Part shown: positions 1 to 64,000 of the stretch, piece after piece
Layout of the letters: every line of letters starts with the position of its first letter
How positions within the stretch are numbered: the stretch's first letter is position 1
Origin: Algorimicrobium algoritergicola
Lineage (GTDB): Bacteria > Bacteroidota > Bacteroidia > Flavobacteriales > Flavobacteriaceae
Assembly: GCF_008086165.1 (NCBI RefSeq)
Contig: NZ_VSKL01000007.1
Location: 62,001 to 126,000, forward strand
Reading direction: 5' to 3'
DNA: 64,000 nucleotides
Notes under the pieces: model-generated
The model's database searches: none
Told to the model about the DNA's origin: nothing
Seen by the model: the letters and a program-made list of their open reading frames with translations, nothing else
Translations under genes and position numbers: made by a program

Positions 1-117
1 CATACCTCCAGGACCAATATTTCTGGGTTTCATGTTTTTTACTAAATCGAGGTTGAAATCTTGCGAAAACCCTGAAATTGATATAAATAGGAATAATATA
101 AGAAAACGTTTTTTCAT
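1..117 (-). CDS. VPS10/sortilin-like BNR-repeat secreted protein, N-terminus only
   Basis: Only the first 39 codons lie in the window; the gene runs off the left edge. The start is the ATG at 115-117 on the minus strand. Residues 1-19 are a clear Sec signal peptide (MKKRFLILFLF then a cleavage region ending GFSQ). The mature start carries NMKPRNIGPGGM, which resembles the opening of the large Bacteroidota exported BNR/VPS10 beta-propeller proteins often annotated as glycosyl hydrolases. The family call rests on that short motif and is inference. The gene diverges from the VWA gene at 215 across about 97 bp. Confidence 0.6.
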   Translation of the reverse strand, partial: MKKRFLILFLFISISGFSQDFNLDLVKNMKPRNIGPGGM

Positions 118-214
118 AAGTGGTAGTTTAGTTTGCCTTAAAGTTAAGCAAGAAAACTTAAATAGATGTTAAGGCCTTAATTTTTGAGTGAAAATTGTCG
201 TATTTTTATGATGC

Positions 215-1342
215 ATGAAAAAAGAAGATAAACACAGAAAAGGCTTCGTATTTAAACAATATGAGTCGCCTTCACAAAGCCCGTTTGAAAAACTTTTTGA
301 TGTTTTCAAAGAGCTGATTACCCATACATCGGGTGATTTTGATGAAGCAATAGATTGGTTAAAACAATTGGATGACGAATACAAGTTAACAACTCCCGAT
401 TACACAATTGAAGACTTTATTGAAGATCTAAAAGCGAAAGGCTACATTCGTGAGGAAATTCGTCCGGATGGTAAAAAAGGGACAGCCATTACTGCAAAAA
501 CGGAACGTGCTATTAGACAATCTGCGTTAGCCCAAATTTTTGGAAATTTAAAAAAGAGTGGAAGCGGTAATCATAAAAGTAAAGGTCTTGGAATAGGTGA
601 TGAGCATACAGGGGATTTTAGAAATTACCAGTTTGGTGATGGCTTGGATAAAGTGAATATTACGGAAAGTCTTCGGAATGCCCAAATTAATAATGGGATA
701 GGAAATTTTAATTTAACCGAAGATGATTTAGTGGTTGAAGAAACCACACATAAATCGCAAATGAGTACTATTTTAATGATAGACATTAGCCATAGTATGA
801 TTCTGTATGGTGAGGATCGGATTACGCCAGCCAAAAAAGTTGCCATGGCATTGGCAGAATTAATTACCACACGCTATCCAAAAGATACACTTGATATTTT
901 GGTTTTTGGAAACGATGCGTGGCCAATAAAAATTAAAGATTTGCCGTATTTAAATGTGGGGCCTTATCATACCAATACAGTTGCAGGATTACAATTGGCT
1001 ATGGATTTGTTGAGACGAAAACGAAATACGAACAAGCAAATATTTATGATTACAGACGGCAAGCCGAGTTGCTTAAAGTTACCAGATGGCACTTATTATA
1101 AAGATAGTAATGGTTTAAATCCGCACATTACTAATAAATGTTATGCTATGGCGCAACAAGCCAGAAAATTACATATTCCCATTACAACATTTATGATTGC
1201 TCAAGATCCCTATTTAATGCAGTTTGTTGAAGAATTTACAAAAGCAAATCAAGGCAAAGCATTTTACACAGGCCTAAAAGGTTTAGGCGAAATGATTTTT
1301 GAGGATTATGAAACGAATAGAAAGAAACGGATTAAGGGGTAA
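215..1342 (+). CDS. VWA domain protein, partner of an AAA ATPase
   Basis: A 375-residue cytoplasmic protein with no signal peptide. Residues 1-110 are a charged helical region. A von Willebrand factor A domain follows from about residue 185. Its metal-site (MIDAS) motif DxSxS is intact at D190, S192 and S194 (MIDISHSM), and the later ITDGKPS segment supplies a further metal-site aspartate. The next gene, 64 bp downstream on the same strand, encodes a magnesium-chelatase-like AAA ATPase. Such AAA/VWA pairs act as ATP-driven metal insertases or remodelling chaperones (MoxR, RavA-ViaA and chelatase I/D types). The client here is unknown. The start is the ATG at 215; the ATG at 211 is out of frame and soon closed. 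Confidence 0.85.
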   Translation: MKKEDKHRKGFVFKQYESPSQSPFEKLFDVFKELITHTSGDFDEAIDWLKQLDDEYKLTTPDYTIEDFIEDLKAKGYIREEIRPDGKKGTAITAKTERAIRQSALAQIFGNLKKSGSGNHKSKGLGIGDEHTGDFRNYQFGDGLDKVNITESLRNAQINNGIGNFNLTEDDLVVEETTHKSQMSTILMIDISHSMILYGEDRITPAKKVAMALAELITTRYPKDTLDILVFGNDAWPIKIKDLPYLNVGPYHTNTVAGLQLAMDLLRRKRNTNKQIFMITDGKPSCLKLPDGTYYKDSNGLNPHITNKCYAMAQQARKLHIPITTFMIAQDPYLMQFVEEFTKANQGKAFYTGLKGLGEMIFEDYETNRKKRIKG

Positions 1343-1406
1343 ATAAAAGTTAAGAGTTACAAGTTAATAGTTGTGAGTTTTTCTCACTGTTATGAAAAAA
1401 TGATAT

Positions 1407-2873
1407 ATGAAAATAAAAAGTATTAAAACATTAGTACAACTAAAAGAATCAGGTTACCAATCGCGATCCATAAAAGATGAATTGCGCGATAACTTAATTG
1501 AAAAAATTAAAAATAAAGAACCCATTTTTGAAGGAATCTACGGCTATGAAAATACCGTTATTCCAGAATTACAACGTGCTATTTTATCACGACACAATAT
1601 TAATTTATTAGGACTTCGTGGACAAGCAAAAACCCGTTTAGCGCGTTTAATGCTCACCTTGTTAGATGAATATATTCCCGTTGTTGAAGGTTCTGAAATA
1701 AATGATGATCCGTTGAATCCAATTTCCCGATACGCCAAAGAATTAATTAATGAAAAAGGTGATAACACCCCAATTTCTTGGATGCATAGAAGTGAGCGTT
1801 TTGCCGAAAAATTAGCCACACCTGATGTTACAGTAGCCGATATTATTGGTGATGTAGATCCTATAAAAGCAGCCAATTTAAAGTTGAGTTATGCTGATGA
1901 TCGTGTCATTCATTATGGCATGATTCCACGTGCAAATCGTTGTATTTTTGTTATTAATGAGTTGCCAGATCTACAAGCTAGAATCCAAGTAGCCTTATTT
2001 AATATTTTACAAGAAGGCGATATTCAAATTCGTGGATTTAAATTACGATTGCCTTTAGATATGCAGTTTGTTTTTACAGCAAACCCAGAAGATTACACCA
2101 ATCGTGGTAACATTATTACACCATTAAAAGATAGAATTGGTTCTCAAATTTTGACGCATTATCCAGATGATATTGAAACGGCTAAACTGATTACACAGCA
2201 AGAAGCCAAATCCGATATACGCCAAAAGGAAAATATTCATGTACCAGAATTAGCCAAAGATTTATTAGAACAGATAGTTTTTGAAGCCCGTGAAAGCGAT
2301 TTCATTGATGAAAAAAGTGGTGTTAGTGCTAGATTGAGTATTACAGCTTTTGAGAATTTATTAAGTACAGCAGAATTACGTGCGCTAAAAGCAGGCGATG
2401 CTAAAACAACGGTTCGTTTGTCTGATTTTCTTGGCATTATTCCAGCCATTACAGGAAAAGTAGAATTGGTTTATGAAGGAGAACAAGAAGGCGCAGCTCA
2501 AGTGGCATACAATTTAATAGGTGAAGCGGTTAAAAGTTTATTTCCCGAGTTTTTTCCGAAGATAGAAAAACTCCGAAAACAAAATGATGAGAGTCCGTAT
2601 GATCCTATTGTATCTTGGTTTTTTAATAACACAGATGAATTTGAATTGTTAGACGATTTACGTGATAAGGCGTATAAATTGTTATTAGAATCGGTATCGC
2701 CTTTAGATGATTTATTAGGTGAACACCAACCAAAACTTTCCAAAAAGGAAAGTTATTTCGTGAAAGAATTTGTGCTTTGGGCTTTAGTGGAACATAAATT
2801 ATTGAGTAAATACCGCTTTACAGAAGGGCTACAGTTTAAAGATCCCTATGGTAGTTTTATCAGTGATTTATAA
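1407..2873 (+). CDS. Magnesium chelatase-like AAA+ ATPase
   Basis: A 488-residue AAA+ ATPase of the chelatase I/MoxR clade. The Walker A loop is GLRGQAKT at residues 69-76. The Walker B region at about 180-188 reads IFVINELPD, so the usual aspartate of the hhhhDE motif is Asn while the catalytic Glu (E185) is kept. Sensor 1 is the TANPEDYTNRG segment near residue 230, followed by an arginine-rich PLKDRIGSQ stretch. Residues 290-488 form the helical lid and a C-terminal extension. It lies 64 bp behind the VWA gene, so the two are probably one transcript and one complex. It is unlikely to be chlorophyll related, since no other tetrapyrrole genes are present. The gene ends at a strong bidirectional terminator. 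Confidence 0.85.
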   Translation: MKIKSIKTLVQLKESGYQSRSIKDELRDNLIEKIKNKEPIFEGIYGYENTVIPELQRAILSRHNINLLGLRGQAKTRLARLMLTLLDEYIPVVEGSEINDDPLNPISRYAKELINEKGDNTPISWMHRSERFAEKLATPDVTVADIIGDVDPIKAANLKLSYADDRVIHYGMIPRANRCIFVINELPDLQARIQVALFNILQEGDIQIRGFKLRLPLDMQFVFTANPEDYTNRGNIITPLKDRIGSQILTHYPDDIETAKLITQQEAKSDIRQKENIHVPELAKDLLEQIVFEARESDFIDEKSGVSARLSITAFENLLSTAELRALKAGDAKTTVRLSDFLGIIPAITGKVELVYEGEQEGAAQVAYNLIGEAVKSLFPEFFPKIEKLRKQNDESPYDPIVSWFFNNTDEFELLDDLRDKAYKLLLESVSPLDDLLGEHQPKLSKKESYFVKEFVLWALVEHKLLSKYRFTEGLQFKDPYGSFISDL

Positions 2874-2890
2874 AAATAGGTATTAATTAA

Positions 2891-2927
2891 AAATGAAAAA
2901 GCGGTCAATTTGATCGCTTTTTCATTT
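2891..2927. terminator. Bidirectional terminator between AAA ATPase and PepSY genes
   Basis: A hairpin of about 17 bp: arm 2891-2907 pairs with 2911-2927 with one G-U pair and a three-base loop. It is flanked by A and T runs on both sides, so it can end transcription from both converging genes. It overlaps the last codons of the minus-strand PepSY gene. Confidence 0.85.
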
Positions 2928-3459
2928 TAATCTGTTTCGGTTTTAACCACAACCAAAATCCCGTAAAAGCTAATAAAATCAAGCCTAGTGAGCTAATAGT
3001 GGAATAAAATAATTTTATAGGTTTTGACTGATTTCCAAAAAGATAATCCAGGATGGAGCCATCATGAATCATTTCAATAATATCAGCAGTTCGGGTTTTG
3101 TCCGATAGAATAGCACCCGAATAACAGTCAATTTGAATTTCGGTGAAATGGGTTTCAAAGCGTATTTTGGCAATGCCTTTAGAGGGTCTGTAATCAATCC
3201 GGTTTATTTCAGAAGGTAAGTTCTGCAGGTTTACATAATTGATGGCAATGGCTTGAATACTATCCAAACTAATCAGCTCCAACTGTTGACTTATTGCTTT
3301 TTGAGACTTTGGTTTTAGCTGTAATTCATCCTTCCATGTAAGGAGTAGTCCTGTAGCTCCCAAAATAAACATAAATACAACCAATGGCATAGCAATAAAG
3401 CGATGCATTTTACGATACCATCGTGATTGTTTAGCTAATTTTTTACGTTTTTCCTTCAA
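2905..3459 (-). CDS. PepSY-associated transmembrane protein
   Basis: A 184-residue inner-membrane protein. A basic N-terminus (KEKRKKLAKQSRWYRKMHRF) leads into a first membrane helix at about residues 25-43 (MPLVVFMFILGATGLLLTW). The middle periplasmic part, about 55-145, has a PepSY-like pattern of small repeats with DSIQAIAINYV and EIQIDCYSGAIL. A second helix is at about 155-173 (STISSLGLILLAFTGFWLW), followed by a basic tail. The order matches short PepSY-TM proteins, often linked to iron reductases or siderophore uptake. No such partner is adjacent, so the role is unassigned. Its last codons sit inside the terminator at 2891-2927. Confidence 0.8.
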   Translation of the reverse strand: MKEKRKKLAKQSRWYRKMHRFIAMPLVVFMFILGATGLLLTWKDELQLKPKSQKAISQQLELISLDSIQAIAINYVNLQNLPSEINRIDYRPSKGIAKIRFETHFTEIQIDCYSGAILSDKTRTADIIEMIHDGSILDYLFGNQSKPIKLFYSTISSLGLILLAFTGFWLWLKPKQIKMKKRSN

Positions 3460-3543
3460 GTTAAGTAGTTATGGGACATGCGAAAATAAGTAATTGTTTG
3501 GTTTTTTCTCTTAAAGCTATGTTAACGCAAATTCAACAAAATT

Positions 3544-5178
3544 CTATAATTTAGAAACTTGAATGTAAAAATCGCTATCAACTGTCAGTTTTTCATCTGA
3601 AATAGTAGTTTTTTTCCATTCCGTTGTTGGATAAAGCCACTGTTCTTTGTTATTAAAAGTTACTTGGGTTGGCATATCAAAATCAGCAACAACATGGTTC
3701 CAACGGTATTTTAAACTACCATTGCTAATACTATATTCCAAGTTAGGAATATGTGACTGACGTAAATATTGATTAAAAAATGCGGTTAAATCAATTCCAG
3801 ATTTTTCACTAATATAATCCTCAATCTGTTTGGTTGTGACTGTTTGATGGTAAAACGTTTTGTTCAATCCACGTAAAATATTACGCCATTTTTCGTCATC
3901 GGCAACTAATTGTCGTAAGGTGTGCAACATATTGGCTCCTTTGTAATACATATCACCAGAGCCTTCTTTATTTACATTGTAAGTTCCAATTAAAGGTGTA
4001 TCATTTTGAATACGTTTTCGGGTGCCAATCACATAATCGGCAGATGCTTCTTTGCCATAAAAATAATCGACAAATAAATTTTCAGAATAGGCTGTAAACC
4101 CCTCGTGAATCCACATATCGGCAATATCTTTATTCGTGATATTATTGGCGAACCATTCGTGTCCAGCCTCATGAATAATGATGAAATCGAATTTTAAGCC
4201 CCAACCGGATTCCGATAAATCGTTTCCTAAATAACCCATTTTATATTGATTCCCATAGGTTACAGAACTTTGGTGCTCCATGCCTAAATACGGAACTTCC
4301 ACTAATTTAAAACCATCCTCATAAAATGGATATGGTCCAAACCAATGCTCAAAGGCTTCCATCATGCGAGGCGCATCTTTAAAATGTGTTTTTGCTTTTT
4401 CTAAATTATCACGGAGTACATAATAATCCATATCCAAAGGCCCATTTTCACCTGAATAAACTTCAGAAAAATGTACATAATCACCAATATTTACATTCAC
4501 ACCATAATTATTAATTGGGTTTTTTACAGCCCAATTATATGTCGTGGTTTCTTTATTTTGAACAATACTTTGTAAACGACCGTTAGAAACATTCATTAAT
4601 CCTTTTGGCACTGTTATGCTAATATCCATGCTATCCACCTCGTCATACATATGGTCTTTGTTCGGCCACCAAATACTAGCGCCTAGACCTTGACAAGATG
4701 TGGCCACAAAATGATTGCCGTTAGTATCTTTTTTCCAGGAAAAACCACCATCCCAAGGTGCACGAATGGCTTCTTTTGGATGGCCTTCGTAGTGTATTTC
4801 AATAGCATTGTTGGAGCCAAGAATTTGTTTATCAATCAATCCGATAAAATAGGCATTGCCATCACGCGATGCTTTCAATTCTTTACCATTTTGTGTGACC
4901 TTGGTTATATATAAAGGTTCTTGTAAATCGATTTGAATAATGGCATACGGTTTTAAAACGGTGTATTTAACCGTGTTTTTTCCCTTAATAAATTTGGTGT
5001 CTGGATCTACAGAAATATCTAAATGATAATAGGTTAAATCCCACCATTCGCGTTCTGGTGTTATGGAACCACGAAGCGTGTCTTGATGTGTAAAGGTGTT
5101 TTTTTCTTGAAGTAAACCTTGACTAAATATCGTAAATGGTAGTAGAAAAAAAACTATTAGGAGTCTGTATATTTTCAT
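3544..5178 (-). CDS. M1 family zinc aminopeptidase, exported
   Basis: A 544-residue gluzincin peptidase. Residues 1-19 are a signal peptide (MKIYRLLIVFFLLPFTIFS), so it acts in the periplasm or outside. The N-terminal beta-sandwich spans about 40-230. The exopeptidase motif appears as GMEHQ at 299-303, in place of GAMEN. The zinc site is HEAGH at 336-340 with the third ligand E359 in the WIHEG segment, exactly the HExxH-18-E spacing of M1 enzymes. The catalytic half continues to about 450. The protein is shorter than full aminopeptidase N because it lacks the large C-terminal helical domain, as is usual for this Bacteroidota subgroup. No terminator or partner gene is obvious; likely monocistronic. 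Confidence 0.9.
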   Translation of the reverse strand: MKIYRLLIVFFLLPFTIFSQGLLQEKNTFTHQDTLRGSITPEREWWDLTYYHLDISVDPDTKFIKGKNTVKYTVLKPYAIIQIDLQEPLYITKVTQNGKELKASRDGNAYFIGLIDKQILGSNNAIEIHYEGHPKEAIRAPWDGGFSWKKDTNGNHFVATSCQGLGASIWWPNKDHMYDEVDSMDISITVPKGLMNVSNGRLQSIVQNKETTTYNWAVKNPINNYGVNVNIGDYVHFSEVYSGENGPLDMDYYVLRDNLEKAKTHFKDAPRMMEAFEHWFGPYPFYEDGFKLVEVPYLGMEHQSSVTYGNQYKMGYLGNDLSESGWGLKFDFIIIHEAGHEWFANNITNKDIADMWIHEGFTAYSENLFVDYFYGKEASADYVIGTRKRIQNDTPLIGTYNVNKEGSGDMYYKGANMLHTLRQLVADDEKWRNILRGLNKTFYHQTVTTKQIEDYISEKSGIDLTAFFNQYLRQSHIPNLEYSISNGSLKYRWNHVVADFDMPTQVTFNNKEQWLYPTTEWKKTTISDEKLTVDSDFYIQVSKL

Positions 5179-5264
5179 GATAAAATTTTTACTAAAATAC
5201 GGAAAAAAGAGAAAACCACTATATATTGTAAAACCTGATTTAAACTTTTATGTTAAGACATTTA

Positions 5265-6179
5265 TTACTTGTATAATTGATGCATTTCATTAATATGTTT
5301 TTTTATTTTATCTCTAAACCATTGTGGTTTTAACACTTCAACCATGTTACCTAGTTTTAAAATTTGAATTTCAAATTCGTAGTTAGGCTTTAGTTTATAG
5401 GTTACGGTTCCCCAATCCTGGATGCCATTCACACATATTTGCGATTTATGAATTGGTAAACTACGTAAATATTTTAGTTGGTTGTTATGCGCTTTAATAA
5501 TAACATCTTCAACCTTGCCGCTTTCAGTCTCACTATAATTTAACCCAACTATATAATCGTATTGCTTTAATTGTTTTTCAACATTTTCAATCTTTGAAGA
5601 CTTCGTGTTTATTATCTCTATTTTAGAAAGTCTATCAATTCCAAAATTTCTAATTTCTTTTTCTCCATCAGCTACAGCAATTAAATACCAGCGATTTGCG
5701 TATTCCTTGATACATAAAGGAGAAACCGTATACTCTTTTATAGTGTTTTCGTAATAATTTTCTTTAACAAATGTGATTTTGTGATTTATTGATATAGCTT
5801 GGATAAGCTTTTTCAGGTGATGAATTCCTGTAAATCCAGAACTATCTTCTGGAATAATCCATTTTTGAAAGGATTTATAATCTTTTAAACCACGCTCATA
5901 TACTTCTGCCATAGCCGCGAATTTTGCAAACTTAAAAAATAGGGCTAAAGAATCTTCCGTATCTTCAATTGTGTAACCGCGAGATTTATGGTTATAATTG
6001 ATTGATATACCAAAGTCTGATTCTAAAATGTTTTTATCGCGTTCTAAAGTGCGTTCTGCCACAACCAAATCATAATTATTGATCAAGCGTTCTAAAATCT
6101 CATTTTTAGTGATGTTAGGGTTTGCTTTAACTATTTGTGCTATACAGTTCAATCGTTTTAATATTTTATAGTCTGCCAT
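5265..6179 (-). CDS. WYL domain transcriptional regulator
   Basis: A 304-residue cytoplasmic regulator. The N-terminal 60-70 residues form a winged helix-turn-helix (NPNITKNEILERLINNYDL, then ERTLERDKNIL). The WYL domain lies at about 130-215, with the signature as NRWYLIAVADG followed by RNFGIDRLSKIEI. A WCX-like tail follows to the end, including KPQWFRDKIKKHINEM. Length and order match YafY/PafC-type regulators and also the BrxR/CapW regulators that sit beside phage-defence loci. It diverges from the 6321 gene over about 140 bp, so it could control both itself and the block to its right. The ligand, presumably a nucleotide or nucleic acid, is unknown. Confidence 0.88.
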   Translation of the reverse strand: MADYKILKRLNCIAQIVKANPNITKNEILERLINNYDLVVAERTLERDKNILESDFGISINYNHKSRGYTIEDTEDSLALFFKFAKFAAMAEVYERGLKDYKSFQKWIIPEDSSGFTGIHHLKKLIQAISINHKITFVKENYYENTIKEYTVSPLCIKEYANRWYLIAVADGEKEIRNFGIDRLSKIEIINTKSSKIENVEKQLKQYDYIVGLNYSETESGKVEDVIIKAHNNQLKYLRSLPIHKSQICVNGIQDWGTVTYKLKPNYEFEIQILKLGNMVEVLKPQWFRDKIKKHINEMHQLYK

Positions 6180-6320
6180 AGAAGGAGTTTACTTCAAAAT
6201 TATGAGTTAAACACAAAACAAGTTTGCTTTTTTTTTAGAAATATAAGATTAATTTTTCAGTCCGACATCATTTGGCGGTATGTGATACGTTCTTTGTATA
6301 AACAAACAAAAGATAACAGC
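6180..6320. promoter_or_regulatory. Divergent promoter region, WYL regulator and accessory block
   Basis: A 141-bp AT-rich spacer between two divergent starts. On the plus strand TTTGG at 6272-6276 and a TTCTTTG run at 6290-6296 sit about as far apart as the -33 and -7 elements of Bacteroidota promoters, but the -7 box is imperfect. A short palindrome (GTAT, 3 bp, ATAC) lies at about 6279-6289. I see no long, convincing operator. Confidence 0.3.
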
Positions 6321-7406
6321 ATGGAAAATAATTTTTTACTTAAAACCGAATTTGAAAACTATTTAGATAATCTAAAAGGTGTACTTTGTTTTAAGACATC
6401 TTTTTATATTAACCAAATAATTAAACTAACCGAATCACACCATATTATGGAAAACCAAATTTGTTTATTTGAGATGTTGGAAAATGAGATACGCTGTGAT
6501 AATCAAGAAAGAGTTGAAGAGATTATTATAAAATTTTTAGATAATATTGAACGGAAAGCAATTCGTAATAACGCTCATATTATTGATAATAAGTGGAATG
6601 CTTTACGAATAGGCTTATTAAAATATAGATTGTTTCTTCATCAATTTATGAAAAAAAAACAGATTAATAATTCGGCGGAATCTTCCAATATTTTCGATTG
6701 TGCAAAACGAAAACGATTAGAACTTTTATTTGACAAAAAAGATTCCTATTTCGTGCCTATTTACCATGATATATATACGTATAACCAGTTGAATATTGAT
6801 TATATATGGCAAGTTTGTTTACAACTATATTCAAATAATGCTTTCGATAGTAAAGAAAAGCGAAAACCCCATCATTTTTATTTTGAAACGATAACAGTAC
6901 GACAAGAAAAAAAGAGATTTTTAGAAATTATAAATGGAGGAAATACGTTTATCATGCTCACCCTTTTAATGCATGCTTTAAACGCGTTTTCTAAAGGCGA
7001 TAATTTTTTGAATAAAAAGAGACATTCTGAAAAAACACTTAGCAAAACATTACAATTTGAAACCAACCTAAACGACCAAAGATTCTTTAATATTTTGATT
7101 AAAAACCACATTAATAAAAAGGCTACAACTCCTGAAGAAATAATAAAAATGGTGCCTTATAAATTTTTACCACTTTCTTTAAATGAAGGATATCATTTTC
7201 TAGAAACCACGTTTCGATTTGTGCAATTAATACAAGAATCACAAATTCCACAATCAGAAAATTATATTGCGGATATTGATGTTTTTATAAATAGTTTATT
7301 AAGGAATAGTAGTATAAACTTTGTAGAATTAACAGATGAACATTACGGTAAAACATATTTGAACGATACAGAACATTTAATACAAGATGTTATGTCGTGG
7401 TTATAA
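6321..7406 (+). CDS. Uncharacterised protein, first gene of accessory block
   Basis: An unrecognised protein of 361 residues from the ATG at 6321. The frame is open back to a GTG at 6282, but that start falls inside the probable promoter. It is very rich in Lys, Asn and Ile, mostly helical in pattern, with no signal peptide, no membrane span and no nucleotide-binding motif. A cluster of basic and aromatic residues occurs in the middle (KEKRKPHHFYFETITVRQEK). It has an acidic C-terminus (DTEHLIQDVMSWL). It lies divergently from the WYL regulator and 41 bp upstream of another unknown gene, likely its operon partner. It might be a structural or effector component of a mobile or defence-type cassette, but nothing in the sequence proves this. 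Confidence 0.6.
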   Translation: MENNFLLKTEFENYLDNLKGVLCFKTSFYINQIIKLTESHHIMENQICLFEMLENEIRCDNQERVEEIIIKFLDNIERKAIRNNAHIIDNKWNALRIGLLKYRLFLHQFMKKKQINNSAESSNIFDCAKRKRLELLFDKKDSYFVPIYHDIYTYNQLNIDYIWQVCLQLYSNNAFDSKEKRKPHHFYFETITVRQEKKRFLEIINGGNTFIMLTLLMHALNAFSKGDNFLNKKRHSEKTLSKTLQFETNLNDQRFFNILIKNHINKKATTPEEIIKMVPYKFLPLSLNEGYHFLETTFRFVQLIQESQIPQSENYIADIDVFINSLLRNSSINFVELTDEHYGKTYLNDTEHLIQDVMSWL

Positions 7407-7447
7407 GCTCTTGTATTTATCAATTTAAAGTTAACAAAATTATATAC

Positions 7448-8080
7448 ATGAACACAAACATTTACTATGAAGTAGAGACTAAATATTGGCGACGAAACGT
7501 TCCAAATATTCACGATGAGTTTACCACTACAGTTCCTAAAAAAACAGATATAGTAGAATCATCCACTAAATTTGAAAACAAATCTCCTTTTCTCGCTAGA
7601 GAAAATGCCTTCAATCATTATTTTAGCATTTTAGATGTATTGTATGAAGGATTAGGAAAGGAGCACACCACGGATGCACAAGCTCGGATAGATTTACAGC
7701 ACTACTTCGATTCTGGAAACGCTATTGAAATAGGAGGAAAGGAATCTAAATTCAAATCATCTCCTGATTGTGATAAAGGCATAGAAATTTACGCGGTTAT
7801 AGAAGACACACTAAATAGCACTTCTGAAAAATTCTTAATACATGGCATTCGATATTTAGAGTATTTGGATAGATTCGATGTTGGTATTCAAGAATCTTTG
7901 CAAGGTTTGATTCAAGAATATAACTATTATAAACAAAATGAATTTCTAGTAACTAGTTATGTAGAAAATTTAGATATGGAATCTATTGGAGGTGAAAAAG
8001 TATCTGTTCTAAAAACCCCTTTCGATTGGGAAAAACTTACTACTGATTATTCAGGATTGGATTTGTTTGAGGTTTGGTAA
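7448..8080 (+). CDS. Uncharacterised protein, second gene of accessory block
   Basis: An unrecognised soluble protein of 210 residues starting at the ATG at 7448. An upstream in-frame start at 7397 overlaps the previous gene and is less likely. It starts with an YYEVETKYWRR segment. A conserved-looking stretch, LARENAFNHYFSILDVLYEGLG, lies at about 45-66. The protein is acidic, with many Glu, Asp and Tyr and no membrane helix. It sits 41 bp behind the 6321 gene with no terminator between them, so they are probably co-transcribed. The frame stays open for 32 codons after the TAA stop (see 8081-8179). Function unknown. Confidence 0.6.
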   Translation: MNTNIYYEVETKYWRRNVPNIHDEFTTTVPKKTDIVESSTKFENKSPFLARENAFNHYFSILDVLYEGLGKEHTTDAQARIDLQHYFDSGNAIEIGGKESKFKSSPDCDKGIEIYAVIEDTLNSTSEKFLIHGIRYLEYLDRFDVGIQESLQGLIQEYNYYKQNEFLVTSYVENLDMESIGGEKVSVLKTPFDWEKLTTDYSGLDLFEVW

Positions 8081-8179
8081 TCTTATATTATAAGAGTGTT
8101 AAGGTCTCCAGGTTATACTTCTAAAGGAAATGATTATGCTATATTTGGTATAAGAAATGTCATTTTAGAGACTTTTTAA
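8081..8179 (+). pseudogene. In-frame protein-like relic after a stop codon
   Basis: Directly after the TAA at 8078-8080 the same frame encodes 32 residues before the next TAA at 8177-8179. The peptide includes RSPGYTSKGNDYAIFGIRN, whose composition (Pro, Gly, Asp, Tyr, Arg) looks like real protein rather than AT-rich filler. There is no start codon or ribosome site of its own. It is either the decayed end of a lost gene or a lost extension of the 7448 gene. I do not recognise the family. Confidence 0.25.
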
Positions 8180-8206
8180 AAATAAAATTAAACAATAAAT
8201 AAAAAC

Positions 8207-9211
8207 ATGGTAAAAAAAAACAATCGCTTTTTTGAAGAGTCAAATTTCTATGACTGGTTGATTGATAATAACATTACGAGTAAAGCATCTGCAATTAGTT
8301 ATTGTTCTTATGTTAATTCTGTAAACAATAATAATGATTTATATTTTAACAACAAATTGTTGGAAATACACAAAAATGAAATATCTCAAAATTATTCTGA
8401 ATTAATAGAAGAAGTGTTACAGATTTTAACTGCTAAAGATTTTTATAAAAAAATAAACAAGGCAGATAAAACTATTAGCAATTGGAAAAGTGGATTTCGT
8501 GCTTACGGAGAGTTTTTAGTAAACAATTTTCAATTTGAGGATGAGGGAACTATCGCTTATGAGATTGACGATGAAAGTTTGTTGATGGATTATAAAATAT
8601 CATACACGAAACAAGACTTATTTAAAAACTTCACTTTAAGACTAATTACACAAGATAGACTTTCAGGTGAAGTTTATTTCCCTATTAGTTTTATAAAGAA
8701 GATTTTTTATAAAACAAATAATAAAGCCTTTTTTGATGTATGGATTAAAAATATATTAAATAATACAGAGGTCCATCTTGAAAATAGCGAAATAAAACTA
8801 AATGAAATTAGTAATTTATATATTGATTCAGAAGGTGTTAAAATTGATCTTAAAAATAAGTACTTACATGTTTATACTAAACACGAAAATAACATAGATA
8901 AAAGTCCTTTCAAAACGAAAGAGCTAAAAAAGATATCATTGGATCATATCATACCAATGAAGCTAATTATGGATAAACTTGGAAGCCAACTTTTCGAATT
9001 TCAAAAAATAACATACGAAATTAATATTAAATTGAAAAAAGAAAAACTTAATCGTCCTAAATTGGCTAAAATTTCAAATGAGTTAATTTCTGAAATGTTT
9101 CTTGATAAAGTAAACTTAAACCAATTGAAAAATGATATGGATTTAATTAGAAAAAACACCAATTTGCAATTGATGGATAGCAAAATTAATTCAAAAAAGA
9201 GAGCTAATTAA
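8207..9211 (+). CDS. Putative HNH-like endonuclease, accessory block
   Basis: A 334-residue soluble protein starting at the ATG at 8207. The first 110 residues resemble a helical core-binding domain (KASAISYCSYVNSVNNN, then SNWKSGFRAYGEFLVNNF), as seen in some integrases and restriction nucleases. The C-terminus has a zinc-free HNH-like pattern: SLDHIIPMK at about 245-253 and NLQLMDSKINSKKRAN at the very end, about 319-334. That is a DH pair followed by an N-x-x-L...N-x-x-K closing motif, as in HNH and DUF1524-type nucleases. A roughly 65-residue lysine-rich helical insert separates the two halves. Codon use is extremely A/T biased. The nuclease call is motif-based inference. Confidence 0.5.
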   Translation: MVKKNNRFFEESNFYDWLIDNNITSKASAISYCSYVNSVNNNNDLYFNNKLLEIHKNEISQNYSELIEEVLQILTAKDFYKKINKADKTISNWKSGFRAYGEFLVNNFQFEDEGTIAYEIDDESLLMDYKISYTKQDLFKNFTLRLITQDRLSGEVYFPISFIKKIFYKTNNKAFFDVWIKNILNNTEVHLENSEIKLNEISNLYIDSEGVKIDLKNKYLHVYTKHENNIDKSPFKTKELKKISLDHIIPMKLIMDKLGSQLFEFQKITYEINIKLKKEKLNRPKLAKISNELISEMFLDKVNLNQLKNDMDLIRKNTNLQLMDSKINSKKRAN

Positions 9212-9235
9212 TCTTTGTGTATTAAATTGTGAATA

Positions 9236-9709
9236 ATGGTTAATTTTAATTATTTGCAGTCTAACGAATTTATAAATAAATTTGAATATATAGAAAGTTT
9301 AAACTTAAAACCAGAAACTATGAAATGGGACATCAAACCAAATCAATCATCAATTTTTTATGAGGATACTAGTAAATCAAGGAGTATTAAAGCAATAGTA
9401 ATTGATGTGGATAACCAAACTGTGAAAGAAATCGACATAAAAAATTATATTGACTATTTACAGAGGTTAATGAAATTCTATAATTATGAAGAACATCAGC
9501 TTACCAACGATAGAGATTTTATATTTATAAATAACGATTCCGACAGAAACACTAATCTTATGAAAGCCTTTTTTTGGACATCTAATAAAAACGCAATTTT
9601 CGGAAATGCAATTATCGTTAAAATTCCTAAAAGTGGTGATTACAATAAATTACAAAGCACGAAATTATCATTGGAGGAAGTAAAGGGTGCAGTAACTTTC
9701 GGAGAGTAA
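9236..9709 (+). CDS. Uncharacterised protein, last gene of accessory block
   Basis: A 157-residue soluble protein of unknown function. It starts at the ATG at 9236, 24 bp after the HNH-like gene and in the same direction, so the two are likely co-transcribed. It contains alternating beta and helix patterns (KAIVIDVDNQTVKEIDIKN, then FGNAIIVKIPKSG) and no membrane span. As the small partner of a putative nuclease it might be an accessory or control protein, but no homology is visible to me. The block is closed by the terminator at 9726-9756. Confidence 0.55.
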   Translation: MVNFNYLQSNEFINKFEYIESLNLKPETMKWDIKPNQSSIFYEDTSKSRSIKAIVIDVDNQTVKEIDIKNYIDYLQRLMKFYNYEEHQLTNDRDFIFINNDSDRNTNLMKAFFWTSNKNAIFGNAIIVKIPKSGDYNKLQSTKLSLEEVKGAVTFGE

Positions 9710-9725
9710 AAACCTAATAAATTTA

Positions 9726-9756
9726 AAAAGCCGTTCCGAATTTCGGAACGGCTTTT
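9726..9756. terminator. Strong bidirectional terminator
   Basis: A perfect 15-bp inverted repeat: 9726-9740 pairs with 9742-9756, GC-rich in the middle and flanked by A and T tracts. It lies between the convergent 9236 gene and fadE and marks the right border of the accessory block. Confidence 0.9.
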
Positions 9757-9782
9757 CGCTTCTAACTAAACTTAATCTATAC

Positions 9783-11594
9783 TTAAAAACAGTATTTCTC
9801 TTCTTCTTTTACTTTTTCAGCAATTTCTTTACGTAAATCTACAATATCTGGATAGTTTGCATATTTAGTAAAACGTTTTAAGCCCATAAGCATCATACGT
9901 TGTTCATCCCCTTCAGCAAAAGAAATAATACTTTCTTTTCCTTTTTCTTCTACGATATCCACTGCGTGATATAAATATAATTTGGCCATGGCAATTTGAG
10001 CAGATTGTGCGTCTTCACCAAAACGTTTCGCATTCTTTTCGGTTCTTAATATAGCCGATTCTGCCATATAAATTTCGATTAAAATATCAGCAGCAGCAAT
10101 TAATAATTGTTGATGTGCTTCTAAATCTGGACCAAATTTTTGAACGGCTCCACCAGCAACCATTAAGAATGTTTTCTTAAGTTTCTTAATCATTTCCTTT
10201 TCTTCAGAAAATAATTCAGAGTAATCTGGTGTATCAAATGAAGGAATTCCCATTAATTCATCCTGTACCTTTTGAGCAGGACCTAATAAATCAACGTGAC
10301 CTTTCATGGCTTTTTTAACAAGCATACCAACAGCTAACATACGGTTGATTTCGTTTGTACCTTCGTAAATACGAGCAATACGTGCATCTCTCCAGGCAGC
10401 TTCCATAGGTGTCTCTTCCGAGAATCCCATACCACCAAAAATTTGAATCCCTTCATCAGCAGCATTCTGAACATCTTCAGAAACAGCTACCTTTAAAATA
10501 GAACATTCAATAGCATACTCTTCAACACCTTTTAATTCCGCTTCTTGATGCGAATTTCCAGCGGCTTGACGCATAGCAATACGATCTTCAATATTTTTAG
10601 ACGCTCTATATGTTGCCGATTCACCAGCATATGCACTCGCAGCCATTTCAGCTAATTTCACTTTAATAGCTCCAAAATCTGAAATACGTGTGTTGAATTG
10701 TTTACGTTCATTAGCATACGTAACGGCTGTTGTTAAAATACGACGTTGCGAATCTAAACAGGCAGCAGCTAATTTAATACGACCAACGTTAAGAGCATTC
10801 ATAGCAATTTTGAAACCTTCACCACGACCTGCTAACATATTTTCAGTAGATACAACTGTATCACTAAAGAAAACTTGACGTGTAGAACTGGCGCGAATTC
10901 CTAATTTATGTTCTTCTTCACCTAAAGTGATACCATTTGGATTTTCTTTGTCGTATTCAACAATGAAACCTGTAATGTTTTTATCATCTTCAATACGTGC
11001 AAAAACAATCATTAAGCGACAGAATCCGGCGTTTGAAATCCACATTTTCTGACCATTAATTTTATATGACTTTCCATCATCAGATAGGGTAGCGGTTGTT
11101 TTTCCAGAATTGGCATCTGATCCAGCACCTGGTTCCGTTAAACAATAAGCTCCAAACCATTCACCAGAAGCTAATTTAGGTACGTATTTTTGTTTTTGTT
11201 CATCAGTTCCGTAAAGTGTAATTGGCATTGTACCAATTCCAGTATGCGCACCAAATGCGGTACTGAAGGATCCAGTTCCACTTGAAATATAGTCGCAGGT
11301 TAACACAGTAGATACAAAGCCCATACCCATTCCACCATATTCTTCAGGAACAGCAACGCTTAAAAAGCCCATGTCACCAGCTTTTTTCATAACTTCTTCC
11401 GTTAAGGCAAAATCTTTTGCTTCAAAGCGGTTTTTGTGAGGAATAATTTCTCGGTCATTAAATTCTTTAACCGATTCTTTCATCATTGTTTGTTCTTCTG
11501 AAAAATCTTCAGGTGTGAACACATCTGCGCAATTCGTTTCTTTTACAAGAAATTGGCCACCTCTTAGGATGTCTTTATCTTTTTTTGCTTCCAT
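9783..11594 (-). CDS. fadE: Acyl-CoA dehydrogenase (FadE type)
   Basis: A 603-residue FAD enzyme for the first step of fatty-acid beta-oxidation, converting acyl-CoA to trans-2-enoyl-CoA. The N-terminal, middle and C-terminal ACAD domains cover about 35-430. Signature 1 is CLTEPGAGSD at 151-160. Signature 2 lies in QIFGGMGFSEET and the following residues, with the catalytic base likely E411 in IYEGTNE. An extra helical domain of about 170 residues follows, giving the 590-600 residue length of Bacillus FadE rather than the 380 of short ACADs. It is the third structural gene after fadN and fadA, with a 102-bp gap to fadA that shows no clear terminator. Confidence 0.93.
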   Translation of the reverse strand: MEAKKDKDILRGGQFLVKETNCADVFTPEDFSEEQTMMKESVKEFNDREIIPHKNRFEAKDFALTEEVMKKAGDMGFLSVAVPEEYGGMGMGFVSTVLTCDYISSGTGSFSTAFGAHTGIGTMPITLYGTDEQKQKYVPKLASGEWFGAYCLTEPGAGSDANSGKTTATLSDDGKSYKINGQKMWISNAGFCRLMIVFARIEDDKNITGFIVEYDKENPNGITLGEEEHKLGIRASSTRQVFFSDTVVSTENMLAGRGEGFKIAMNALNVGRIKLAAACLDSQRRILTTAVTYANERKQFNTRISDFGAIKVKLAEMAASAYAGESATYRASKNIEDRIAMRQAAGNSHQEAELKGVEEYAIECSILKVAVSEDVQNAADEGIQIFGGMGFSEETPMEAAWRDARIARIYEGTNEINRMLAVGMLVKKAMKGHVDLLGPAQKVQDELMGIPSFDTPDYSELFSEEKEMIKKLKKTFLMVAGGAVQKFGPDLEAHQQLLIAAADILIEIYMAESAILRTEKNAKRFGEDAQSAQIAMAKLYLYHAVDIVEEKGKESIISFAEGDEQRMMLMGLKRFTKYANYPDIVDLRKEIAEKVKEEEKYCF

Positions 11595-11696
11595 TTTTTT
11601 GTTGATTCTAAACAGCTAGTAACTAAATTCTAAACTGTATTTTGTTGATTTAATTTCTGGTTACGTCTAATTTCTAGACTGGATTTTCTAATAGGC

Positions 11697-12887
11697 TTAT
11701 TTCAGGAATTCAAAAATTCCACAAGCACCTTGTCCTGTCCCTACACACATGGTTACAGCGCCATATTTGCCGGCCATGTTACGTTTGCGCATTTCATCAA
11801 ATAACTGAACTGATAATTTGGCGCCAGTACAGCCTAATGGGTGACCTAAAGCAATGGCTCCACCATTTACATTAATGATATCCGGATTTAAGTCTAATTC
11901 TCTAATAACGGCTAATGATTGAGATGCAAATGCTTCATTCAATTCTATAAGCTCTAAATCTGATTGTTGTAAACCAGCTTGTTTTAATGCTTTTGGAATA
12001 GCTTTTACAGGACCAATTCCCATAATACGAGGCTCTACACCAGCAGCTGCATAGTTTACTAAACGCGCAATTGGTTCTAAACCTAATTCTTTAACCATGT
12101 CCTCACTCATAACCATAACAAAGGCAGCACCATCACTCATTTGTGATGAGTTTCCAGCAGTTACACTTCCACCAGCAGCAAATACCGCTCGTAGTTTAGC
12201 TAAGGCTTCTTTACTAGTACCTGCACGAGGTCCTTCATCTTTGGTTACAGTATATGATTTTGTTGCTTTTTTACCATTAGCATCAACATAAGTTTGTTCA
12301 ACTTCTATAGGAACTATTTGATCTTGAAAACGATTTTCAGCTTGTGCTCTTAAAGCTTTCATGTGTGAATGGTATGCAAACTCATCTTGATCTTCACGAG
12401 ATACGTTGAATTGCTTGGCTACGGCTTCAGCCGTATTTCCCATTCCCCAATAATAATCCTCATGACCAGATTTTACAAGGTCATAATTTAATTCTGGTTT
12501 ATAACCTGTCATAGGAACCGAACTCATGCTTTCTGCACCTCCTGCAATAATACAGTCGCCCATTCCAGCTTGAATTTTAGCGGTTGCCATTCCTATCGTT
12601 TCTATTCCAGATGAACAAAAACGGTTTACGGTAACACCAGGAACATCTACAATATCTAATCCCATTAAAGAGATTAATCGCGCCATGTTTAAACCTTGAG
12701 AACCTTCTGGCATAGCATTACCTACTATAACATCGTCAATGCGTTTTGGATCTAAATTAGGCAGTTCTTTCATCATGTATTTGATGGTTTCTGCTGCTAA
12801 TTCGTCTGTTCTTTTAAAACGGAACACACCTTTTGGAGCTTTCCCAACGGCTGTTCTGTATGCTTTTACTATATATGCTTGTTTCAT
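11697..12887 (-). CDS. fadA: Acetyl-CoA C-acyltransferase (3-ketoacyl-CoA thiolase)
   Basis: A 396-residue cytosolic thiolase that cleaves 3-ketoacyl-CoA to acetyl-CoA and a shortened acyl-CoA. The nucleophilic cysteine is C91 in VNRFCSSGIET. The conserved NGGAIALGHPLGCTGA segment carries the active-site His, and CVGTGQGACGIFE near the end carries the second catalytic Cys. Length is normal for the family. It starts 4 bp after the fadN stop, so the two are translationally linked, and it precedes fadE. Acetoacetyl-CoA thiolase activity is possible, but the operon points to degradation. Confidence 0.94.
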   Translation of the reverse strand: MKQAYIVKAYRTAVGKAPKGVFRFKRTDELAAETIKYMMKELPNLDPKRIDDVIVGNAMPEGSQGLNMARLISLMGLDIVDVPGVTVNRFCSSGIETIGMATAKIQAGMGDCIIAGGAESMSSVPMTGYKPELNYDLVKSGHEDYYWGMGNTAEAVAKQFNVSREDQDEFAYHSHMKALRAQAENRFQDQIVPIEVEQTYVDANGKKATKSYTVTKDEGPRAGTSKEALAKLRAVFAAGGSVTAGNSSQMSDGAAFVMVMSEDMVKELGLEPIARLVNYAAAGVEPRIMGIGPVKAIPKALKQAGLQQSDLELIELNEAFASQSLAVIRELDLNPDIINVNGGAIALGHPLGCTGAKLSVQLFDEMRKRNMAGKYGAVTMCVGTGQGACGIFEFLK

Positions 12888-12891
12888 TTTT

Positions 12892-15300
12892 CTAGTTTCT
12901 TAATGGTTTTCCTGTTTTCAACATGTGCTGAATACGTTCTAATGTTTTACGCTCCGTACAAAGTGATAAAAATGCCTCACGCTCTAAATCCAATAGATAT
13001 TGCTCGCTTACTAATGTTGGTTCTGATAAATCTCCACCAGCCATTACGTATGCCAATTTATTAGCGATTTTCATATCGTGTTCACTAATATAGTTGCTGT
13101 CTTGCATAGAATCGGTTCCTACTAAAAACATTCCTAATGCTTGTTTTCCAAGAACTTTAATGTCTGTACGTTTTACGGGTTGCGTATAACCTGAATCTGC
13201 CATTAATTTGGCATGCTGTTTAGCAACGGCTATTTGTCGGTCTTTATTAACGACAACCACATCTTTACCTTTTTGTAACAGGTTTAAGTCGAAAGCTTCA
13301 TAAGCAGAAGTTGATACTTTAGCCATTCCAATAGTTAAGAAATGCTCTTGTAGGATATTTAATTGCACATCGCCTTTTTCGAAAAGATCTTGAGCTCTTA
13401 AAGCCATTTCTTTAGAACCTCCACCACCAGGAATAACACCAACACCAAACTCTACAAGTCCCATGTAAGTTTCTGCTGCTGCAACTACTTTATCAGCATG
13501 AAGCGATAATTCACATCCACCACCTAAAGCCATACCGTGAGGTGCAGAAATTGTAGGGATTGAAGAATAGCGCATGCGCATCATGGTATCTTGGAAATAT
13601 TTGATAGCCATATTTAATTCATCATATTCTTGTTCGGCAGCCATCATGAAAATCATTCCAATATTTGCGCCCACAGAGAAGTTAGCGGCTTGATTTCCGA
13701 CAACTAATCCGTCGAAATCTTTTTCTGCTAAATCTATCGCTTTATTAAGACCAGCTAAAACATCGCCACCAATGGTGTTCATTTTGCTTTGGAATTCGCA
13801 GTTTAAAATGCCATCTCCTAAATCTTCAATAACAACGCCTGAATTTTTAAAGACTTCATTGGATTTTCTAATATTATCTAAAATGATGAAACTATCTTGT
13901 CCAGGAATCTTTTCTTGAGATTTCTTCTGAATATCATAAGCATAAGAAGCGCCTTCTTTTACTGTGTAGAAAGATTTGCTTCCAGAAGCTAACATATCAT
14001 TTACCCAAGCATTAGGCTCTAAACCTTCCGCTTTCATCAATTCAATTCCTTTTTCAACACCAATAGCATCCCATATTTGGAATGGTCCATGTTCCCAACC
14101 GAAACCAGCTTTCATAGCATCGTCAATTTTGTATAGATCATCTGCAATTTCAGGAATACGATTTGAAACGTAAGCGAATAATGCCGCAAAACTCTTACGG
14201 TAGAATTCACCTGCTTTATCTTTTCCTTTTACTAGAATTTTAAAACGATCAATAACTTTATCAACTGTTTTAGTTAATTCCAATGTTGCAAAGTTCGCGC
14301 GTTTTTTCTCTCTATATTCTAATGTGTTTAAGTCAAGTGATAAAATTTCTGAAGATCCATCATCTTTTCTTACCTTTTTATAAAACCCTTGACCTGTTTT
14401 ACTTCCTAGCCATTTGTTTTCCATCATAGTCTTGATGAAATCTGGTAATTCAAACAACTCTAAACGTTCATCATTAAGACAATTTTCTCTAATTCCGTTA
14501 GCAACGTGAACTAAAGTATCTAATCCAACAACATCGACTGTACGGAAGGTTGCCGATTTTGGACGTCCAATAACTGGTCCAGATAGTTTGTCTACTTCTT
14601 CGATAGTTAAATCTAAATCTTTAACGGCGTGAAATAAGCTTTGAATACTAAATATTCCCACTCTATTTCCAATAAATGCTGGAGTATCTTTAGCTATAAC
14701 AGACGTTTTACCTAAAAACTTTTCACCATACTCATTTAAGAAGTCCAAAACAGCTTGATCTGTCTTTGGACCAGGAATAATTTCAAATAACTTTAAGTAA
14801 CGTGCTGGGTTGAAGAAGTGTGTTCCACAGAAGTGTTTCTGGAAATCTTCACTACGACCTTCACTCATAAAGTGAATAGGAATACCAGAGGTATTAGATG
14901 TAATTAAAGTACCTGGCGTTCTGTGTTTTTCCAAGTTTTCAAAAACTTGCTTCTTAATATCGAGACGTTCTACAACAACCTCAATAATCCAATCTACATC
15001 TTTTACCTTTGCAATATCGTCTTCTAAATTACCAGTGGTAATGCGGCTAGCAAATTTTTGATGATAAATAGGAGAGGGTTTTGATTTTAAAGCGGCTGTT
15101 AATGAATCATTAACGATGCGGTTTCTAACTGCTTTATCTTGTAAAGTTAGTTTTTTAGCTTCTTCTGTAGCGGTTAATTCTCTAGGAACAATGTCTAATA
15201 ATAGGACATCGACACCAATATTGGCAAAATGGCAAGCAATACCGCTTCCCATAATTCCAGAGCCAATAACTGCTATTTTTTTTATTCTACGTTTACTCAT
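12892..15300 (-). CDS. fadN: 3-hydroxyacyl-CoA dehydrogenase / enoyl-CoA hydratase
   Basis: An 802-residue bifunctional beta-oxidation enzyme. The NAD-binding Rossmann fold is at the N-terminus (IAVIGSGIMGSGIACHFANI from residue 9). The dehydrogenase C-terminal domains follow to about 470. The crotonase (hydratase) domain is C-terminal, about 500-720, with the oxyanion-hole segment APHGMALGGGCELS and the catalytic region GVIPGGGGSKE. This order is the reverse of E. coli FadB and matches Bacillus FadN. The ATG follows the marR stop after one base, and fadA follows after 4 bp. It hydrates trans-2-enoyl-CoA and oxidises the resulting 3-hydroxyacyl-CoA. Confidence 0.93.
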   Translation of the reverse strand: MSKRRIKKIAVIGSGIMGSGIACHFANIGVDVLLLDIVPRELTATEEAKKLTLQDKAVRNRIVNDSLTAALKSKPSPIYHQKFASRITTGNLEDDIAKVKDVDWIIEVVVERLDIKKQVFENLEKHRTPGTLITSNTSGIPIHFMSEGRSEDFQKHFCGTHFFNPARYLKLFEIIPGPKTDQAVLDFLNEYGEKFLGKTSVIAKDTPAFIGNRVGIFSIQSLFHAVKDLDLTIEEVDKLSGPVIGRPKSATFRTVDVVGLDTLVHVANGIRENCLNDERLELFELPDFIKTMMENKWLGSKTGQGFYKKVRKDDGSSEILSLDLNTLEYREKKRANFATLELTKTVDKVIDRFKILVKGKDKAGEFYRKSFAALFAYVSNRIPEIADDLYKIDDAMKAGFGWEHGPFQIWDAIGVEKGIELMKAEGLEPNAWVNDMLASGSKSFYTVKEGASYAYDIQKKSQEKIPGQDSFIILDNIRKSNEVFKNSGVVIEDLGDGILNCEFQSKMNTIGGDVLAGLNKAIDLAEKDFDGLVVGNQAANFSVGANIGMIFMMAAEQEYDELNMAIKYFQDTMMRMRYSSIPTISAPHGMALGGGCELSLHADKVVAAAETYMGLVEFGVGVIPGGGGSKEMALRAQDLFEKGDVQLNILQEHFLTIGMAKVSTSAYEAFDLNLLQKGKDVVVVNKDRQIAVAKQHAKLMADSGYTQPVKRTDIKVLGKQALGMFLVGTDSMQDSNYISEHDMKIANKLAYVMAGGDLSEPTLVSEQYLLDLEREAFLSLCTERKTLERIQHMLKTGKPLRN

Positions 15301-15301
15301 A

Positions 15302-15757
15302 TTATTTAGGATTGTGTTCTTTTTGATTGTAAATTTTCTTGTTAGATATCATATTATTGATAATGTCAGCAACTTCATAAAAGCTTTCTAATTTTTCTGC
15401 TGAAACATTTTTACGAATAGCGTCATTAAAAGTCAAAACTTTTTCTCTTGAATAGGCACGTTTTTCACGACCAAATTCGGTTAAGTGAATAATAACACCA
15501 CGACCATCTTCAGGGTTTGGCTTTCGCTCAATGAGTCCTTTATCCTGCATGATCTTTAATGTTCTAGAAAGACTTGTAGCTTCCATGCCCATTTTAGGAC
15601 CTAATGAAGTACTTGCTGTGCCGTGTTCAGGGTCTATACTTAATAATGCAAACCCTGTAGACATGCTTGTCTCAAATTTTGCAGCCTCTTCGTTATACAT
15701 TTTATTAATAGCTAACCATGTGGTTCTAAATATATAATCGATGGTTTTATCCTTCAT
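15302..15757 (-). CDS. MarR family regulator of the fad operon
   Basis: A 151-residue winged-helix regulator. The DNA-binding part lies at about 45-105: ALLSIDPEHGTASTSLGPKM, then TSLSRTLKIMQDKGLIERK with the wing PNPEDGRGVIIHLT. Dimerisation helices sit at both ends. It is the first gene of the operon, one base from fadN. A perfect palindrome lies just upstream of its -7 box (see 15794-15807), so autorepression is likely. By analogy with other fad repressors the inducer may be an acyl-CoA, but this is not shown here. Confidence 0.9.
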   Translation of the reverse strand: MKDKTIDYIFRTTWLAINKMYNEEAAKFETSMSTGFALLSIDPEHGTASTSLGPKMGMEATSLSRTLKIMQDKGLIERKPNPEDGRGVIIHLTEFGREKRAYSREKVLTFNDAIRKNVSAEKLESFYEVADIINNMISNKKIYNQKEHNPK

Positions 15758-15774
15758 ATTTGCTTATTGGAATC

Positions 15775-15782
15775 CAAATATA
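15775..15782 (-). promoter_or_regulatory. -7 box of the marR-fadNAE promoter
   Basis: On the minus strand this reads TATATTTG, a perfect match to the Bacteroidota -7 consensus TAnnTTTG, 18 bp before the marR ATG. No good TTG is present at the expected -33 distance; that position is taken up by the palindrome at 15794-15807. Confidence 0.6.
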
Positions 15783-15793
15783 GTAAAAATTTA

Positions 15794-15807
15794 TTATGCA
15801 CGCATAA
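15794..15807. promoter_or_regulatory. Palindromic operator, probable MarR binding site
   Basis: TTATGC, 2 bp, GCATAA: a perfect 14-bp dyad located 11 bp upstream of the -7 box, in the spacer and -33 region of the marR-fad promoter. Size and position fit a MarR dimer repressing its own operon. The same half-sites recur at 58010-58023. Confidence 0.55.
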
Positions 15808-15845
15808 CAAATTGTAAAATTTTAACATTGTTATTGGACAAAAAA

Positions 15846-15869
15846 AAACTCCTAAAGAATTAGGAGTTT
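15846..15869 (-). terminator. Terminator of the acyl-CoA synthetase gene
   Basis: A 10-bp perfect stem (15846-15855 with 15860-15869) and a four-base loop, followed on the minus strand by a T run (the A run at 15839-15848). It separates the synthetase transcript from the marR promoter. Confidence 0.85.
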
Positions 15870-15874
15870 GTTAT

Positions 15875-17644
15875 TTAAGGACGGTATATTTTTTCGATGA
15901 GGTCTTTGTAAATTTCTTTAATAACCTTTCGTTTCATTTTCATAGTAGGCGTTAAGTGTCCGCCTTCAATGGTCCATGCATCGGGTGTTATTTCAAACTT
16001 TTTAATTTGTTCCCAATGACCAAACTTTTGGTTAGCTTCATCTATTTCTTCTTGAATACGATCTCGCAAAATTTGGCTTGAAGGGATATCGTCTTTAGAT
16101 TTTAAGGGATGGTTGTGTCGTTTTGCCCATTCCTCAACAAATTCATAATTAACCTGAATTAAAGCAGCTGGCATTTTTTCACCTTCACCAATAACCATGA
16201 TTTGTTCAATAAAACGCGATTGTTTAAATTTATTTTCTAATAATGCTGGTGCTACATATTTACCACCAGACGTTTTAAACATTTCTTTTTTTCTATCTGT
16301 AATCTTTAGGAAACCATCTGGATCAATTTCGCCAATATCGCCCGTGTGGAAATAGTCACCTGTCATCACTTCTTTTGTTTTTTCAGGATCTTTAAAATAT
16401 CCCATCATCACATTTGGTCCTTTAACTAAAATTTCACCGTCGTCTGCAATTTTCACATGGACTTGATCAATAACTCTACCAACGGTTCCTACGCGAAAAC
16501 CTCCGTCTCTCATATCGTTTACGGAAATAACAGGTGAGGTTTCAGTTAAGCCATAACCTTCCATGATTGGCATTTCAGCAGCTGCAAAAACACGTGTTAA
16601 TCGTGGTTGTAATGCCGCGCTACCTGATACCATTAAATCCAATTGACCTCCTAATCCTTCTTTCCACTTGCTAAAAATTAGTTTTCTAGCCAATTTTAGT
16701 TGTGTTTCATACCACCAACCATTAGCACCATATGGTTCGTATTTCAATCCTAAATCTACAGCCCAAAAGAAAAGCGCCTTTTTAATTCCTGATAATTCGC
16801 CTCCTTTAGCGACTATTTTGTCAAAAACCTTTTCATAAAGACGTGGTACAGCGGTCATTACATTAGGTTTAATTTCTTTGAGATTATCACTCATTTTCTC
16901 GATAGATTCGGCAAAATAAATTTCCACACCACAATACTGATATAGGTACAAAATCATCCGTTCAAAAACGTGGCAAACAGGAAGGAAGCTCAATGATTTA
17001 GAATGGCCATAATCAAATGGTACACGTTTTTCACTATTTAATACATTGGACACTAGGTTTTTATGAGATAGCATGACGCCTTTAGGACGTCCTGTTGTTC
17101 CCGATGTATAAATAAGCGTGGCTAAATCCTCTGTGGTTACGGCTACTTTTCTATCGTCAACCTCATTTTGATTAGTCGTATCTTTTCCTAATTCTAAAAT
17201 ATCTTCCCAGCTATTTTCATTAGCAACATCATCAAATGTATAAACGGCTTTTAATTTTGTTTGGCCCTTGATGTCATTTAATTTTTCTAAAATATCTTCA
17301 TCTGAAACAAAGCAATAGGTGGCTCCAGAATGATTTAAAATATATTCATAGTCTTCTTTGGAAATTGTTGGATAAATAGGCACATTTTGAGCACCAATTT
17401 GTAAAATACCAATATCCATAACATTCCATTCCGTTCTGTTTGTGGTTGAAATAACAGCAATTTTATCGTTTGGTTGCACTCCTAGGCGCAGTAATCCACG
17501 ACTTATAGCATTTGACTGATCTACATATTCTTGTGAGGAAATAGACTCCCATTTACCATTTTTTTTGGATGTAAGGGCTTTATCTAAATTGTATGTTTCC
17601 AACTGATGTTGTGGAAAATCAAAAATTCTGGTAATTTGAGTCAT
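15875..17644 (-). CDS. Long-chain acyl-CoA synthetase (AMP-forming)
   Basis: A 589-residue ANL-superfamily ligase that activates fatty acids to acyl-CoA with ATP, feeding the fad operon downstream. Motifs: the P-loop-like YTSGTTGRPKGVMLSHKN near residue 180, GYGLTETSPVISVND, the YFHTGDIGEIDPDGFLKITD segment, and DRKKEMFKTSGGKYVAP carrying the domain hinge and Lys region. It resembles the FAA1/FadD long-chain group. The start is set at the ATG at 17644 (MTQITRIFDF). The frame is open to 17731, but that extension runs into the purL terminator. It has its own terminator at 15846-15869. Confidence 0.92.
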   Translation of the reverse strand: MTQITRIFDFPQHQLETYNLDKALTSKKNGKWESISSQEYVDQSNAISRGLLRLGVQPNDKIAVISTTNRTEWNVMDIGILQIGAQNVPIYPTISKEDYEYILNHSGATYCFVSDEDILEKLNDIKGQTKLKAVYTFDDVANENSWEDILELGKDTTNQNEVDDRKVAVTTEDLATLIYTSGTTGRPKGVMLSHKNLVSNVLNSEKRVPFDYGHSKSLSFLPVCHVFERMILYLYQYCGVEIYFAESIEKMSDNLKEIKPNVMTAVPRLYEKVFDKIVAKGGELSGIKKALFFWAVDLGLKYEPYGANGWWYETQLKLARKLIFSKWKEGLGGQLDLMVSGSAALQPRLTRVFAAAEMPIMEGYGLTETSPVISVNDMRDGGFRVGTVGRVIDQVHVKIADDGEILVKGPNVMMGYFKDPEKTKEVMTGDYFHTGDIGEIDPDGFLKITDRKKEMFKTSGGKYVAPALLENKFKQSRFIEQIMVIGEGEKMPAALIQVNYEFVEEWAKRHNHPLKSKDDIPSSQILRDRIQEEIDEANQKFGHWEQIKKFEITPDAWTIEGGHLTPTMKMKRKVIKEIYKDLIEKIYRP

Positions 17645-17711
17645 GTTTATATGAAGTTTGAAGACTTGCAAATTATGAAAAAAAACTGATATTAAAATAA
17701 CTACACAAAAA

Positions 17712-17738
17712 AAGGAGCTTGAAATATCCAAGCTCCTT
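17712..17738 (-). terminator. Terminator downstream of purL
   Basis: A 10-bp perfect stem (17712-17721 with 17729-17738) with a 7-base loop and, on the minus strand, a following T run (A run at 17707-17713). It ends the purL transcript and rules out the longer start of the acyl-CoA synthetase. Confidence 0.88.
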
Positions 17739-17764
17739 GATTAGTAATTAATTATACTTTTGAA

Positions 17765-20700
17765 TTATTTATTCTCAATCCATTTTTTAGCATTCACAAA
17801 AGCTTCTAGCCAAGGCGAAACTTCGTCTTTTCTGCCTTCTGGATAATTTGCCCAGTTCCATTGGAATGTTGATCGCTCAATATGTGGCATGGTTACTAAA
17901 TGTCTTCCTGTAGTATCGCACATCATGGCTGTATTAAAATCTGAACCATTAGGATTCGCAGGATAACCTTCATAACCAAATTTAGCGACGATGTTATAAT
18001 CTTTCTCCTTGTTTGGTAGACTAAATTTACCTTCACCATGAGATATCCAAACGCCTAATTTGCATCCTTCTAAACTGGATAACATAACAGAATTGTTTTT
18101 CTGGATTTCTACAGAAGTAAACGCGCTTTCGTGTTTTTTGGAGTTATTATAGGTTAGCTTTCCATGTGTATCATGCTCTGGATTTACCAACTCGAGTTCC
18201 ATCCAAAGTTGTGCGCCATTACAGATACCTACTGAAAGTGTGTCTTCACGTTTAAAGAAATTCTTTAAAGCTGTATTGGCTTTCTCATTGTATTTGAAAG
18301 CACCTGCCCAACCTTTAGCAGAACCTAAAACATCTGAATTTGAAAAACCACCAACAGCGCCAATAAACTGAATGTCTTCAAGTGTTTCACGACCAGAAAT
18401 TAAATCGGTCATGTGAACATCTTTTACATCAAATCCAGCTAAATACATGGCGTTTGCCATCTCGCGTTCAGAGTTTGAACCTTTTTCACGCAGAATAGCC
18501 GCTTTTGGTTTAGATTCTTCTTTTGCGTTCTGAATGACAGGAAGTTTTCCGGTGAAATGTTTAGGGAAAATATATTCTAATGGCTGATTCTTATAGTTGT
18601 CAAATCGGTCTTGTGCCAAGCCGTTTGCTGTTTGTTTTTGATCCAATAGGAAGGATGTTTTATACCAAACATCACGTAATCTTGAAATGGTTAATGTGAA
18701 AACTTCATCATCATTAATAATGCTTAATACATCACTACCTTGAACGGTTCCTATATTGAAGAATTCAATATTTGCGTCTGTTAATAGTTGTTCAACTGAA
18801 TCATCAGCGGCTTGAAAAACAATTCCAGCATTTTCAGAGAAAAAGAGTTTTATAGAATCCGCTTCAGCCAAGTCAGTTAGGTTTAATTCGGCTCCTAAAT
18901 TCACATCTGCAAAACACATTTCTAAAAGTGTCGTGATTAAACCACCTGAAGCCACATCATGTCCTGCAACAATTTTATCAGCTTTAATTAAATCCTGAAT
19001 CGTATTAAAAACGGTTTTTACAAATTCTGGATTTGTTACATCTGGCGTTTCATTTCCAATGGCATTTAAGGTTTGGTTGAATGAACTTCCACCTAATTTA
19101 AAATCATCTTGGGATATGTTGATATAATAGATGTTTCCAGCATTTTTTTGAAAAACAGGTTCTATAACTTTCGTAATATCATTACAGTTTCCAGCAGCTG
19201 AAATAATAACCGTTCCTGGAGAAATAACGTCTTCATTCGGATATTTTTGCTTCATGGAAAGCGAATCTTTTCCAGTGGGAACGTTAATTCCTAAATGGAT
19301 AGCAAATTCTGAAACGGCTTCAACAGCTTCATAAAGCCGTGCATCTTCACCTTCATTTTTACAAGGCCACATCCAATTGGCGGACAAAGAAACACTTTTC
19401 AATCCATCTTTTAAAGGAGCCCAAATAATATTGGTAAGTGATTCTGTAATGGCATTTCTACTACCAGCTTTTGGTGAAATTAATCCTGAAATCGGTGCAT
19501 GACCAACAGAAGTTGCAATACCTTCTTTTCCTTTATAATCCAAAGCCATGACGCCACAGTTATTCAAGGGTAACTGTAAAGGTCCAGCACATTGCTGCTT
19601 GGCCACTTTTCCACCAACACAACGATCTACTTTATTGGTTAACCAATCCTTACAAGCCACAGCTTCTAACTGTAAAACTTGATCCAAATAGATGAGTACG
19701 TTTTTCGATTTATATCTTGGATTCTTATATTTTCTGACAACTGTATTGTCTGTCATGATGGTTTTAGGCGAGCTTCCAAATATATCTTCCAACGCTAAAT
19801 CCATTGGTTTTTCACCCGTGGTTTTAGACTCAAAAGTAAAACGATCATCACCTGTAACATCACCAACTGTGTACATTGGCGAACGCTCACGCTCTGCAAT
19901 TTTTTGTAAGGTTTCAATATGTTTTTCAGAAATAATCAAGCCCATACGTTCTTGCGATTCGTTTCCGATAATTTCTTTAGCCGAGAGGGTAGGATCTCCA
20001 ACAGGTAATTTATCTAAATCAATTTTACCTCCAGTGTCTTCAACCAATTCACTTAAACAATTTAAGTGACCACCAGCACCATGATCGTGAATAGAAACAA
20101 TAAAATTCTCATCACTTTCCACCATACCACGAACCGCATTTGCGGCGCGTTTTTGCATTTCTGGGTTGGAACGCTGAACGGCATTTAATTCAATTCCAGA
20201 AGCAAATTCTCCAGTATCTGCTGATGAAACAGCTGCACCACCCATTCCAATTCGGTAGTTTTCACCACCAAGAATTACAATTTTGTCACCAACTTTTGGC
20301 GTGTCTTTTAGTGCTTGATCTGCTTTGCCATAGCCAATTCCACCAGCTTGCATAATAACTTTATCATAGCCCAATTTCCTTGCTTTTGCATCGCTAGATG
20401 CGGCATTTTCTTCGTGCTCAAATGTTAGAACAGAACCACAAATAAGTGGTTGCCCGAATTTGTTTCCGAAATCTGAAGCACCATTAGATGCTTTTATTAA
20501 AATATCCATAGGTGTTTGGTACAACCACGGACGTGCTTCCATTTTTTCTTCCCAAAATCTCTTTTCTTCTAATCGCGAATATGCTGTCATATAAACAGCT
20601 GTTCCAGCTAATGGTAATGAACCTTTTCCGCCTGCTAATCTATCGCGAATTTCACCACCTGAACCTGTTGCAGCACCATTAAAAGGCTCGACGGTTGTTG

Positions 20701-21454
20701 GGAAATTGTGTGTTTCTGCTTTAAGCGAAATAACAGAATCAAATTCTTTTATTTGATAAAAATCTGGTTTGTCAGCTGTTTTAGGTGCAAACTGTTCCAC
20801 TCGTGGTCCTTTTACAAAAGCTACGTTATCTTTATATGCTGAAACAATTGTGTTTGGGTGTTGTTTGGATGTTTCTTTTATTAATTTAAAAAGTGAGCTT
20901 GGTTTTTCTTCACCATCAATTACAAAAGTGCCATTGAAAATTTTATGGCGACAATGCTCTGAATTCACTTGCGAAAATCCAAAAACTTCAGAATCAGTTA
21001 ATGGTCTGTCTATTTTTTTTGAAACCCCTTCTAGGTATGCTATTTCTTCATCATTTAAAGCTAGGCCTTCTTGTTGGTTGTAAGCTGAAATATCATCAAT
21101 ATTTAAAATAGCTTCTGGCTTGATATCAAAAGAAAAAGAATCTTGATGTAACCCGTTGTATTTTTCTGAAATCATAGGATCGTAATCCTTGAAATCTTCA
21201 TCAGCCGCTTGAAACTCTTCAATACGGATAATGCCTTCAATACCCATGTTTTGCGTAATTTCCATAGCATTGGTACTCCAAGGTGTAATCATGGCAGCGC
21301 GAGGTCCAACAAAAAAAGCATCTAGAGATGCTTGTTCTATTTTTGGCTGGTTGCCAAACAACCACATTAATTTAGATGTGGTTTCGGTTGATAATTCTTT
21401 TGTTGCTTGAACAGCAAATATTTTACTGTTTTGGTTTCCGAAGAAATGAATCAT
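17765..21454 (-). CDS. purL: Phosphoribosylformylglycinamidine synthase
   Basis: A 1229-residue single-chain FGAM synthase, the fourth step of purine biosynthesis (FGAR + Gln + ATP to FGAM). An N-terminal PurS-like domain is followed by a linker and the first AIRS-type half with the conserved AETHNFPTTVEPFNGAATGS segment. The second half contains the PTGKDSLSM segment. The C-terminal glutaminase domain starts near residue 960, with the nucleophile Cys in GICNGAQLW and the His/Glu partners near PHIERSTFQWNW. Length is normal for the large one-chain type, as in E. coli (about 1300), rather than the split PurSLQ of Bacillus. It stands alone with its own -7 box and terminator. Confidence 0.96.
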   Translation of the reverse strand: MIHFFGNQNSKIFAVQATKELSTETTSKLMWLFGNQPKIEQASLDAFFVGPRAAMITPWSTNAMEITQNMGIEGIIRIEEFQAADEDFKDYDPMISEKYNGLHQDSFSFDIKPEAILNIDDISAYNQQEGLALNDEEIAYLEGVSKKIDRPLTDSEVFGFSQVNSEHCRHKIFNGTFVIDGEEKPSSLFKLIKETSKQHPNTIVSAYKDNVAFVKGPRVEQFAPKTADKPDFYQIKEFDSVISLKAETHNFPTTVEPFNGAATGSGGEIRDRLAGGKGSLPLAGTAVYMTAYSRLEEKRFWEEKMEARPWLYQTPMDILIKASNGASDFGNKFGQPLICGSVLTFEHEENAASSDAKARKLGYDKVIMQAGGIGYGKADQALKDTPKVGDKIVILGGENYRIGMGGAAVSSADTGEFASGIELNAVQRSNPEMQKRAANAVRGMVESDENFIVSIHDHGAGGHLNCLSELVEDTGGKIDLDKLPVGDPTLSAKEIIGNESQERMGLIISEKHIETLQKIAERERSPMYTVGDVTGDDRFTFESKTTGEKPMDLALEDIFGSSPKTIMTDNTVVRKYKNPRYKSKNVLIYLDQVLQLEAVACKDWLTNKVDRCVGGKVAKQQCAGPLQLPLNNCGVMALDYKGKEGIATSVGHAPISGLISPKAGSRNAITESLTNIIWAPLKDGLKSVSLSANWMWPCKNEGEDARLYEAVEAVSEFAIHLGINVPTGKDSLSMKQKYPNEDVISPGTVIISAAGNCNDITKVIEPVFQKNAGNIYYINISQDDFKLGGSSFNQTLNAIGNETPDVTNPEFVKTVFNTIQDLIKADKIVAGHDVASGGLITTLLEMCFADVNLGAELNLTDLAEADSIKLFFSENAGIVFQAADDSVEQLLTDANIEFFNIGTVQGSDVLSIINDDEVFTLTISRLRDVWYKTSFLLDQKQTANGLAQDRFDNYKNQPLEYIFPKHFTGKLPVIQNAKEESKPKAAILREKGSNSEREMANAMYLAGFDVKDVHMTDLISGRETLEDIQFIGAVGGFSNSDVLGSAKGWAGAFKYNEKANTALKNFFKREDTLSVGICNGAQLWMELELVNPEHDTHGKLTYNNSKKHESAFTSVEIQKNNSVMLSSLEGCKLGVWISHGEGKFSLPNKEKDYNIVAKFGYEGYPANPNGSDFNTAMMCDTTGRHLVTMPHIERSTFQWNWANYPEGRKDEVSPWLEAFVNAKKWIENK

Positions 21455-21506
21455 TATGTATGAGTTATAGTTGCCTTCCTATTCGTCTGGCAGGTTGTTT
21501 AAAATG

Positions 21507-21514
21507 CAAATTTA
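21507..21514 (-). promoter_or_regulatory. -7 box of the purL promoter
   Basis: Reads TAAATTTG on the minus strand, matching TAnnTTTG, about 53 bp before the purL ATG. The -33 region lacks a clean TTG. No purine riboswitch is visible in the short leader. Confidence 0.5.
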
Positions 21515-21587
21515 CTTTTTTTCAACGTAATAATTACTATTTCTATTATTGAAAATGGCGAGTTATCCACGCTGTTATTAACCATAA

Positions 21588-21615
21588 AAAAAGCGACTCG
21601 TTAAAGTCGCTTTTT
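21588..21615 (-). terminator. Terminator of the endonuclease I gene
   Basis: An 11-bp stem (21588-21598 with 21605-21615), GC-rich at the base of a six-base loop, with A and T tracts on both sides. The right arm abuts the 3' end of the minus-strand endonuclease gene; no T9SS gene faces it on the plus strand. Confidence 0.3.
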
Positions 21616-21620
21616 GAAGT

Positions 21621-23408
21621 TTATTTTTTAATAAGCTTTTTGCTTATGGTTGTTTCATTTTGTTTAATCCGAATAATGTACATACCACTACTTAATTGTT
21701 CTGTATTAATTATATCAGATTTATAGATAACTTTAGAAATTACCTTTTTGCCAAGAACATTATAAATATCTATTTGGGTTTGTTTCGGGTTATTTAAGTT
21801 AATATTTAAACTGTTTTTTACAGGGTTTGGATATATATTAATATTAGAAACTGCAAAATCGTCCGTGCTTAAATTCGTATAACATGTCCATGATAAATCA
21901 TCAAAAGCAACTCTATTGGTTGTACTACTATTTCCATCAATGACAATTGAAACAGATCCTTCAACATTTATATTAGGAATAGTAATAGTTTGCACAGCAT
22001 CTTGATCGCCATATGCAATAGTGCCAACAATTGTATTATTCACTTTCAAATTAAAAGTTCCACCAGAACCTCCAAACACACGTTTAGTGGATATGGTAAA
22101 ACTACCAATGCCTCCAGTTGCAGTAGGAGCAGTAAGGCTTCCGTTTCTAATTGTAATAGCTCTACTTGTTATAGATTGATCTGTTCTAGCATCTGTAGCC
22201 GTCCAGTCTCCACCATTGTCACCCGTCCAATTTCTTGTATCGTAATTGCCAACGTTTGCAGGAATACTCTCAAACGTTTCAGCCATGCAATTAACACCTA
22301 CACCATTATCTGTAGTGGTTTCGCAAGCTTGGTTACTAAAACCAGATTCATTTCCAGCTGCATCTTTCGCTTTAATGGTAAAGCAATAGTTGGTGTCTGC
22401 TGTTAAACCAGGAACTGTAAAATTAGTTCCAGATGTACTGAACGAATTAACACCTTCAACATAGATATCGTAAGAAGTAACGGCAACATTATCTGTTGAA
22501 GCTGTCCAATTTAAATTAATAGTATTATCCGTTGGATTGGATGCTATTAAGGTAGTAGGGATTGAAGGTGCTTCTGTATCTGGAGTTGGGTTCCAAATTA
22601 AATTGGCATAACCAGGATTGTCAATAAAAGGGTTTCTATTTCCTTGGTGAATATATGAAGCATTGTTTCTGTTTATTTCTCTTTGATTTACAGCATCGTT
22701 GTTATGCCAATCTAATAATAAAGCAATAAACCAATCTTCATAAACTTGATCGCTTGTGTTGTTTAACATGGCATGGTTCCATGAAGCAACTTGATTTTCA
22801 TAACGAACAGCAAAGTATAAAAGACACCTTGCAATGTCTCCTTTAAATTCGTCTATTGGTTCAAAAACAGTCCCTGTATAACCAGAAACACTACTAGTTC
22901 CTCTTTTAGAACCATTCATATAAGTGTTACTTGCCGAATTTGTTTCACCAAAAGCTAAACTTCCTCTCCCATTATTTACATAGCCATCTGTAGGGATTAC
23001 TTGATGTATATCTCCAACCATTGGCATAGCGCTTCCATACACACTTTGTGGCATTAAATGTTCTCCATTATAGCAATCCATTTCGCTATTATATTGTCCG
23101 CATTTATCTGAAGGGTTTGCGTAATAACTGTAATTGTATGGATCTGTTGAGATAGGATTTTCAGAATACATGTCTATAACAGAACCATCGTTTTCATAAA
23201 AATCGTCTACATCTGAAGCTCTATAGCCAGTTGCTAAATTGAATAATTGATCGTAAGTTTTAGGGCTATGACCATTTGTTATAATGGTTTTTAACTGTGT
23301 TTTTAATGTGTAACCAGTTCCAGTTGCTGTGCTGTAGTAGTTAGCTGGAATTTGTGCAAAAGCAACAGTGCTGATTAATAAAACGAGTAGGGTGTAAAAT
23401 TTTTTCAT
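21621..23408 (-). CDS. Secreted endonuclease I with FN3 and T9SS sorting domain
   Basis: A 595-residue exported nuclease. Residues 1-18 are a signal peptide. The endonuclease I domain covers about 20-270, with the catalytic His in NGEHLMPQS and a metal-binding HQVIPTDGYVNNGRG region. A fibronectin III domain is at about 280-365. A beta-rich module with three or four Trp (NWTGDNGGDWTATD) follows at about 375-510. The last 70 residues are a type A T9SS signal (IYPNPVKNSLNINL, then IDIYNVLGKKV and GMYIIRI). It therefore likely degrades DNA at the cell surface or outside. It lies 12 bp behind the RNA methyltransferase gene, in the same direction. Confidence 0.93.
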   Translation of the reverse strand: MKKFYTLLVLLISTVAFAQIPANYYSTATGTGYTLKTQLKTIITNGHSPKTYDQLFNLATGYRASDVDDFYENDGSVIDMYSENPISTDPYNYSYYANPSDKCGQYNSEMDCYNGEHLMPQSVYGSAMPMVGDIHQVIPTDGYVNNGRGSLAFGETNSASNTYMNGSKRGTSSVSGYTGTVFEPIDEFKGDIARCLLYFAVRYENQVASWNHAMLNNTSDQVYEDWFIALLLDWHNNDAVNQREINRNNASYIHQGNRNPFIDNPGYANLIWNPTPDTEAPSIPTTLIASNPTDNTINLNWTASTDNVAVTSYDIYVEGVNSFSTSGTNFTVPGLTADTNYCFTIKAKDAAGNESGFSNQACETTTDNGVGVNCMAETFESIPANVGNYDTRNWTGDNGGDWTATDARTDQSITSRAITIRNGSLTAPTATGGIGSFTISTKRVFGGSGGTFNLKVNNTIVGTIAYGDQDAVQTITIPNINVEGSVSIVIDGNSSTTNRVAFDDLSWTCYTNLSTDDFAVSNINIYPNPVKNSLNINLNNPKQTQIDIYNVLGKKVISKVIYKSDIINTEQLSSGMYIIRIKQNETTISKKLIKK

Positions 23409-23420
23409 GCTATTAATTTT

Positions 23421-24632
23421 TTATTTTTTTTGAAGTAAGGCCATATAAAATCCATCGAAACCAGTTTTCGATGCTAATACTTTATTCTCTTTTACAAATG
23501 TAAAATCTTTTCCAGCTTCCGAAGCTAGAAATGTTTCCACTTGATTCTGGTTTTCAGAAGGTAAAACGGAGCAGGTGGCATAAACCATTTGTCCACCAGA
23601 CTTTACAATTCGTGAATACTGTTGAAGAATTTCTTGTTGTGTAATTTTTATTTTATCTAAAAATTCAGGTTTTAATTTCCATTTCGCATCTGGATTTCTT
23701 CGTAAAACGCCTAGACCAGAACACGGTGCATCAATTAAAACACGATCTGCTTTATCATATAGTTTTTTGATGACTTTCGTAGAATCAATATGTCTTGGTT
23801 CAATATTGTGAGCGCCATTTCGTTTTGCACGACGTTTTAATTCATTCAGTTTATTGGCATAAATATCTAATGCAATAATTTGTCCTTTGTTTTCCATTAA
23901 GGATGCTATATGCAATGTTTTTCCTCCAGCACCAGCGCAGGTATCTACCACGCGCATTCCCGGTTCCACATTTAAAAATTCAGCAACCAGTTGCGATGAT
24001 GCATCTTGTACTTCAAAATGTCCGTTTCTAAACGCATCTGATGTAAACACATTGGCACGTTCTTTTAATTTTAAAGCATTTGGGTAATCTTTAATGAATT
24101 CCGTATCAATTTCTAAATCGAATAATTCAGCTTGTAGTTTTTCCTTGGTCGTTTTAAGCGTATTGACACGTAGAATAACATCTGCTTGCTCATTTAAAGC
24201 AGCAATTTCTTTAGTCCACGCCGCTTCGCCTAATTCTTTAACGCCTAACTCATCCATCCAATCTGGAATGGATTCTTTGAATTTTCTAATTTTAGAAAGT
24301 TCATCAAAACGGCCTTTAATTTTACGTAAAGGTGTGTTTTCAAAATATTTCCAATCGGGTAATTTAATACCACGCAACGTTGCCCAAACAGCAAAAACAC
24401 GCCATAAATCTTCACGACTATACGGTTCTTTTACTTCTGCTATTTCAGAATATAAGCGTTTCCATCTTACAATTTCGTATGTAGTTTCTGCTACAAAACC
24501 ACGATCACGACTGCCCCAACGTTTATCGCGTTTTAATAATTGCTGTATGACTTTATCAGCATATTTCCCTTCATTAAATATAAGTGTTAAACCATCTATA
24601 ACGGCAAAACATAAGTTTCTGTGTAATCGCAT
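23421..24632 (-). CDS. RsmB/NOP family class I RNA methyltransferase
   Basis: A 403-residue SAM-dependent m5C RNA methyltransferase. An N-terminal helical domain of about 140 residues precedes the catalytic domain. SAM motif I is VVDTCAGAGGKTLHIA near residue 230. The two cysteines of m5C enzymes are present in DAPCSGLGVLRRNPDAKW (motif IV) and YATCSVLPSENQNQVE (motif VI). It resembles RsmB/RsmF-type 16S rRNA enzymes, but the N-terminus is not a clear NusB-like domain, so the exact target base is not assigned. It diverges from the BNR lipoprotein gene over about 158 bp. Confidence 0.9.
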   Translation of the reverse strand: MRLHRNLCFAVIDGLTLIFNEGKYADKVIQQLLKRDKRWGSRDRGFVAETTYEIVRWKRLYSEIAEVKEPYSREDLWRVFAVWATLRGIKLPDWKYFENTPLRKIKGRFDELSKIRKFKESIPDWMDELGVKELGEAAWTKEIAALNEQADVILRVNTLKTTKEKLQAELFDLEIDTEFIKDYPNALKLKERANVFTSDAFRNGHFEVQDASSQLVAEFLNVEPGMRVVDTCAGAGGKTLHIASLMENKGQIIALDIYANKLNELKRRAKRNGAHNIEPRHIDSTKVIKKLYDKADRVLIDAPCSGLGVLRRNPDAKWKLKPEFLDKIKITQQEILQQYSRIVKSGGQMVYATCSVLPSENQNQVETFLASEAGKDFTFVKENKVLASKTGFDGFYMALLQKK

Positions 24633-24790
24633 TCTGTATATATATGTTGTATTCCGAAATTGTTTTTTGAAACTTTATCGGTATACTTTTTAGTTATTTA
24701 AAAGCATGCAAAGGTACACAAAGTTTATTTCTTTGGAAGTTTATCTAAATATTCGTTTAGCTTTTCTATTTTTATACAAAATAATCAATC

Positions 24791-25840
24791 ATGAGAAATT
24801 TGCTTCTAGTACTAGTAGTCCTTACAATGGTAGCTTGTAAGAACGATTCAAAAAAGCCTTTACTACCTATTTCAAGCGTTGAAATTGAAACGATTTTAGA
24901 AGATTCAACCTTGAGTATTCGTGCTTTAGAAATACTAGATTCTAAAAGCTTAGCCTTTGGCGCTAATAAAAACACCTATGGATTATATAATATGGAATCG
25001 GATACATGGTTGGTTTCTGAACAGACTCATGATTCACTTGATTTAGAGTTTCGAGCGATTGGGAATAATTCTGAAGATTTTTTCATGTTAAATGTTGGAA
25101 ACCCTGCGCTGTTATTTAAAACATCTAATTCTGGAGTTATGGAATTAGTTTATAAAGAAGTTCATGAGAAGGTGTTTTATGATGCTATGGCATTTTGGAA
25201 TAAGCAAGAAGGTATTGCCATAGGTGACGCAACAGATACTTGTTTAAGCATTATTATCACGAGAGATGCTGGTAATACGTGGCAAAAAATTCCCTGTGAT
25301 GTGTTACCAGATGTAAGCAATGGTTCCGCCGCATTTGCAGCGAGCAATACCAACATTGTGGTAAAAGGATCAAAAACATGGGTTGCAACAGGAGGAAAGG
25401 TAAGTACGGTATTATATTCTGAAGATAAAGGTGAAACTTGGGAAGCTATTCAGACACCTATTATTCAAGGTTTAGAGACAACAGGTATGTATTCTATTGA
25501 TTTTTATGATGAGATGACTGGTTTTGCAATTGGAGGTGATTATACTAAGCCTGACGATAATTCAGCAAATAAAATTCGGACTATAGATGGCGGAAAAACG
25601 TGGAAATTGGTTGCTGAAAATAAAGAGCCTAGTTACCGTAGTTGTGTCCAGTATATTCCAAATAGTGACGGTAAAGAATTATTAGCTGTTGGATTTAAAG
25701 GCATGGATTACTCCAATGATAATGGTACAACATGGACGCATCTGTCAGATGAAGGGTTTTATTCCATTCGTTTTTTAAATGACAGTGTTGCTTATGCATC
25801 TGGACAAGGAAGGGTTAGTAAACTCGTTTTTAAACGATAA
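24791..25840 (+). CDS. BNR/YCF48-like beta-propeller lipoprotein
   Basis: A 349-residue lipoprotein. The signal peptide ends in the lipobox LTMVAC, with Cys at residue 16. The rest is a beta-propeller with repeated BNR/Asp-box patterns: TRDAGNTWQKI, SEDKGETWEAI, TIDGGKTWKLV and SNDNGTTWTHL. These resemble the Ycf48/sortilin-type propellers, often annotated as oxidoreductase in this phylum without evidence. It probably sits in the outer or inner membrane facing the periplasm. Its partner is unknown. It ends at the bidirectional terminator at 25841-25870. Confidence 0.85.
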   Translation: MRNLLLVLVVLTMVACKNDSKKPLLPISSVEIETILEDSTLSIRALEILDSKSLAFGANKNTYGLYNMESDTWLVSEQTHDSLDLEFRAIGNNSEDFFMLNVGNPALLFKTSNSGVMELVYKEVHEKVFYDAMAFWNKQEGIAIGDATDTCLSIIITRDAGNTWQKIPCDVLPDVSNGSAAFAASNTNIVVKGSKTWVATGGKVSTVLYSEDKGETWEAIQTPIIQGLETTGMYSIDFYDEMTGFAIGGDYTKPDDNSANKIRTIDGGKTWKLVAENKEPSYRSCVQYIPNSDGKELLAVGFKGMDYSNDNGTTWTHLSDEGFYSIRFLNDSVAYASGQGRVSKLVFKR

Positions 25841-25870
25841 TAAAAAAGCAGCCAATTAGCTGCTTTTTTA
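25841..25870. terminator. Bidirectional terminator
   Basis: A perfect 12-bp stem (25841-25852 with 25859-25870) and six-base loop, flanked by A and T tracts, between the convergent BNR lipoprotein and Spy-like genes. Confidence 0.9.
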
Positions 25871-26320
25871 TTAAGGTGTGTTTTTCGACTTTCCGTGTCG
25901 GTTTTTGTATTCTTCAAACATTTTACGCTTAAAATCATCTTCCACTTTTTTTAGTAGAACAACTTTTTTAGCAGGTAAAACGGTTTGTAAGTCTTTCATG
26001 TATTTCTGATAAGACTGATATCTTTTCTCGTAAAGCAATTCCATTTCCTTTATTAAACTCTTGGCGTTGCTCTCCGTTAAATTTTCCATATCAATATCTT
26101 TTCGTTTATCTGAGACGTCGTTGCGTAGTTTATTGTGATCTTCCTCAAACTTATTATAAATAGGCCAGAAGTTCTGTGCTTCCGTTTGTGTCAGGTTTAA
26201 TTTTTCAGTGATATAAGCTACTTTCAAGGTTTTAATTTTTTCATGATGGTCATCACGATTTTGAGAAAAGCCAACTGTGCTTAATAATACAGTTACTAAT
26301 ATTAAAATTGTCTGTTTCAT
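25871..26320 (-). CDS. Spy/CpxP-like periplasmic protein of ECF sigma operon
   Basis: A 149-residue exported helical protein, with its start taken at the ATG at 26320 (MKQTILILVTVLLSTVGFSQ is the signal peptide). A TTG eight codons upstream overlaps the previous gene and is less likely. The mature part is charged and helical, with LTQTEAQNFWPIYNKFEED, the pattern found in Spy/CpxP-type and 'sensor of ECF sigma factor' proteins. It is the last gene of a three-gene operon (sigma, anti-sigma-like, this). A role as periplasmic stress sensor or chaperone is inferred from that context. Confidence 0.8.
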   Translation of the reverse strand: MKQTILILVTVLLSTVGFSQNRDDHHEKIKTLKVAYITEKLNLTQTEAQNFWPIYNKFEEDHNKLRNDVSDKRKDIDMENLTESNAKSLIKEMELLYEKRYQSYQKYMKDLQTVLPAKKVVLLKKVEDDFKRKMFEEYKNRHGKSKNTP

Positions 26321-26336
26321 TCCGTATGTTTTATTT

Positions 26337-26831
26337 TTATTCAAGATCTTCTAATTCTGAATTGTTATACAAATAACTTTCTAGTGACACATCACTTAAA
26401 GCGTCTGTGTAAATAGCATCTTCAAAAGCTGAAGGATCAATAATAAGATTGTTTAAGGTTGATGATTCGTAATCATTTGAAAGTATATAATCTTCAATAC
26501 TTTCATTATCTAATGATGAGAAACTAACCGGTTTATTAAAATCTGGCAAACTTATCACTAAAATGGCAATAGCAGCAATACTAGCAGCGTAGAGCCAGGT
26601 TTTTTTAGAAAAGAGCGGGATAACTTTTGTTTCCGTTTTCTCTTCTGAAACTATATCCAGTTTTGGTACTTTGAAAGTTTCAAAATAATTTTCTGGTACC
26701 TTAAAACCCGATGACTTACTTTGTTCTTTGAGAGCTATTTCGCTTAAAAGCGTTTCCTCAAAATTCTTGAAGTAATTATCTGGTGTTTTAAAACCTGATT
26801 TTTTAATAGTATGTAATTTACTGTTGTTCAT
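26337..26831 (-). CDS. Single-span anti-sigma-like membrane protein
   Basis: A 164-residue protein with a cytoplasmic N-terminus, one membrane helix at about residues 84-101 (WLYAASIAAIAILVISLP) and an acidic periplasmic tail rich in Ser, Asp, Glu and Tyr. The N-terminus carries two copies of a motif: SGFKTPDNYFKNFE at 12-25 and SGFKVPENYFETFK at 41-54. Placed directly after an ECF sigma gene and before a Spy-like gene, it has the position of the anti-sigma factor. No zinc-binding anti-sigma motif is present, so the function is inference. Confidence 0.7.
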   Translation of the reverse strand: MNNSKLHTIKKSGFKTPDNYFKNFEETLLSEIALKEQSKSSGFKVPENYFETFKVPKLDIVSEEKTETKVIPLFSKKTWLYAASIAAIAILVISLPDFNKPVSFSSLDNESIEDYILSNDYESSTLNNLIIDPSAFEDAIYTDALSDVSLESYLYNNSELEDLE

Positions 26832-26862
26832 TACTGTTTAGACTCAAAATTCTTAAAAAGGT

Positions 26863-27405
26863 TTAATCGTTCAGTAAGTAGTCTTCTACTTTTTTAACCG
26901 CAATGTGATAAGATGCTTTTAAAGCACCTTCACTAGTTTCTAATATTTCAGACATGTCTTTATATTTCAATTCTTGAAAATACTTCATATTAAAAACGAG
27001 TTGTTGCTTTTCTGGTAATCTAGCAATAGCACGCTGTAATTTTAGTTGAATATCTTCCCCTTCAAAATAAACATCAGCTTGCAGATTTGCAATAGCTAGA
27101 TCCTGAACTTCCTCATTGGTGATCTGCATCTGTTTAGCGCGCTTATTAATAAATGTTAAGGCTTCATTAGTTGCAATGCGGTACATCCAAGAAAATAATT
27201 TGCTATCACCTTTAAAATTATCAATATTGCGATAAATTTTTATGAAGGTATTCTGCAACACATCATCTGTATCGTCATGTGATTTAACAAGATGCCGAAT
27301 ATGCCAATATAGTCGCTCTTTGTATTGCGATACCAAATCGTTGAAAGCCACATGACGTGTGCTTTCAGACTTTAAATCGGCTACTAATTGGGTTTCGGTA
27401 TTCAC
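26863..27405 (-). CDS. ECF-type RNA polymerase sigma factor
   Basis: A 180-residue sigma-70 family factor of the extracytoplasmic-function group. Region 2 is at about 20-95: HDDTDDVLQNTFIKIYRNID, then KLFSWMYRIATNEALTFINK. Region 4 is at about 120-175: LPEKQQLVFNMKYFQELKYK, with the HTH in MSEILETSEGALKASYHIA. No region 3 is present. It heads an operon with the membrane anti-sigma-like gene (31 bp behind) and the Spy-like gene. The upstream 200 bp probably hold an autoregulated promoter. Confidence 0.93.
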   Translation of the reverse strand: MNTETQLVADLKSESTRHVAFNDLVSQYKERLYWHIRHLVKSHDDTDDVLQNTFIKIYRNIDNFKGDSKLFSWMYRIATNEALTFINKRAKQMQITNEEVQDLAIANLQADVYFEGEDIQLKLQRAIARLPEKQQLVFNMKYFQELKYKDMSEILETSEGALKASYHIAVKKVEDYLLND

Positions 27406-27609
27406 AAATCGATTTTTACTTTAGACTAGCAGAAGGTAAAAAAGTTTAATGAGACTTTGAGAATAAGTTTACAGTATTCAGTGAACAGAAAAACAGGAAC
27501 AGAGAATATAGCGTAAAGAAAATAGACTAAAAGCTAAAGAATTAGATGTAATTACAAGGAAAATTAGATGGTTTAATTGATAAATTTCAAATTATCTTTT
27601 ATTTAAAAT

Positions 27610-29439
27610 CTACTCAAAACTTTGCATTTCTACCAATCTGCGGTACATACCATTTTTGTCTATCAATTCAGTATGTGTTCCTTGTTCCACTATCTGACCA
27701 TGTTGCATAACAACAATTAAATCGGCATTCTGAATAGTGGATAAACGGTGTGCAATAACAATAGATGTTCGGTTTTTCATCATGTTATCAAGCGCCACTT
27801 GAACTAATCGTTCGCTTTCGGTATCTAAAGCCGAAGTGGCTTCATCTAGTATCATAATTGGTGGGTTTTTAAGAACAGCTCTAGCAATACTTAAACGCTG
27901 CTTTTGTCCGCCCGAAAAGTTGTTTCCAGCATCGCCAACATTGGTGTTAATCCCATTTGGTAATTCTTGAACAAATTCCCAAGCATTAGCTATTTTTAAA
28001 GCATCAATTACTTCCGTATCGGTAGCACCTGGTTTACCAATTAATAAGTTGTTTTTTATGGAGTCATTAAATAAAATGGAGTCTTGGGTTACTAATCCCA
28101 TTTGGTCTCTTAATGACTTTTTGGTCATGTCCTTTATATCGATACCATCTATTGTAATATTGCCTTCATTTACATCGTAAAAACGGGTAACCAAATTAGC
28201 AATGGTACTTTTTCCACTACCAGATTGCCCAACAAACGCCAAGGTTTTACCTTTCGCTACTTGTACGCTAAAGTTTTTTAGAACAAGATCATTATCGTAT
28301 TTAAACGAAATGTTATTGATAGAAACTTTATCTTTAAAATCCTTGAAATCTATAGCATCAGGATTATCTTCCATGTTGTCTTCTTCATGTAGAATTTCAA
28401 AAACACGATCGGCAGCTGCCATACCATTTTTAACTTTATAACTCGCTTTGCTAATTGCTTTTGCAGGCGTTAAAATACCATATGCAAGTAACATGAAACC
28501 AATAAATGTTGTGCCTTCTATCACTTCATCAATAAGTACTAATTTACCACCGTACCATAATAATACGGCTATGGTAATGATTCCTAGTATTTCGCTTATA
28601 GGGCCAGCAAGATTATTTTTTAGGCCTATACTATTGGATAACTTTAAAAGCTTACTTGCCGAGTTTCTAAAGTTTTCTTTAAAAAGTGGTTCTGCATTAT
28701 AGCTTTTTACAATTTTTAAACCCGTTAAAGTTTCTTCAACTATAGAAATTAATCGACCAGATTCTTGTTGTGCTGTTAAAGATTCACTTTTAAGTCTTTT
28801 TCCAATCCTCGAAATTATAAATCCAGCAGTTGGGATAAAAACTAAAACAAAGAGTGATAAGCGCCAGTTTATATAAAACATGGTTCCTAAAGCAAAAACA
28901 ATGTTTAAGGGCTCTCTTACTATTAATTCTAAAACGATAAATAGAGAGTTTTGCATTTCACCAATATCACCTAAAATACGTGCCATGACATCTCCTTTTT
29001 GTCTTTTTGAGTAGAATTTTAATGGCAGATTAATAATATTGTCATACATATCATTACGTAAATCTGTTAACACACCATTTTTAAGATACATAACATGTTG
29101 ACTCGCTAAATAACCAAATAGGTTTTTTAGCGCAAATGTGGAAATAACGATGGCGATTACTATAACCAAAGCCATTTGGGCATTATTAGCATCCAGATAA
29201 CCGCTTATTTTAAAGTTAAGCAAATCATTGGCGTAATTCTTTAAGTCGCCAATGCCATTCCAAATTGGTGCTTCTGTTACTCTATTCGTTTTATCGAATA
29301 AAACATTAAGCATAGGAATTAATGCGACAAAGGAAAGGGTTGTAAACAACGCATTTAGAACATTAAAAATCACATTTAAAACAACGTGTTTTTTATAGGT
29401 CTTAATAAATGGTAATAGCTGGATTATTATTTTTTTCAT
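27610..29439 (-). CDS. ABC exporter, fused permease and ATPase (MsbA type)
   Basis: A 609-residue half-transporter, acting as homodimer. The membrane domain with six helices covers about 15-330. The nucleotide-binding domain holds Walker A GQSGSGKST near residue 405, the signature NFSGGQKQRLSIARAV, and Walker B IMILDEATSALD, followed by the H-loop in IVIAHRLSTIQ. It resembles MsbA-like lipid or drug exporters. The substrate cannot be told from sequence. The ATG directly follows the stop of the phosphosugar mutase gene, so the two are translationally linked. Confidence 0.9.
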   Translation of the reverse strand: MKKIIIQLLPFIKTYKKHVVLNVIFNVLNALFTTLSFVALIPMLNVLFDKTNRVTEAPIWNGIGDLKNYANDLLNFKISGYLDANNAQMALVIVIAIVISTFALKNLFGYLASQHVMYLKNGVLTDLRNDMYDNIINLPLKFYSKRQKGDVMARILGDIGEMQNSLFIVLELIVREPLNIVFALGTMFYINWRLSLFVLVFIPTAGFIISRIGKRLKSESLTAQQESGRLISIVEETLTGLKIVKSYNAEPLFKENFRNSASKLLKLSNSIGLKNNLAGPISEILGIITIAVLLWYGGKLVLIDEVIEGTTFIGFMLLAYGILTPAKAISKASYKVKNGMAAADRVFEILHEEDNMEDNPDAIDFKDFKDKVSINNISFKYDNDLVLKNFSVQVAKGKTLAFVGQSGSGKSTIANLVTRFYDVNEGNITIDGIDIKDMTKKSLRDQMGLVTQDSILFNDSIKNNLLIGKPGATDTEVIDALKIANAWEFVQELPNGINTNVGDAGNNFSGGQKQRLSIARAVLKNPPIMILDEATSALDTESERLVQVALDNMMKNRTSIVIAHRLSTIQNADLIVVMQHGQIVEQGTHTELIDKNGMYRRLVEMQSFE

Positions 29440-31170
29440 CTAGTTTAGATTCATGTCCTTCAAAATTGCATCAATCTTGTTTTCCAATTTCTGTTCCGTT
29501 GCTTGAAACGCTGACACATTGTCCAAAGTGGCATTAACGCTAATGTAAAACTTAATTTTCGGTTCCGTTCCACTTGGCCTTAAAGCTATTTGGCTACCAT
29601 CCTCTAAATAGTAAATTAATACGTTTGATTTTGGAATATGAAGTTGTTCAATATGGCCATTGCTTAACTGTCTAGATTGTGATAATTGATAATCTTCAAT
29701 TTTAACAACTTTAGATCCATTCACTCTTTCCAAAGGGTTTTCGCGTGCATCATACATCATCTGTTTAATTTCTTGAGCACCTTCAATACCTTTTTTGGTG
29801 ATAGAAACTAAACGTTCTTTATAAAAACCATGTTCTACATATAAGTTGATTAATGCTTCATAAATGGAGCTGCCTTGTGCTTTTGCCTGGGCTGCAATTT
29901 CACAAGCCAAAAGGGTAGCGGTAACAGCATCTTTATCGCGAACAAAATCGCCAACCATGAACCCGAAACTTTCTTCACCACCACCAATAAAATTAAGTTC
30001 TGGGAAGTCTTTTATCATTTTAGCAATCCATTTAAATCCGGTTAAACCAATTTTACATTCCACCTGATATGCATCTGCTAACTTTTGCATCATGGGCGTG
30101 GATACAATGGTAGAACCAATAAATTCCTTGCCTTTAATTCTGTCGGATTTTTTCCATTGCTTTAATAAAAATTCCGTCATGATTATCATGGCTTGGTTGC
30201 CATTGAGGATAATCATTTTATTATCTAAATCTCTAACAGCCACACCAACACGATCGCTATCTGGATCAGTTCCAATAACAATATCAGCTTGTACTTTTTC
30301 TGCTAATTCCAAAGCCATTTTTAAGGCTGCAGGTTCTTCAGGATTTGGCGATTTTACAGTAGGGAAATTACCGTCTGGTTTGGCTTGCTCTTCAACAATA
30401 TGCACCTGATTATAGCCAGCGCGTTTTAAGGTTTCTGGAATAATAGTGATAGATGTACCATGTAAAGAAGTGAAAACAATATTTAGATTGTCTTTTGCTT
30501 CCGGATCTGTATTAAAACTTCCATTTTTAACAGAAGCATTAATGAACACATTATCTAAAGCTTCACCAATGTAATTAATTAGCGGTTCTTGCGCTTCAAA
30601 ATTAATTTCAGAATATTCTAAGCGATTAATTTCGGCAATAATTTCAGCATCTTGAGGTGGAACTAGTTGACCACCATCTTGCCAATACACTTTAAATCCG
30701 TTGTATTCTGGCGGATTATGAGAAGCCGTTAATACAATACCACAATGGCATTTTAAATATTTTAATGTGAAGGATAATTCAGGAGTTGGACGTAAATCTT
30801 CGAATAAAAAGACTTCAATATTATTGGCTGAAAACACATCTGCAACCAGTTTGGCTAAAGATTGACTGTTATGTCGACAATCGAAAGCAATAGCAACTTT
30901 TATAATTTCACCAGGGAAGCTTTGTTTCAGATAGTTGCTTAAACCTTGTGTGTTTTTTCCTAACGTATATTTGTTAATTCGGTTGGTTCCGATTCCCATA
31001 ATACCGCGCATGCCTCCAGTTCCAAACTCTAAATCTTTATAAAAAGCTTCTTGTAATTCCGATGGATTGGTTGCTATTAAATTTTTTATATAATCTTGAG
31101 TCTCTGTATCAAAAGTAGGCGTTAACCAAGTGTTTATACGCGCTAATAATTCAGGTTTAATATGTATCAT
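29440..31170 (-). CDS. Phospho-sugar mutase (phosphoglucomutase/phosphomannomutase)
   Basis: A 576-residue alpha-D-phosphohexomutase. The active-site phosphoserine lies in [16 protein letters not shown] near residue 148. The metal loop is [15 protein letters not shown] near residue 300. The sugar-binding loop is [12 protein letters not shown] near residue 395, and the phosphate-binding loop [12 protein letters not shown] is near the C-terminus. All four loops are intact, so activity is expected. Length fits the large bacterial PgcA/PGM2-type. It interconverts 1- and 6-phosphates of glucose or mannose. It runs directly into the ABC exporter gene. Confidence 0.93.
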
Positions 31171-31230
31171 AGTTGTAATAAAGTAGCGTACATCAGTACG
31201 AAATTCATAAAAATGTGAGCTGGATAACCG

Positions 31231-32172
31231 TTAAATAGCATTTTTTACTAAATACCGTTTTCTGTTTTCTTTGGTTCGTAATATAATTTCGCCTAGAAAA
31301 CCAGCAACAAAAAATTGGGTACCAATAATCATGGTTACCAAGGCAATAAAAAACTGTGGTCTTTCGGTAATAAGTCGGCCGTAAGGATTTAAAAATAGTT
31401 TATCAATTCCTAAATAAAAGGAAAATGCAAATCCAATAGCAAACATCATTACGCCAAGTGCACCAAATAAATGCATAGGTCTTCTTCCAAATCTGGAAAT
31501 AAACCAAATAGTTATTAAATCTAGAAAACCGTGAATAAAACGATCCATTCCAAATTTTGTTTCGCCATACTTTCTAGCTTGATGCTGCACCACTTTTTCA
31601 CCAATTTTAGTAAAGCCTGCATTTTTTGCTAATACCGGAATATAACGATGCATTTCACCATTGACATCAATGTTTTTTACCACATTTTGTCGGTATGCTT
31701 TTAAGCCACAATTAAAATCATTGAGTTTAACACCAGACGTTTTTCTAGCTGCCCAATTGAATAGTTTTGACGGCATATTTTTAGAAAGTACGGAGTCGTA
31801 GCGTTTTTTCTTCCAACCGGAAACCATGTCAAAACCGTCAGAAATAACCATATTGTATAAATCAGGAATTTCTTCTGGATTGTCTTGAAGATCCGCATCC
31901 ATAGTAATTACAACATCGCCTTCGGCTTTTTCAAAACCAGCGTGTAAGGCTTGCGATTTTCCGAAATTCCGTAAAAACTGAATACCTTTTACAGCCTTGT
32001 TTTTTTCTGAAAGCTGCTGAATGATTTTCCAAGAATCATCTGTGCTACCATCATCAATAAAAAGGATTTCATAAGAAAAATGATTGGATTGCATAACATT
32101 TGCAATCCAATCATGTAGCTCTATTAAAGACTCTTGTTCGTTAAGTAGTGGTATGACTACTGATATATTCAT
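31231..32172 (-). CDS. Family 2 glycosyltransferase, polyprenyl-phosphate type
   Basis: A 313-residue GT2 enzyme with the GT-A fold in residues 1-220: VVIPLLNEQESLIELHDW at the start, FIDDGSTDDSW, and the metal-binding MDADLQDNPEEIPDL. Two membrane helices follow at about 233-260 and 275-300, with a short basic tail. This is the layout of DPM1/ArnC/GtrB-like enzymes that move a sugar from a nucleotide donor to undecaprenyl phosphate. The sugar is not determined. It is 60 bp upstream of the mutase in the same direction, so it may belong to the same transcript. Confidence 0.9.
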   Translation of the reverse strand: MNISVVIPLLNEQESLIELHDWIANVMQSNHFSYEILFIDDGSTDDSWKIIQQLSEKNKAVKGIQFLRNFGKSQALHAGFEKAEGDVVITMDADLQDNPEEIPDLYNMVISDGFDMVSGWKKKRYDSVLSKNMPSKLFNWAARKTSGVKLNDFNCGLKAYRQNVVKNIDVNGEMHRYIPVLAKNAGFTKIGEKVVQHQARKYGETKFGMDRFIHGFLDLITIWFISRFGRRPMHLFGALGVMMFAIGFAFSFYLGIDKLFLNPYGRLITERPQFFIALVTMIIGTQFFVAGFLGEIILRTKENRKRYLVKNAI

Positions 32173-32215
32173 GGATGTGATTTCATAGGTGAAACACCAA
32201 AAGTAACGAAATTAT

Positions 32216-32746
32216 TTAAGCTTGTATATCTTCTTTTTTAACAACCAAAGCAACAATAAGGCCAACGACGCTAAAACCGACCAATTGAAATGCCAAAGCT
32301 TGTAAAATATTACCAATAGAATACATATCCTCTTGCTTTTCCATTTCTTCAACTATTTGAGCAATTGATTCTTCTGGTGCACCAAAACCACGCATCATTT
32401 CAACCTGTGACGTCAGTATTTTTTCTTGTAATATTCCTGAAGCTTCTGGATCGACAATGTTGAAAATTACATAACTAACAACAGTACTAATCACTAATCC
32501 TATAAGGACTGTAATAAAAAATGATGTAAATGCGCCTTTAAAACTAATAAAGCCATTTAGTGCGCCTCTTGATTTTGTTGAAGACATAACACCTAAAACA
32601 ATAACCAAAATCATCATGGCAATTCCAAACCACCATTTAGTAAATAAATCTAGACTTATAGCATAAGCCATAACTGTTAATAATGATAAAATTCCGCCAA
32701 GATATAGACCGAAATTAATTGCAATTGATTTAGTAGATGTTTCCAT
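32216..32746 (-). CDS. DUF4199 family four-helix membrane protein
   Basis: A 176-residue inner-membrane protein with four predicted helices at about 8-28, 35-52, 70-95 and 145-168. The FISFKGAFTSFFITVLIGLV stretch and the EASGILQEKIL loop with an Met/Glu-rich segment match the DUF4199 family common in Bacteroidota. No catalytic motif is seen. It starts at the ATG at 32746. A minus-strand TATATTTG box at 32787-32794 is a good -7 candidate. It lies 43 bp upstream of the glycosyltransferase, in the same direction. Confidence 0.85.
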   Translation of the reverse strand: METSTKSIAINFGLYLGGILSLLTVMAYAISLDLFTKWWFGIAMMILVIVLGVMSSTKSRGALNGFISFKGAFTSFFITVLIGLVISTVVSYVIFNIVDPEASGILQEKILTSQVEMMRGFGAPEESIAQIVEEMEKQEDMYSIGNILQALAFQLVGFSVVGLIVALVVKKEDIQA

Positions 32747-32834
32747 TTTGTTAATTTCTTTTAGTTGATTATAAAAAGTTAGTAAACAAATATAACAAAA
32801 CGTTACAATAAACTGTATTTTAAATACCTACTTA

Positions 32835-32865
32835 TTGTTTAATTATGGGAATTTGACTACTTTTG
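32835..32865 (+). promoter_or_regulatory. Plus-strand Bacteroidota promoter upstream of rpmE2
   Basis: TTG at 32835-32837, 20 bp, then TACTTTTG at 32858-32865. A good consensus match about 170 bp before rpmE2. It would produce a long leader or a separate short RNA, because rpmE2 has its own promoter closer by. Confidence 0.5.
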
Positions 32866-32966
32866 CTTTTAGAAGAAAAAGAAGTAAGAAAGGCAATTAG
32901 AAAAAAGAGGTGAGACGGAATAATTTAGCAATATGACATATTTCATATAAATAAATTAAAAAAGTA

Positions 32967-32996
32967 TTGCATAGTTATTAAAATTGCCTAAATTTG
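32967..32996 (+). promoter_or_regulatory. rpmE2 promoter
   Basis: TTG at 32967-32969, 19 bp, then TAAATTTG at 32989-32996: a full match to the Bacteroidota -33/-7 pattern, about 38 bp upstream of the rpmE2 ATG. Confidence 0.75.
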
Positions 32997-33033
32997 CACT
33001 TCGAAAAAAGTTAAGATATTAAAGCATTTAGCG

Positions 33034-33285
33034 ATGAAAAAAGAAATACATCCAGAAAATTATAGAGTAGTAGCGTTTAAAGACATGTCTAATGAAGACG
33101 TTTTTTTAACAAAATCTACAGCAAACACGAACGAAACTTTAGAAGTGGAAGGTGTTGAATATCCATTAATTAAAATGGAGATTTCTAGAACATCACACCC
33201 GTTTTACACAGGTAAATCTAAATTAATAGATACAGCTGGTCGTATTGACAAGTTTAAAACTAAATACGCTAAATTTAAAAAATAA
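33034..33285 (+). CDS. rpmE2: 50S ribosomal protein L31 type B
   Basis: An 83-residue ribosomal protein. MKKEIHPENYRVVAFKDMSN at the start and SRTSHPFYTGKSKLIDTAG further on are family signatures. It contains no cysteine, so this is the zinc-independent type B form (C-minus), which in some bacteria replaces zinc L31 when zinc is scarce; in Flavobacteriia it is often the only L31. It is followed by a strong terminator and stands as a single-gene transcript. Confidence 0.96.
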   Translation: MKKEIHPENYRVVAFKDMSNEDVFLTKSTANTNETLEVEGVEYPLIKMEISRTSHPFYTGKSKLIDTAGRIDKFKTKYAKFKK

Positions 33286-33307
33286 ATTTAGTCTAAAATA
33301 TATTTCT

Positions 33308-33336
33308 AAAAGCCTTTCAACTATTGAAAGGCTTTT
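33308..33336 (+). terminator. rpmE2 terminator
   Basis: A perfect 13-bp stem (33308-33320 with 33324-33336) with a three-base loop and T run after it. It starts 22 bp after the rpmE2 stop. It rules out the extended start (33324) of the next gene. Confidence 0.9.
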
Positions 33337-33362
33337 TTTATTTTTACCAAAAAGCATATCTC

Positions 33363-34538
33363 ATGAACTACATTCTTTTTGATGGTCCTTCGCGCAATAA
33401 TTTATTGCCTTTTACGTATACACGACCTGTTGCAGACATTCGCATTGGTATATTAACCATTCGCGAGAAATGGGAACTTTATTTAGGTTCTACAACCACG
33501 ACCGTAACAGAAGAGTATTTATCAGACAAATACCCAATGGTTGAAATGGAGCAGAATGTCATGATTAATGCCTCTTATTTGCCAAATGATGAATTGGTAG
33601 CCATGATTACAGATTTGAGTGAAAACCAAGCCATTTTTAAGGATGAGGATGTTATTGCTTTTTATACGAAAGAATCTCAAGAGGAAGTTAATTTTGATAC
33701 TTATGAGGCTATTGAATATACCGAATCACTTTTAAAAGTTGAAAATACATGGGATATTTTCTCTAAAAACGGCGAAGCGATTCAAGATGATTTTGAACTA
33801 CTAACAACGAATAGAAAATCGCAACCCATTCCAGCAACGGTTAATACAATTCATCCGGAATCTATATTTATAGAAGAAGGCGCAAAACTAGATTTTGTAA
33901 CCTTGAATGCTACAAATGGCCCTATTTATATTGGTAAAGATGCCGAAGTTATGGAGGGAAGCGTTATTCGCGGACCTTTTGCTTTATGTGATCATGCAAC
34001 CGTGAAAATGGCTTCTAAAATTTATGGACCAACAACGGTTGGACCTCATAGTAAAGTAGGAGGAGAGGTGACTAATTCCGTGATTTTCGCATATTCTAAT
34101 AAAGGTCATGATGGTTTTTTAGGAAATTCTGTTATTGGCGAATGGTGCAATTTAGGCGCCGATACCAATAATTCGAATTTAAAGAACAATTATGCGGAGG
34201 TACGCCTTTGGGATTACCAAACGGAAGGGTTTGCAAAAACAGGTTTGCAATTCTGCGGACTTATGATGGGTGACCACAGTAAATGTGGTATTAACACCAT
34301 GTTTAATACGGGAACGGTTGTAGGTGTAAGTGCTAATATTTTTGGGAGTGGATTTCCGCGAAATTTTGTACCAAGTTTTTCTTGGGGAGGAAGTAGTGGT
34401 TTTACAACCTATTTAACCAAAAAAGCTTTTGAAGTTGCAGAAGTTGTTATGTCACGACGCGATATAAAATTCACAGCACAAGATGCCGCGATTTTAGAGC
34501 ATGTTTTTGAAGAAACGAAACGGTTTAGAAGGGAATAG
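33363..34538 (+). CDS. GlmU-like sugar nucleotidyltransferase
   Basis: A 391-residue protein of the Bacteroidota GlmU family, with its start at the ATG at 33363 (MNYILFDGPSRNNLLPFTYT). The N-terminal half is a nucleotidyltransferase-like fold. The C-terminal half, about 175-345, is a left-handed beta-helix with hexapeptide-like repeats (GPIYIGKDAEVMEGSVIRGP, then GPTTVGPHSKVGGEV and FLGNSVIGEWCNLGADT). It lacks a clear GxGTRM pyrophosphorylase loop; the DGPSRNNLLPFTYTRP start replaces it. A role in making an activated amino sugar is inferred. It runs convergently with the peptide-binding lipoprotein gene. Confidence 0.85.
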   Translation: MNYILFDGPSRNNLLPFTYTRPVADIRIGILTIREKWELYLGSTTTTVTEEYLSDKYPMVEMEQNVMINASYLPNDELVAMITDLSENQAIFKDEDVIAFYTKESQEEVNFDTYEAIEYTESLLKVENTWDIFSKNGEAIQDDFELLTTNRKSQPIPATVNTIHPESIFIEEGAKLDFVTLNATNGPIYIGKDAEVMEGSVIRGPFALCDHATVKMASKIYGPTTVGPHSKVGGEVTNSVIFAYSNKGHDGFLGNSVIGEWCNLGADTNNSNLKNNYAEVRLWDYQTEGFAKTGLQFCGLMMGDHSKCGINTMFNTGTVVGVSANIFGSGFPRNFVPSFSWGGSSGFTTYLTKKAFEVAEVVMSRRDIKFTAQDAAILEHVFEETKRFRRE

Positions 34539-34568
34539 AGGTTAAAAGTTTTATTTTATTCATTGAAT

Positions 34569-36152
34569 TCAATCGGTCTTTTTCACGCGTTTTAACTCCA
34601 ATAAATTAATCGGGTTAATCCCCAAACCCGAAATATTTTTTCTGGTAAATCGGACAACTTCATCATAGAACATTGGCACAACAGGAGCAGAGGCCATCAC
34701 TAAACTATCCATTTTGGTGTAAAGCCTTTCTCTTTCTAAAGTGTTAGTTTCTGTAAAAGCCTGTTCATACCAAGCATCAAACTGGTCATTTTTATAATGT
34801 GTGTAATTAGGACCATTAGGTGCAAAATTTTTGCTGTAATAGAGTGATAAATAATTTTCAGCATCTGGATAATCTGCTACCCAGCTAGCGCGAAACATAT
34901 CTAATTTACCATTCGCTTTAGAGTCTTTTAAACTAGACGCAGGAATAACATTAATAGAAACCAAAAGGCCAGTTTTTTGGAGTTCTCTCTGAATATACTC
35001 GCAAAAACTTAAATAATTACTTGTAGTTGTAATCGTGATTTCAGGATTTTTATTGCCAGTTTCTGTTTTGAATTGTTCAACTAATTTTTTTGCTTTTTCT
35101 GGTTGATAATTAAATCCAGATTTTTGACTGTAACCAGGTAAGCCTTTCGGAATAAACCCGCCATGAGCTGGAATACCTACGCCATTCCGGAGGTAAATCA
35201 TCATTTTCTCTCTATCAAAACCATAATTTACTGCTTTTCTGATATATTCTGATTGTATTTCCGAAACGTCAGAATCCATATAAAACGCCAAATATTCCGT
35301 ATTTAAATAAGGACCACGTATCATGTTTACATCATTAGAATAATTGTCACGAAGTTTTCCATTGGCTGTTAGAATTTCATCTTTATAGGAAGCATCCAAG
35401 CCAGATACATAGTCTAAATTTCCTTGTGCAAACTGTAGAAATTCACTTTGCTTATCCGGAAGAAATGTTATAGCAACGGCTTCTAAATACGGCAGATTTT
35501 CACCTTGTTTGTCAGATTCAAAATAGTTATTGTTTTTTCTGAAAACGAGCTTTAAATTCTCTTCCCATCTTTTAAATTTAAAGGGACCAGTACCTATTGG
35601 GTTAGCTCTAAAATCAGTGCCATAATGTTCTACAATTTCTTTAGGAACTACGGAACAATACTTCATGGTTAGTAAGCCTAAAAAAGCAGGAAAGGGCTGT
35701 GTCAGTTTTATTTCGAAGATAGAATCATTAACCGCATAAAAGTCCTCTACTTTATTTAACACCCAACTGCCAGGCGATGCAATTTGTTTGTCTTTAATTC
35801 GGTTAAAGCTGTATTCAAAATCGGAAGCCTTTACCGTTCTGGTAGAATCCTTTCCAAATAAACCATGATTATGAAAATACACATCATTACGTAACGTAAA
35901 CGTATAGGTTTTAGCACTATCTGAAACTATCCAATTTATGGCAATGCTTGGTTTGACGTTTAAGCTGTCATCCATTTCAACCAAGCCATTAAAAAGCTGA
36001 TTGGTTGCCCAAATATCGGCTAGATCTTTAGAAAACGCTGGATCTAGCGAACTGATGTTTTTGTGTTCATTATACCGAAAAATATTTGTCAATTCTTTAT
36101 TTTCAGGTGAACAGCCTAAAACAAGTAAAAAAAGTATAAAAATGTATTTCAT
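34569..36152 (-). CDS. Family 5 oligopeptide-binding lipoprotein
   Basis: A 527-residue ABC-type solute-binding protein of the OppA/DppA family. The signal peptide ends in a lipobox (LLVLGC, Cys near residue 14). The first lobe starts with SSLDPAFSKDLADIWATNQL, and the family 5 signature region is found around YTFTLRNDVYFHNHGLFGKD. The later MFRASWVADYPDAENYLSLY and the C-terminal SAPVVPMFYDEVV segments are typical. The permease and ATPase genes are not adjacent, so it may work with a transporter encoded elsewhere. Substrate could be peptides or nickel-type complexes. Confidence 0.88.
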   Translation of the reverse strand: MKYIFILFLLVLGCSPENKELTNIFRYNEHKNISSLDPAFSKDLADIWATNQLFNGLVEMDDSLNVKPSIAINWIVSDSAKTYTFTLRNDVYFHNHGLFGKDSTRTVKASDFEYSFNRIKDKQIASPGSWVLNKVEDFYAVNDSIFEIKLTQPFPAFLGLLTMKYCSVVPKEIVEHYGTDFRANPIGTGPFKFKRWEENLKLVFRKNNNYFESDKQGENLPYLEAVAITFLPDKQSEFLQFAQGNLDYVSGLDASYKDEILTANGKLRDNYSNDVNMIRGPYLNTEYLAFYMDSDVSEIQSEYIRKAVNYGFDREKMMIYLRNGVGIPAHGGFIPKGLPGYSQKSGFNYQPEKAKKLVEQFKTETGNKNPEITITTTSNYLSFCEYIQRELQKTGLLVSINVIPASSLKDSKANGKLDMFRASWVADYPDAENYLSLYYSKNFAPNGPNYTHYKNDQFDAWYEQAFTETNTLERERLYTKMDSLVMASAPVVPMFYDEVVRFTRKNISGLGINPINLLELKRVKKTD

Positions 36153-36261
36153 TCTTAAGAGTAAGAAACATATCAGATTAGCCGAATAAAAAAACTAAAA
36201 ACTTTTGATAAAAATACATTTTTTAAAACAATTATATCAAAAATAAACATTGGGATAAATA

Positions 36262-36558
36262 TTAGATGCGAACACCAACGGGAAGCATACTTTTGTATTG
36301 TCTGTTTTTTCTAATAAATCTGGCTATTTCAGGACTTGTGGGAACAACGCTTAAATTACGCTCTTGGATGTTTTTGAAAACGATAATTATAAATTCGTTT
36401 TGAAATGATTCCGAAAACACGTCTTCGGGAATAATAAGCTTGGTTAAAAATATTTTACGTTCCTGAAGTGAATATTCAATTTTTGCAAGTTGATCGTCTA
36501 TTTTTAACTCAAACTGACGCAAAAAGTCATTGTCAATGAGTTCATGTTCTTCTATCAT
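36262..36558 (-). CDS. Small YjdJ/GNAT-like protein lacking the acetyl-CoA loop
   Basis: A 98-residue soluble protein, with its start at the ATG at 36558; a TTG at 36576 would add six residues. It shows the pattern of the small GNAT_acetyltr_2 (YjdJ) family: an FELKIDDQLAKIEYSLQERK strand pair, then LTKLIIPEDV, a helix, and VVPTSPEIARFIRKNRQY near the end, matching the family's VVPTCPFV..YI..HPEY block. The usual G-x-G acetyl-CoA loop is replaced by SESFQNEF, and the family Cys is Ser. It may therefore be inactive or bind another ligand. It diverges from the hydrolase gene. Confidence 0.65.
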   Translation of the reverse strand: MIEEHELIDNDFLRQFELKIDDQLAKIEYSLQERKIFLTKLIIPEDVFSESFQNEFIIIVFKNIQERNLSVVPTSPEIARFIRKNRQYKSMLPVGVRI

Positions 36559-36674
36559 AATATTCTTTTTATTCAATGGAATTATAGGGAGTGAAAACTA
36601 TTTTTATATAGTTTTGTAACACAAATTTACGAAAAATTATTGTCATTGTTAATATTAAAGGCTTTTAATACCTT

Positions 36675-37355
36675 ATGAATCAAGATATAATACATGTATA
36701 TTTTATGCCTGGATTGGCTGCAAGTCCAACCATTTTTGAATATATAAAACTACCCGAATCAAATTTTAAAATTCACTTGTTGGAATGGCAAATTCCGGAA
36801 GTTAATGAAACACTATCTAGTTATGCATTACGATTAGTAAATCAAATAACAGAAAATAATATTGCGCTAATTGGCGTTTCATTTGGTGGGGTTTTAGTTC
36901 AGGAAATGAGTAAGCATTTAAAAATTAAGCGATTAATAATTATTTCTAGCATAAAAAGCAAAGAAGAAATGCCGAATCGGATGAAAATTATGCGTGCAAC
37001 TAAAGCCTTTAAATTGTTTCCAGCTTCTTTAATGGGTAACATGGATCTAATGGCAAAATACGCTTTTGGAGAAACCGTTAAAAAGCGCGTGGCGCTTTAT
37101 AAAAAGTATCTTTCCGTAACAGATCCAAGATATATTAATTGGGCGGTAAAAGAAATGATTTGTTGGAATCAAAATAAAGCACCAGAGAATATAATCCATA
37201 TACACGGATCATTGGATAATGTTTTCCCATACAGGCATATTAAAAATTGTATTACGATTGATAAAGGAACCCATATCATGATCCTCAATAAATACCGTTG
37301 GTTTAATGAACATTTACCACAACTTATTTTAGAGGGTTCTAGTGAATCATGTTGA
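36675..37355 (+). CDS. Alpha/beta hydrolase
   Basis: A 226-residue cytoplasmic alpha/beta-hydrolase. The nucleophile elbow is GVSFGG near residue 75. A candidate acid is in IHGSLDNVFPYRH and the catalytic His in KGTHIMIL, near residue 205. Order and spacing are normal, so it should be active. The oxyanion region is near YFMPGLAASPTIF. Substrate unknown; no lid domain of note. It ends just upstream of the lytic transglycosylase start (37390), so the run hydrolase, transglycosylase and cardiolipin synthase may be one transcript. Confidence 0.85.
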   Translation: MNQDIIHVYFMPGLAASPTIFEYIKLPESNFKIHLLEWQIPEVNETLSSYALRLVNQITENNIALIGVSFGGVLVQEMSKHLKIKRLIIISSIKSKEEMPNRMKIMRATKAFKLFPASLMGNMDLMAKYAFGETVKKRVALYKKYLSVTDPRYINWAVKEMICWNQNKAPENIIHIHGSLDNVFPYRHIKNCITIDKGTHIMILNKYRWFNEHLPQLILEGSSESC

Positions 37356-37389
37356 TTTTTTTTATAACTTTAAACAAAAACTTACAGAG

Positions 37390-38319
37390 ATGAAATTGAT
37401 GAAAAGAATGTTAATGATGGTAGGATTGTTAAGTTTAACTTTCCTATTTATTTTTGCGCAACAGAATGCAAAAACCGATGAAAATTTTGAGAAGCAACTC
37501 ATAAACGATTATAATGTTTATGCACTGCAAATTCCTGATAATTTAGATTTTGCAGGTGAAGCATTACCATTAAAAGACCCGGATATTTATGAACGCATGG
37601 ACCGTGAATTATTGGTAAATACCTATTGGCAGTCCAACGGTTTACTCATGTTTAAGCGTGCCAAAAAGTACTTTCCAATTATTGAGCCTATTTTAGCAAA
37701 ACATGGTGTTCCTGACGATTTTAAATATTTAGCCGTTATAGAAAGTGGTTTAACAAATGCTGTTTCGCCAGCAGGTGCAAGAGGTGTTTGGCAAATAATG
37801 CCAGCAACTGCACGTGAATATGGATTGGAAGTAAACGATAATGTAGATGAGCGATATAATTTAGAAATGTCGACTGAAGTCGCTTGCGATTACTTAAAAA
37901 AGTCCAAAGAGAAATTAGGATCATGGACATTGGCAGCTGCGGCTTATAATGCTGGAATGTCTGGAATATCTAGACGTTTAAGTGAACAAAATGTTACTGG
38001 ATATTATGATTTGCTTTTAGGTGAAGAAACAGGACGCTATATGTTTAGAATTGTTGCATTAAAAGAAATTTTATCTAACGCAGATAAATATGGTTTTAAT
38101 TTTAGAGATAAAGACTTATATATAAATATTCCTACCTATAAGGTAGCTGTAGATACAGCGGTTACGGATTTTACTGCTTTTGCAGAAAATTATAAAATCA
38201 ATTATAAAATATTAAAAATTCATAACCCTTGGTTACGTGAACCTTTTTTAAACAATAAGTCTAGAAAAAACTATTTGATTGAAATTCCGCAAGACGGTTA
38301 CTATTCCACAAAACCTTAA
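37390..38319 (+). CDS. Lytic murein transglycosylase (MltD-like)
   Basis: A 309-residue exported peptidoglycan-cleaving enzyme, with its start at the ATG at 37390; the longer frame to 37342 overlaps the hydrolase gene. The signal peptide is about residues 1-24 (MKRMLMMVGLLSLTFLFIFA). The SLT domain spans about 95-235, with the catalytic Glu in VIESGLTNAVSPAGARGVWQ followed by IMPATAREYGL, and the AAAYNAGMSGI motif. No complete LysM repeat is seen; the C-terminal 60 residues form an uncertain binding region. It overlaps the cardiolipin synthase start by one base (TAATG), so they are translationally coupled. Confidence 0.9.
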   Translation: MKLMKRMLMMVGLLSLTFLFIFAQQNAKTDENFEKQLINDYNVYALQIPDNLDFAGEALPLKDPDIYERMDRELLVNTYWQSNGLLMFKRAKKYFPIIEPILAKHGVPDDFKYLAVIESGLTNAVSPAGARGVWQIMPATAREYGLEVNDNVDERYNLEMSTEVACDYLKKSKEKLGSWTLAAAAYNAGMSGISRRLSEQNVTGYYDLLLGEETGRYMFRIVALKEILSNADKYGFNFRDKDLYINIPTYKVAVDTAVTDFTAFAENYKINYKILKIHNPWLREPFLNNKSRKNYLIEIPQDGYYSTKP

Positions 38320-39773
38320 TGTTAGACTTCTTAATTGATAATATTTGGGTCATTGTAATTATCCTGAATTATGTTTTAGCAATTTCGGCTGCTATAACTA
38401 TTTTATTTAAAAACATAAATCCCACTAAAACCCTTTCTTTTATAATGGTTTTAGTGGTTTTTCCATTTTTAGGATTGATAGTCTATTACTTTTTTGGACA
38501 GGAATACCGTAAGAATAAAATTTTCAACCGAAAAAATGTTCTCAACGAAAAAATTATACAAAATCTGGGGAGAGATTTTGAGTTAAGTGAAAGCCAGCTT
38601 CATAAATTAGATGATTTTTTAGACGAAAAAATTAAACTCGTTCATCTCCTTAATACTAATAAAAACACGCCTGTAACATTACATAATGACCTTCAAATAA
38701 TTAAAAATGCCAAAAAGAAGTTTGAATTATTATTTGAGGACTTAAAAAATTCCACGCATCATATTCATTTAGAATACTACATTTTAAAAGACGATAATAT
38801 CGGAACAAAACTTATTGATATTCTTTGTGATAAAGCGAAGGAAGGTATTAAAGTCCGATTAACTTTTGATGATGTAGGAAGTAAAATGTCTTGGAGAACT
38901 AAAAGAAGAATGCGCCAAAGTGGAATTGAGTTTTATGCGTTTATGCCTGTTTTGTTTCCCAGTTTCACGGGTAAAATGAACTATAGAAACCATCGAAAAA
39001 TTGCTATTATTGATGGAAAGATAGGCTATGTTGGAGGTGTAAACATTTCAGATAGCTATGTGAATTATAAAAATGGTGATTCGTATTGGCGCGATACCCA
39101 TTTACGAATAGTGGGCGAAGCATTAAAACCGCTTCAAGTACATTTTTTAATGACCTGGGACTTTGTATCTAATTCAAGTTGTGAAATTTCTTCGGAATTA
39201 TTCCCTGATATTCAAATTGAATCCACCAAAGCAGTTCAAATTGCCGCAAGTGGTCCTGATACCGATTGGGCAAATATTATGGAAGCTATGTTTGTAGCCA
39301 TTAATACAGCTGAAAATTATGTGTATATAACAACACCTTATTTTATTCCAAATGATGAAATAGTTACAGCTTTGCAGGTAGCAGCAAAGATTGGTTTGGA
39401 TGTACGATTGCTAATTCCTAAAACGTCAGATTCTTGGACAGCCAAACATGCTACCAACTCGCATATAGAGCGCTTATTAGAAGCGAAAGTAAAAGTATAC
39501 CGCTATACCAAAGGCTTTGTTCATGCAAAAACGATGGTAGTAGATGATTTGTTTTCTACCATTGGAACCGCAAATTTAGATTACAGGAGTTTTAATGTTA
39601 ATTTTGAAATTAATGCGCTTATCTATAATAAAGAAACAAGTGTTGAACTAAAAAATATTTTTCTAGAAGACCTTGAAGATAGCGAGGAACTTATATTAGA
39701 AAAATGGCAACAGCGTTCCAAGTTTGCTAAACTAAAAGAATCCTATTGCCGACTTTGGTCACCGTTACTATAA
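38319..39773 (+). CDS. cls: Cardiolipin synthase
   Basis: A 484-residue membrane enzyme of the phospholipase D superfamily. Two N-terminal helices lie at about 8-28 and 38-60. Two HKD catalytic motifs follow: HRKIAIID near residue 225 and HAKTMVVD near residue 405, each with the downstream Gly/Asn residues (GGVN, GTANLD). It joins two phosphatidylglycerols to cardiolipin and glycerol. Length and layout match bacterial ClsA/Cls. It is coupled to the lytic transglycosylase by a one-base overlap and runs convergently with the TPR gene at 39775. Confidence 0.93.
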   Translation: MLDFLIDNIWVIVIILNYVLAISAAITILFKNINPTKTLSFIMVLVVFPFLGLIVYYFFGQEYRKNKIFNRKNVLNEKIIQNLGRDFELSESQLHKLDDFLDEKIKLVHLLNTNKNTPVTLHNDLQIIKNAKKKFELLFEDLKNSTHHIHLEYYILKDDNIGTKLIDILCDKAKEGIKVRLTFDDVGSKMSWRTKRRMRQSGIEFYAFMPVLFPSFTGKMNYRNHRKIAIIDGKIGYVGGVNISDSYVNYKNGDSYWRDTHLRIVGEALKPLQVHFLMTWDFVSNSSCEISSELFPDIQIESTKAVQIAASGPDTDWANIMEAMFVAINTAENYVYITTPYFIPNDEIVTALQVAAKIGLDVRLLIPKTSDSWTAKHATNSHIERLLEAKVKVYRYTKGFVHAKTMVVDDLFSTIGTANLDYRSFNVNFEINALIYNKETSVELKNIFLEDLEDSEELILEKWQQRSKFAKLKESYCRLWSPLL

Positions 39774-39774
39774 A

Positions 39775-40341
39775 TTAACGTCTTTTACCGCGCATTTGAT
39801 TCTGACCATAATGTTGATTTGGGCCTTGAGAACGTTTCATGTTCTCTTTCATCATTTTAATTTGATCAGCAAGCATGTTACGTTTATCTAATTTCTCCGC
39901 TTCTTTAAGAAGTAATTTAGATTCGTTTTTTCTGTTTTTAGTAAAAGCAATTCCGGCTAAATTTAATTTGGCCATTGCTAAATCATGATCCATAGATAAG
40001 CCTAAAGAAATTGCTTTTTTAAAGTGCTTCTCGGCTTCATTCATATTAGATTGAGATACCATAATACCATGTAAATAGTAGTAATAACCTTCTTGTTTCT
40101 TTACTAAAGCGCTACTTGGGTTTTTAATTTTATCAAGCCATTTTTTCGCACCTTCAAAATCTTGTTTTCGAAGTCTTAAGAATGCTATTAGAATAAATTC
40201 ATTTTTAAAATATAGAAACACAAAAATTGACGATAGTAATATAAACATGATACCATTACCAATGTTACCTTCCACAAATTGATAAATAGCAAACGCAATG
40301 ATGCCTATAGCTATGATTAATTTTATAATTTTATTGTACAT
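39775..40341 (-). CDS. Membrane-anchored TPR protein
   Basis: A 188-residue protein with two N-terminal membrane helices at about 5-22 and 27-47, then a cytoplasmic or periplasmic tetratricopeptide-like helical region at about 55-165 (LRKQDFEGAKKWLDKI, EAEKHFKKAISLGLS, KNESKLLLKEAEKLD). The tail is basic and rich in Gln, Asn and Gly (NQHYGQNQMRGKRR). It overlaps the end of the upstream minus-strand DUF6263 gene by 11 bp, so the two are coupled. Function unknown. Confidence 0.75.
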   Translation of the reverse strand: MYNKIIKLIIAIGIIAFAIYQFVEGNIGNGIMFILLSSIFVFLYFKNEFILIAFLRLRKQDFEGAKKWLDKIKNPSSALVKKQEGYYYYLHGIMVSQSNMNEAEKHFKKAISLGLSMDHDLAMAKLNLAGIAFTKNRKNESKLLLKEAEKLDKRNMLADQIKMMKENMKRSQGPNQHYGQNQMRGKRR

Positions 40342-41227
40342 AAAGTTTCGTTTTATAGGTTGTAACCGAATTTATAGTTGTTGGTATTTTTACTGAATTA
40401 TTTTGCAAAGATACAGTGTTACCTTGAGTTTTAGAAGTCACAGACATAGTTTTTACAATACCCGTCTTAATATCTGCAGAAATAAGCGTTTTTTGTTCAC
40501 CTTCTAAAATCATAGTGTAATTTTCTTCAACAGACTCTAAAGAAATATATGCGGTGCCTAAAATGTCAATCGATGGACTTAATGCTTTAAGAGTCCATGT
40601 ATTTTTGGCTTCCAATTCACCCGAATAGGTGTTTTCCCAGCGATCATTAACAGCCACTTTTTTTGACGGATAAATAAAGGTGAATTGCTCAAAACTATCT
40701 GAAAGACTTTGGCTACCAAATTCTTTCTTCATTTCCTCAATCATGATTTGTTTTGTGAATTCGTCTTCAATTCCAGCGTGTTTCATCATATTATTAATTA
40801 GGCGTGTTGTACCACGAACACTAATAATATCACCAGTTTTTAAAAGTTCAATCTTTAGTTTAGATTGGGTTAGTCCAGAAAAAATAGCCGCTTCCGTATC
40901 ACCGTTTTCAATGGGTTCATCTGTATTAATAGACATAATTTCGCCATATAAATTGGAGTTTGACTGCAGTTTAAAAAGTTTGTACGTAAAATCTAAAATA
41001 TAGGAGCTATCTGTGACTGTTTTAACCGCTAAAACAAACTTGCTTTCCAAAATATTGGTCATTTCATGCTTCGTTCCATCAATATCTTGGGTAATTTTTT
41101 GATTAGCTTTCTGATGAACTGCAATGCTATCTCCAATTTTTAATTTATATTGCAACTGCGTTTGTGCATAGGTATTACTACCTAATAGGGTGAATAGTAA
41201 TATACTAGTCGCTAAAATTCTCTGCAT
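40331..41227 (-). CDS. DUF6263-like secreted protein
   Basis: A 298-residue exported protein. Residues 1-21 are a signal peptide (MQRILATSILLFTLLGSNTYA). The rest is all beta, with repeated Thr/Ser-rich strands, and matches the general pattern of DUF6263 proteins (QYKLKIGDSIAVHQKANQ near the N-terminus). No lipobox and no sorting domain, so it is probably periplasmic. It overlaps the TPR gene downstream. No enzymatic motif is seen. It diverges from rpmH across the 167-bp promoter region. Confidence 0.7.
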   Translation of the reverse strand: MQRILATSILLFTLLGSNTYAQTQLQYKLKIGDSIAVHQKANQKITQDIDGTKHEMTNILESKFVLAVKTVTDSSYILDFTYKLFKLQSNSNLYGEIMSINTDEPIENGDTEAAIFSGLTQSKLKIELLKTGDIISVRGTTRLINNMMKHAGIEDEFTKQIMIEEMKKEFGSQSLSDSFEQFTFIYPSKKVAVNDRWENTYSGELEAKNTWTLKALSPSIDILGTAYISLESVEENYTMILEGEQKTLISADIKTGIVKTMSVTSKTQGNTVSLQNNSVKIPTTINSVTTYKTKLYVQ

Positions 41228-41295
41228 TTATTTACCTTTTTTAAGGACTACAAAGAAACTAAAATTTTATCTATAAAATATTTTTAAAATAAGGT

Positions 41296-41325
41296 TTGTT
41301 AAATAAAAAAGGGTTTGTATATTTG
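41296..41325 (+). promoter_or_regulatory. rpmH promoter
   Basis: TTG at 41296-41298, 19 bp, then TATATTTG at 41318-41325: a full match to the Bacteroidota consensus, giving a leader of about 60 nt before the rpmH ATG. Confidence 0.75.
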
Positions 41326-41394
41326 CACGCAGTTTTAGGGATAGAACCTAAAACAAGGTTAAAAGATATTAAGAAGACTTTAAAGATATAAGTA

Positions 41395-41556
41395 ATGAGT
41401 AAAAGAACATTTCAGCCGTCAAAAAGAAAAAGAAAAAACAAGCATGGTTTCAGAGAAAGAATGGCCAGTGCTAATGGAAGAAAAGTCCTTGCTCGTAGAA
41501 GAGCTAAAGGAAGAAAGAAAATATCTGTATCTTCTGAGTTAAGACATAAAAAATAA
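41395..41556 (+). CDS. rpmH: 50S ribosomal protein L34
   Basis: A 53-residue ribosomal protein, extremely basic. [20 protein letters not shown] at the start and the [19 protein letters not shown] core are the textbook L34 sequence. It starts at the ATG at 41395 and stops at TAA 41554-41556. In many bacteria rpmH sits beside rnpA and dnaA at the origin; here neither neighbour is present, the gene standing between a DUF6263 gene and carB, with its own promoter and terminator. Confidence 0.97.
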
Positions 41557-41579
41557 TGAATTAACAATTGTTAATATAT

Positions 41580-41612
41580 AAAGGTGTTCCAAATTGGTAA
41601 CGCCTTTTTTTA
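41580..41612 (+). terminator. rpmH terminator
   Basis: A 9-bp stem (41580-41588 with 41599-41607, one G-U pair), extended by CCAA/TTGG in the loop, followed by a T run to about 41611. It lies 24 bp after the rpmH stop and before the carB -7 box. Confidence 0.8.
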
Positions 41613-41627
41613 TACCCATTCGTTAAC

Positions 41628-41635
41628 TACTTTTG
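41628..41635 (+). promoter_or_regulatory. -7 box of the carB promoter
   Basis: TACTTTTG, matching TAnnTTTG, 16 bp before the carB ATG. The matching -33 position falls in the T tract of the rpmH terminator (TTT instead of TTG). The leader would be only about 10 nt. Confidence 0.55.
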
Positions 41636-41651
41636 CACAAAATATTTCAAC

Positions 41652-44504
41652 ATGCCTAAAAACAAAAACATAAAATCTGTTCTGCTTATAGGTTCAGGAC
41701 CCATAGTTATTGGTCAAGCTTGTGAATTTGATTATTCAGGAACCCAAGCATTACGATCATTAAGAGAAGACGGAATTGAAACTATTCTTATCAATTCTAA
41801 TCCAGCAACCATCATGACAGATCCTTCCATGGCAGATCATGTTTACCTGTTGCCACTTACCACGAAATCCATTATTAAAATTCTGAATGAACATCCGCAA
41901 ATTGATGCTGTTCTTCCTACAATGGGCGGACAAACTGCATTAAATTTAGCGATTGAAGCAGATGAAAAAGGAATTTGGGATGATTTCAATGTCAAGTTAA
42001 TAGGTGTTGATATAGAAGCTATTAATATTACTGAAGATCGTGAGCAGTTTCGTGAACTCATGTTGAAAATTGGAATCCCAATGGCACCTCAAGCTACAGC
42101 AACGTCTTATTTAAAAGGTAAGGAAATTGCTCAAGAGTTTGGTTTTCCGTTGGTTATTAGAGCGTCCTATACACTTGGTGGAGCAGGAGCTTCCATTGTT
42201 TATAAAGAAGAGGATTTTGATGAATTATTAACACGTGGATTGGAAATTTCGCCAATTCATGAAGTAATGATTGACAAAGCACTTTTAGGTTGGAAAGAAT
42301 ACGAGTTAGAGTTATTACGCGATAGAAATGATAACGTTGTTATTATTTGTACGATTGAAAATATGGACCCTATGGGAATCCATACTGGCGATTCTATTAC
42401 AGTTGCTCCAGCAATGACGTTGTCAGACAAAACCTTCCAGCGCATGCGTGATATGGCTATCCATATGATGCGTAGTATTGGTGATTTTGCGGGTGGTTGT
42501 AATGTGCAGTTTGCTGTAAGTCCAGATGAGAATGAAGATATTATTGCTATTGAAATTAATCCACGTGTATCACGTTCTTCGGCATTAGCAAGTAAAGCAA
42601 CAGGTTATCCCATTGCTAAAATAGCATCAAAATTAGCAATTGGTTATAATTTAGATGAATTAACTAATCAAATTACAGGATCTACTTCCGCTTTATTTGA
42701 ACCGACTTTAGACTATGTGGTAGTAAAAATTCCACGTTGGAACTTTGATAAGTTTGAAGGATCAGATAGAACTTTAGGACTTCAAATGAAATCAGTTGGT
42801 GAGGTTATGGCAATTGGTCGTTCATTCCAGGAAGCCTTGCATAAAGCAACGCAATCGCTTGAAATTAAACGTAACGGACTGGGAGCTGATGGAAAAGGTT
42901 ATAAAGATTACGATCAAATTATTGAAAAGTTGACCAACGCAAGTTGGGATCGTGTTTTCGTGATCTATGATGCTATTCAAATGGGTATCCCGTTAAGTCG
43001 TATTCATGAGATTACAAAAATTGACATGTGGTTCTTAAAGCAATATGAAGAATTACATCATTTAGAAAAAGAAATTTCTAAATTTTCAATTGAAACTATT
43101 GAACGCGATTTATTACTAGAAGGTAAACAAAAAGGTTATGGCGACCGACAAATAGCACACATGCTAAAATGTTTGGAAAGTCAGGTTTATACAAAGAGAG
43201 AAGAATTCAAAATTAAACGTGTTTATAAATTAGTTGATACTTGTGCTGCCGAATTTAAAGCGCAAACACCTTATTACTATTCAACTTTTGAAAATGAAGT
43301 AGAGTTAGAAAATGGTGAAATAGCATCCTCTAATGAAAGTGTCGTTACTGATAAAAAGAAAATTATAGTTTTAGGTTCTGGACCTAACCGAATTGGTCAA
43401 GGTATTGAATTCGATTACTGTTGTGTTCATGGTGTTTTAGCAGCTGCGGAATGTGGTTACGAAACCATAATGATTAACTGTAATCCGGAAACAGTTTCAA
43501 CCGATTTTGATATTTCCGATAAATTATATTTTGAGCCAGTGTTCTGGGAACACATCTATGATATTATTCGTCATGAAAAACCAGAAGGTGTTATTGTACA
43601 GCTTGGTGGACAAACGGCATTAAAATTAGCGGAAAAATTAGACCGTTACGGTATTAAAATTATTGGAACAACCTATAAATCTCTAGATTTAGCTGAAGAT
43701 AGAGGAAGTTTTTCAACTATTTTAAAAGAAAATAATATTCCATATCCAGAATTTGCTGTGGCAACAAATGCAGATGAAGCTTTAGCAATTGCAGATGTTT
43801 TAGATTTTCCAATCCTAGTTAGACCGTCTTATGTTTTAGGTGGTCAAGGCATGAAAATTGTTATCAATAAAAAAGAACTAGAAGAGCATGTGGTAGATTT
43901 ATTACGCCAGATGCCAGATAATAAATTGTTGTTAGATCATTATTTAGATGGTGCTATTGAAGCGGAAGCCGATGCTATTTGCGATGGTGAAAACGTATAC
44001 ATCATTGGGATTATGGAGCATATTGAGCCTTGTGGAATCCACTCTGGTGATAGTAATGGTGTACTACCACCTTTTAATTTAGGTGATTTGGTGTTGCAGC
44101 AAATAAAAGATCATACCAAGAAAATTGCATTAGCCTTAAATACAGTAGGTTTAATAAATGTACAATTCGCAATTAAGGATGATGTGGTTTATATTATTGA
44201 AGCCAATCCAAGAGCATCAAGAACAGTTCCTTTTATTGCAAAAGCTTATGGTGAACCCTATGTAAATTACGCAACAAAAGTTATGTTAGGCGAAAAGAAA
44301 GTTACCGATTTTAACTTTAACCCAAAGTTAGAAGGGTACGCCATTAAACAACCTGTTTTCTCTTTCAACAAGTTTCCAAATGTTAATAAAAAGCTTGGAC
44401 CAGAAATGAAGAGTACAGGTGAAAGTATTTTGTTTATCGATAGCTTGAAAGACGATGAGTTTTACAACTTATATGCGAGACGTAAAATGTACTTAAGTAA
44501 GTAA
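41652..44504 (+). CDS. carB: Carbamoyl-phosphate synthase large subunit
   Basis: A 950-residue ligase making carbamoyl phosphate for pyrimidines and arginine, working with the CarA glutaminase (not in this window). Two tandem ATP-grasp halves are present: N-terminal about 1-400 with VLLIGSGPIVIGQACEFDYS, and a second from about 575 with IIVLGSGPNRIGQGIEFDYC. The oligomerisation domain is in between. It stops at residue 950, right after the second half (LGPEMKSTGES and 24 more residues), so the C-terminal MGS allosteric domain of E. coli CarB (about 1073 residues) is missing. This is common in Bacteroidota. It ends at a strong terminator. Confidence 0.96.
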   Translation: MPKNKNIKSVLLIGSGPIVIGQACEFDYSGTQALRSLREDGIETILINSNPATIMTDPSMADHVYLLPLTTKSIIKILNEHPQIDAVLPTMGGQTALNLAIEADEKGIWDDFNVKLIGVDIEAINITEDREQFRELMLKIGIPMAPQATATSYLKGKEIAQEFGFPLVIRASYTLGGAGASIVYKEEDFDELLTRGLEISPIHEVMIDKALLGWKEYELELLRDRNDNVVIICTIENMDPMGIHTGDSITVAPAMTLSDKTFQRMRDMAIHMMRSIGDFAGGCNVQFAVSPDENEDIIAIEINPRVSRSSALASKATGYPIAKIASKLAIGYNLDELTNQITGSTSALFEPTLDYVVVKIPRWNFDKFEGSDRTLGLQMKSVGEVMAIGRSFQEALHKATQSLEIKRNGLGADGKGYKDYDQIIEKLTNASWDRVFVIYDAIQMGIPLSRIHEITKIDMWFLKQYEELHHLEKEISKFSIETIERDLLLEGKQKGYGDRQIAHMLKCLESQVYTKREEFKIKRVYKLVDTCAAEFKAQTPYYYSTFENEVELENGEIASSNESVVTDKKKIIVLGSGPNRIGQGIEFDYCCVHGVLAAAECGYETIMINCNPETVSTDFDISDKLYFEPVFWEHIYDIIRHEKPEGVIVQLGGQTALKLAEKLDRYGIKIIGTTYKSLDLAEDRGSFSTILKENNIPYPEFAVATNADEALAIADVLDFPILVRPSYVLGGQGMKIVINKKELEEHVVDLLRQMPDNKLLLDHYLDGAIEAEADAICDGENVYIIGIMEHIEPCGIHSGDSNGVLPPFNLGDLVLQQIKDHTKKIALALNTVGLINVQFAIKDDVVYIIEANPRASRTVPFIAKAYGEPYVNYATKVMLGEKKVTDFNFNPKLEGYAIKQPVFSFNKFPNVNKKLGPEMKSTGESILFIDSLKDDEFYNLYARRKMYLSK

Positions 44505-44533
44505 TTAAGAAATCTTTAGTAACATTTTTTTTA

Positions 44534-44576
44534 GTAACGCTTTTTTAAAAATTGCTTTTAAAAAAGCGTTACTTTT
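44534..44576 (+). terminator. carB terminator
   Basis: A perfect 13-bp stem (44534-44546 with 44560-44572) and 13-base loop, followed by TTTT. The last stem bases also belong to a TACTTTTG box at 44570-44577, the likely -7 element of the next gene. Confidence 0.85.
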
Positions 44577-44596
44577 GTTTTGTAAATATCCTAATC

Positions 44597-45448
44597 ATGA
44601 TTAGACAACTACTTATTATACCTTTTTTAATGATCTCTTTCTGGACTTTTGCACAAGTATCTGCGGGACAAATAGATGATTTTGAAGATGGAACCGTTCA
44701 GAATTGGATTATTGGATCTACTACTGGAGCACCAGAAAACATTACTACTGGTGGACCAAACGGTGTTGATGATAATTTTTTAGAATACACATCCATAGGT
44801 GGTAGTGGAGCAGGAAGTAGAATGGTATTTTTTAATTCCTTTTCGCAATGGTCTGGTAATTTTATTTCGGAAGGTATTGTTGAAATTCAATTTCAAGCAC
44901 AAGCGTTAACAAACGATTTAAATTTACGTTTAGCGTTTCAAGGACCAATGGGAACTCGTATGGTTTCTACAAACCCTGTTTTTCTTGCTGCGGGAACTGG
45001 TTGGACAAGTGTTGCATTATCACTTGCAGTATCTGATTTCACAGTTGTTCAAGGACCTGCTTCTGTTGCAGAAGTGTTGGGAGATGTGTCAACTATGCGT
45101 ATTTTAAGTCATTCTTCAATTGACAATTGGAAAGGTGAAGTAATTGCATCTACATTACGTGTTGATAATATTACGGCCTCTACAACGTTAAGTCGTTCTA
45201 ATTTTACAAAGGAATTGGGTTTTACTATTTACCCAAACCCAAGTAAGTCGAAATTAAATATCCGTGTAGCTTCATCTAATAATTTTTCTAAAGTTGAAGT
45301 TTATAACATTTTAGGATCTCGTGTGTATCAAGGTCGTATTAAGGCTTTAAATACATCCATAAATGTGAGTCAGTGGGATAGTGGTGTTTATTTAGTGCGA
45401 ATTTCTAATACTAAAGAAACTATTTCAAAGCGCTTTGTAAAGCAGTAA
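44597..45448 (+). CDS. T9SS type A sorted secreted protein
   Basis: A 283-residue exported protein, with its start at the ATG at 44597; the longer frame to 44552 lies in the carB terminator. The signal peptide is about 1-19 (IRQLLIIPFLMISFWTFAQ). The central beta-sandwich, about 25-195, begins DDFEDGTVQNWIIGST and resembles carbohydrate-binding jelly-roll modules, but I cannot name the ligand. The last 70 residues are a T9SS type A domain: IYPNPSKSKLNIRV, VEVYNILGSRVYQG and GVYLVRISNTKET. It is expected to be secreted or held at the cell surface. Confidence 0.85.
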   Translation: MIRQLLIIPFLMISFWTFAQVSAGQIDDFEDGTVQNWIIGSTTGAPENITTGGPNGVDDNFLEYTSIGGSGAGSRMVFFNSFSQWSGNFISEGIVEIQFQAQALTNDLNLRLAFQGPMGTRMVSTNPVFLAAGTGWTSVALSLAVSDFTVVQGPASVAEVLGDVSTMRILSHSSIDNWKGEVIASTLRVDNITASTTLSRSNFTKELGFTIYPNPSKSKLNIRVASSNNFSKVEVYNILGSRVYQGRIKALNTSINVSQWDSGVYLVRISNTKETISKRFVKQ

Positions 45449-45471
45449 CCTAATTTTTATATTACATATAC

Positions 45472-45499
45472 AAACCACTAGATTTATCTGGTGGTTTTT
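45472..45499. terminator. Bidirectional terminator
   Basis: An 11-bp stem (45472-45482 with 45487-45497, one G-U pair) with a four-base loop TTTA and T run on the plus side, between the convergent T9SS gene and DUF3307 gene. Confidence 0.82.
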
Positions 45500-46204
45500 T
45501 TATACTAATACTTGAAATATTATACCTGTAATGATGGCAATACCGAAGCTAATGAGCGTGCCAATTAAAATGTATTCCGTGAGTTTTCGGTGTTTACTTT
45601 CTTTTAAATCACCGAATCTAAAAACGGATTTTGCTGTAATTAAGAATCCTACAGCTTCCCAATGATTCATAATAATAAAGATGAATACCAGAAGACGCTC
45701 AAGAATCCCAATATACTTGCCAGCATCCTTTAATGATTCGTTGCCTTTGGTGAGTTTCTCTATATTCCATTTACTAAAAATAGCCTGCATGATTATTGAA
45801 ACAGGTTTTGTTAAAAATAGCAAACAGGTAAGTAGAAGTAGAGCAGATTCGGCAGGTATTTCAGATGTTGTAAACGATGTGTTTGTGTAGATGAAATAAG
45901 CAGCAAAAATACTGATGATGTGTAACAGCTGATCAATAAAAAACCATTGACGTTTGGTTTTCTTATTTTGAAAAAACAGTTTGATAGCATCTATAATAAA
46001 ATGCAATAATGTAATAATTAGTAGTAATGGCCAATAGGATACATCCCAAACTAGAATAAATAACAACGCCATGTGAATGGCAACATGTAAGTATAGTTTA
46101 GGCGATTTTAGTTTTCTCTTTTCTTTACTTTTTACCCAAGACTTTGGTTGAAGAATAAAATCTCCAATCAAATGTGCTAAAATAAGTTTTACTAATAAAA
46201 TCAT
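45500..46204 (-). CDS. DUF3307 membrane protein
   Basis: A 234-residue integral membrane protein with about six helices. The N-terminal LILAHLIGDFILQPKSWVK and the LHFIIDAIKLFF segment are typical of DUF3307. It starts at the ATG at 46204, one base after the satD-like stop, so the two genes are translationally coupled; the same SatD-DUF3307 pair is a recurring cassette in this group. Function unknown. Confidence 0.85.
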   Translation of the reverse strand: MILLVKLILAHLIGDFILQPKSWVKSKEKRKLKSPKLYLHVAIHMALLFILVWDVSYWPLLLIITLLHFIIDAIKLFFQNKKTKRQWFFIDQLLHIISIFAAYFIYTNTSFTTSEIPAESALLLLTCLLFLTKPVSIIMQAIFSKWNIEKLTKGNESLKDAGKYIGILERLLVFIFIIMNHWEAVGFLITAKSVFRFGDLKESKHRKLTEYILIGTLISFGIAIITGIIFQVLV

Positions 46205-46205
46205 C

Positions 46206-46814
46206 CTACAAGTTACTTATTTTAATGATATACAAGTTGTTCAGTTCTAATATTTCTTCAAGATTAGCGCGTTTCATCCGTTTGCTTACGGCTTCTTGAT
46301 TAATACCAATTAGTTGTGCAATTTCACTTTGAATCTTATGGGGATTTTCAATTTGTATTTTTATAATTTCGGCAGAATTTACGGTCCAATTATCCATGCT
46401 AATCATAGCTAATTTAAAGTATAAATTCATATCTCTATTTAAAATAGTATCTGATGTTTTCAGCTTTAAATTAATCTTGTCCTTTTTTAGGTTTTCTAAT
46501 GTTTCCCCTGAAAATTGAAAGGCTTCTCCATTTGATTCGGTTACGGTTTCACCTTGATATGTTTTAGTACCAATTCCTATTGCTATGCGTACATCTAAGC
46601 CCTTTATCATTTTAACACAAGCTTTGATATAAACAGCATGTAAAAAGCTGTTTTGAGGGGTTTTTATTTCTATTTGAAAGCTATCACCTCTGTATATTTC
46701 CCACAAACGCGTGTCAGACTCTAAAAAGGTTAGCGCATCCTTGAGTTGCGGCAACCAAATAGCTGGTTTCACGTTTTTAGAATTTATAATATCGCCTGTA
46801 ATAACACTAGTCAT
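46206..46814 (-). CDS. SatD-family protein with C-terminal HTH
   Basis: A 202-residue soluble protein. The N-terminal part, MTSVITGDIINSKNV, and the following YRGDSFQIEI and VRIAIGIGTK segments match the SatD family. About residues 155-190 form a helix-turn-helix (KIQSEIAQLIGINQEAVSKR), so it likely binds DNA. It heads the cassette with DUF3307. Two identical palindromes upstream (46863-46882 and 46891-46910) are good candidates for its own operators. In streptococci SatD belongs to a secretion and acid-tolerance operon; the role here is unknown. Confidence 0.8.
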   Translation of the reverse strand: MTSVITGDIINSKNVKPAIWLPQLKDALTFLESDTRLWEIYRGDSFQIEIKTPQNSFLHAVYIKACVKMIKGLDVRIAIGIGTKTYQGETVTESNGEAFQFSGETLENLKKDKINLKLKTSDTILNRDMNLYFKLAMISMDNWTVNSAEIIKIQIENPHKIQSEIAQLIGINQEAVSKRMKRANLEEILELNNLYIIKISNL

Positions 46815-46862
46815 AAATGTTGATGCTTTAATTATATGCCTTTATATATGAATAATTCAAAA

Positions 46863-46910
46863 TATTCCACAATTAAGGAATAAATTAATATATTCCGTTT
46901 AAAAGGAATA
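46863..46910. promoter_or_regulatory. Twin palindromic operators upstream of satD
   Basis: Two copies of TATTCC, 8 bp, GGAATA: 46863-46882 and 46891-46910. Their starts are exactly 28 bp apart. They lie 49 to 96 bp upstream of the satD start, the normal place for regulator binding. Half-site, spacer length and phasing are all repeated, so chance is unlikely. A weaker AATATTT/AAATATC dyad follows at about 46922-46940. Confidence 0.65.
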
Positions 46911-46997
46911 ATCAAATATCGAATATTTTATTGAAATATCCAAATGGTTGGTAATCAAAACAAAGTTAAAAAGGGTGTTTGGGTTATATAACCAAGA

Positions 46998-47543
46998 TTA
47001 TAGATCAATTTTAATATTGTAATCGGCTAATTCTTTCAAATAATTTTCCAAAACAAAATCTGTACTATTAAACTCAATAAGCCTATTTTTCTTGGTTTTA
47101 TTACGTTCAATAGCTTTTAAAAATCGCTTTACTTCTTCTAAAGATGATAAAATGAGTCCAGGTACTGGTGACGATTTTCCGTTATCATCTTTGGCAACCA
47201 TGGTAAAATAGGATGAATTACAGTGTTTAACATGTCCTGTTCTAATATTTTCTGCTTCCACACGAATTCCAACAACCATAGATGTTTTTCCTACGTAATT
47301 GATGGAAGATTTCATGGTAACAAGCTCGCCAATTTCCACCGGTTCTAAAAAATTTACGGTATCCACAGAAGCGGTCACACAGTAATTTTCAGAATGTTTG
47401 GAAGCGCAAGCATACGCAATTTGATCCATAAGGCTCAACATATAGCCACCATGAATTTTACCGCCAAAATTAGAGTGTGACGGTTGCATTAATTCAGCAA
47501 TGCTAATACGCGAGCATTCTACAGTTTTATAAGATTTTTTCAT
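46998..47543 (-). CDS. Acyl-CoA thioesterase, hotdog fold
   Basis: A 181-residue hotdog-fold thioesterase of the YciA/BFIT type. The conserved N-terminal segment SNFGGKIHGGYMLSLMDQIA holds the catalytic loop, with the acidic residue in LMDQIA, followed by ASVDTVNFLEPVEIGELV. It hydrolyses acyl-CoA to free acid and CoA, in the cytoplasm. A C-terminal tail of about 45 residues is lysine-rich. It lies 1 bp behind the 122-residue membrane gene, and both lie behind rmuC, so one transcript is likely. Confidence 0.9.
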   Translation of the reverse strand: MKKSYKTVECSRISIAELMQPSHSNFGGKIHGGYMLSLMDQIAYACASKHSENYCVTASVDTVNFLEPVEIGELVTMKSSINYVGKTSMVVGIRVEAENIRTGHVKHCNSSYFTMVAKDDNGKSSPVPGLILSSLEEVKRFLKAIERNKTKKNRLIEFNSTDFVLENYLKELADYNIKIDL

Positions 47544-47544
47544 A

Positions 47545-47913
47545 TTAATAGCGCCTGTTATTACGTTCTTTGTCCAATACTACTTTAGTGATAAAGTATT
47601 TGGTGTCACCTAACCAAAATAAGGTTTTATAACGTTCATAATAATGTAATTTCACATATTTACCTTGCATTTCTGTTAAGTCCTTAATGACTTGCTCTTC
47701 GCTATCTTCCACAGAGAATTCAAACAATTGGGCTTCTGAAACACCTTGACTAATTTCACCTTCCCACGTTTTTATAATAACGCCTTTACTACTAAACTTA
47801 ACCAGTTCGCCAGCGCGAATACCTTCACTATATGTTGCAAAATAAATAAAACAGCCATAACCAACTATGACTAGGACTAAAGCGACAATTAATTTAGTTA
47901 ATATATTTTTCAT
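47545..47913 (-). CDS. Small single-span membrane protein of unknown function
   Basis: A 122-residue protein with one N-terminal membrane helix at about 6-27 (LIVALVLVIVGYGCFIYFA) and a beta-rich periplasmic part: SEGIRAGELVKFSSKGVIIK, then KTWEGEISQG and KYVKLHYYERYKTLFW. In related genomes it is often misannotated as 6-phosphogluconate dehydrogenase, which it does not resemble. It is located between rmuC (15 bp upstream) and the thioesterase (1 bp downstream). Confidence 0.75.
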   Translation of the reverse strand: MKNILTKLIVALVLVIVGYGCFIYFATYSEGIRAGELVKFSSKGVIIKTWEGEISQGVSEAQLFEFSVEDSEEQVIKDLTEMQGKYVKLHYYERYKTLFWLGDTKYFITKVVLDKERNNRRY

Positions 47914-47928
47914 CGTGTAATTTGTTTG

Positions 47929-49326
47929 TTATTCGTCATCATCAGATGACAGTTTTGCTCTTTTTAAAATAGCTTCAGGTAATGCTTTTTTAGCTTTGGC
48001 ACCTAGTTTTTTAATTTTTTCAACACTTGTAATAAGGTTTCCTTTTCCTTCAACTAACTTATTCATGGCTGATGAATAGTCTTTTTTAGCATCATCAATT
48101 TTCTTTCCTACGCCTGTTAGGTCTTTTACTAAACCTTCAAATTTATCATATAAAGCACCAGCTTGCCTGGCAATTTCAATGGCATTTTGTTGTTGTTTTT
48201 CGTTATTCCACATACTATCTACCGTTCGTAAAGTAGCTAAAAGGGTAGAAGGTGTAACAATAACTATGTTTTTCTCGAATGCCTTATTGTAAATGGAGTT
48301 GTCTGCATTAATGGCGACCGCAAAAGCAGGTTCTATAGGAATAAAAAGTAATACAAAATCAGGACTTTCTATATCGTATAAATCTTCATATTTCTTTTCA
48401 GAAAGTTGGTCTACGTGTTTTCTAATAGAATTTATATGTGCTTTAAGATAAATTTCACGTTCATCATCCTCTGCGTTTACATAGCGTTCGTAATCTGTTA
48501 ATGACACCTTACTGTCAATAATCATTTTTTTATTATCCGGTAAATGCAATACAATATCCGGAAGCACTCTGGTGCCATCTTCTCTCGTAAAGTTCTGTTG
48601 TACAAAATACTCTCTATCTTTTTCTAGACCAGATTTTTCTAGAACACGTTCTAAAACTAATTCGCCCCAATTTCCTTGCATTTTACTATCACCTTTTAAA
48701 GCTCTAGTTAGGTTTGTAGCTTCTTTGGTCATTTGCTGATTTAAATCTTTTAAACCCAACAATTGTTCTTTTAAAGCCGAATGCATGCTGATACTTTCCT
48801 TTTGTGTATCGTCTACTTTTTTCTCGAAAATTTGAATTTTTTCTTGAAGCGGGTTTAAAATATTTTTTATGTTCTCTTTATTCTGAAGGGTGAATTTCTC
48901 TGTTTTTTCGTCTAAAATTTTAGTAGCTAATAGCTCAAAATCCTTACGTAATTGTTCTTGGCGAAGTTCTAATTCTTCATCGCGTTTTAAAAGTTGTTGT
49001 TCCAAGTTTTCGTATTCTGAATTGCGCCGTGCTAATTCTGAATTTAGAAGTTCTTTTTCTTTTCTAATGTCATCTCTATCAATTTCAATTTTGGATAGGA
49101 GTTCTTTTAAATCAGTTGTTTGTTGATTAAAATAGGATTGTTGTTTTTGAGTTTCTTCATCAAAAGACACCTTCAAGCTAGCGAGTTGTTGCTGCAAATT
49201 AGTGTTTCGCTCCTCAAGTGTACTTGTGTCACTTTTGTTTTTTAGTTTGGAAATAGTCAGACCAATATAGGCGCCAATAGCACCCGAAAAAATAATAGCA
49301 ATAATGAGAATAAGGCTGTCAATCAT
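47929..49326 (-). CDS. rmuC: DNA recombination protein RmuC
   Basis: A 465-residue protein. An N-terminal membrane helix at about 3-22 is followed by a long coiled coil to about 210 (NTNLQQQLASLKVSFDEE and repeats). The RmuC nuclease-like domain is C-terminal, with GNWGELVLERVLEKSGLEK, LPDIVLHLPDNKKMIIDSKV and the later FVLLFIPIEPAFAVA. The D and K of the DSK motif are kept. RmuC limits inversions at short repeats, probably as a nuclease. It is the first gene of the rmuC-membrane-thioesterase run. Confidence 0.93.
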   Translation of the reverse strand: MIDSLILIIAIIFSGAIGAYIGLTISKLKNKSDTSTLEERNTNLQQQLASLKVSFDEETQKQQSYFNQQTTDLKELLSKIEIDRDDIRKEKELLNSELARRNSEYENLEQQLLKRDEELELRQEQLRKDFELLATKILDEKTEKFTLQNKENIKNILNPLQEKIQIFEKKVDDTQKESISMHSALKEQLLGLKDLNQQMTKEATNLTRALKGDSKMQGNWGELVLERVLEKSGLEKDREYFVQQNFTREDGTRVLPDIVLHLPDNKKMIIDSKVSLTDYERYVNAEDDEREIYLKAHINSIRKHVDQLSEKKYEDLYDIESPDFVLLFIPIEPAFAVAINADNSIYNKAFEKNIVIVTPSTLLATLRTVDSMWNNEKQQQNAIEIARQAGALYDKFEGLVKDLTGVGKKIDDAKKDYSSAMNKLVEGKGNLITSVEKIKKLGAKAKKALPEAILKRAKLSSDDDE

Positions 49327-49532
49327 TTTTAAAAAGAGAATTTCACCAAAGATAATTTTTTTTAATTGGAACTTGTAAAATTCGCCATATGAAGTTTTAT
49401 CATTTAATAGATGTTGTAAAAGGGTAAAAAATATATCCTGTTTTTACTCGAAAACAACAAACAGAATGACTTAAAGAGGTACTTTTAAGTATAGATATGA
49501 ATTATCAGCAATACACACAATTTAATATTTCA

Positions 49533-51260
49533 TTAAAGAACGGACGTACTAATTTCAATATCTGCATCTTGCCAAGCCGTGTTAAATTCTTGCATAATAG
49601 CGGAAGCTTCGTCTAATTTTTCTTGCGCCATTAAGCTTTCATACAACCCCATTAAAGACCAACCATTTTGTCTTAAATCCATTAAATCTTCTAAATATAC
49701 CTTTTCAGCTTCTTGATATTTACCCGCTTTTAGTAAGGTAGCTCCTAAATTTTGTCTTGGTGGAATGTACCAAGATGCAGGTTCATTATAAATTAAATTG
49801 TCTTCCAATTCTACAGCCTTTTCAAAATGTGAAATGGCAAGATTGTATTTTTTATCCAATGAAGCAATTTCACCAGCAACTACTTCATAAGCTAATTTTG
49901 CAATGGTTGTTCCGTTGTCAAATCCAGTTGCTGTAATATTTTCCATGTCTGGATCATCAATTAATAGTTGAATAGCCTCCAGTTCCTCTTTTGCTTCCTT
50001 ATTATTGTTTTTTCTAACAAAAGCAACACCTCTTGCATAATGCCAGATAAGTTTTAAATGTTTTATATCATCATGAGGTTTTGGGTAGGTTAAAATATCA
50101 TTCCATTTTCCAAATCTAGTATAGGCTAAAAGAGGTGTGGCAGCAAAATTTTGTAAGAAATGTAAATCCTTCATTTCGCCAACGGGAACTTTTTCAGCTG
50201 TTTTTTTTGCGGCGTCAATAGCAATTTCACTATTACCTAACAGACTAGCAGCAGACCATAAAAAATGAATATTATGTGGGTAATAACCTAAAGGATACAT
50301 GCCTTGAGCGTAACACTGTGAAATATAATCCTCATCTGCTAAAATAGCTTGCTGATTCACTAAAACGGCATCTTTATAACGACCTACACGAATATAAATA
50401 TGAGAAGGCATATGAACAATATGTCCTGCTCCAGGCATTAAAGTTCCTAATTTATCTGCACTTGGAATGGCTAAATCTGGTTTAGGTAGTTCCACCATGT
50501 GAATATAATAATGGTGTGCTCCAGGATTATCGGGACTTAAAACCATGGCTTCTTCTAATGCTTTTTTAGCTTCTAGAATATTAGGTGACGGGTTTCCTTT
50601 TTTATCCCAATAATTCCATGGTACTGTGTTCATTACCGAAGCTGCATAAAGAATTAGGATATCGGAATCTTCTGAATATTCTGCTGCCACTTCAGCCATG
50701 AATTCCATGTAATTATAGTTTAAATCACCTGTGTCTTTTGTTAAATCTTTGGAGTATCGGTAAGTTAAAGCATTAATTAAAGCTTGTTCTTTTTTTGTGG
50801 CTTTCGGAGCCAATTTTATAGCTTTTGCTATGGCTTCATTGTATTTGTTTTTACGATCATCATCTGGAAATGGGTCATTAATGTTTGGGCCAAGCGTATA
50901 GGCTTGTCCCCAAAAAGCCATAGCTAAATTAGGATCCAAACGTGAAGCTTCCATAAAAGAACGATGAGCTTCCGCATGATTAAAAGCGTATGTTAACCGT
51001 AAGCCTTGATTAAAAAAGCGTTGTGCCAATTCATTTTTGGTACTGACTTTATAGCTGTGTATACCAAGATTTTCAAATAATGGCGAAATTTGTTTGGTGG
51101 TATCAACATCTGTTAACAGGAATTTGGCAGGCATACATTTAATGTAATTCATACCGACTTGTTTTGTATAATCAAATTCTGCTTCTTTGTTATAATGAAA
51201 AAGCAAAAAACTTACTAAAGAAACTAATGTGACAAGAATTAAACTGATTTTGAATTTCAT
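49533..51260 (-). CDS. Exported TPR protein with conserved His motifs
   Basis: A 575-residue protein with an N-terminal membrane or signal segment (ISLILVTLVSLVSFLLFHY at 4-22). Tetratricopeptide-like helices recur: NQGLRLTYAFNHAEAHRSFM, DPNLAMAFWGQAYTLGPN, then further repeats near the C-terminus (GKYQEAEKVYLEDL). Between about 250 and 300 lie unusually conserved His-rich stretches, PGAHHYYIHMVEL and GAGHIVHMPSHIYIRVGRY, which could bind a metal or heme. It stands alone between rmuC and the B12 importer. Function unknown. Confidence 0.75.
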   Translation of the reverse strand: MKFKISLILVTLVSLVSFLLFHYNKEAEFDYTKQVGMNYIKCMPAKFLLTDVDTTKQISPLFENLGIHSYKVSTKNELAQRFFNQGLRLTYAFNHAEAHRSFMEASRLDPNLAMAFWGQAYTLGPNINDPFPDDDRKNKYNEAIAKAIKLAPKATKKEQALINALTYRYSKDLTKDTGDLNYNYMEFMAEVAAEYSEDSDILILYAASVMNTVPWNYWDKKGNPSPNILEAKKALEEAMVLSPDNPGAHHYYIHMVELPKPDLAIPSADKLGTLMPGAGHIVHMPSHIYIRVGRYKDAVLVNQQAILADEDYISQCYAQGMYPLGYYPHNIHFLWSAASLLGNSEIAIDAAKKTAEKVPVGEMKDLHFLQNFAATPLLAYTRFGKWNDILTYPKPHDDIKHLKLIWHYARGVAFVRKNNNKEAKEELEAIQLLIDDPDMENITATGFDNGTTIAKLAYEVVAGEIASLDKKYNLAISHFEKAVELEDNLIYNEPASWYIPPRQNLGATLLKAGKYQEAEKVYLEDLMDLRQNGWSLMGLYESLMAQEKLDEASAIMQEFNTAWQDADIEISTSVL

Positions 51261-51384
51261 GACCTTTGGATTAATGATTACTAGCGTAATAATTAAGATA
51301 GGTTAGAATTAAGTAGATTTGTTAATATATTGAAAATGAATACACTAAATGTAGTTCTTTTGGGCTTAAAATGAAAATTTATAG

Positions 51385-52179
51385 TTACTTTTTAACCCGA
51401 AAGCTACCAGTCCGATTATCAAAAGCAATTAAATCTTTAGGAAAAAGCGTATCAAAAACACCTTTAGAAATCAGGTTACAAGGTGTATCGGTTATAACCG
51501 TGTTGTTTGTCATGACCACCATAGTGTCACACAATTGAATAGCTAAATCTATTTCATGCGAAGAAAATAGAATGGTTTTATTGGTTTCTTTAACCAACCT
51601 TTGAAGCAATTTTAGAATGTAAGCTTTGTGATACATATCCAAATGCGTCGTAGGTTCATCCAGAATAATTAAATCGGTATCTTGAGCCAAAGCACGTGCA
51701 ATCATGACTTTTTGTAATTGACCATCACTTAATTCAAAGCACTTTTTATCTTTTAAAGCTTCAATATTGGTTTGGTTTAAAGCCCGATTAACAACTTCCA
51801 AATCATTGGCAGATAAATTCCCAACCCAATTGGTATATGGTTGTCGGCCTAAAGCCACCAATTCAAAAACAGATAAATTTTTAGAGGCAATTTTTTCAGT
51901 TAATACCAAACTCATGGTTTTGGCCAAATCAGCATTTGTATAGGTTTCTAGATTTTTTTCATTTAGAAAAACCGTGCCTGATAATTTATCTTGCACATGA
52001 GTAAGCGTTCGTAACAGTGTGGACTTCCCAATACCATTAGCACCAACTAAACCAATTAACTGCCCTTTTTGTAAGGCCATATTAATATGGGAAGTCACAA
52101 TAGTATCTGCTTTCTTGGAAGCGTAACCGATGGTGAGGTTTTCCGTTTTAAGAATGGTATGTTGATTGCTTTTAGTCAC
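51385..52179 (-). CDS. BtuD/FecE-type ABC importer ATPase
   Basis: A 264-residue nucleotide-binding subunit. Walker A is GLVGANGIGKSTLLRTL, the signature reads LSDGQLQKVMIARAL with D replacing one G (LSDGQ), and Walker B is LIILDEPTTHLD; the H-loop follows in LFSSHEIDL. It belongs to the class II importers for B12, heme or siderophores. It is the third gene after the binding protein and permease, 26 bp behind the permease stop. The neighbouring riboswitch and BtuB make vitamin B12 the most likely cargo. Confidence 0.87.
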   Translation of the reverse strand: MTKSNQHTILKTENLTIGYASKKADTIVTSHINMALQKGQLIGLVGANGIGKSTLLRTLTHVQDKLSGTVFLNEKNLETYTNADLAKTMSLVLTEKIASKNLSVFELVALGRQPYTNWVGNLSANDLEVVNRALNQTNIEALKDKKCFELSDGQLQKVMIARALAQDTDLIILDEPTTHLDMYHKAYILKLLQRLVKETNKTILFSSHEIDLAIQLCDTMVVMTNNTVITDTPCNLISKGVFDTLFPKDLIAFDNRTGSFRVKK

Positions 52180-52204
52180 TTTCTATATTCTATATTCTAT
52201 TATC

Positions 52205-53227
52205 TTAAAATAACATTTTACGTTTACGCACCAACAACCAAATAACCACAGGAGCTCCAATTAATGACGTAATTGCGTTAATTGGCAAGGTATAATCACT
52301 AGTTGGTAATTGCGCAATACTATCGCAAATAAGCATGATAATGGCGCCAAATAAAAATACGGCTGGAATTAATATTTTATGATTAGATGTTGTAAATACT
52401 TGGCGTGTAATATGCGGAATAGCTAAACCAATAAAAGCAATAGGTCCTGCAAAAGCGGTTATGGTTCCGGCTAATAAACTAGTAGAAATAATAATAATAA
52501 GTCGCGTTTGTTTGATGTTTAATCCAAGACTCTTCGCATAATTTTCACCTAATAAAAGTGAATTTAAACCTTTGATTGAGAAAATCGTCAACAGCATGCC
52601 GAGGCTATAAACGATAAAGAAAATACCCAATTCTTGCCATGATAGGTTTCCTAAACTTCCAAATCCCCAGAAAATATATTGCTGAAGTTGTTCTGCGCTA
52701 CTAAAGTAGGAGAGGACACTGACCACAGCAGCGGTAATACTACCAAACATTAGTCCTATAATGAGGATAGCCATGGTGTCTCGCACTTTTGAAGAAACAA
52801 CTAAAACTGCTGAGAGCACGAGAAAACTCCCTAAACTAGCCGCAATAATAATACTCCATTTGGATACAAAAATTGTGGCAAATGCGCCGCCAAAAATTCC
52901 AGCTCCTAAAATAACGAGTGCCACACCTAAACTAGCGCCGGAACTAATTCCTAAAACAAACGGACCAGCCAATGGGTTTCTAAATAAGGTTTGCATTAAT
53001 AATCCGGAAATACCTAAACCAGAACCGACTAAAATAGCCGTCAGCGCTTTTGGTAAGCGGTAATCTTTAATGATATAAGACCAAGATTCGTGATCTAAAG
53101 TGCCAATAAAACTTTCAATAATTGCAGATATGGGAATGGATACCGAACCCAAACTAATATTTGCTAAAAAGCAAATTACCAGTACGATTATGAGGGTAAT
53201 AAAAGCGTATGTGTAGTTGGTATTCAT
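52205..53227 (-). CDS. BtuC/FecCD-type ABC importer permease
   Basis: A 340-residue membrane protein with about ten helices. The family segments are present: LPKALTAILVGSGLGISGLL near residue 60, NPLAGPFVLGISSGASLGVA near 87 and GPIAFIGLAIPHITRQ near 265. It forms the channel for B12, heme or siderophores with the ATPase next to it. It lies 26 bp behind the binding-protein gene. Substrate assignment to B12 is from context. Confidence 0.88.
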   Translation of the reverse strand: MNTNYTYAFITLIIVLVICFLANISLGSVSIPISAIIESFIGTLDHESWSYIIKDYRLPKALTAILVGSGLGISGLLMQTLFRNPLAGPFVLGISSGASLGVALVILGAGIFGGAFATIFVSKWSIIIAASLGSFLVLSAVLVVSSKVRDTMAILIIGLMFGSITAAVVSVLSYFSSAEQLQQYIFWGFGSLGNLSWQELGIFFIVYSLGMLLTIFSIKGLNSLLLGENYAKSLGLNIKQTRLIIIISTSLLAGTITAFAGPIAFIGLAIPHITRQVFTTSNHKILIPAVFLFGAIIMLICDSIAQLPTSDYTLPINAITSLIGAPVVIWLLVRKRKMLF

Positions 53228-53252
53228 AAAACGGATTCGTGCAAATATCGGT

Positions 53253-54410
53253 TTATTCTAAACGTTTAAAAAACTGTAATTCATAATTTTCAAGCAATTC
53301 AGGATGCGTTATTTTCACCAAGTCTTTCAATACCAAATCGGGTCTGGCAGTTCCTAATTCATAATAGGTTACACCGCCTGTTCTGCCAGCAGTATTGACA
53401 AAAGAATAAATGTTTTTATTTTTGAAAGCATCAAATTGGGTGTAGTGTGAATTGGCTTTTTCTAAAGCTTCTAATGAGTTATAGTAGGAAGGACTAATCC
53501 AGATAGCCGCATCCTTGGCTTTATCAAAAACTACTTCAAAATTTAAAGCTAAACTTCCTTTGCTTTCCGAATTTTTCCACAAATAATCTACGTTGGCATC
53601 TTTTAAAAGTTGCGCTTCTGGACTTGTTCCGCTTGGTAAATACCAAATGTCTTTATGCATGGCGCCACTTAAAACACTTGGTTTGCTGGTGGCATTTTCA
53701 GCTAAATTTTTAGCTTCTAAATAAGCGGTTTCAATTGATTTAAAAGCAGTTTCAGCTTCATCACTTTTATTATAAAGTGCCCCAAAAAATTTAACCCATT
53801 CTGCTTTTGCTAATGGCGAAGTTTCTACCCAATCACCATTGTAAATAACAGGAATTCCTGATTTTCTGATGGTTTCAAAACTTTTATTATTACCATCAAT
53901 ACCAAAACCAATTACCACATTTGGGTTTAGTTCTAACAATACTTCGGTATTAATGCCTTCATTTTTACCGAGTTCTCTAATGGCTTCAGATTCAATTAAT
54001 TTTCGTGTTTTTTCGGAAGAAATATAATCGGTTCCTGGAAATCCAATTAAGGTGTTTTCAACCTCTAATAATTCCAATGCAGGAATATGCGTTGTAGATG
54101 TGACCACCATTTTCTCAACAGGAATAGTAATAATGCCATCGTAATCACTTTTGTTAAATGTACTTACAGCAGCTTGCGCTTTTGTGAGCAAAAGATAACG
54201 GTAGTTTTTATCAGAATCTGGCCAAGGATTGTTAATAGTTAGAAGTGTGTAATTTTCATAATTTGTAATGGCAAAACCTGTGGCATAATCAATTTTTACA
54301 GATGATTTACTGGTTTCGGGCAGGCTAATTTCTTGCTTGGCTTTGTCTTGACAATTCCAGAAAAATAAACTCAATAGAAGCGTAATGAAAACTATCTTTT
54401 TATGTAACAT
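53253..54410 (-). CDS. BtuF-like substrate-binding lipoprotein
   Basis: A 385-residue lipoprotein of the helical-backbone metal-receptor type. The signal peptide ends in a lipobox with Cys near residue 20 (LFFWNC). Two lobes are joined by a long helix; NPNVVIGFGIDGNNKSFETI is the family segment, and TRKLIESEAIRELGKNEGIN precedes it. It delivers B12 or an iron complex to the BtuC-like permease. It starts 53 bp from the divergent 35-residue ORF. No riboswitch is seen on its own side. Confidence 0.85.
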   Translation of the reverse strand: MLHKKIVFITLLLSLFFWNCQDKAKQEISLPETSKSSVKIDYATGFAITNYENYTLLTINNPWPDSDKNYRYLLLTKAQAAVSTFNKSDYDGIITIPVEKMVVTSTTHIPALELLEVENTLIGFPGTDYISSEKTRKLIESEAIRELGKNEGINTEVLLELNPNVVIGFGIDGNNKSFETIRKSGIPVIYNGDWVETSPLAKAEWVKFFGALYNKSDEAETAFKSIETAYLEAKNLAENATSKPSVLSGAMHKDIWYLPSGTSPEAQLLKDANVDYLWKNSESKGSLALNFEVVFDKAKDAAIWISPSYYNSLEALEKANSHYTQFDAFKNKNIYSFVNTAGRTGGVTYYELGTARPDLVLKDLVKITHPELLENYELQFFKRLE

Positions 54411-54463
54411 TTGTAACGTTTGAAGAATTAAAAATCACGTAAATTTATAGAAAATTTTTAACT

Positions 54464-54571
54464 ATGCGTGACGGTTCAAATGTAACATTATATATAGTAG
54501 CTGGCGCTGTAATCTTTCATTTTTTAGCAGGATTTATTTATTTACTTTATAAAATGACCAAGAAAAAATAG
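54464..54571 (+). CDS. Small single-span membrane protein, 35 residues
   Basis: A short ORF from the ATG at 54464 to TAG 54569-54571. It encodes a hydrophilic start (MRDGSNVT), one membrane helix (LYIVAGAVIFHFLAGFIYLL) and a basic tail (YKMTKKK), a normal inside-positive anchor. The coding potential is good, because the helix and tail are too regular for noise. It lies between btuF (divergent) and the B12 riboswitch promoter. It has no recognisable family. It may be a small accessory subunit of the importer; that is inference. Confidence 0.5.
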   Translation: MRDGSNVTLYIVAGAVIFHFLAGFIYLLYKMTKKK

Positions 54572-54601
54572 GCTTCATGGTGCTAATCTGAAAAGAATAA
54601 T

Positions 54602-54609
54602 TACTTTTG
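54602..54609 (+). promoter_or_regulatory. -7 box of the btuB riboswitch transcript
   Basis: TACTTTTG matches TAnnTTTG. Transcription would start near 54616 and give a leader of about 280 nt that contains the whole riboswitch. The -33 position, 19 bp upstream, reads GTG rather than TTG. Confidence 0.6.
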
Positions 54610-54639
54610 CCGTGAATTTGGTTTGATAGTAAATCAGCA

Positions 54640-54894
54640 TGTTTTTAAGTGGTATTTAAATCCTGTTAAAAACGTTCACGATTGCTACAATTAAAAGGGA
54701 ATCTGGTTAAAATCCAGAGCTGTTCCCGCAACTGTAAGTTTATACTCAACGCAATTGAGTATCTCTATTTAGAGATGTTATTACTTCAATAACCACTGGT
54801 TTTATTACTGGGAAGGTTTAATAGCATAAAACAAGTCAGGAGACCTGCCAACTTCATAACCTAAAAAACGAAGAGCTTTCGGGTAAAAGGCTTC
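54640..54894 (+). ncRNA. Cobalamin riboswitch
   Basis: The conserved core is clear: AAAAGGGAATCTGGTTAAAA from 54694, then CTGTTCCCGCAACTGTAAG, the CCACTGG and ACTGGGAAGG elements near 54793-54816, and the B12 box AGTCAGGAGACCTGCC at 54834-54849. A hairpin at 54870-54894 follows: 54870-54873 pairs with 54891-54894 and 54876-54879 with 54886-54889. It ends at the base before the btuB ATG (54895) and hides the purine-rich stretch used as ribosome site. Binding of cobalamin should therefore block translation. The 5' limit is approximate. Confidence 0.92.
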
Positions 54895-56739
54895 ATGGAT
54901 ATGAAACGGCTTATAATTTTTATTTTTATAGTAGGTATTCAATTTGGTGCATGGTCTCAATCAGCGTTAGACTCATTGCAGCAATTAGATGAAGTGATTT
55001 TAAAAACCGATATGGGTTTAAATCGCTTTTCTGAAACTCAAAAAACCGAACAACTTTCCGATACTATTTTAACACGAAGTGCCGCATCATTAACCGATGT
55101 TTTAAATTATAATTCGCTTATTTATTTTAAGGAGAATGGTTTGGGCATGGTATCTTCGGCTTCATTTCGAGGAACCACCGCACAACAAACGGCTGTTGTT
55201 TGGAATGGTATTAATATCAATTCGCAATTTACGGGTCAAACGGATTTCAACACCATAAACATCAGAAATTTTGATGATGTTACTGTAAGGAGTGGCGGCG
55301 GAAGCGTGCTGTATGGCAGTGGTGCCATTGGAGGCAGTATTCACTTAAATAATCAGTTGAAATTTAATCAAGGTTTTAAAAACAGCCTGTATTTACGTTA
55401 CGGCAGCTTTAATACTTGGGATGGCAGTTTTAAATCGGGAATATCTACGGATAAATTAGCTGTTAATTTTGAAGTGAGTCGCAGCAATTCTGAAAACGAT
55501 TATGACTTTGTAGATTCTAATAAAAAAAACACTAACGGTGCGTATTACAATCAGAGTTTTTCGGCGAATATAGCATACAAATTCAGTGGAAAAAACACCT
55601 TAAAATTCTACAGCTATGTGTATGATGGTGAGCGCCATTTTTCGCAAATATTTCCTTCCGAAACACCTACAAAATATCAAGATTTCAACACCCGGAATTT
55701 ATTGGAATGGGTTGGCTTATACAACCAATTTACATCCCGATTAAAGTTGGCCTACATAACGGAGGATTATAATTATTTTGCAAACATAAACAAGAAAAAT
55801 TCAACAGGAGCCGAAGCTAAAACACTTATTGCCAAACATGACTTGGCTTTTAAAGTAAATAAAAATCTGCTGCTTAATTCGGTTATTGATATGACGCAAA
55901 CAACGGCTGAAGGGTCTTCAATAATAAATGAATCGCGTACCATAACAGCTTTCAATCTACTTTTAAAACATAACATAACATCCCGATTGTTATATGAAGT
56001 GTCCTTCAGAAAAGAACTCACGGAAAATTATAAAACCCCATTTTTATTTCATGTAGGTGTGAATTATAAACCATTTGATTTTTATACGATGACTTTGAAT
56101 GGTTCTCGAAATTTCAGAATGCCAACCTTTAACGATTTGTATTGGGAAGGTAGTGGAAATACGGAATTAAATCCCGAAGATTCTTATCAGGTAGAAATGG
56201 GACACGCATTTCAATATAAAAGCATCTCATTGTCCGTAACCGGTTATTATAATGATATTCAAGATATGATTCGTTGGGTACCAACAACCTCCTTTTGGAA
56301 ACCCATTAATACAGACCATGTTAAAACCTATGGTTTAGAAGCGAAACTGGAAGTTAAACAGCAGTTTCATCAGCACCAATTCAGATTAGGAGCCAGTTAT
56401 GGTTATACCGTTTCCGAGAACCAGGAAACTAAAAAACAACTTATTTATGTTCCCAATCATAAAGCTACGGGTTATTTTAATTACACATTTAAGAGGATGT
56501 CCACCTATTATCAACTTCTATATGTTGGAGACGTTTTTACGTTATCAGATAACAACCCAAAATACACGCTTGATGCCTATACAGTTTCCAATGTTGGCGC
56601 TGAATATGCGTTGGGTGCAACCAAACAATACAGGTTTGGTATACAACTTAAAAATCTATTTAACGAAAACTACCAGAGCGTAGCAAATCGCTATATGCCT
56701 GGTATTAACTATAATTTTTATTTTAACCTCAATTTTTAA
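54895..56739 (+). CDS. btuB: TonB-dependent receptor BtuB
   Basis: A 614-residue outer-membrane receptor. The signal peptide is about 1-22. The plug domain is about 25-150 (AVVWNGININSQFTGQTDFN, then GSGAIGGSIHL). The 22-strand barrel runs to the C-terminus, ending in an aromatic residue (YNFYFNLNF) as needed for BAM insertion. It takes up B12 using TonB energy. It sits right after the cobalamin riboswitch and 3 bp before the BtuG-like gene. The start could be ATG 54895 or the in-frame ATG 54901; the first abuts the regulatory hairpin. Confidence 0.92.
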   Translation: MDMKRLIIFIFIVGIQFGAWSQSALDSLQQLDEVILKTDMGLNRFSETQKTEQLSDTILTRSAASLTDVLNYNSLIYFKENGLGMVSSASFRGTTAQQTAVVWNGININSQFTGQTDFNTINIRNFDDVTVRSGGGSVLYGSGAIGGSIHLNNQLKFNQGFKNSLYLRYGSFNTWDGSFKSGISTDKLAVNFEVSRSNSENDYDFVDSNKKNTNGAYYNQSFSANIAYKFSGKNTLKFYSYVYDGERHFSQIFPSETPTKYQDFNTRNLLEWVGLYNQFTSRLKLAYITEDYNYFANINKKNSTGAEAKTLIAKHDLAFKVNKNLLLNSVIDMTQTTAEGSSIINESRTITAFNLLLKHNITSRLLYEVSFRKELTENYKTPFLFHVGVNYKPFDFYTMTLNGSRNFRMPTFNDLYWEGSGNTELNPEDSYQVEMGHAFQYKSISLSVTGYYNDIQDMIRWVPTTSFWKPINTDHVKTYGLEAKLEVKQQFHQHQFRLGASYGYTVSENQETKKQLIYVPNHKATGYFNYTFKRMSTYYQLLYVGDVFTLSDNNPKYTLDAYTVSNVGAEYALGATKQYRFGIQLKNLFNENYQSVANRYMPGINYNFYFNLNF

Positions 56740-56742
56740 ACT

Positions 56743-57813
56743 ATGAAACACGTAATTAAATTTTTAATTTTTAGTCTGTTATTTGCATTTGTATTCACAT
56801 CCTGTAGTAGTGATGATGACAATTTTTCAGAACCCCAAGTGTCACTGGGAGATTATGAAAACGGCATTCTAGTAAGTGCTGAAGGTGGACCCTCATCTGT
56901 ATCTTATATTTCCAATGATTTTTCTACAATAGAAAACAATATCTTTTTTAATGTAAACGAAGAAGATTTAGGTAATTATTTACAATCAGTAGGATTTAAT
57001 GGAAATCAAGCTTATATTATTTCTGACAATGTAAACACCATTAATGTGGTTGATCGATATTCATTTAATAAAAAGAGTAGCATTACAGCTGGGTTATATA
57101 CTCCAAGATACATTGGTTTTGCAAACGGTAAAGGTTATGTAACCAATTGGGGAGATGGGAATGACGCTGATGATGATTTTATTGCTGTAATTAATTTATC
57201 TACAAATACAGTAGAAAGTACGATTCCTGTTGGCGAAGGTCCAGAGCAAATAATTGCAAACGGTAATACATTGTATATATCGCATAAAGGAGGGTATGGC
57301 GTAAACAATATTATTACGGTTCTTAATACGAATAATAATTTAATATCCACTATTACAGTTAACGATGTCCCAGATGAGATGTTAATTAATGATGAAGGCA
57401 ATTTGGTTGTATTAAGTGAGGGTGCTAATCAATATTGGTTGTCACCACCAAATATTACGCAAGGATCCATAGCAACAATAAACATGACAGATAATACTAT
57501 TATGGATTTACATGTTTTTGAGGTTGGCAATCACCCTAGCCAAATGAGTTACGGTAATGGTACTATTTATTATGTTTTGAATAATGAAATTTATGAAATG
57601 GCTGACGCAGCAACAAGTCTGCCAACAACATCACTTATTAATTTAGGCGCTATAACAACCTATGGTATGGCTGTAAAAAATGAACATATTTATATTACTG
57701 ACGCAAAAGATTTTGCATCGTTAGGCGATTTATTGGTTTACGAATTAAGTTCAGGCAATTTAATTCATACGTTTGAAGTAGGTGTAAATGCTTCAAAAAT
57801 TTATTTTAATTAG
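56743..57813 (+). CDS. BtuG-like beta-propeller surface lipoprotein (DUF5074/YncE type)
   Basis: A 356-residue lipoprotein. The lipobox ends at Cys near residue 21 (VFTSC), followed by an SSDDDNF acidic stretch, the signal for export to the outer leaflet in Bacteroidota. The rest is a seven-blade propeller with repeats like GKGYVTNWGDGNDADDDFIA, GNTLYISHKGGYGVNNI and EHIYITDAKDFAS. It starts 3 bp after btuB. In Bacteroides the BtuG lipoprotein caps BtuB and binds B12 very tightly; that role is inferred here from fold and position. Confidence 0.82.
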   Translation: MKHVIKFLIFSLLFAFVFTSCSSDDDNFSEPQVSLGDYENGILVSAEGGPSSVSYISNDFSTIENNIFFNVNEEDLGNYLQSVGFNGNQAYIISDNVNTINVVDRYSFNKKSSITAGLYTPRYIGFANGKGYVTNWGDGNDADDDFIAVINLSTNTVESTIPVGEGPEQIIANGNTLYISHKGGYGVNNIITVLNTNNNLISTITVNDVPDEMLINDEGNLVVLSEGANQYWLSPPNITQGSIATINMTDNTIMDLHVFEVGNHPSQMSYGNGTIYYVLNNEIYEMADAATSLPTTSLINLGAITTYGMAVKNEHIYITDAKDFASLGDLLVYELSSGNLIHTFEVGVNASKIYFN

Positions 57814-57853
57814 ACATACAGTTTTAAGCACGTGCTAAACGCCTAAAATTGAT

Positions 57854-57891
57854 AAAAACCACGTTTTCAACTATATGGAAATGTGGTTTTT
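57854..57891 (+). terminator. Terminator of the btuB-btuG operon
   Basis: A 15-bp stem with a G-U pair (57854-57868 with 57877-57891), GC-rich at the centre, followed by T run. It lies 40 bp after the BtuG-like stop. Confidence 0.85.
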
Positions 57892-58009
57892 TGTTTTTCT
57901 ATAAACGTTAAGGTTTCACGGATTATTCAGTAAAAATTTTATATTTTAAGATGTATTCTGAATCTACTTATAGAACTCCTATGAAATCGATAATTTATTA
58001 AGAATTATA

Positions 58010-58023
58010 TTATGCATGCATAA
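58010..58023. promoter_or_regulatory. Second TTATGC-AT-GCATAA palindrome
   Basis: TTATGC, 2 bp, GCATAA: the same half-sites and spacing as the proposed MarR operator at 15794-15807, here 122 bp upstream of a T9SS protein gene. Could be another target of the same regulator or chance in AT-rich DNA. Confidence 0.35.
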
Positions 58024-58144
58024 AAAATTAACATCCATTTAACGTTTAAATAAAGCTGTTTGTCGATAACAATCTCATCTATATGGTATAACCTTTTTAA
58101 TTGTAATATATTGGAGCACTATTAATTTAAAACCAATTTAAAAA

Positions 58145-60553
58145 ATGAAAAAATTTACATTATTATTTTTCACTTTCATATTATGCAGCTATTCGTATGC
58201 ACAGTGTGATTTTGATGGAAACTCTTATGCTTCCTTGATTCTCGCGAACAGTGGAAATGTGGAAGAAGTTGATTCCTGTAACTTCTTTGGCGAATATTCA
58301 GATATTTCAAACCTAACAATAGGTGATAATTATGAATTTGCAGCAGCCGGAGGTTTTATAACCATTATTGATGCTGGAGATGGCGTAAGCGTTTTAGCTA
58401 GCGGTGTATCGCCATTAAGCTGGGTAGCAACTGTAGGAGCTGTTGAAGCACACTGGGCTGCTGATGCCGCATGTACATCTGGATCATCATGTGTGGTTAC
58501 AACTGTACAGAATTTAGATGGTACACCTCAACCAGCTCCTGCCAATGACGAATGTGTTAACGCAGAAACTATTAGCTGTGGTGATACGGTAAGTGGTCAA
58601 ACTTTAACTGCTACAAATAGTGGAAACAATACAGCTAATGATGTGTGGTATGTGTTAGCTGGAACTGCTAATGGAGAAGAAATTACAGCTAGTTTATGTG
58701 GTTCAGATTATGACACGCTTATTAGAGTATTTGATGCTTGTGCAGGAACTCAAGTTGCATTTAATGACGACGCTTCAGGAGTTTGTTCCCCACAATCTCA
58801 AGTAACCTTTACTTCAGATGGAGCAACAACTTATTATATTATGGTAGAAGGCTTTGGATCAAACAATGGTAATTTTGATTTAGCTATTACATGCGTGCCA
58901 CCACCAGCTTGTGTGCCAGCTACTTTTACTTTAGCTAATGGAGTTAACAATTGTCCTACCGAAGAATTCTTTATTGATGTAGTTGTGACTAATTTAGGTA
59001 CTGGATTATCTGTAGATATTTCAGATGATAGTGGTGTATTAGAAACGGCTGTTGGTCTAGGAACATATTCTGTTGGTCCTTATGCTGCTAGTACTGTAGT
59101 TAATTTTACTGTGGAGGATGCAGCAGGTGATACCTGTAATGCTACTGATACTTTCACAACTATAGCAGCGTGTCCTCCAAGCAACGATGAGTGTTCAAAT
59201 GCTACAGCTTTAACTGTGGATCCAGATTATTCTTGTGCAAGTGTTGTTTCAGGAACTACTATAGCCGCAACACAAAGTTTAGCAGGTTGTAGCGGTACAG
59301 CAAATGATGATGTTTGGTATTCTTTTGTTGCAACAAGTACGGATCATAGAATTACAATTACTAATACTGGTGGTGCAACTGATATCGTTACTCAAGTTTT
59401 TGATTCATGTGGTGGTGCAAGTTTAGTATGTCAAGATACGCCTAATTCACCAATTAATTTATCAGGTTTAACACCAACAAATACGTATTTCTTTAGAATT
59501 TATACGTATAGTTCTTCTGCTTCGACTAGAACAAGTTTTGATGTATGTGTTGGAACCGCGCCAACATGCTATGTGCCTGAAGATTTGGTTGCATCTTTTG
59601 TTGCGCCAAATATGGCAGACTTAACTTGGTCAGCTCCAACTAATGGAACAGCTCCTGCAAGTTATAATTGGGAAGTTGTACCTCAAGGAAGCCCTCAAGG
59701 TACTGGTGTAGTTGCTAGTGGAAATGTTGCAGGAACTGCTGCTTCAGCTACCGGTTTAACTCCAGATACGTTATATGATTTTTATGTGCAGTCTGATTGT
59801 GGTGGCGGTGATTTAAGTGCGTTTGCAGGTCCAGTTACATTTAATGCAGGATACTGTATTCCAAGTGGAACTAACGTAAATACGTATATTGATACATTTA
59901 CAACTACAGGTCCAGTAAGCAATATTAATAATACGGCTTCTGGTTTATCAACTGATAATTATGGTGATTTCTATGCAAGTCAATCAGTTGCTTTAGCTGC
60001 TGAACAAACTTTTGATTTTAATGTGGAAATCGTTTCCGGAACTGTTGGCTGTGCCATTTGGATTGACTGGAATAATGATTTCATTTTTGATGAAGCCACT
60101 GAAACAGTATTTAATACTACTGGATTCGGATCAGGTCCGTTTACAGGAACTGTTACAGTGCCATCTGGTACTGCAAATGGTGATTACAGATTGCGTGTTA
60201 TGATTGATTGGAATGACTCAAACCCTTCGGAAGATGCTTGTGGATTAAATTCTGGTAGAGGTGAAGTGGAAGACTATAAACTAATAGTTGATTCTACTTT
60301 GTCAACAGATAGTTTTGATTCTCCAAATGCGTTTACGTATTATCCGAATCCAGTATCAAATGTGTTAAATGTGAAAGCACAAAATAATATTAGTAATGTT
60401 GCTGTTTACAACATGTTAGGTCAAGAAGTACTTCGTACGGCTCCTAATACAGTTGCAAGTGAGGTAGATATGTCTAACTTACAAACAGGTGCTTACTTTG
60501 TTAAAGTAACTATTGGTAATGCTACCAAAACAATTCGCGTTATTAAAAACTAA
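58145..60553 (+). CDS. Large T9SS protein with PPC-like, FN3 and GEVED domains
   Basis: An 802-residue secreted protein. Signal peptide about 1-20. Two PPC-like modules start with NDECVNAETISCGDT (about 134) and SNDECSNATALTVD (about 345), each with an NDVWY or DDVWY motif. A Cys-rich module CVPATFTLANG...CPP lies between them (about 256-345). A fibronectin III domain is at about 475-570 and a GEVED domain at about 570-720 (WIDWNNDFIFDEATE). The last 70 residues are the T9SS type A signal: YYPNPVSNVLNV, VAVYNMLGQEV, TGAYFVKVTIG. Surface adhesin or substrate binding is likely. Its 3' end is duplicated in the next gene. Confidence 0.85.
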   Translation: MKKFTLLFFTFILCSYSYAQCDFDGNSYASLILANSGNVEEVDSCNFFGEYSDISNLTIGDNYEFAAAGGFITIIDAGDGVSVLASGVSPLSWVATVGAVEAHWAADAACTSGSSCVVTTVQNLDGTPQPAPANDECVNAETISCGDTVSGQTLTATNSGNNTANDVWYVLAGTANGEEITASLCGSDYDTLIRVFDACAGTQVAFNDDASGVCSPQSQVTFTSDGATTYYIMVEGFGSNNGNFDLAITCVPPPACVPATFTLANGVNNCPTEEFFIDVVVTNLGTGLSVDISDDSGVLETAVGLGTYSVGPYAASTVVNFTVEDAAGDTCNATDTFTTIAACPPSNDECSNATALTVDPDYSCASVVSGTTIAATQSLAGCSGTANDDVWYSFVATSTDHRITITNTGGATDIVTQVFDSCGGASLVCQDTPNSPINLSGLTPTNTYFFRIYTYSSSASTRTSFDVCVGTAPTCYVPEDLVASFVAPNMADLTWSAPTNGTAPASYNWEVVPQGSPQGTGVVASGNVAGTAASATGLTPDTLYDFYVQSDCGGGDLSAFAGPVTFNAGYCIPSGTNVNTYIDTFTTTGPVSNINNTASGLSTDNYGDFYASQSVALAAEQTFDFNVEIVSGTVGCAIWIDWNNDFIFDEATETVFNTTGFGSGPFTGTVTVPSGTANGDYRLRVMIDWNDSNPSEDACGLNSGRGEVEDYKLIVDSTLSTDSFDSPNAFTYYPNPVSNVLNVKAQNNISNVAVYNMLGQEVLRTAPNTVASEVDMSNLQTGAYFVKVTIGNATKTIRVIKN

Positions 60554-60617
60554 TAAAACGAAGTAGTTACTAAACTATAGTGTATTGAAAAACCCAGACG
60601 AAAGTCTGGGTTTTTTT
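60401..60617 (+). repeat. Duplicated 3' end of T9SS gene, copy 1
   Basis: From 60401 (GCTGTTTACAACATG) through the stop codon to the terminator T run. It matches 63419-63636 with few changes, including the double stop TAATAA and the same terminator hairpin. Confidence 0.85.
60588..60615 (+). terminator. Terminator with GAAA tetraloop
   Basis: A perfect 12-bp stem (60588-60599 with 60604-60615) closed by a stable GAAA tetraloop, with a T run. The same hairpin ends the next gene. Confidence 0.9.
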
Positions 60618-60802
60618 ATTTCAATTAGAACCGCATTTTCCTTCTCTATCAAATATTTGACTCCTTTTTTATTATTTAATCTTTTATAAACGAGGCTATT
60701 ACCGTCTATGTTGTTAAACTATGAAACTGTTATGAATATTTTAACATCTATAATAAATGTAGTATATTACAAGTCTATTAATTTAATTAAACAAATTTTA
60801 AA

Positions 60803-63571
60803 ATGAAAAAAACTACAATTCAAATTTTTATGATTTTAGCTTTTGCCTTCACGTGGCAGGCTAACGCGCAAACGGTCGTTATTGGCTCTGGAACAGATGT
60901 TACGGGCTCTACGGCTGCTGACCCAATTCATGGCTTTTATAATGCCATGAGATACCAAGTAGTATATACGGCTGCAGAATTAAGTACCATGATGACGCCC
61001 TATGATGAAATTTCAGCTTTAGGCTTTGATATAGTGGGGGATTATGCAGGTGGAGCTTTGTTAGGTTATACTATTAAAATTGGCCATACAGCAGCCATAA
61101 ATTCAGCAGCGCATAATACATCACCTACCGCAACGGTTTTTGGACCAACAGATTATGATCCTACCGTAACGGCATCTGGTGTTTATGATATGATAACGTT
61201 CACATCTAATTTTGTTTGGAACGGTGTTGATAATATAGTAATTGATATTTGTACGGATGGACAGAACCCATTTTCAGGACCTTATGGTCAAGTAGCTACA
61301 ACTGCAAATACGGCAAATGGCGCTAGAACAGTTAGAAGAGACGGAACAACAGCTTGTGGGTTACCTACTTCAGATGTAATAAACAACAGACCTAACATTC
61401 AGTTTAACTATATAGATGGAACGCCTCCTACCTGTACGTTTGCAGTAGTAGACTCTTCTACAGTGGTTCAAGACTGTGCTGCTTCCCAGTATTCTGTAGA
61501 TGTAGAGTTTACAACTGTTGGAGATGCCACAGGTGTTTCCGATGGAACGACAACATATCCAATTTCAGGAACAACGTCTACTGCGGGTCCTTTTGCTATA
61601 GGGAGTACACAAACATTGATGGTGGTTCATTCCGATAATGCATGCGATTTCACTTTAGGAGATTTTTCGTATGATGAATGTCCTAGTATTGTTACGTGCG
61701 GAACGCCATTAAATACAACATTTTGTTATGTAGCTAATGATAACACAGACTTCGTTTATGAAAGTAGTGATGGATCTAACTTGAAAGTTATTTTTAATGC
61801 AGGTTCTATTGAAGATTGTTGTGATGATTTAGTAATTATAGATAGTGATGGCGTAACGGAATTATATAGAGGTGGAAATGGTGGAAACTTAAGTGGTTTA
61901 GAATTTACTGCTTCCGGTTCTTCTATTACGGTAGCTGTAGATTCTGATGGCTCTATTCAAAGTTGTGCTACTGGCGTGGACTGGGATTGGGATGTTATTT
62001 GTTTAAACTGTACACCTGGAACGGCCACTACTTCAGTCATTGAAGATTGTGGAACATCAACATACACCATTGAAGTAGTAGTAACTGATGCCGGAGATGC
62101 AACAAATATTACAGATGGTGTTTCTCCGCAAGCATTTACAGGAACAGTAACATTTGGTCCTTATGCATTTGGTGTTGATACAACATTAAATGTAGAGCAT
62201 ACAGACGCTGGATGCGATTATACATTAGGAACTTTTGGTTTAGATACATGCCCTCCAACTAATGATAACTGTGCGAATGCAGAAGTTGCTCCTATTGGAA
62301 TTGGTTCTTGTGGAACAACAGTAACTGGAAATAACACAGGCGCAACAGACTCTGGAGTTGCTCAAGCAGGTTGTGCAACAGCAACTTATGCGGGCGGAGA
62401 TATATGGTACCAATTTGATATGCCAGCAGGTGAAACAGAACTAGTGTATACTAGAGGTGTTTCTGCTTTTTCTACAACACAACTTGAGTTATTTAGTGGT
62501 TCTTGTGGTTCCTTGGTAGAAGTTGGCTGTACTACAGCCATAACAGCTAGCTTTACAGGTTTAACGCCTGCCGCTACATATTATGTAAGAATTTACGATT
62601 GGGGTCATGATGATTTTGGTGATGTAACATTTTGTTTAAACACACCGCCAACGTGTCCTGAACCAACAGGTTTAAATGCAGCTAACTTAACAGAAACTAC
62701 GGCTGATTTGCAATGGACTGAGAATGGAACAGCAACAACTTGGGACATAGAATGGGGAACAGAAAACTTTACGTTAGGAACTGGGACAATGATTACGGGA
62801 ACTACAAACAATCCGGAATCACTTACAGTTTTATCTGCTTCTACAGCTTATGATTTCTATGTGCGTTCAGATTGTGGAGGAGGCGATACCAGTATTTGGG
62901 TAGGACCTTACACATTTAATACACCAGGTCCACCTCCAGCAAACGACGCGTGTTCGGGAGCAATTGCAATTGCAATTGGAAGTACAACATCTGGTACAAC
63001 TTTTAATGCAACAGGTGCATCCTCAACTTCTTGTAATGGAACAATAGGGAATGATGTATGGTACACGGTTGTTGGAGATGGTGGCGATTTAACTATTACA
63101 GTTGATTCCCCTAGCGAAGATTCACAAATAGGTATCTTTGCAAGTCCTGATTGTGCAGGAATAACTCTAGGTACTTGTGATTTTAGTGTAGATCCATTTA
63201 ATAATCCTGCTGTTTTGACATTTACATCAGTAGTTGGAACTAATTATTATATTCAAGTAGGAGCTTGGATAAATACAGGAGATCCGTCAACTCATAATAT
63301 TACAATTAATACAACCTTATCAACGCAAGATTTTGAGATTGATTCAGCTCTAACGTATTATCCAAACCCGGTTAATAATTTATTAATGTTAAAAGCTCAA
63401 AAAGCAATTCAACAGGTGGCTGTTTACAATATGTTAGGACAAGAAGTACTTCGTACCTCTCCTAATACTGTTGCAAGCGAAGTAGATATGGCTAACTTAC
63501 AAACAGGAGCTTACTTTGTAAAAGTAACTATTGGTAATACGACTGAAACAATTCGTGTTATTAAAAACTAA
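60803..63571 (+). CDS. Large T9SS protein with repeated Cys modules, paralogue
   Basis: A 922-residue secreted protein, signal peptide about 1-22. After an N-terminal beta domain (about 25-205) two similar Cys-containing modules occur, starting CTFAVVDSSTVV (about 210) and CTPGTATTSVIED (about 403), each ending in a TLG.F...D.CP motif. Between them lies a CUB-like segment (about 296-403, with EDCCDDLVII). PPC-like modules begin TNDNCANAEV (about 485) and ANDACSGAIAI (about 712); a FN3 domain is at about 617-710. The T9SS signal at 846-922 (YYPNPVNNLLML, VAVYNMLGQEV) is nearly identical to that of the previous gene. Role unknown; surface binding is likely. Confidence 0.85.
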   Translation: MKKTTIQIFMILAFAFTWQANAQTVVIGSGTDVTGSTAADPIHGFYNAMRYQVVYTAAELSTMMTPYDEISALGFDIVGDYAGGALLGYTIKIGHTAAINSAAHNTSPTATVFGPTDYDPTVTASGVYDMITFTSNFVWNGVDNIVIDICTDGQNPFSGPYGQVATTANTANGARTVRRDGTTACGLPTSDVINNRPNIQFNYIDGTPPTCTFAVVDSSTVVQDCAASQYSVDVEFTTVGDATGVSDGTTTYPISGTTSTAGPFAIGSTQTLMVVHSDNACDFTLGDFSYDECPSIVTCGTPLNTTFCYVANDNTDFVYESSDGSNLKVIFNAGSIEDCCDDLVIIDSDGVTELYRGGNGGNLSGLEFTASGSSITVAVDSDGSIQSCATGVDWDWDVICLNCTPGTATTSVIEDCGTSTYTIEVVVTDAGDATNITDGVSPQAFTGTVTFGPYAFGVDTTLNVEHTDAGCDYTLGTFGLDTCPPTNDNCANAEVAPIGIGSCGTTVTGNNTGATDSGVAQAGCATATYAGGDIWYQFDMPAGETELVYTRGVSAFSTTQLELFSGSCGSLVEVGCTTAITASFTGLTPAATYYVRIYDWGHDDFGDVTFCLNTPPTCPEPTGLNAANLTETTADLQWTENGTATTWDIEWGTENFTLGTGTMITGTTNNPESLTVLSASTAYDFYVRSDCGGGDTSIWVGPYTFNTPGPPPANDACSGAIAIAIGSTTSGTTFNATGASSTSCNGTIGNDVWYTVVGDGGDLTITVDSPSEDSQIGIFASPDCAGITLGTCDFSVDPFNNPAVLTFTSVVGTNYYIQVGAWINTGDPSTHNITINTTLSTQDFEIDSALTYYPNPVNNLLMLKAQKAIQQVAVYNMLGQEVLRTSPNTVASEVDMANLQTGAYFVKVTIGNTTETIRVIKN

Positions 63572-63636
63572 TAAGTGAAGTAGTTATTAAATTATATTTT
63601 ATTGAAAAACCCAGACGAAAGTCTGGGTTTTTTGTT
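63419..63636 (+). repeat. Duplicated 3' end of T9SS gene, copy 2
   Basis: Matches 60401-60617 from the VAVYNMLGQEV codons through TAATAA and the terminator. The similarity drops off upstream in the same gene, so only the sorting-domain end is conserved at DNA level. Confidence 0.85.
63605..63632 (+). terminator. Terminator with GAAA tetraloop, second copy
   Basis: The same 12-bp stem and GAAA loop as at 60588-60615 (63605-63616 with 63621-63632), followed by a T run. Confidence 0.9.
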
Positions 63637-63682
63637 TTATAAATTCAAATAGTGTTGGATGAATACGTAATAGTATAATTTT

Positions 63683-63756
63683 CTAACAACTAACAACTAA
63701 CAACTAACAACTAACAACTAACAACTAACAACTAACAACTAACAACTAACAACTAA
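63683..63756. repeat. Tandem heptamer CTAACAA repeat
   Basis: Ten full copies of CTAACAA plus CTAA, with no variation that I can see. On the minus strand this reads TTAGTTG repeats. The last CTAA overlaps the stop codon (TAG on the minus strand, 63753-63755) of the peptidase gene, so the array lies right after that gene's end. Confidence 0.92.
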
Positions 63757-64000
63757 TCTACATACATGCCAACAGAAAAAGGTAAGAAATCCGACTTGTC
63801 TCCAATTAAATCTAAAGGTTTAATATTAGGAAATGACATACGACCACCATCTAAAATAAGTTGTAAAGCTGTTGCTAGAAGCGGTTCAGTTTCAGAACCA
63901 AGTGTTCCCATATTACCGTAATTTTCAGGCTGTGATATAGCAGGAAATAATCCTTGACTATAATCTGTGTTACCAACGGCATTCAATGATTTTAATACTA
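63753..64000 (-). CDS. S41-type peptidase, C-terminal part
   Basis: The gene enters from the right edge; only about the last 81 codons are visible, with the frame open to 64000. The TTG at 63984-63986 is an internal Leu codon, not a start. The tail has the pattern of C-terminal regions of Bacteroidota S41 (tail-specific-type) peptidases: FPAISQPENYGNMGTLG, then SETEPLLATALQLILDGG. The catalytic Ser/Lys region is outside the window. The stop codon lies within the heptamer repeat. Family call is moderate. Confidence 0.6.
   Translation of the reverse strand, partial: VLKSLNAVGNTDYSQGLFPAISQPENYGNMGTLGSETEPLLATALQLILDGGRMSFPNIKPLDLIGDKSDFLPFSVGMYVD

Follow-up and report, generated by a model that had tools for sequence, protein, structure and literature searches.

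Autoregulators that act on tandem operators are exemplified by NrdR, BldC and phage repressors. The array upstream of the satD-DUF3307 gene pair of Algorimicrobium algoritergicola resembles the operators of these proteins in presenting repeated sites of fixed spacing over what is predicted to be the gene's own promoter, yet it differs from them in that its half-sites alternate in orientation every 14 bp, that distant relatives retain its period of 28 or 29 bp with altered letters, and that the regulator has a cyclase/palm-like domain. The name of the SatD family derives from the sat genes of Streptococcus mutans. An acid-tolerance label is repeated for a Fusobacterium member in one paper (PMC10326533), a DUF3307 ORF is listed for a jumbo phage in another (PMC8504454), and a third deals with DUF2652, a different cyclase-like family (PMC4886424). 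Among the open-licence PMC passages and listings covered, no study of SatD binding or of DUF3307 function was found, nor any description of an operator array for the SatD family.

The window (the whole stretch of 64,000 nucleotides that was analysed) carries a satD-family gene followed by a DUF3307 gene (Table 1). An earlier note, made from the letters of the window, had claimed that TATTCC-N8-GGAATA occurs twice upstream of this pair, with equal spacer, a 28-bp offset and the copies in phase. Both palindromes are indeed present and exact, with the spacer and offset as described; 'in phase' is right for the sequence register but not for the helical face, as at 10.5 bp per turn an offset of 28 bp amounts to about 2.67 turns. 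A third, decayed palindrome, absent from the earlier note, shares the 28-bp register, and at the close homologue L004 the same place is likewise occupied by a copy with two mismatches. Read along the satD strand, the array consists of TATTCCTTTTAAACGGAATA, 8 bp, TATTCCTTAATTGTGGAATA, 8 bp and then the decayed TATTCATATATAAAGGCATA. The gap within each palindrome equals the gap between palindromes (8 bp), likewise absent from the earlier note, thus a 6-bp half-site recurs at each 14-bp step, with its orientation reversed from one to the next. Since each such step turns by about 120 degrees, it follows from the geometry that a loaded array would wrap the helix rather than occupy one face.

Table 1. 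Features of the satD-DUF3307 locus in the window (positions counted from the first letter of the window)
Feature	Position	Strand	Remarks
DUF3307 gene	45500..46204	-	PF11750, E 5.2e-30; 1 bp after satD; predicted all-helical, membrane-type
satD-family gene	46206..46814	-	202 aa; ATG at 46814
Predicted recognition helix of SatD HTH, residues 173-182	46269..46298	-	K178 codon 46281-46283; Q173 codon 46296-46298
Palm/cyclase-like domain and trailing helices, residues 1-143	46386..46814	-	D8 codon 46791-46793; D44 codon 46683-46685
Palindrome 3, TATTCA-N8-GGCATA	46835..46854	-	degenerate, 2 mismatches; 28 bp from palindrome 2
Palindrome 2, TATTCC-N8-GGAATA	46863..46882	-	exact; 28 bp from palindrome 1; 49-68 bp upstream of satD ATG
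Palindrome 1, TATTCC-N8-GGAATA	46891..46910	-	exact; gene-distal; 77-96 bp upstream of satD ATG
Possible -7 element GATATTTG	46913..46920	-	by eye; 1 mismatch to TAnnTTTG
Possible -33 element TTTG	46941..46944	-	by eye, weak; 20 bp from -7 candidate

The frequency of the motif was determined in the window, in the host genome and in the family. With two mismatches allowed, the single palindrome was found six times in the window against 4.07 expected, a count reached by 19 of 100 shuffles and thus not significant, and over the 3.54 Mb of the host genome it gave 279 hits where its control gave 211, a slight excess. Because the single palindrome at two mismatches is uninformative at both scales, the signal resides in the exact tandem array. 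The exact single palindrome occurs three times in the host genome (0 for the reversed-pattern control); its third copy was rejected as a regulon member because it forms part of a longer, terminator-like hairpin, which has a tRNA on one side and on the other a gene that by eye resembles tuf. The tandem pattern with up to three mismatches was found in the host genome at the satD locus only, with none in the controls, so this pattern and threshold reveal no wider SatD regulon there. Among 199 genomes of the Flavobacteriaceae, the tandem pattern is present in 18, of which 16 carry it at satD; the remaining two have it beside a broken satD-like fragment (G088) and elsewhere with three mismatches (G120). 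A chance or frequent motif was therefore rejected for the tandem array, and the genome-wide search proposed in the earlier note places it almost exclusively at satD. Broken satD-like fragments were observed at G088:C50:17561-17816 and at L112 (G051), and the G088 fragment still has a recognisable operator array next to it.

To define the homologous loci, SatD matches were collected from 111 of the 199 family genomes and loci from 110 of these were analysed; three loci with weak matches and no tblastn hit and one broken locus were set aside, leaving 106. The array finder assumed TAT at the outer ends and steps of 28 or 29 bp, with the same rules applied to shuffled sequences. By this measure, 102 of the 106 same-family upstream regions beat the best of 53 dinucleotide-shuffled controls, with steps of 28 bp (186 cases) or 29 bp (41 cases) and two to four copies counted per locus; among the named genomes, 77 of 80 loci pass the threshold. 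A letter-free scan over periods of 20-40 bp likewise returned 28 or 29 as the best period in 102 of 106 upstream regions, compared with 13 of 106 shuffles and 7 of 106 control regions located 680-900 bp upstream; the best shuffle had a raw score of 32, which only 62 of the 106 surpassed, and a score of 34 was seen in one control region. The expectation that the motif would recur upstream of satD in other Flavobacteriaceae was thus borne out for the architecture but not for the literal TATTCC, which is mainly found in close relatives: the majority of distant relatives carry other half-sites, which track a residue of the SatD recognition helix (residue 178; see below).

The ORFs upstream of satD fall into 45 clusters over 183 loci, hence the array accompanies satD rather than the adjoining gene, and a site belonging to the upstream gene was rejected on this ground. 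The largest of these clusters (54 of the 183 loci) consists of an ORF resembling RmuC by eye; the neighbours of satD in the window are 4HBT thioesterase and RmuC genes, at 46998-47543 and 47929-49326. Two loci, L005 and L007, have one 28-bp register with two sub-arrays, TATTCC distal and TATCAC or TATCAT proximal to the gene, which possibly represent an evolutionary intermediate. At L114 and L116, TATTCC arrays begin similarly far upstream (-173 and -201).

The -7 consensus of Bacteroidota promoters is TAnnTTTG. This box was found in 58 of the 102 upstream regions, against 15 expected, and of the 61 boxes that lie in or near an array, 48 share a single register position. With the box at one place inside the array, bound SatD would occlude the polymerase. 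Repression is proposed because the array overlaps promoter-like elements, and on this sequence evidence SatD probably represses its own operon. A reading in which SatD binds the array and activates the operon, or both activates and represses it (for example, as a nucleotide-dependent activator), would find some encouragement in the start of the array, which depending on the locus lies some 51 to 201 bp ahead of the start codon, and in the sub-arrays of different half-site at L005 and L007, which could serve two modes; we regard it as unlikely, as the recurrent register position of the -7-like box favours occlusion of the polymerase and thereby repression.

Relatives from beyond the family were examined for the same architecture. 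In a set of 34 loci from outside the family, which leaves out six further genomes with weak matches, 18 pass the array threshold and 16 do not, two of the latter being ties. Ten of the 16 non-passing loci are GC-rich, and all ten keep DUF3307. The array finder returned no array at L243, L248 or the GC-rich L249, L251-L256 and L258, and no convincing array at L259, L260 and L267. The eight loci L249, L251-L256 and L258 (GC content of 45-60%) come from one other Bacteroidota family and retain satD-DUF3307, with the array not found; their recognition-helix region differs, for example GDSL versus SKRM in the window.

SatD relatives were also found on plasmids or second replicons (eight records), comprising Vibrio lentus, two Salinivibrio, two Pseudoalteromonas, Enterobacter kobei, Pseudomonas fragi and a plasmid of the Bacteroidota species Segatella copri. 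DUF3307 is annotated next to satD in six of these records, and the other two have no annotation there. Three IMG/VR contigs (L193, L194 and L195) carry SatD relatives with DUF3307 next to them in each case and with 29-bp arrays of other half-sites. A match to an XkdF-like phage protease lies near the L193 copy, and so does a SusD gene, which makes the viral origin of this contig uncertain; the SatD protein of L194 had no match in phage genome records at E≤0.01. Over these replicon and IMG/VR loci, the best palindrome array is clearly above four shuffles each in 7 of 11, with a period of 28 or 29, where the two Pseudoalteromonas are near copies and the Enterobacter array consists of two palindromes only. 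Arrays are weak in the two Salinivibrio and in Segatella, and none was found in Pseudomonas fragi. The half-sites of the seven arrays are quite different (for example, TTAGCC, GTAACC and TGGCCG). Arrays with strongly divergent half-sites are thus present in other Bacteroidota, on some replicons of Gammaproteobacteria and in viral-database contigs. As periods of 28 or 29 are kept while half-sites differ, the spacing of the array appears to predate its letters.

The letters themselves were compared with the SatD proteins in two sets of loci, 102 from the same family (set 1) and 77 from named genomes (set 2), which share some species and so are not fully independent. In the predicted recognition helix, a nearly invariant Ser is followed immediately by residue 178, and among the 202 columns it is residue 178 that shares most normalised mutual information with half-site position 4, with position 5 and with position 6 (102 loci). 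Lys or Arg at residue 178 is accompanied by C at half-site position 6, and not at position 4, in 22 of 22 loci of set 1 (TATTCC, TATGCC, TATTAC and TATAAC) and in 35 of 38 of set 2. Glu is accompanied by C at position 4 in all loci of both sets (19 of 19, mostly TATCGT, TATCTG and TATCGG; 15 of 15), and Gln by G or T at position 6 (37 of 39, mostly TATTAG and TATAAG; 5 of 5). Gly, Met, Asn, Ser or Thr go with C at position 4 (TATCAC and alike) in 18 of 19 loci of set 2, while small residues are mixed in set 1. The exceptions to the code are L074 and L072 (Gln), L123, L178 and L179 (Lys/Arg) and L119 (Thr), and L007 (G178) carries a TATTCC sub-array plus a TATCAT sub-array. Loci with an array below the threshold were left out of these counts (L009, L039, L092 and L097 from set 1; L170, L173 and L174 from set 2), among which L009, with R178 and TATCAC-like arms, would count against the code.

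The association was also evaluated out of clade, where each half-site class was predicted solely from loci <45% identical over the N-terminal 143 residues. Residue 178 gave the right class in 141 of 153 cases, with 26 more loci having no usable partner, whereas the majority class was right in 32 and the nearest remaining relative in 41; scored over all 179 loci, residue 178 reached 141 and the next-best column 98. On the tree of the N-terminal domain, gains of K/R178 coincide with gains of K-type half-sites on five branches. A parsimony co-change test on this tree, which is noisy, ranked column 178 first for position 5, second for position 4 and fifth for position 6, and placed it outside the top eight for the combined triplet, and unrelated columns such as N146 and S3 score high in this test; a supported-branch pair test, with two to three pairs among the rows listed, has no power. 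Residue 173 is Gln in 178 of 179 loci. At L169 and L229, which have R173 and are probably one lineage, TGTTAC replaces TATTAC, and L092 (A173) has the half-site ATTCGA; no array was found at L174, the third R173 locus. From these R173 and A173 loci, residue 173 may be a second position of the code.

Half-sites that track residue 178 are what autoregulation by SatD itself predicts. The suggestion of the earlier note that SatD, having its own HTH, may autoregulate thus gains support from the conservation of the array, its confinement to satD and its covariation with residue 178: judged from sequence, an operator lies at the gene's own promoter and its specificity is linked to the gene's own HTH, as looked for in an autoregulator. 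Very probably, then, the HTH of SatD binds the array to regulate its own operon. The alternative that some other transcription factor binds the array, with SatD merely as its target, has nothing specific in its favour and is highly improbable, as half-site identity follows a SatD residue across clades, only one array-bearing genome has the tandem array away from satD, and satD-DUF3307 pairs on several plasmids and viral-database contigs likewise have arrays of 28 or 29 bp in front of them. That the repeats act as RNA or DNA hairpins (a terminator or attenuator) instead of operators is scarcely credible: the TATTCC and GGAATA arms are complementary and the genome's third exact copy belongs to a hairpin of terminator type, but the 8-bp cores differ among copies and are mostly non-palindromic, and neither the 28/29-bp period nor the residue-178 code is expected for hairpins.

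Binding by SatD being the preferred reading, the identity of the protein was examined. The label 'SatD' used in the earlier note stands for the family, as PF16264 matches 86 of the 106 homologues at E≤1 (best match 3.3e-13), although the window protein itself has no PF16264 match at that threshold; a search of its genome gave no PF16264 match either, and the 14 controls of that search likewise gave none. The AlphaFold2 model of SatD has a mean pLDDT of 97.1, and the predicted fold of residues 1 to about 130 is common to GGDEF, class III cyclases, the Cas10 palm and GTP cyclohydrolase III, from all of which SatD differs in carrying an HTH. Comparison of the model with VIA gave Z of 9.8 to 2qv6 (3.1 Å, 111 aligned), 9.7 to 4zvg, 9.2 to 1y10 and 9.2 to 3ung, at 9-18% identity between SatD and these four structures, and the best Foldseek match is 4wp9 (E 8.1e-4). 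The fold shared with class III cyclases (Z about 9) is shared equally with GGDEF and Cas10 and so is not specific to any of them.

Asp is found without exception (179 of 179 array-bearing homologues) at two positions, D8, with which strand 1 ends, and D44, within an RGDSFQ hairpin; they presumably correspond to the positions where cyclase/GGDEF/Cas10-type enzymes hold metals, and the secondary structure of the model places these presumed metal-binding aspartates at strand 1 and at the strand 2-3 hairpin. The transition-state Asn/Arg of class III cyclases would correspond to columns 100 and 104 of SatD, by an uncertain by-eye alignment, and these columns vary. The GG[DE]EF motif of diguanylate cyclases is absent from SatD, which has RGDSFQ in its place, and the window protein has neither a cyclase nor a GGDEF Pfam match at E≤1. 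Searched by sequence against solved structures, the single SatD protein had no match up to E 10; a SatD profile matched 31 distinct sequences up to E 10, mostly by short HTH-region matches to DNA-binding proteins (best E 0.017), and included the cyclase Ma1120 in four weak matches (E 1.1 to 1.7). NCBIfam gave sub-threshold matches only for SatD and none for DUF3307, and PADLOC, which covers known anti-phage defence systems (2023 library), gave no family for either protein up to E 10 in a search whose HMMER filters drop weak matches. Because the cyclase/palm fold and the invariant D8 and D44 are retained, though the Asn/Arg pair is seemingly not kept, the N-terminal domain of SatD is likely, on the model, to bind a nucleotide; whether SatD goes on to sense or synthesize a nucleotide is evenly balanced.

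The partner gene accompanies satD closely: a DUF3307 ORF is next to satD in 184 of 186 loci and overlaps it by 4 bp in 58 of the 80 named loci. The PF11750 match of the window protein scores 104.5 bits against a gathering cut-off of 23 and covers residues 3-114, beyond which the DUF3307 proteins here have an extra conserved C-terminal half; all 57 aligned homologues match PF11750 at E≤1. The PHROG family phrog_2470, annotated as 'membrane protein' in the moron category, also matches the protein (E 4e-15). Eight His/Asp residues are invariant (H11, D15, H40, H44, H68, D72, D91 and H95), which together with the conserved C-terminal half suggest a metal site in the membrane. The structure model is of moderate quality (pLDDT 87.5, pTM 0.56), with no solved-structure match at E≤0.001 and a VIA Z of at most 6.0.

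Combining these observations, the palindromes are very probably the operator of an autoregulated two-gene operon, satD-DUF3307, with SatD as a one-component regulator whose C-terminal HTH would read 6-bp half-sites that are set 14 bp apart and flip orientation at each step. Several dimers of SatD, three in the case of the window, would load side by side over the promoter, perhaps cooperatively, and the dimers coating the array would repress their own operon. A nucleotide-type signal that the N-terminal cyclase/palm-like domain either binds or produces might then release SatD, and this release would raise DUF3307 in the membrane. In its widest and quite tentative form, which we consider doubtful as a whole, satD-DUF3307 would be an undescribed nucleotide-signal cassette carried on chromosomes, plasmids and phage-like contigs, where SatD is both a cyclase/polymerase-like enzyme (or sensor) and a DNA-coating autorepressor, and where the nucleotide product or ligand frees the array of 14-bp periodicity and either turns on the membrane protein DUF3307, which bears the invariant His/Asp cluster, or gates it directly; the outcome might be defence against envelope stress or superinfection, a role that is speculative.

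For the SatD family, known mainly by a borrowed name, these results provide a testable regulator, with an operator defined to the base and a prediction of the residue that reads it. The natural variants (Lys, Glu, Gln or small residues at 178; Arg or Ala at 173) are a ready-made set for specificity swaps. A predicted nucleotide-cyclase/palm domain is here connected with DNA binding as well as with a conserved partner in the membrane, which occurs on chromosomes, on plasmids and in viral-database contigs; as the palm domain is linked to DNA binding, a putative ligand can be screened for via release of SatD from the array. Finally, with the spacing retained while the letters are rewritten, the locus offers a compact system for the co-evolution of a regulator and its operator.
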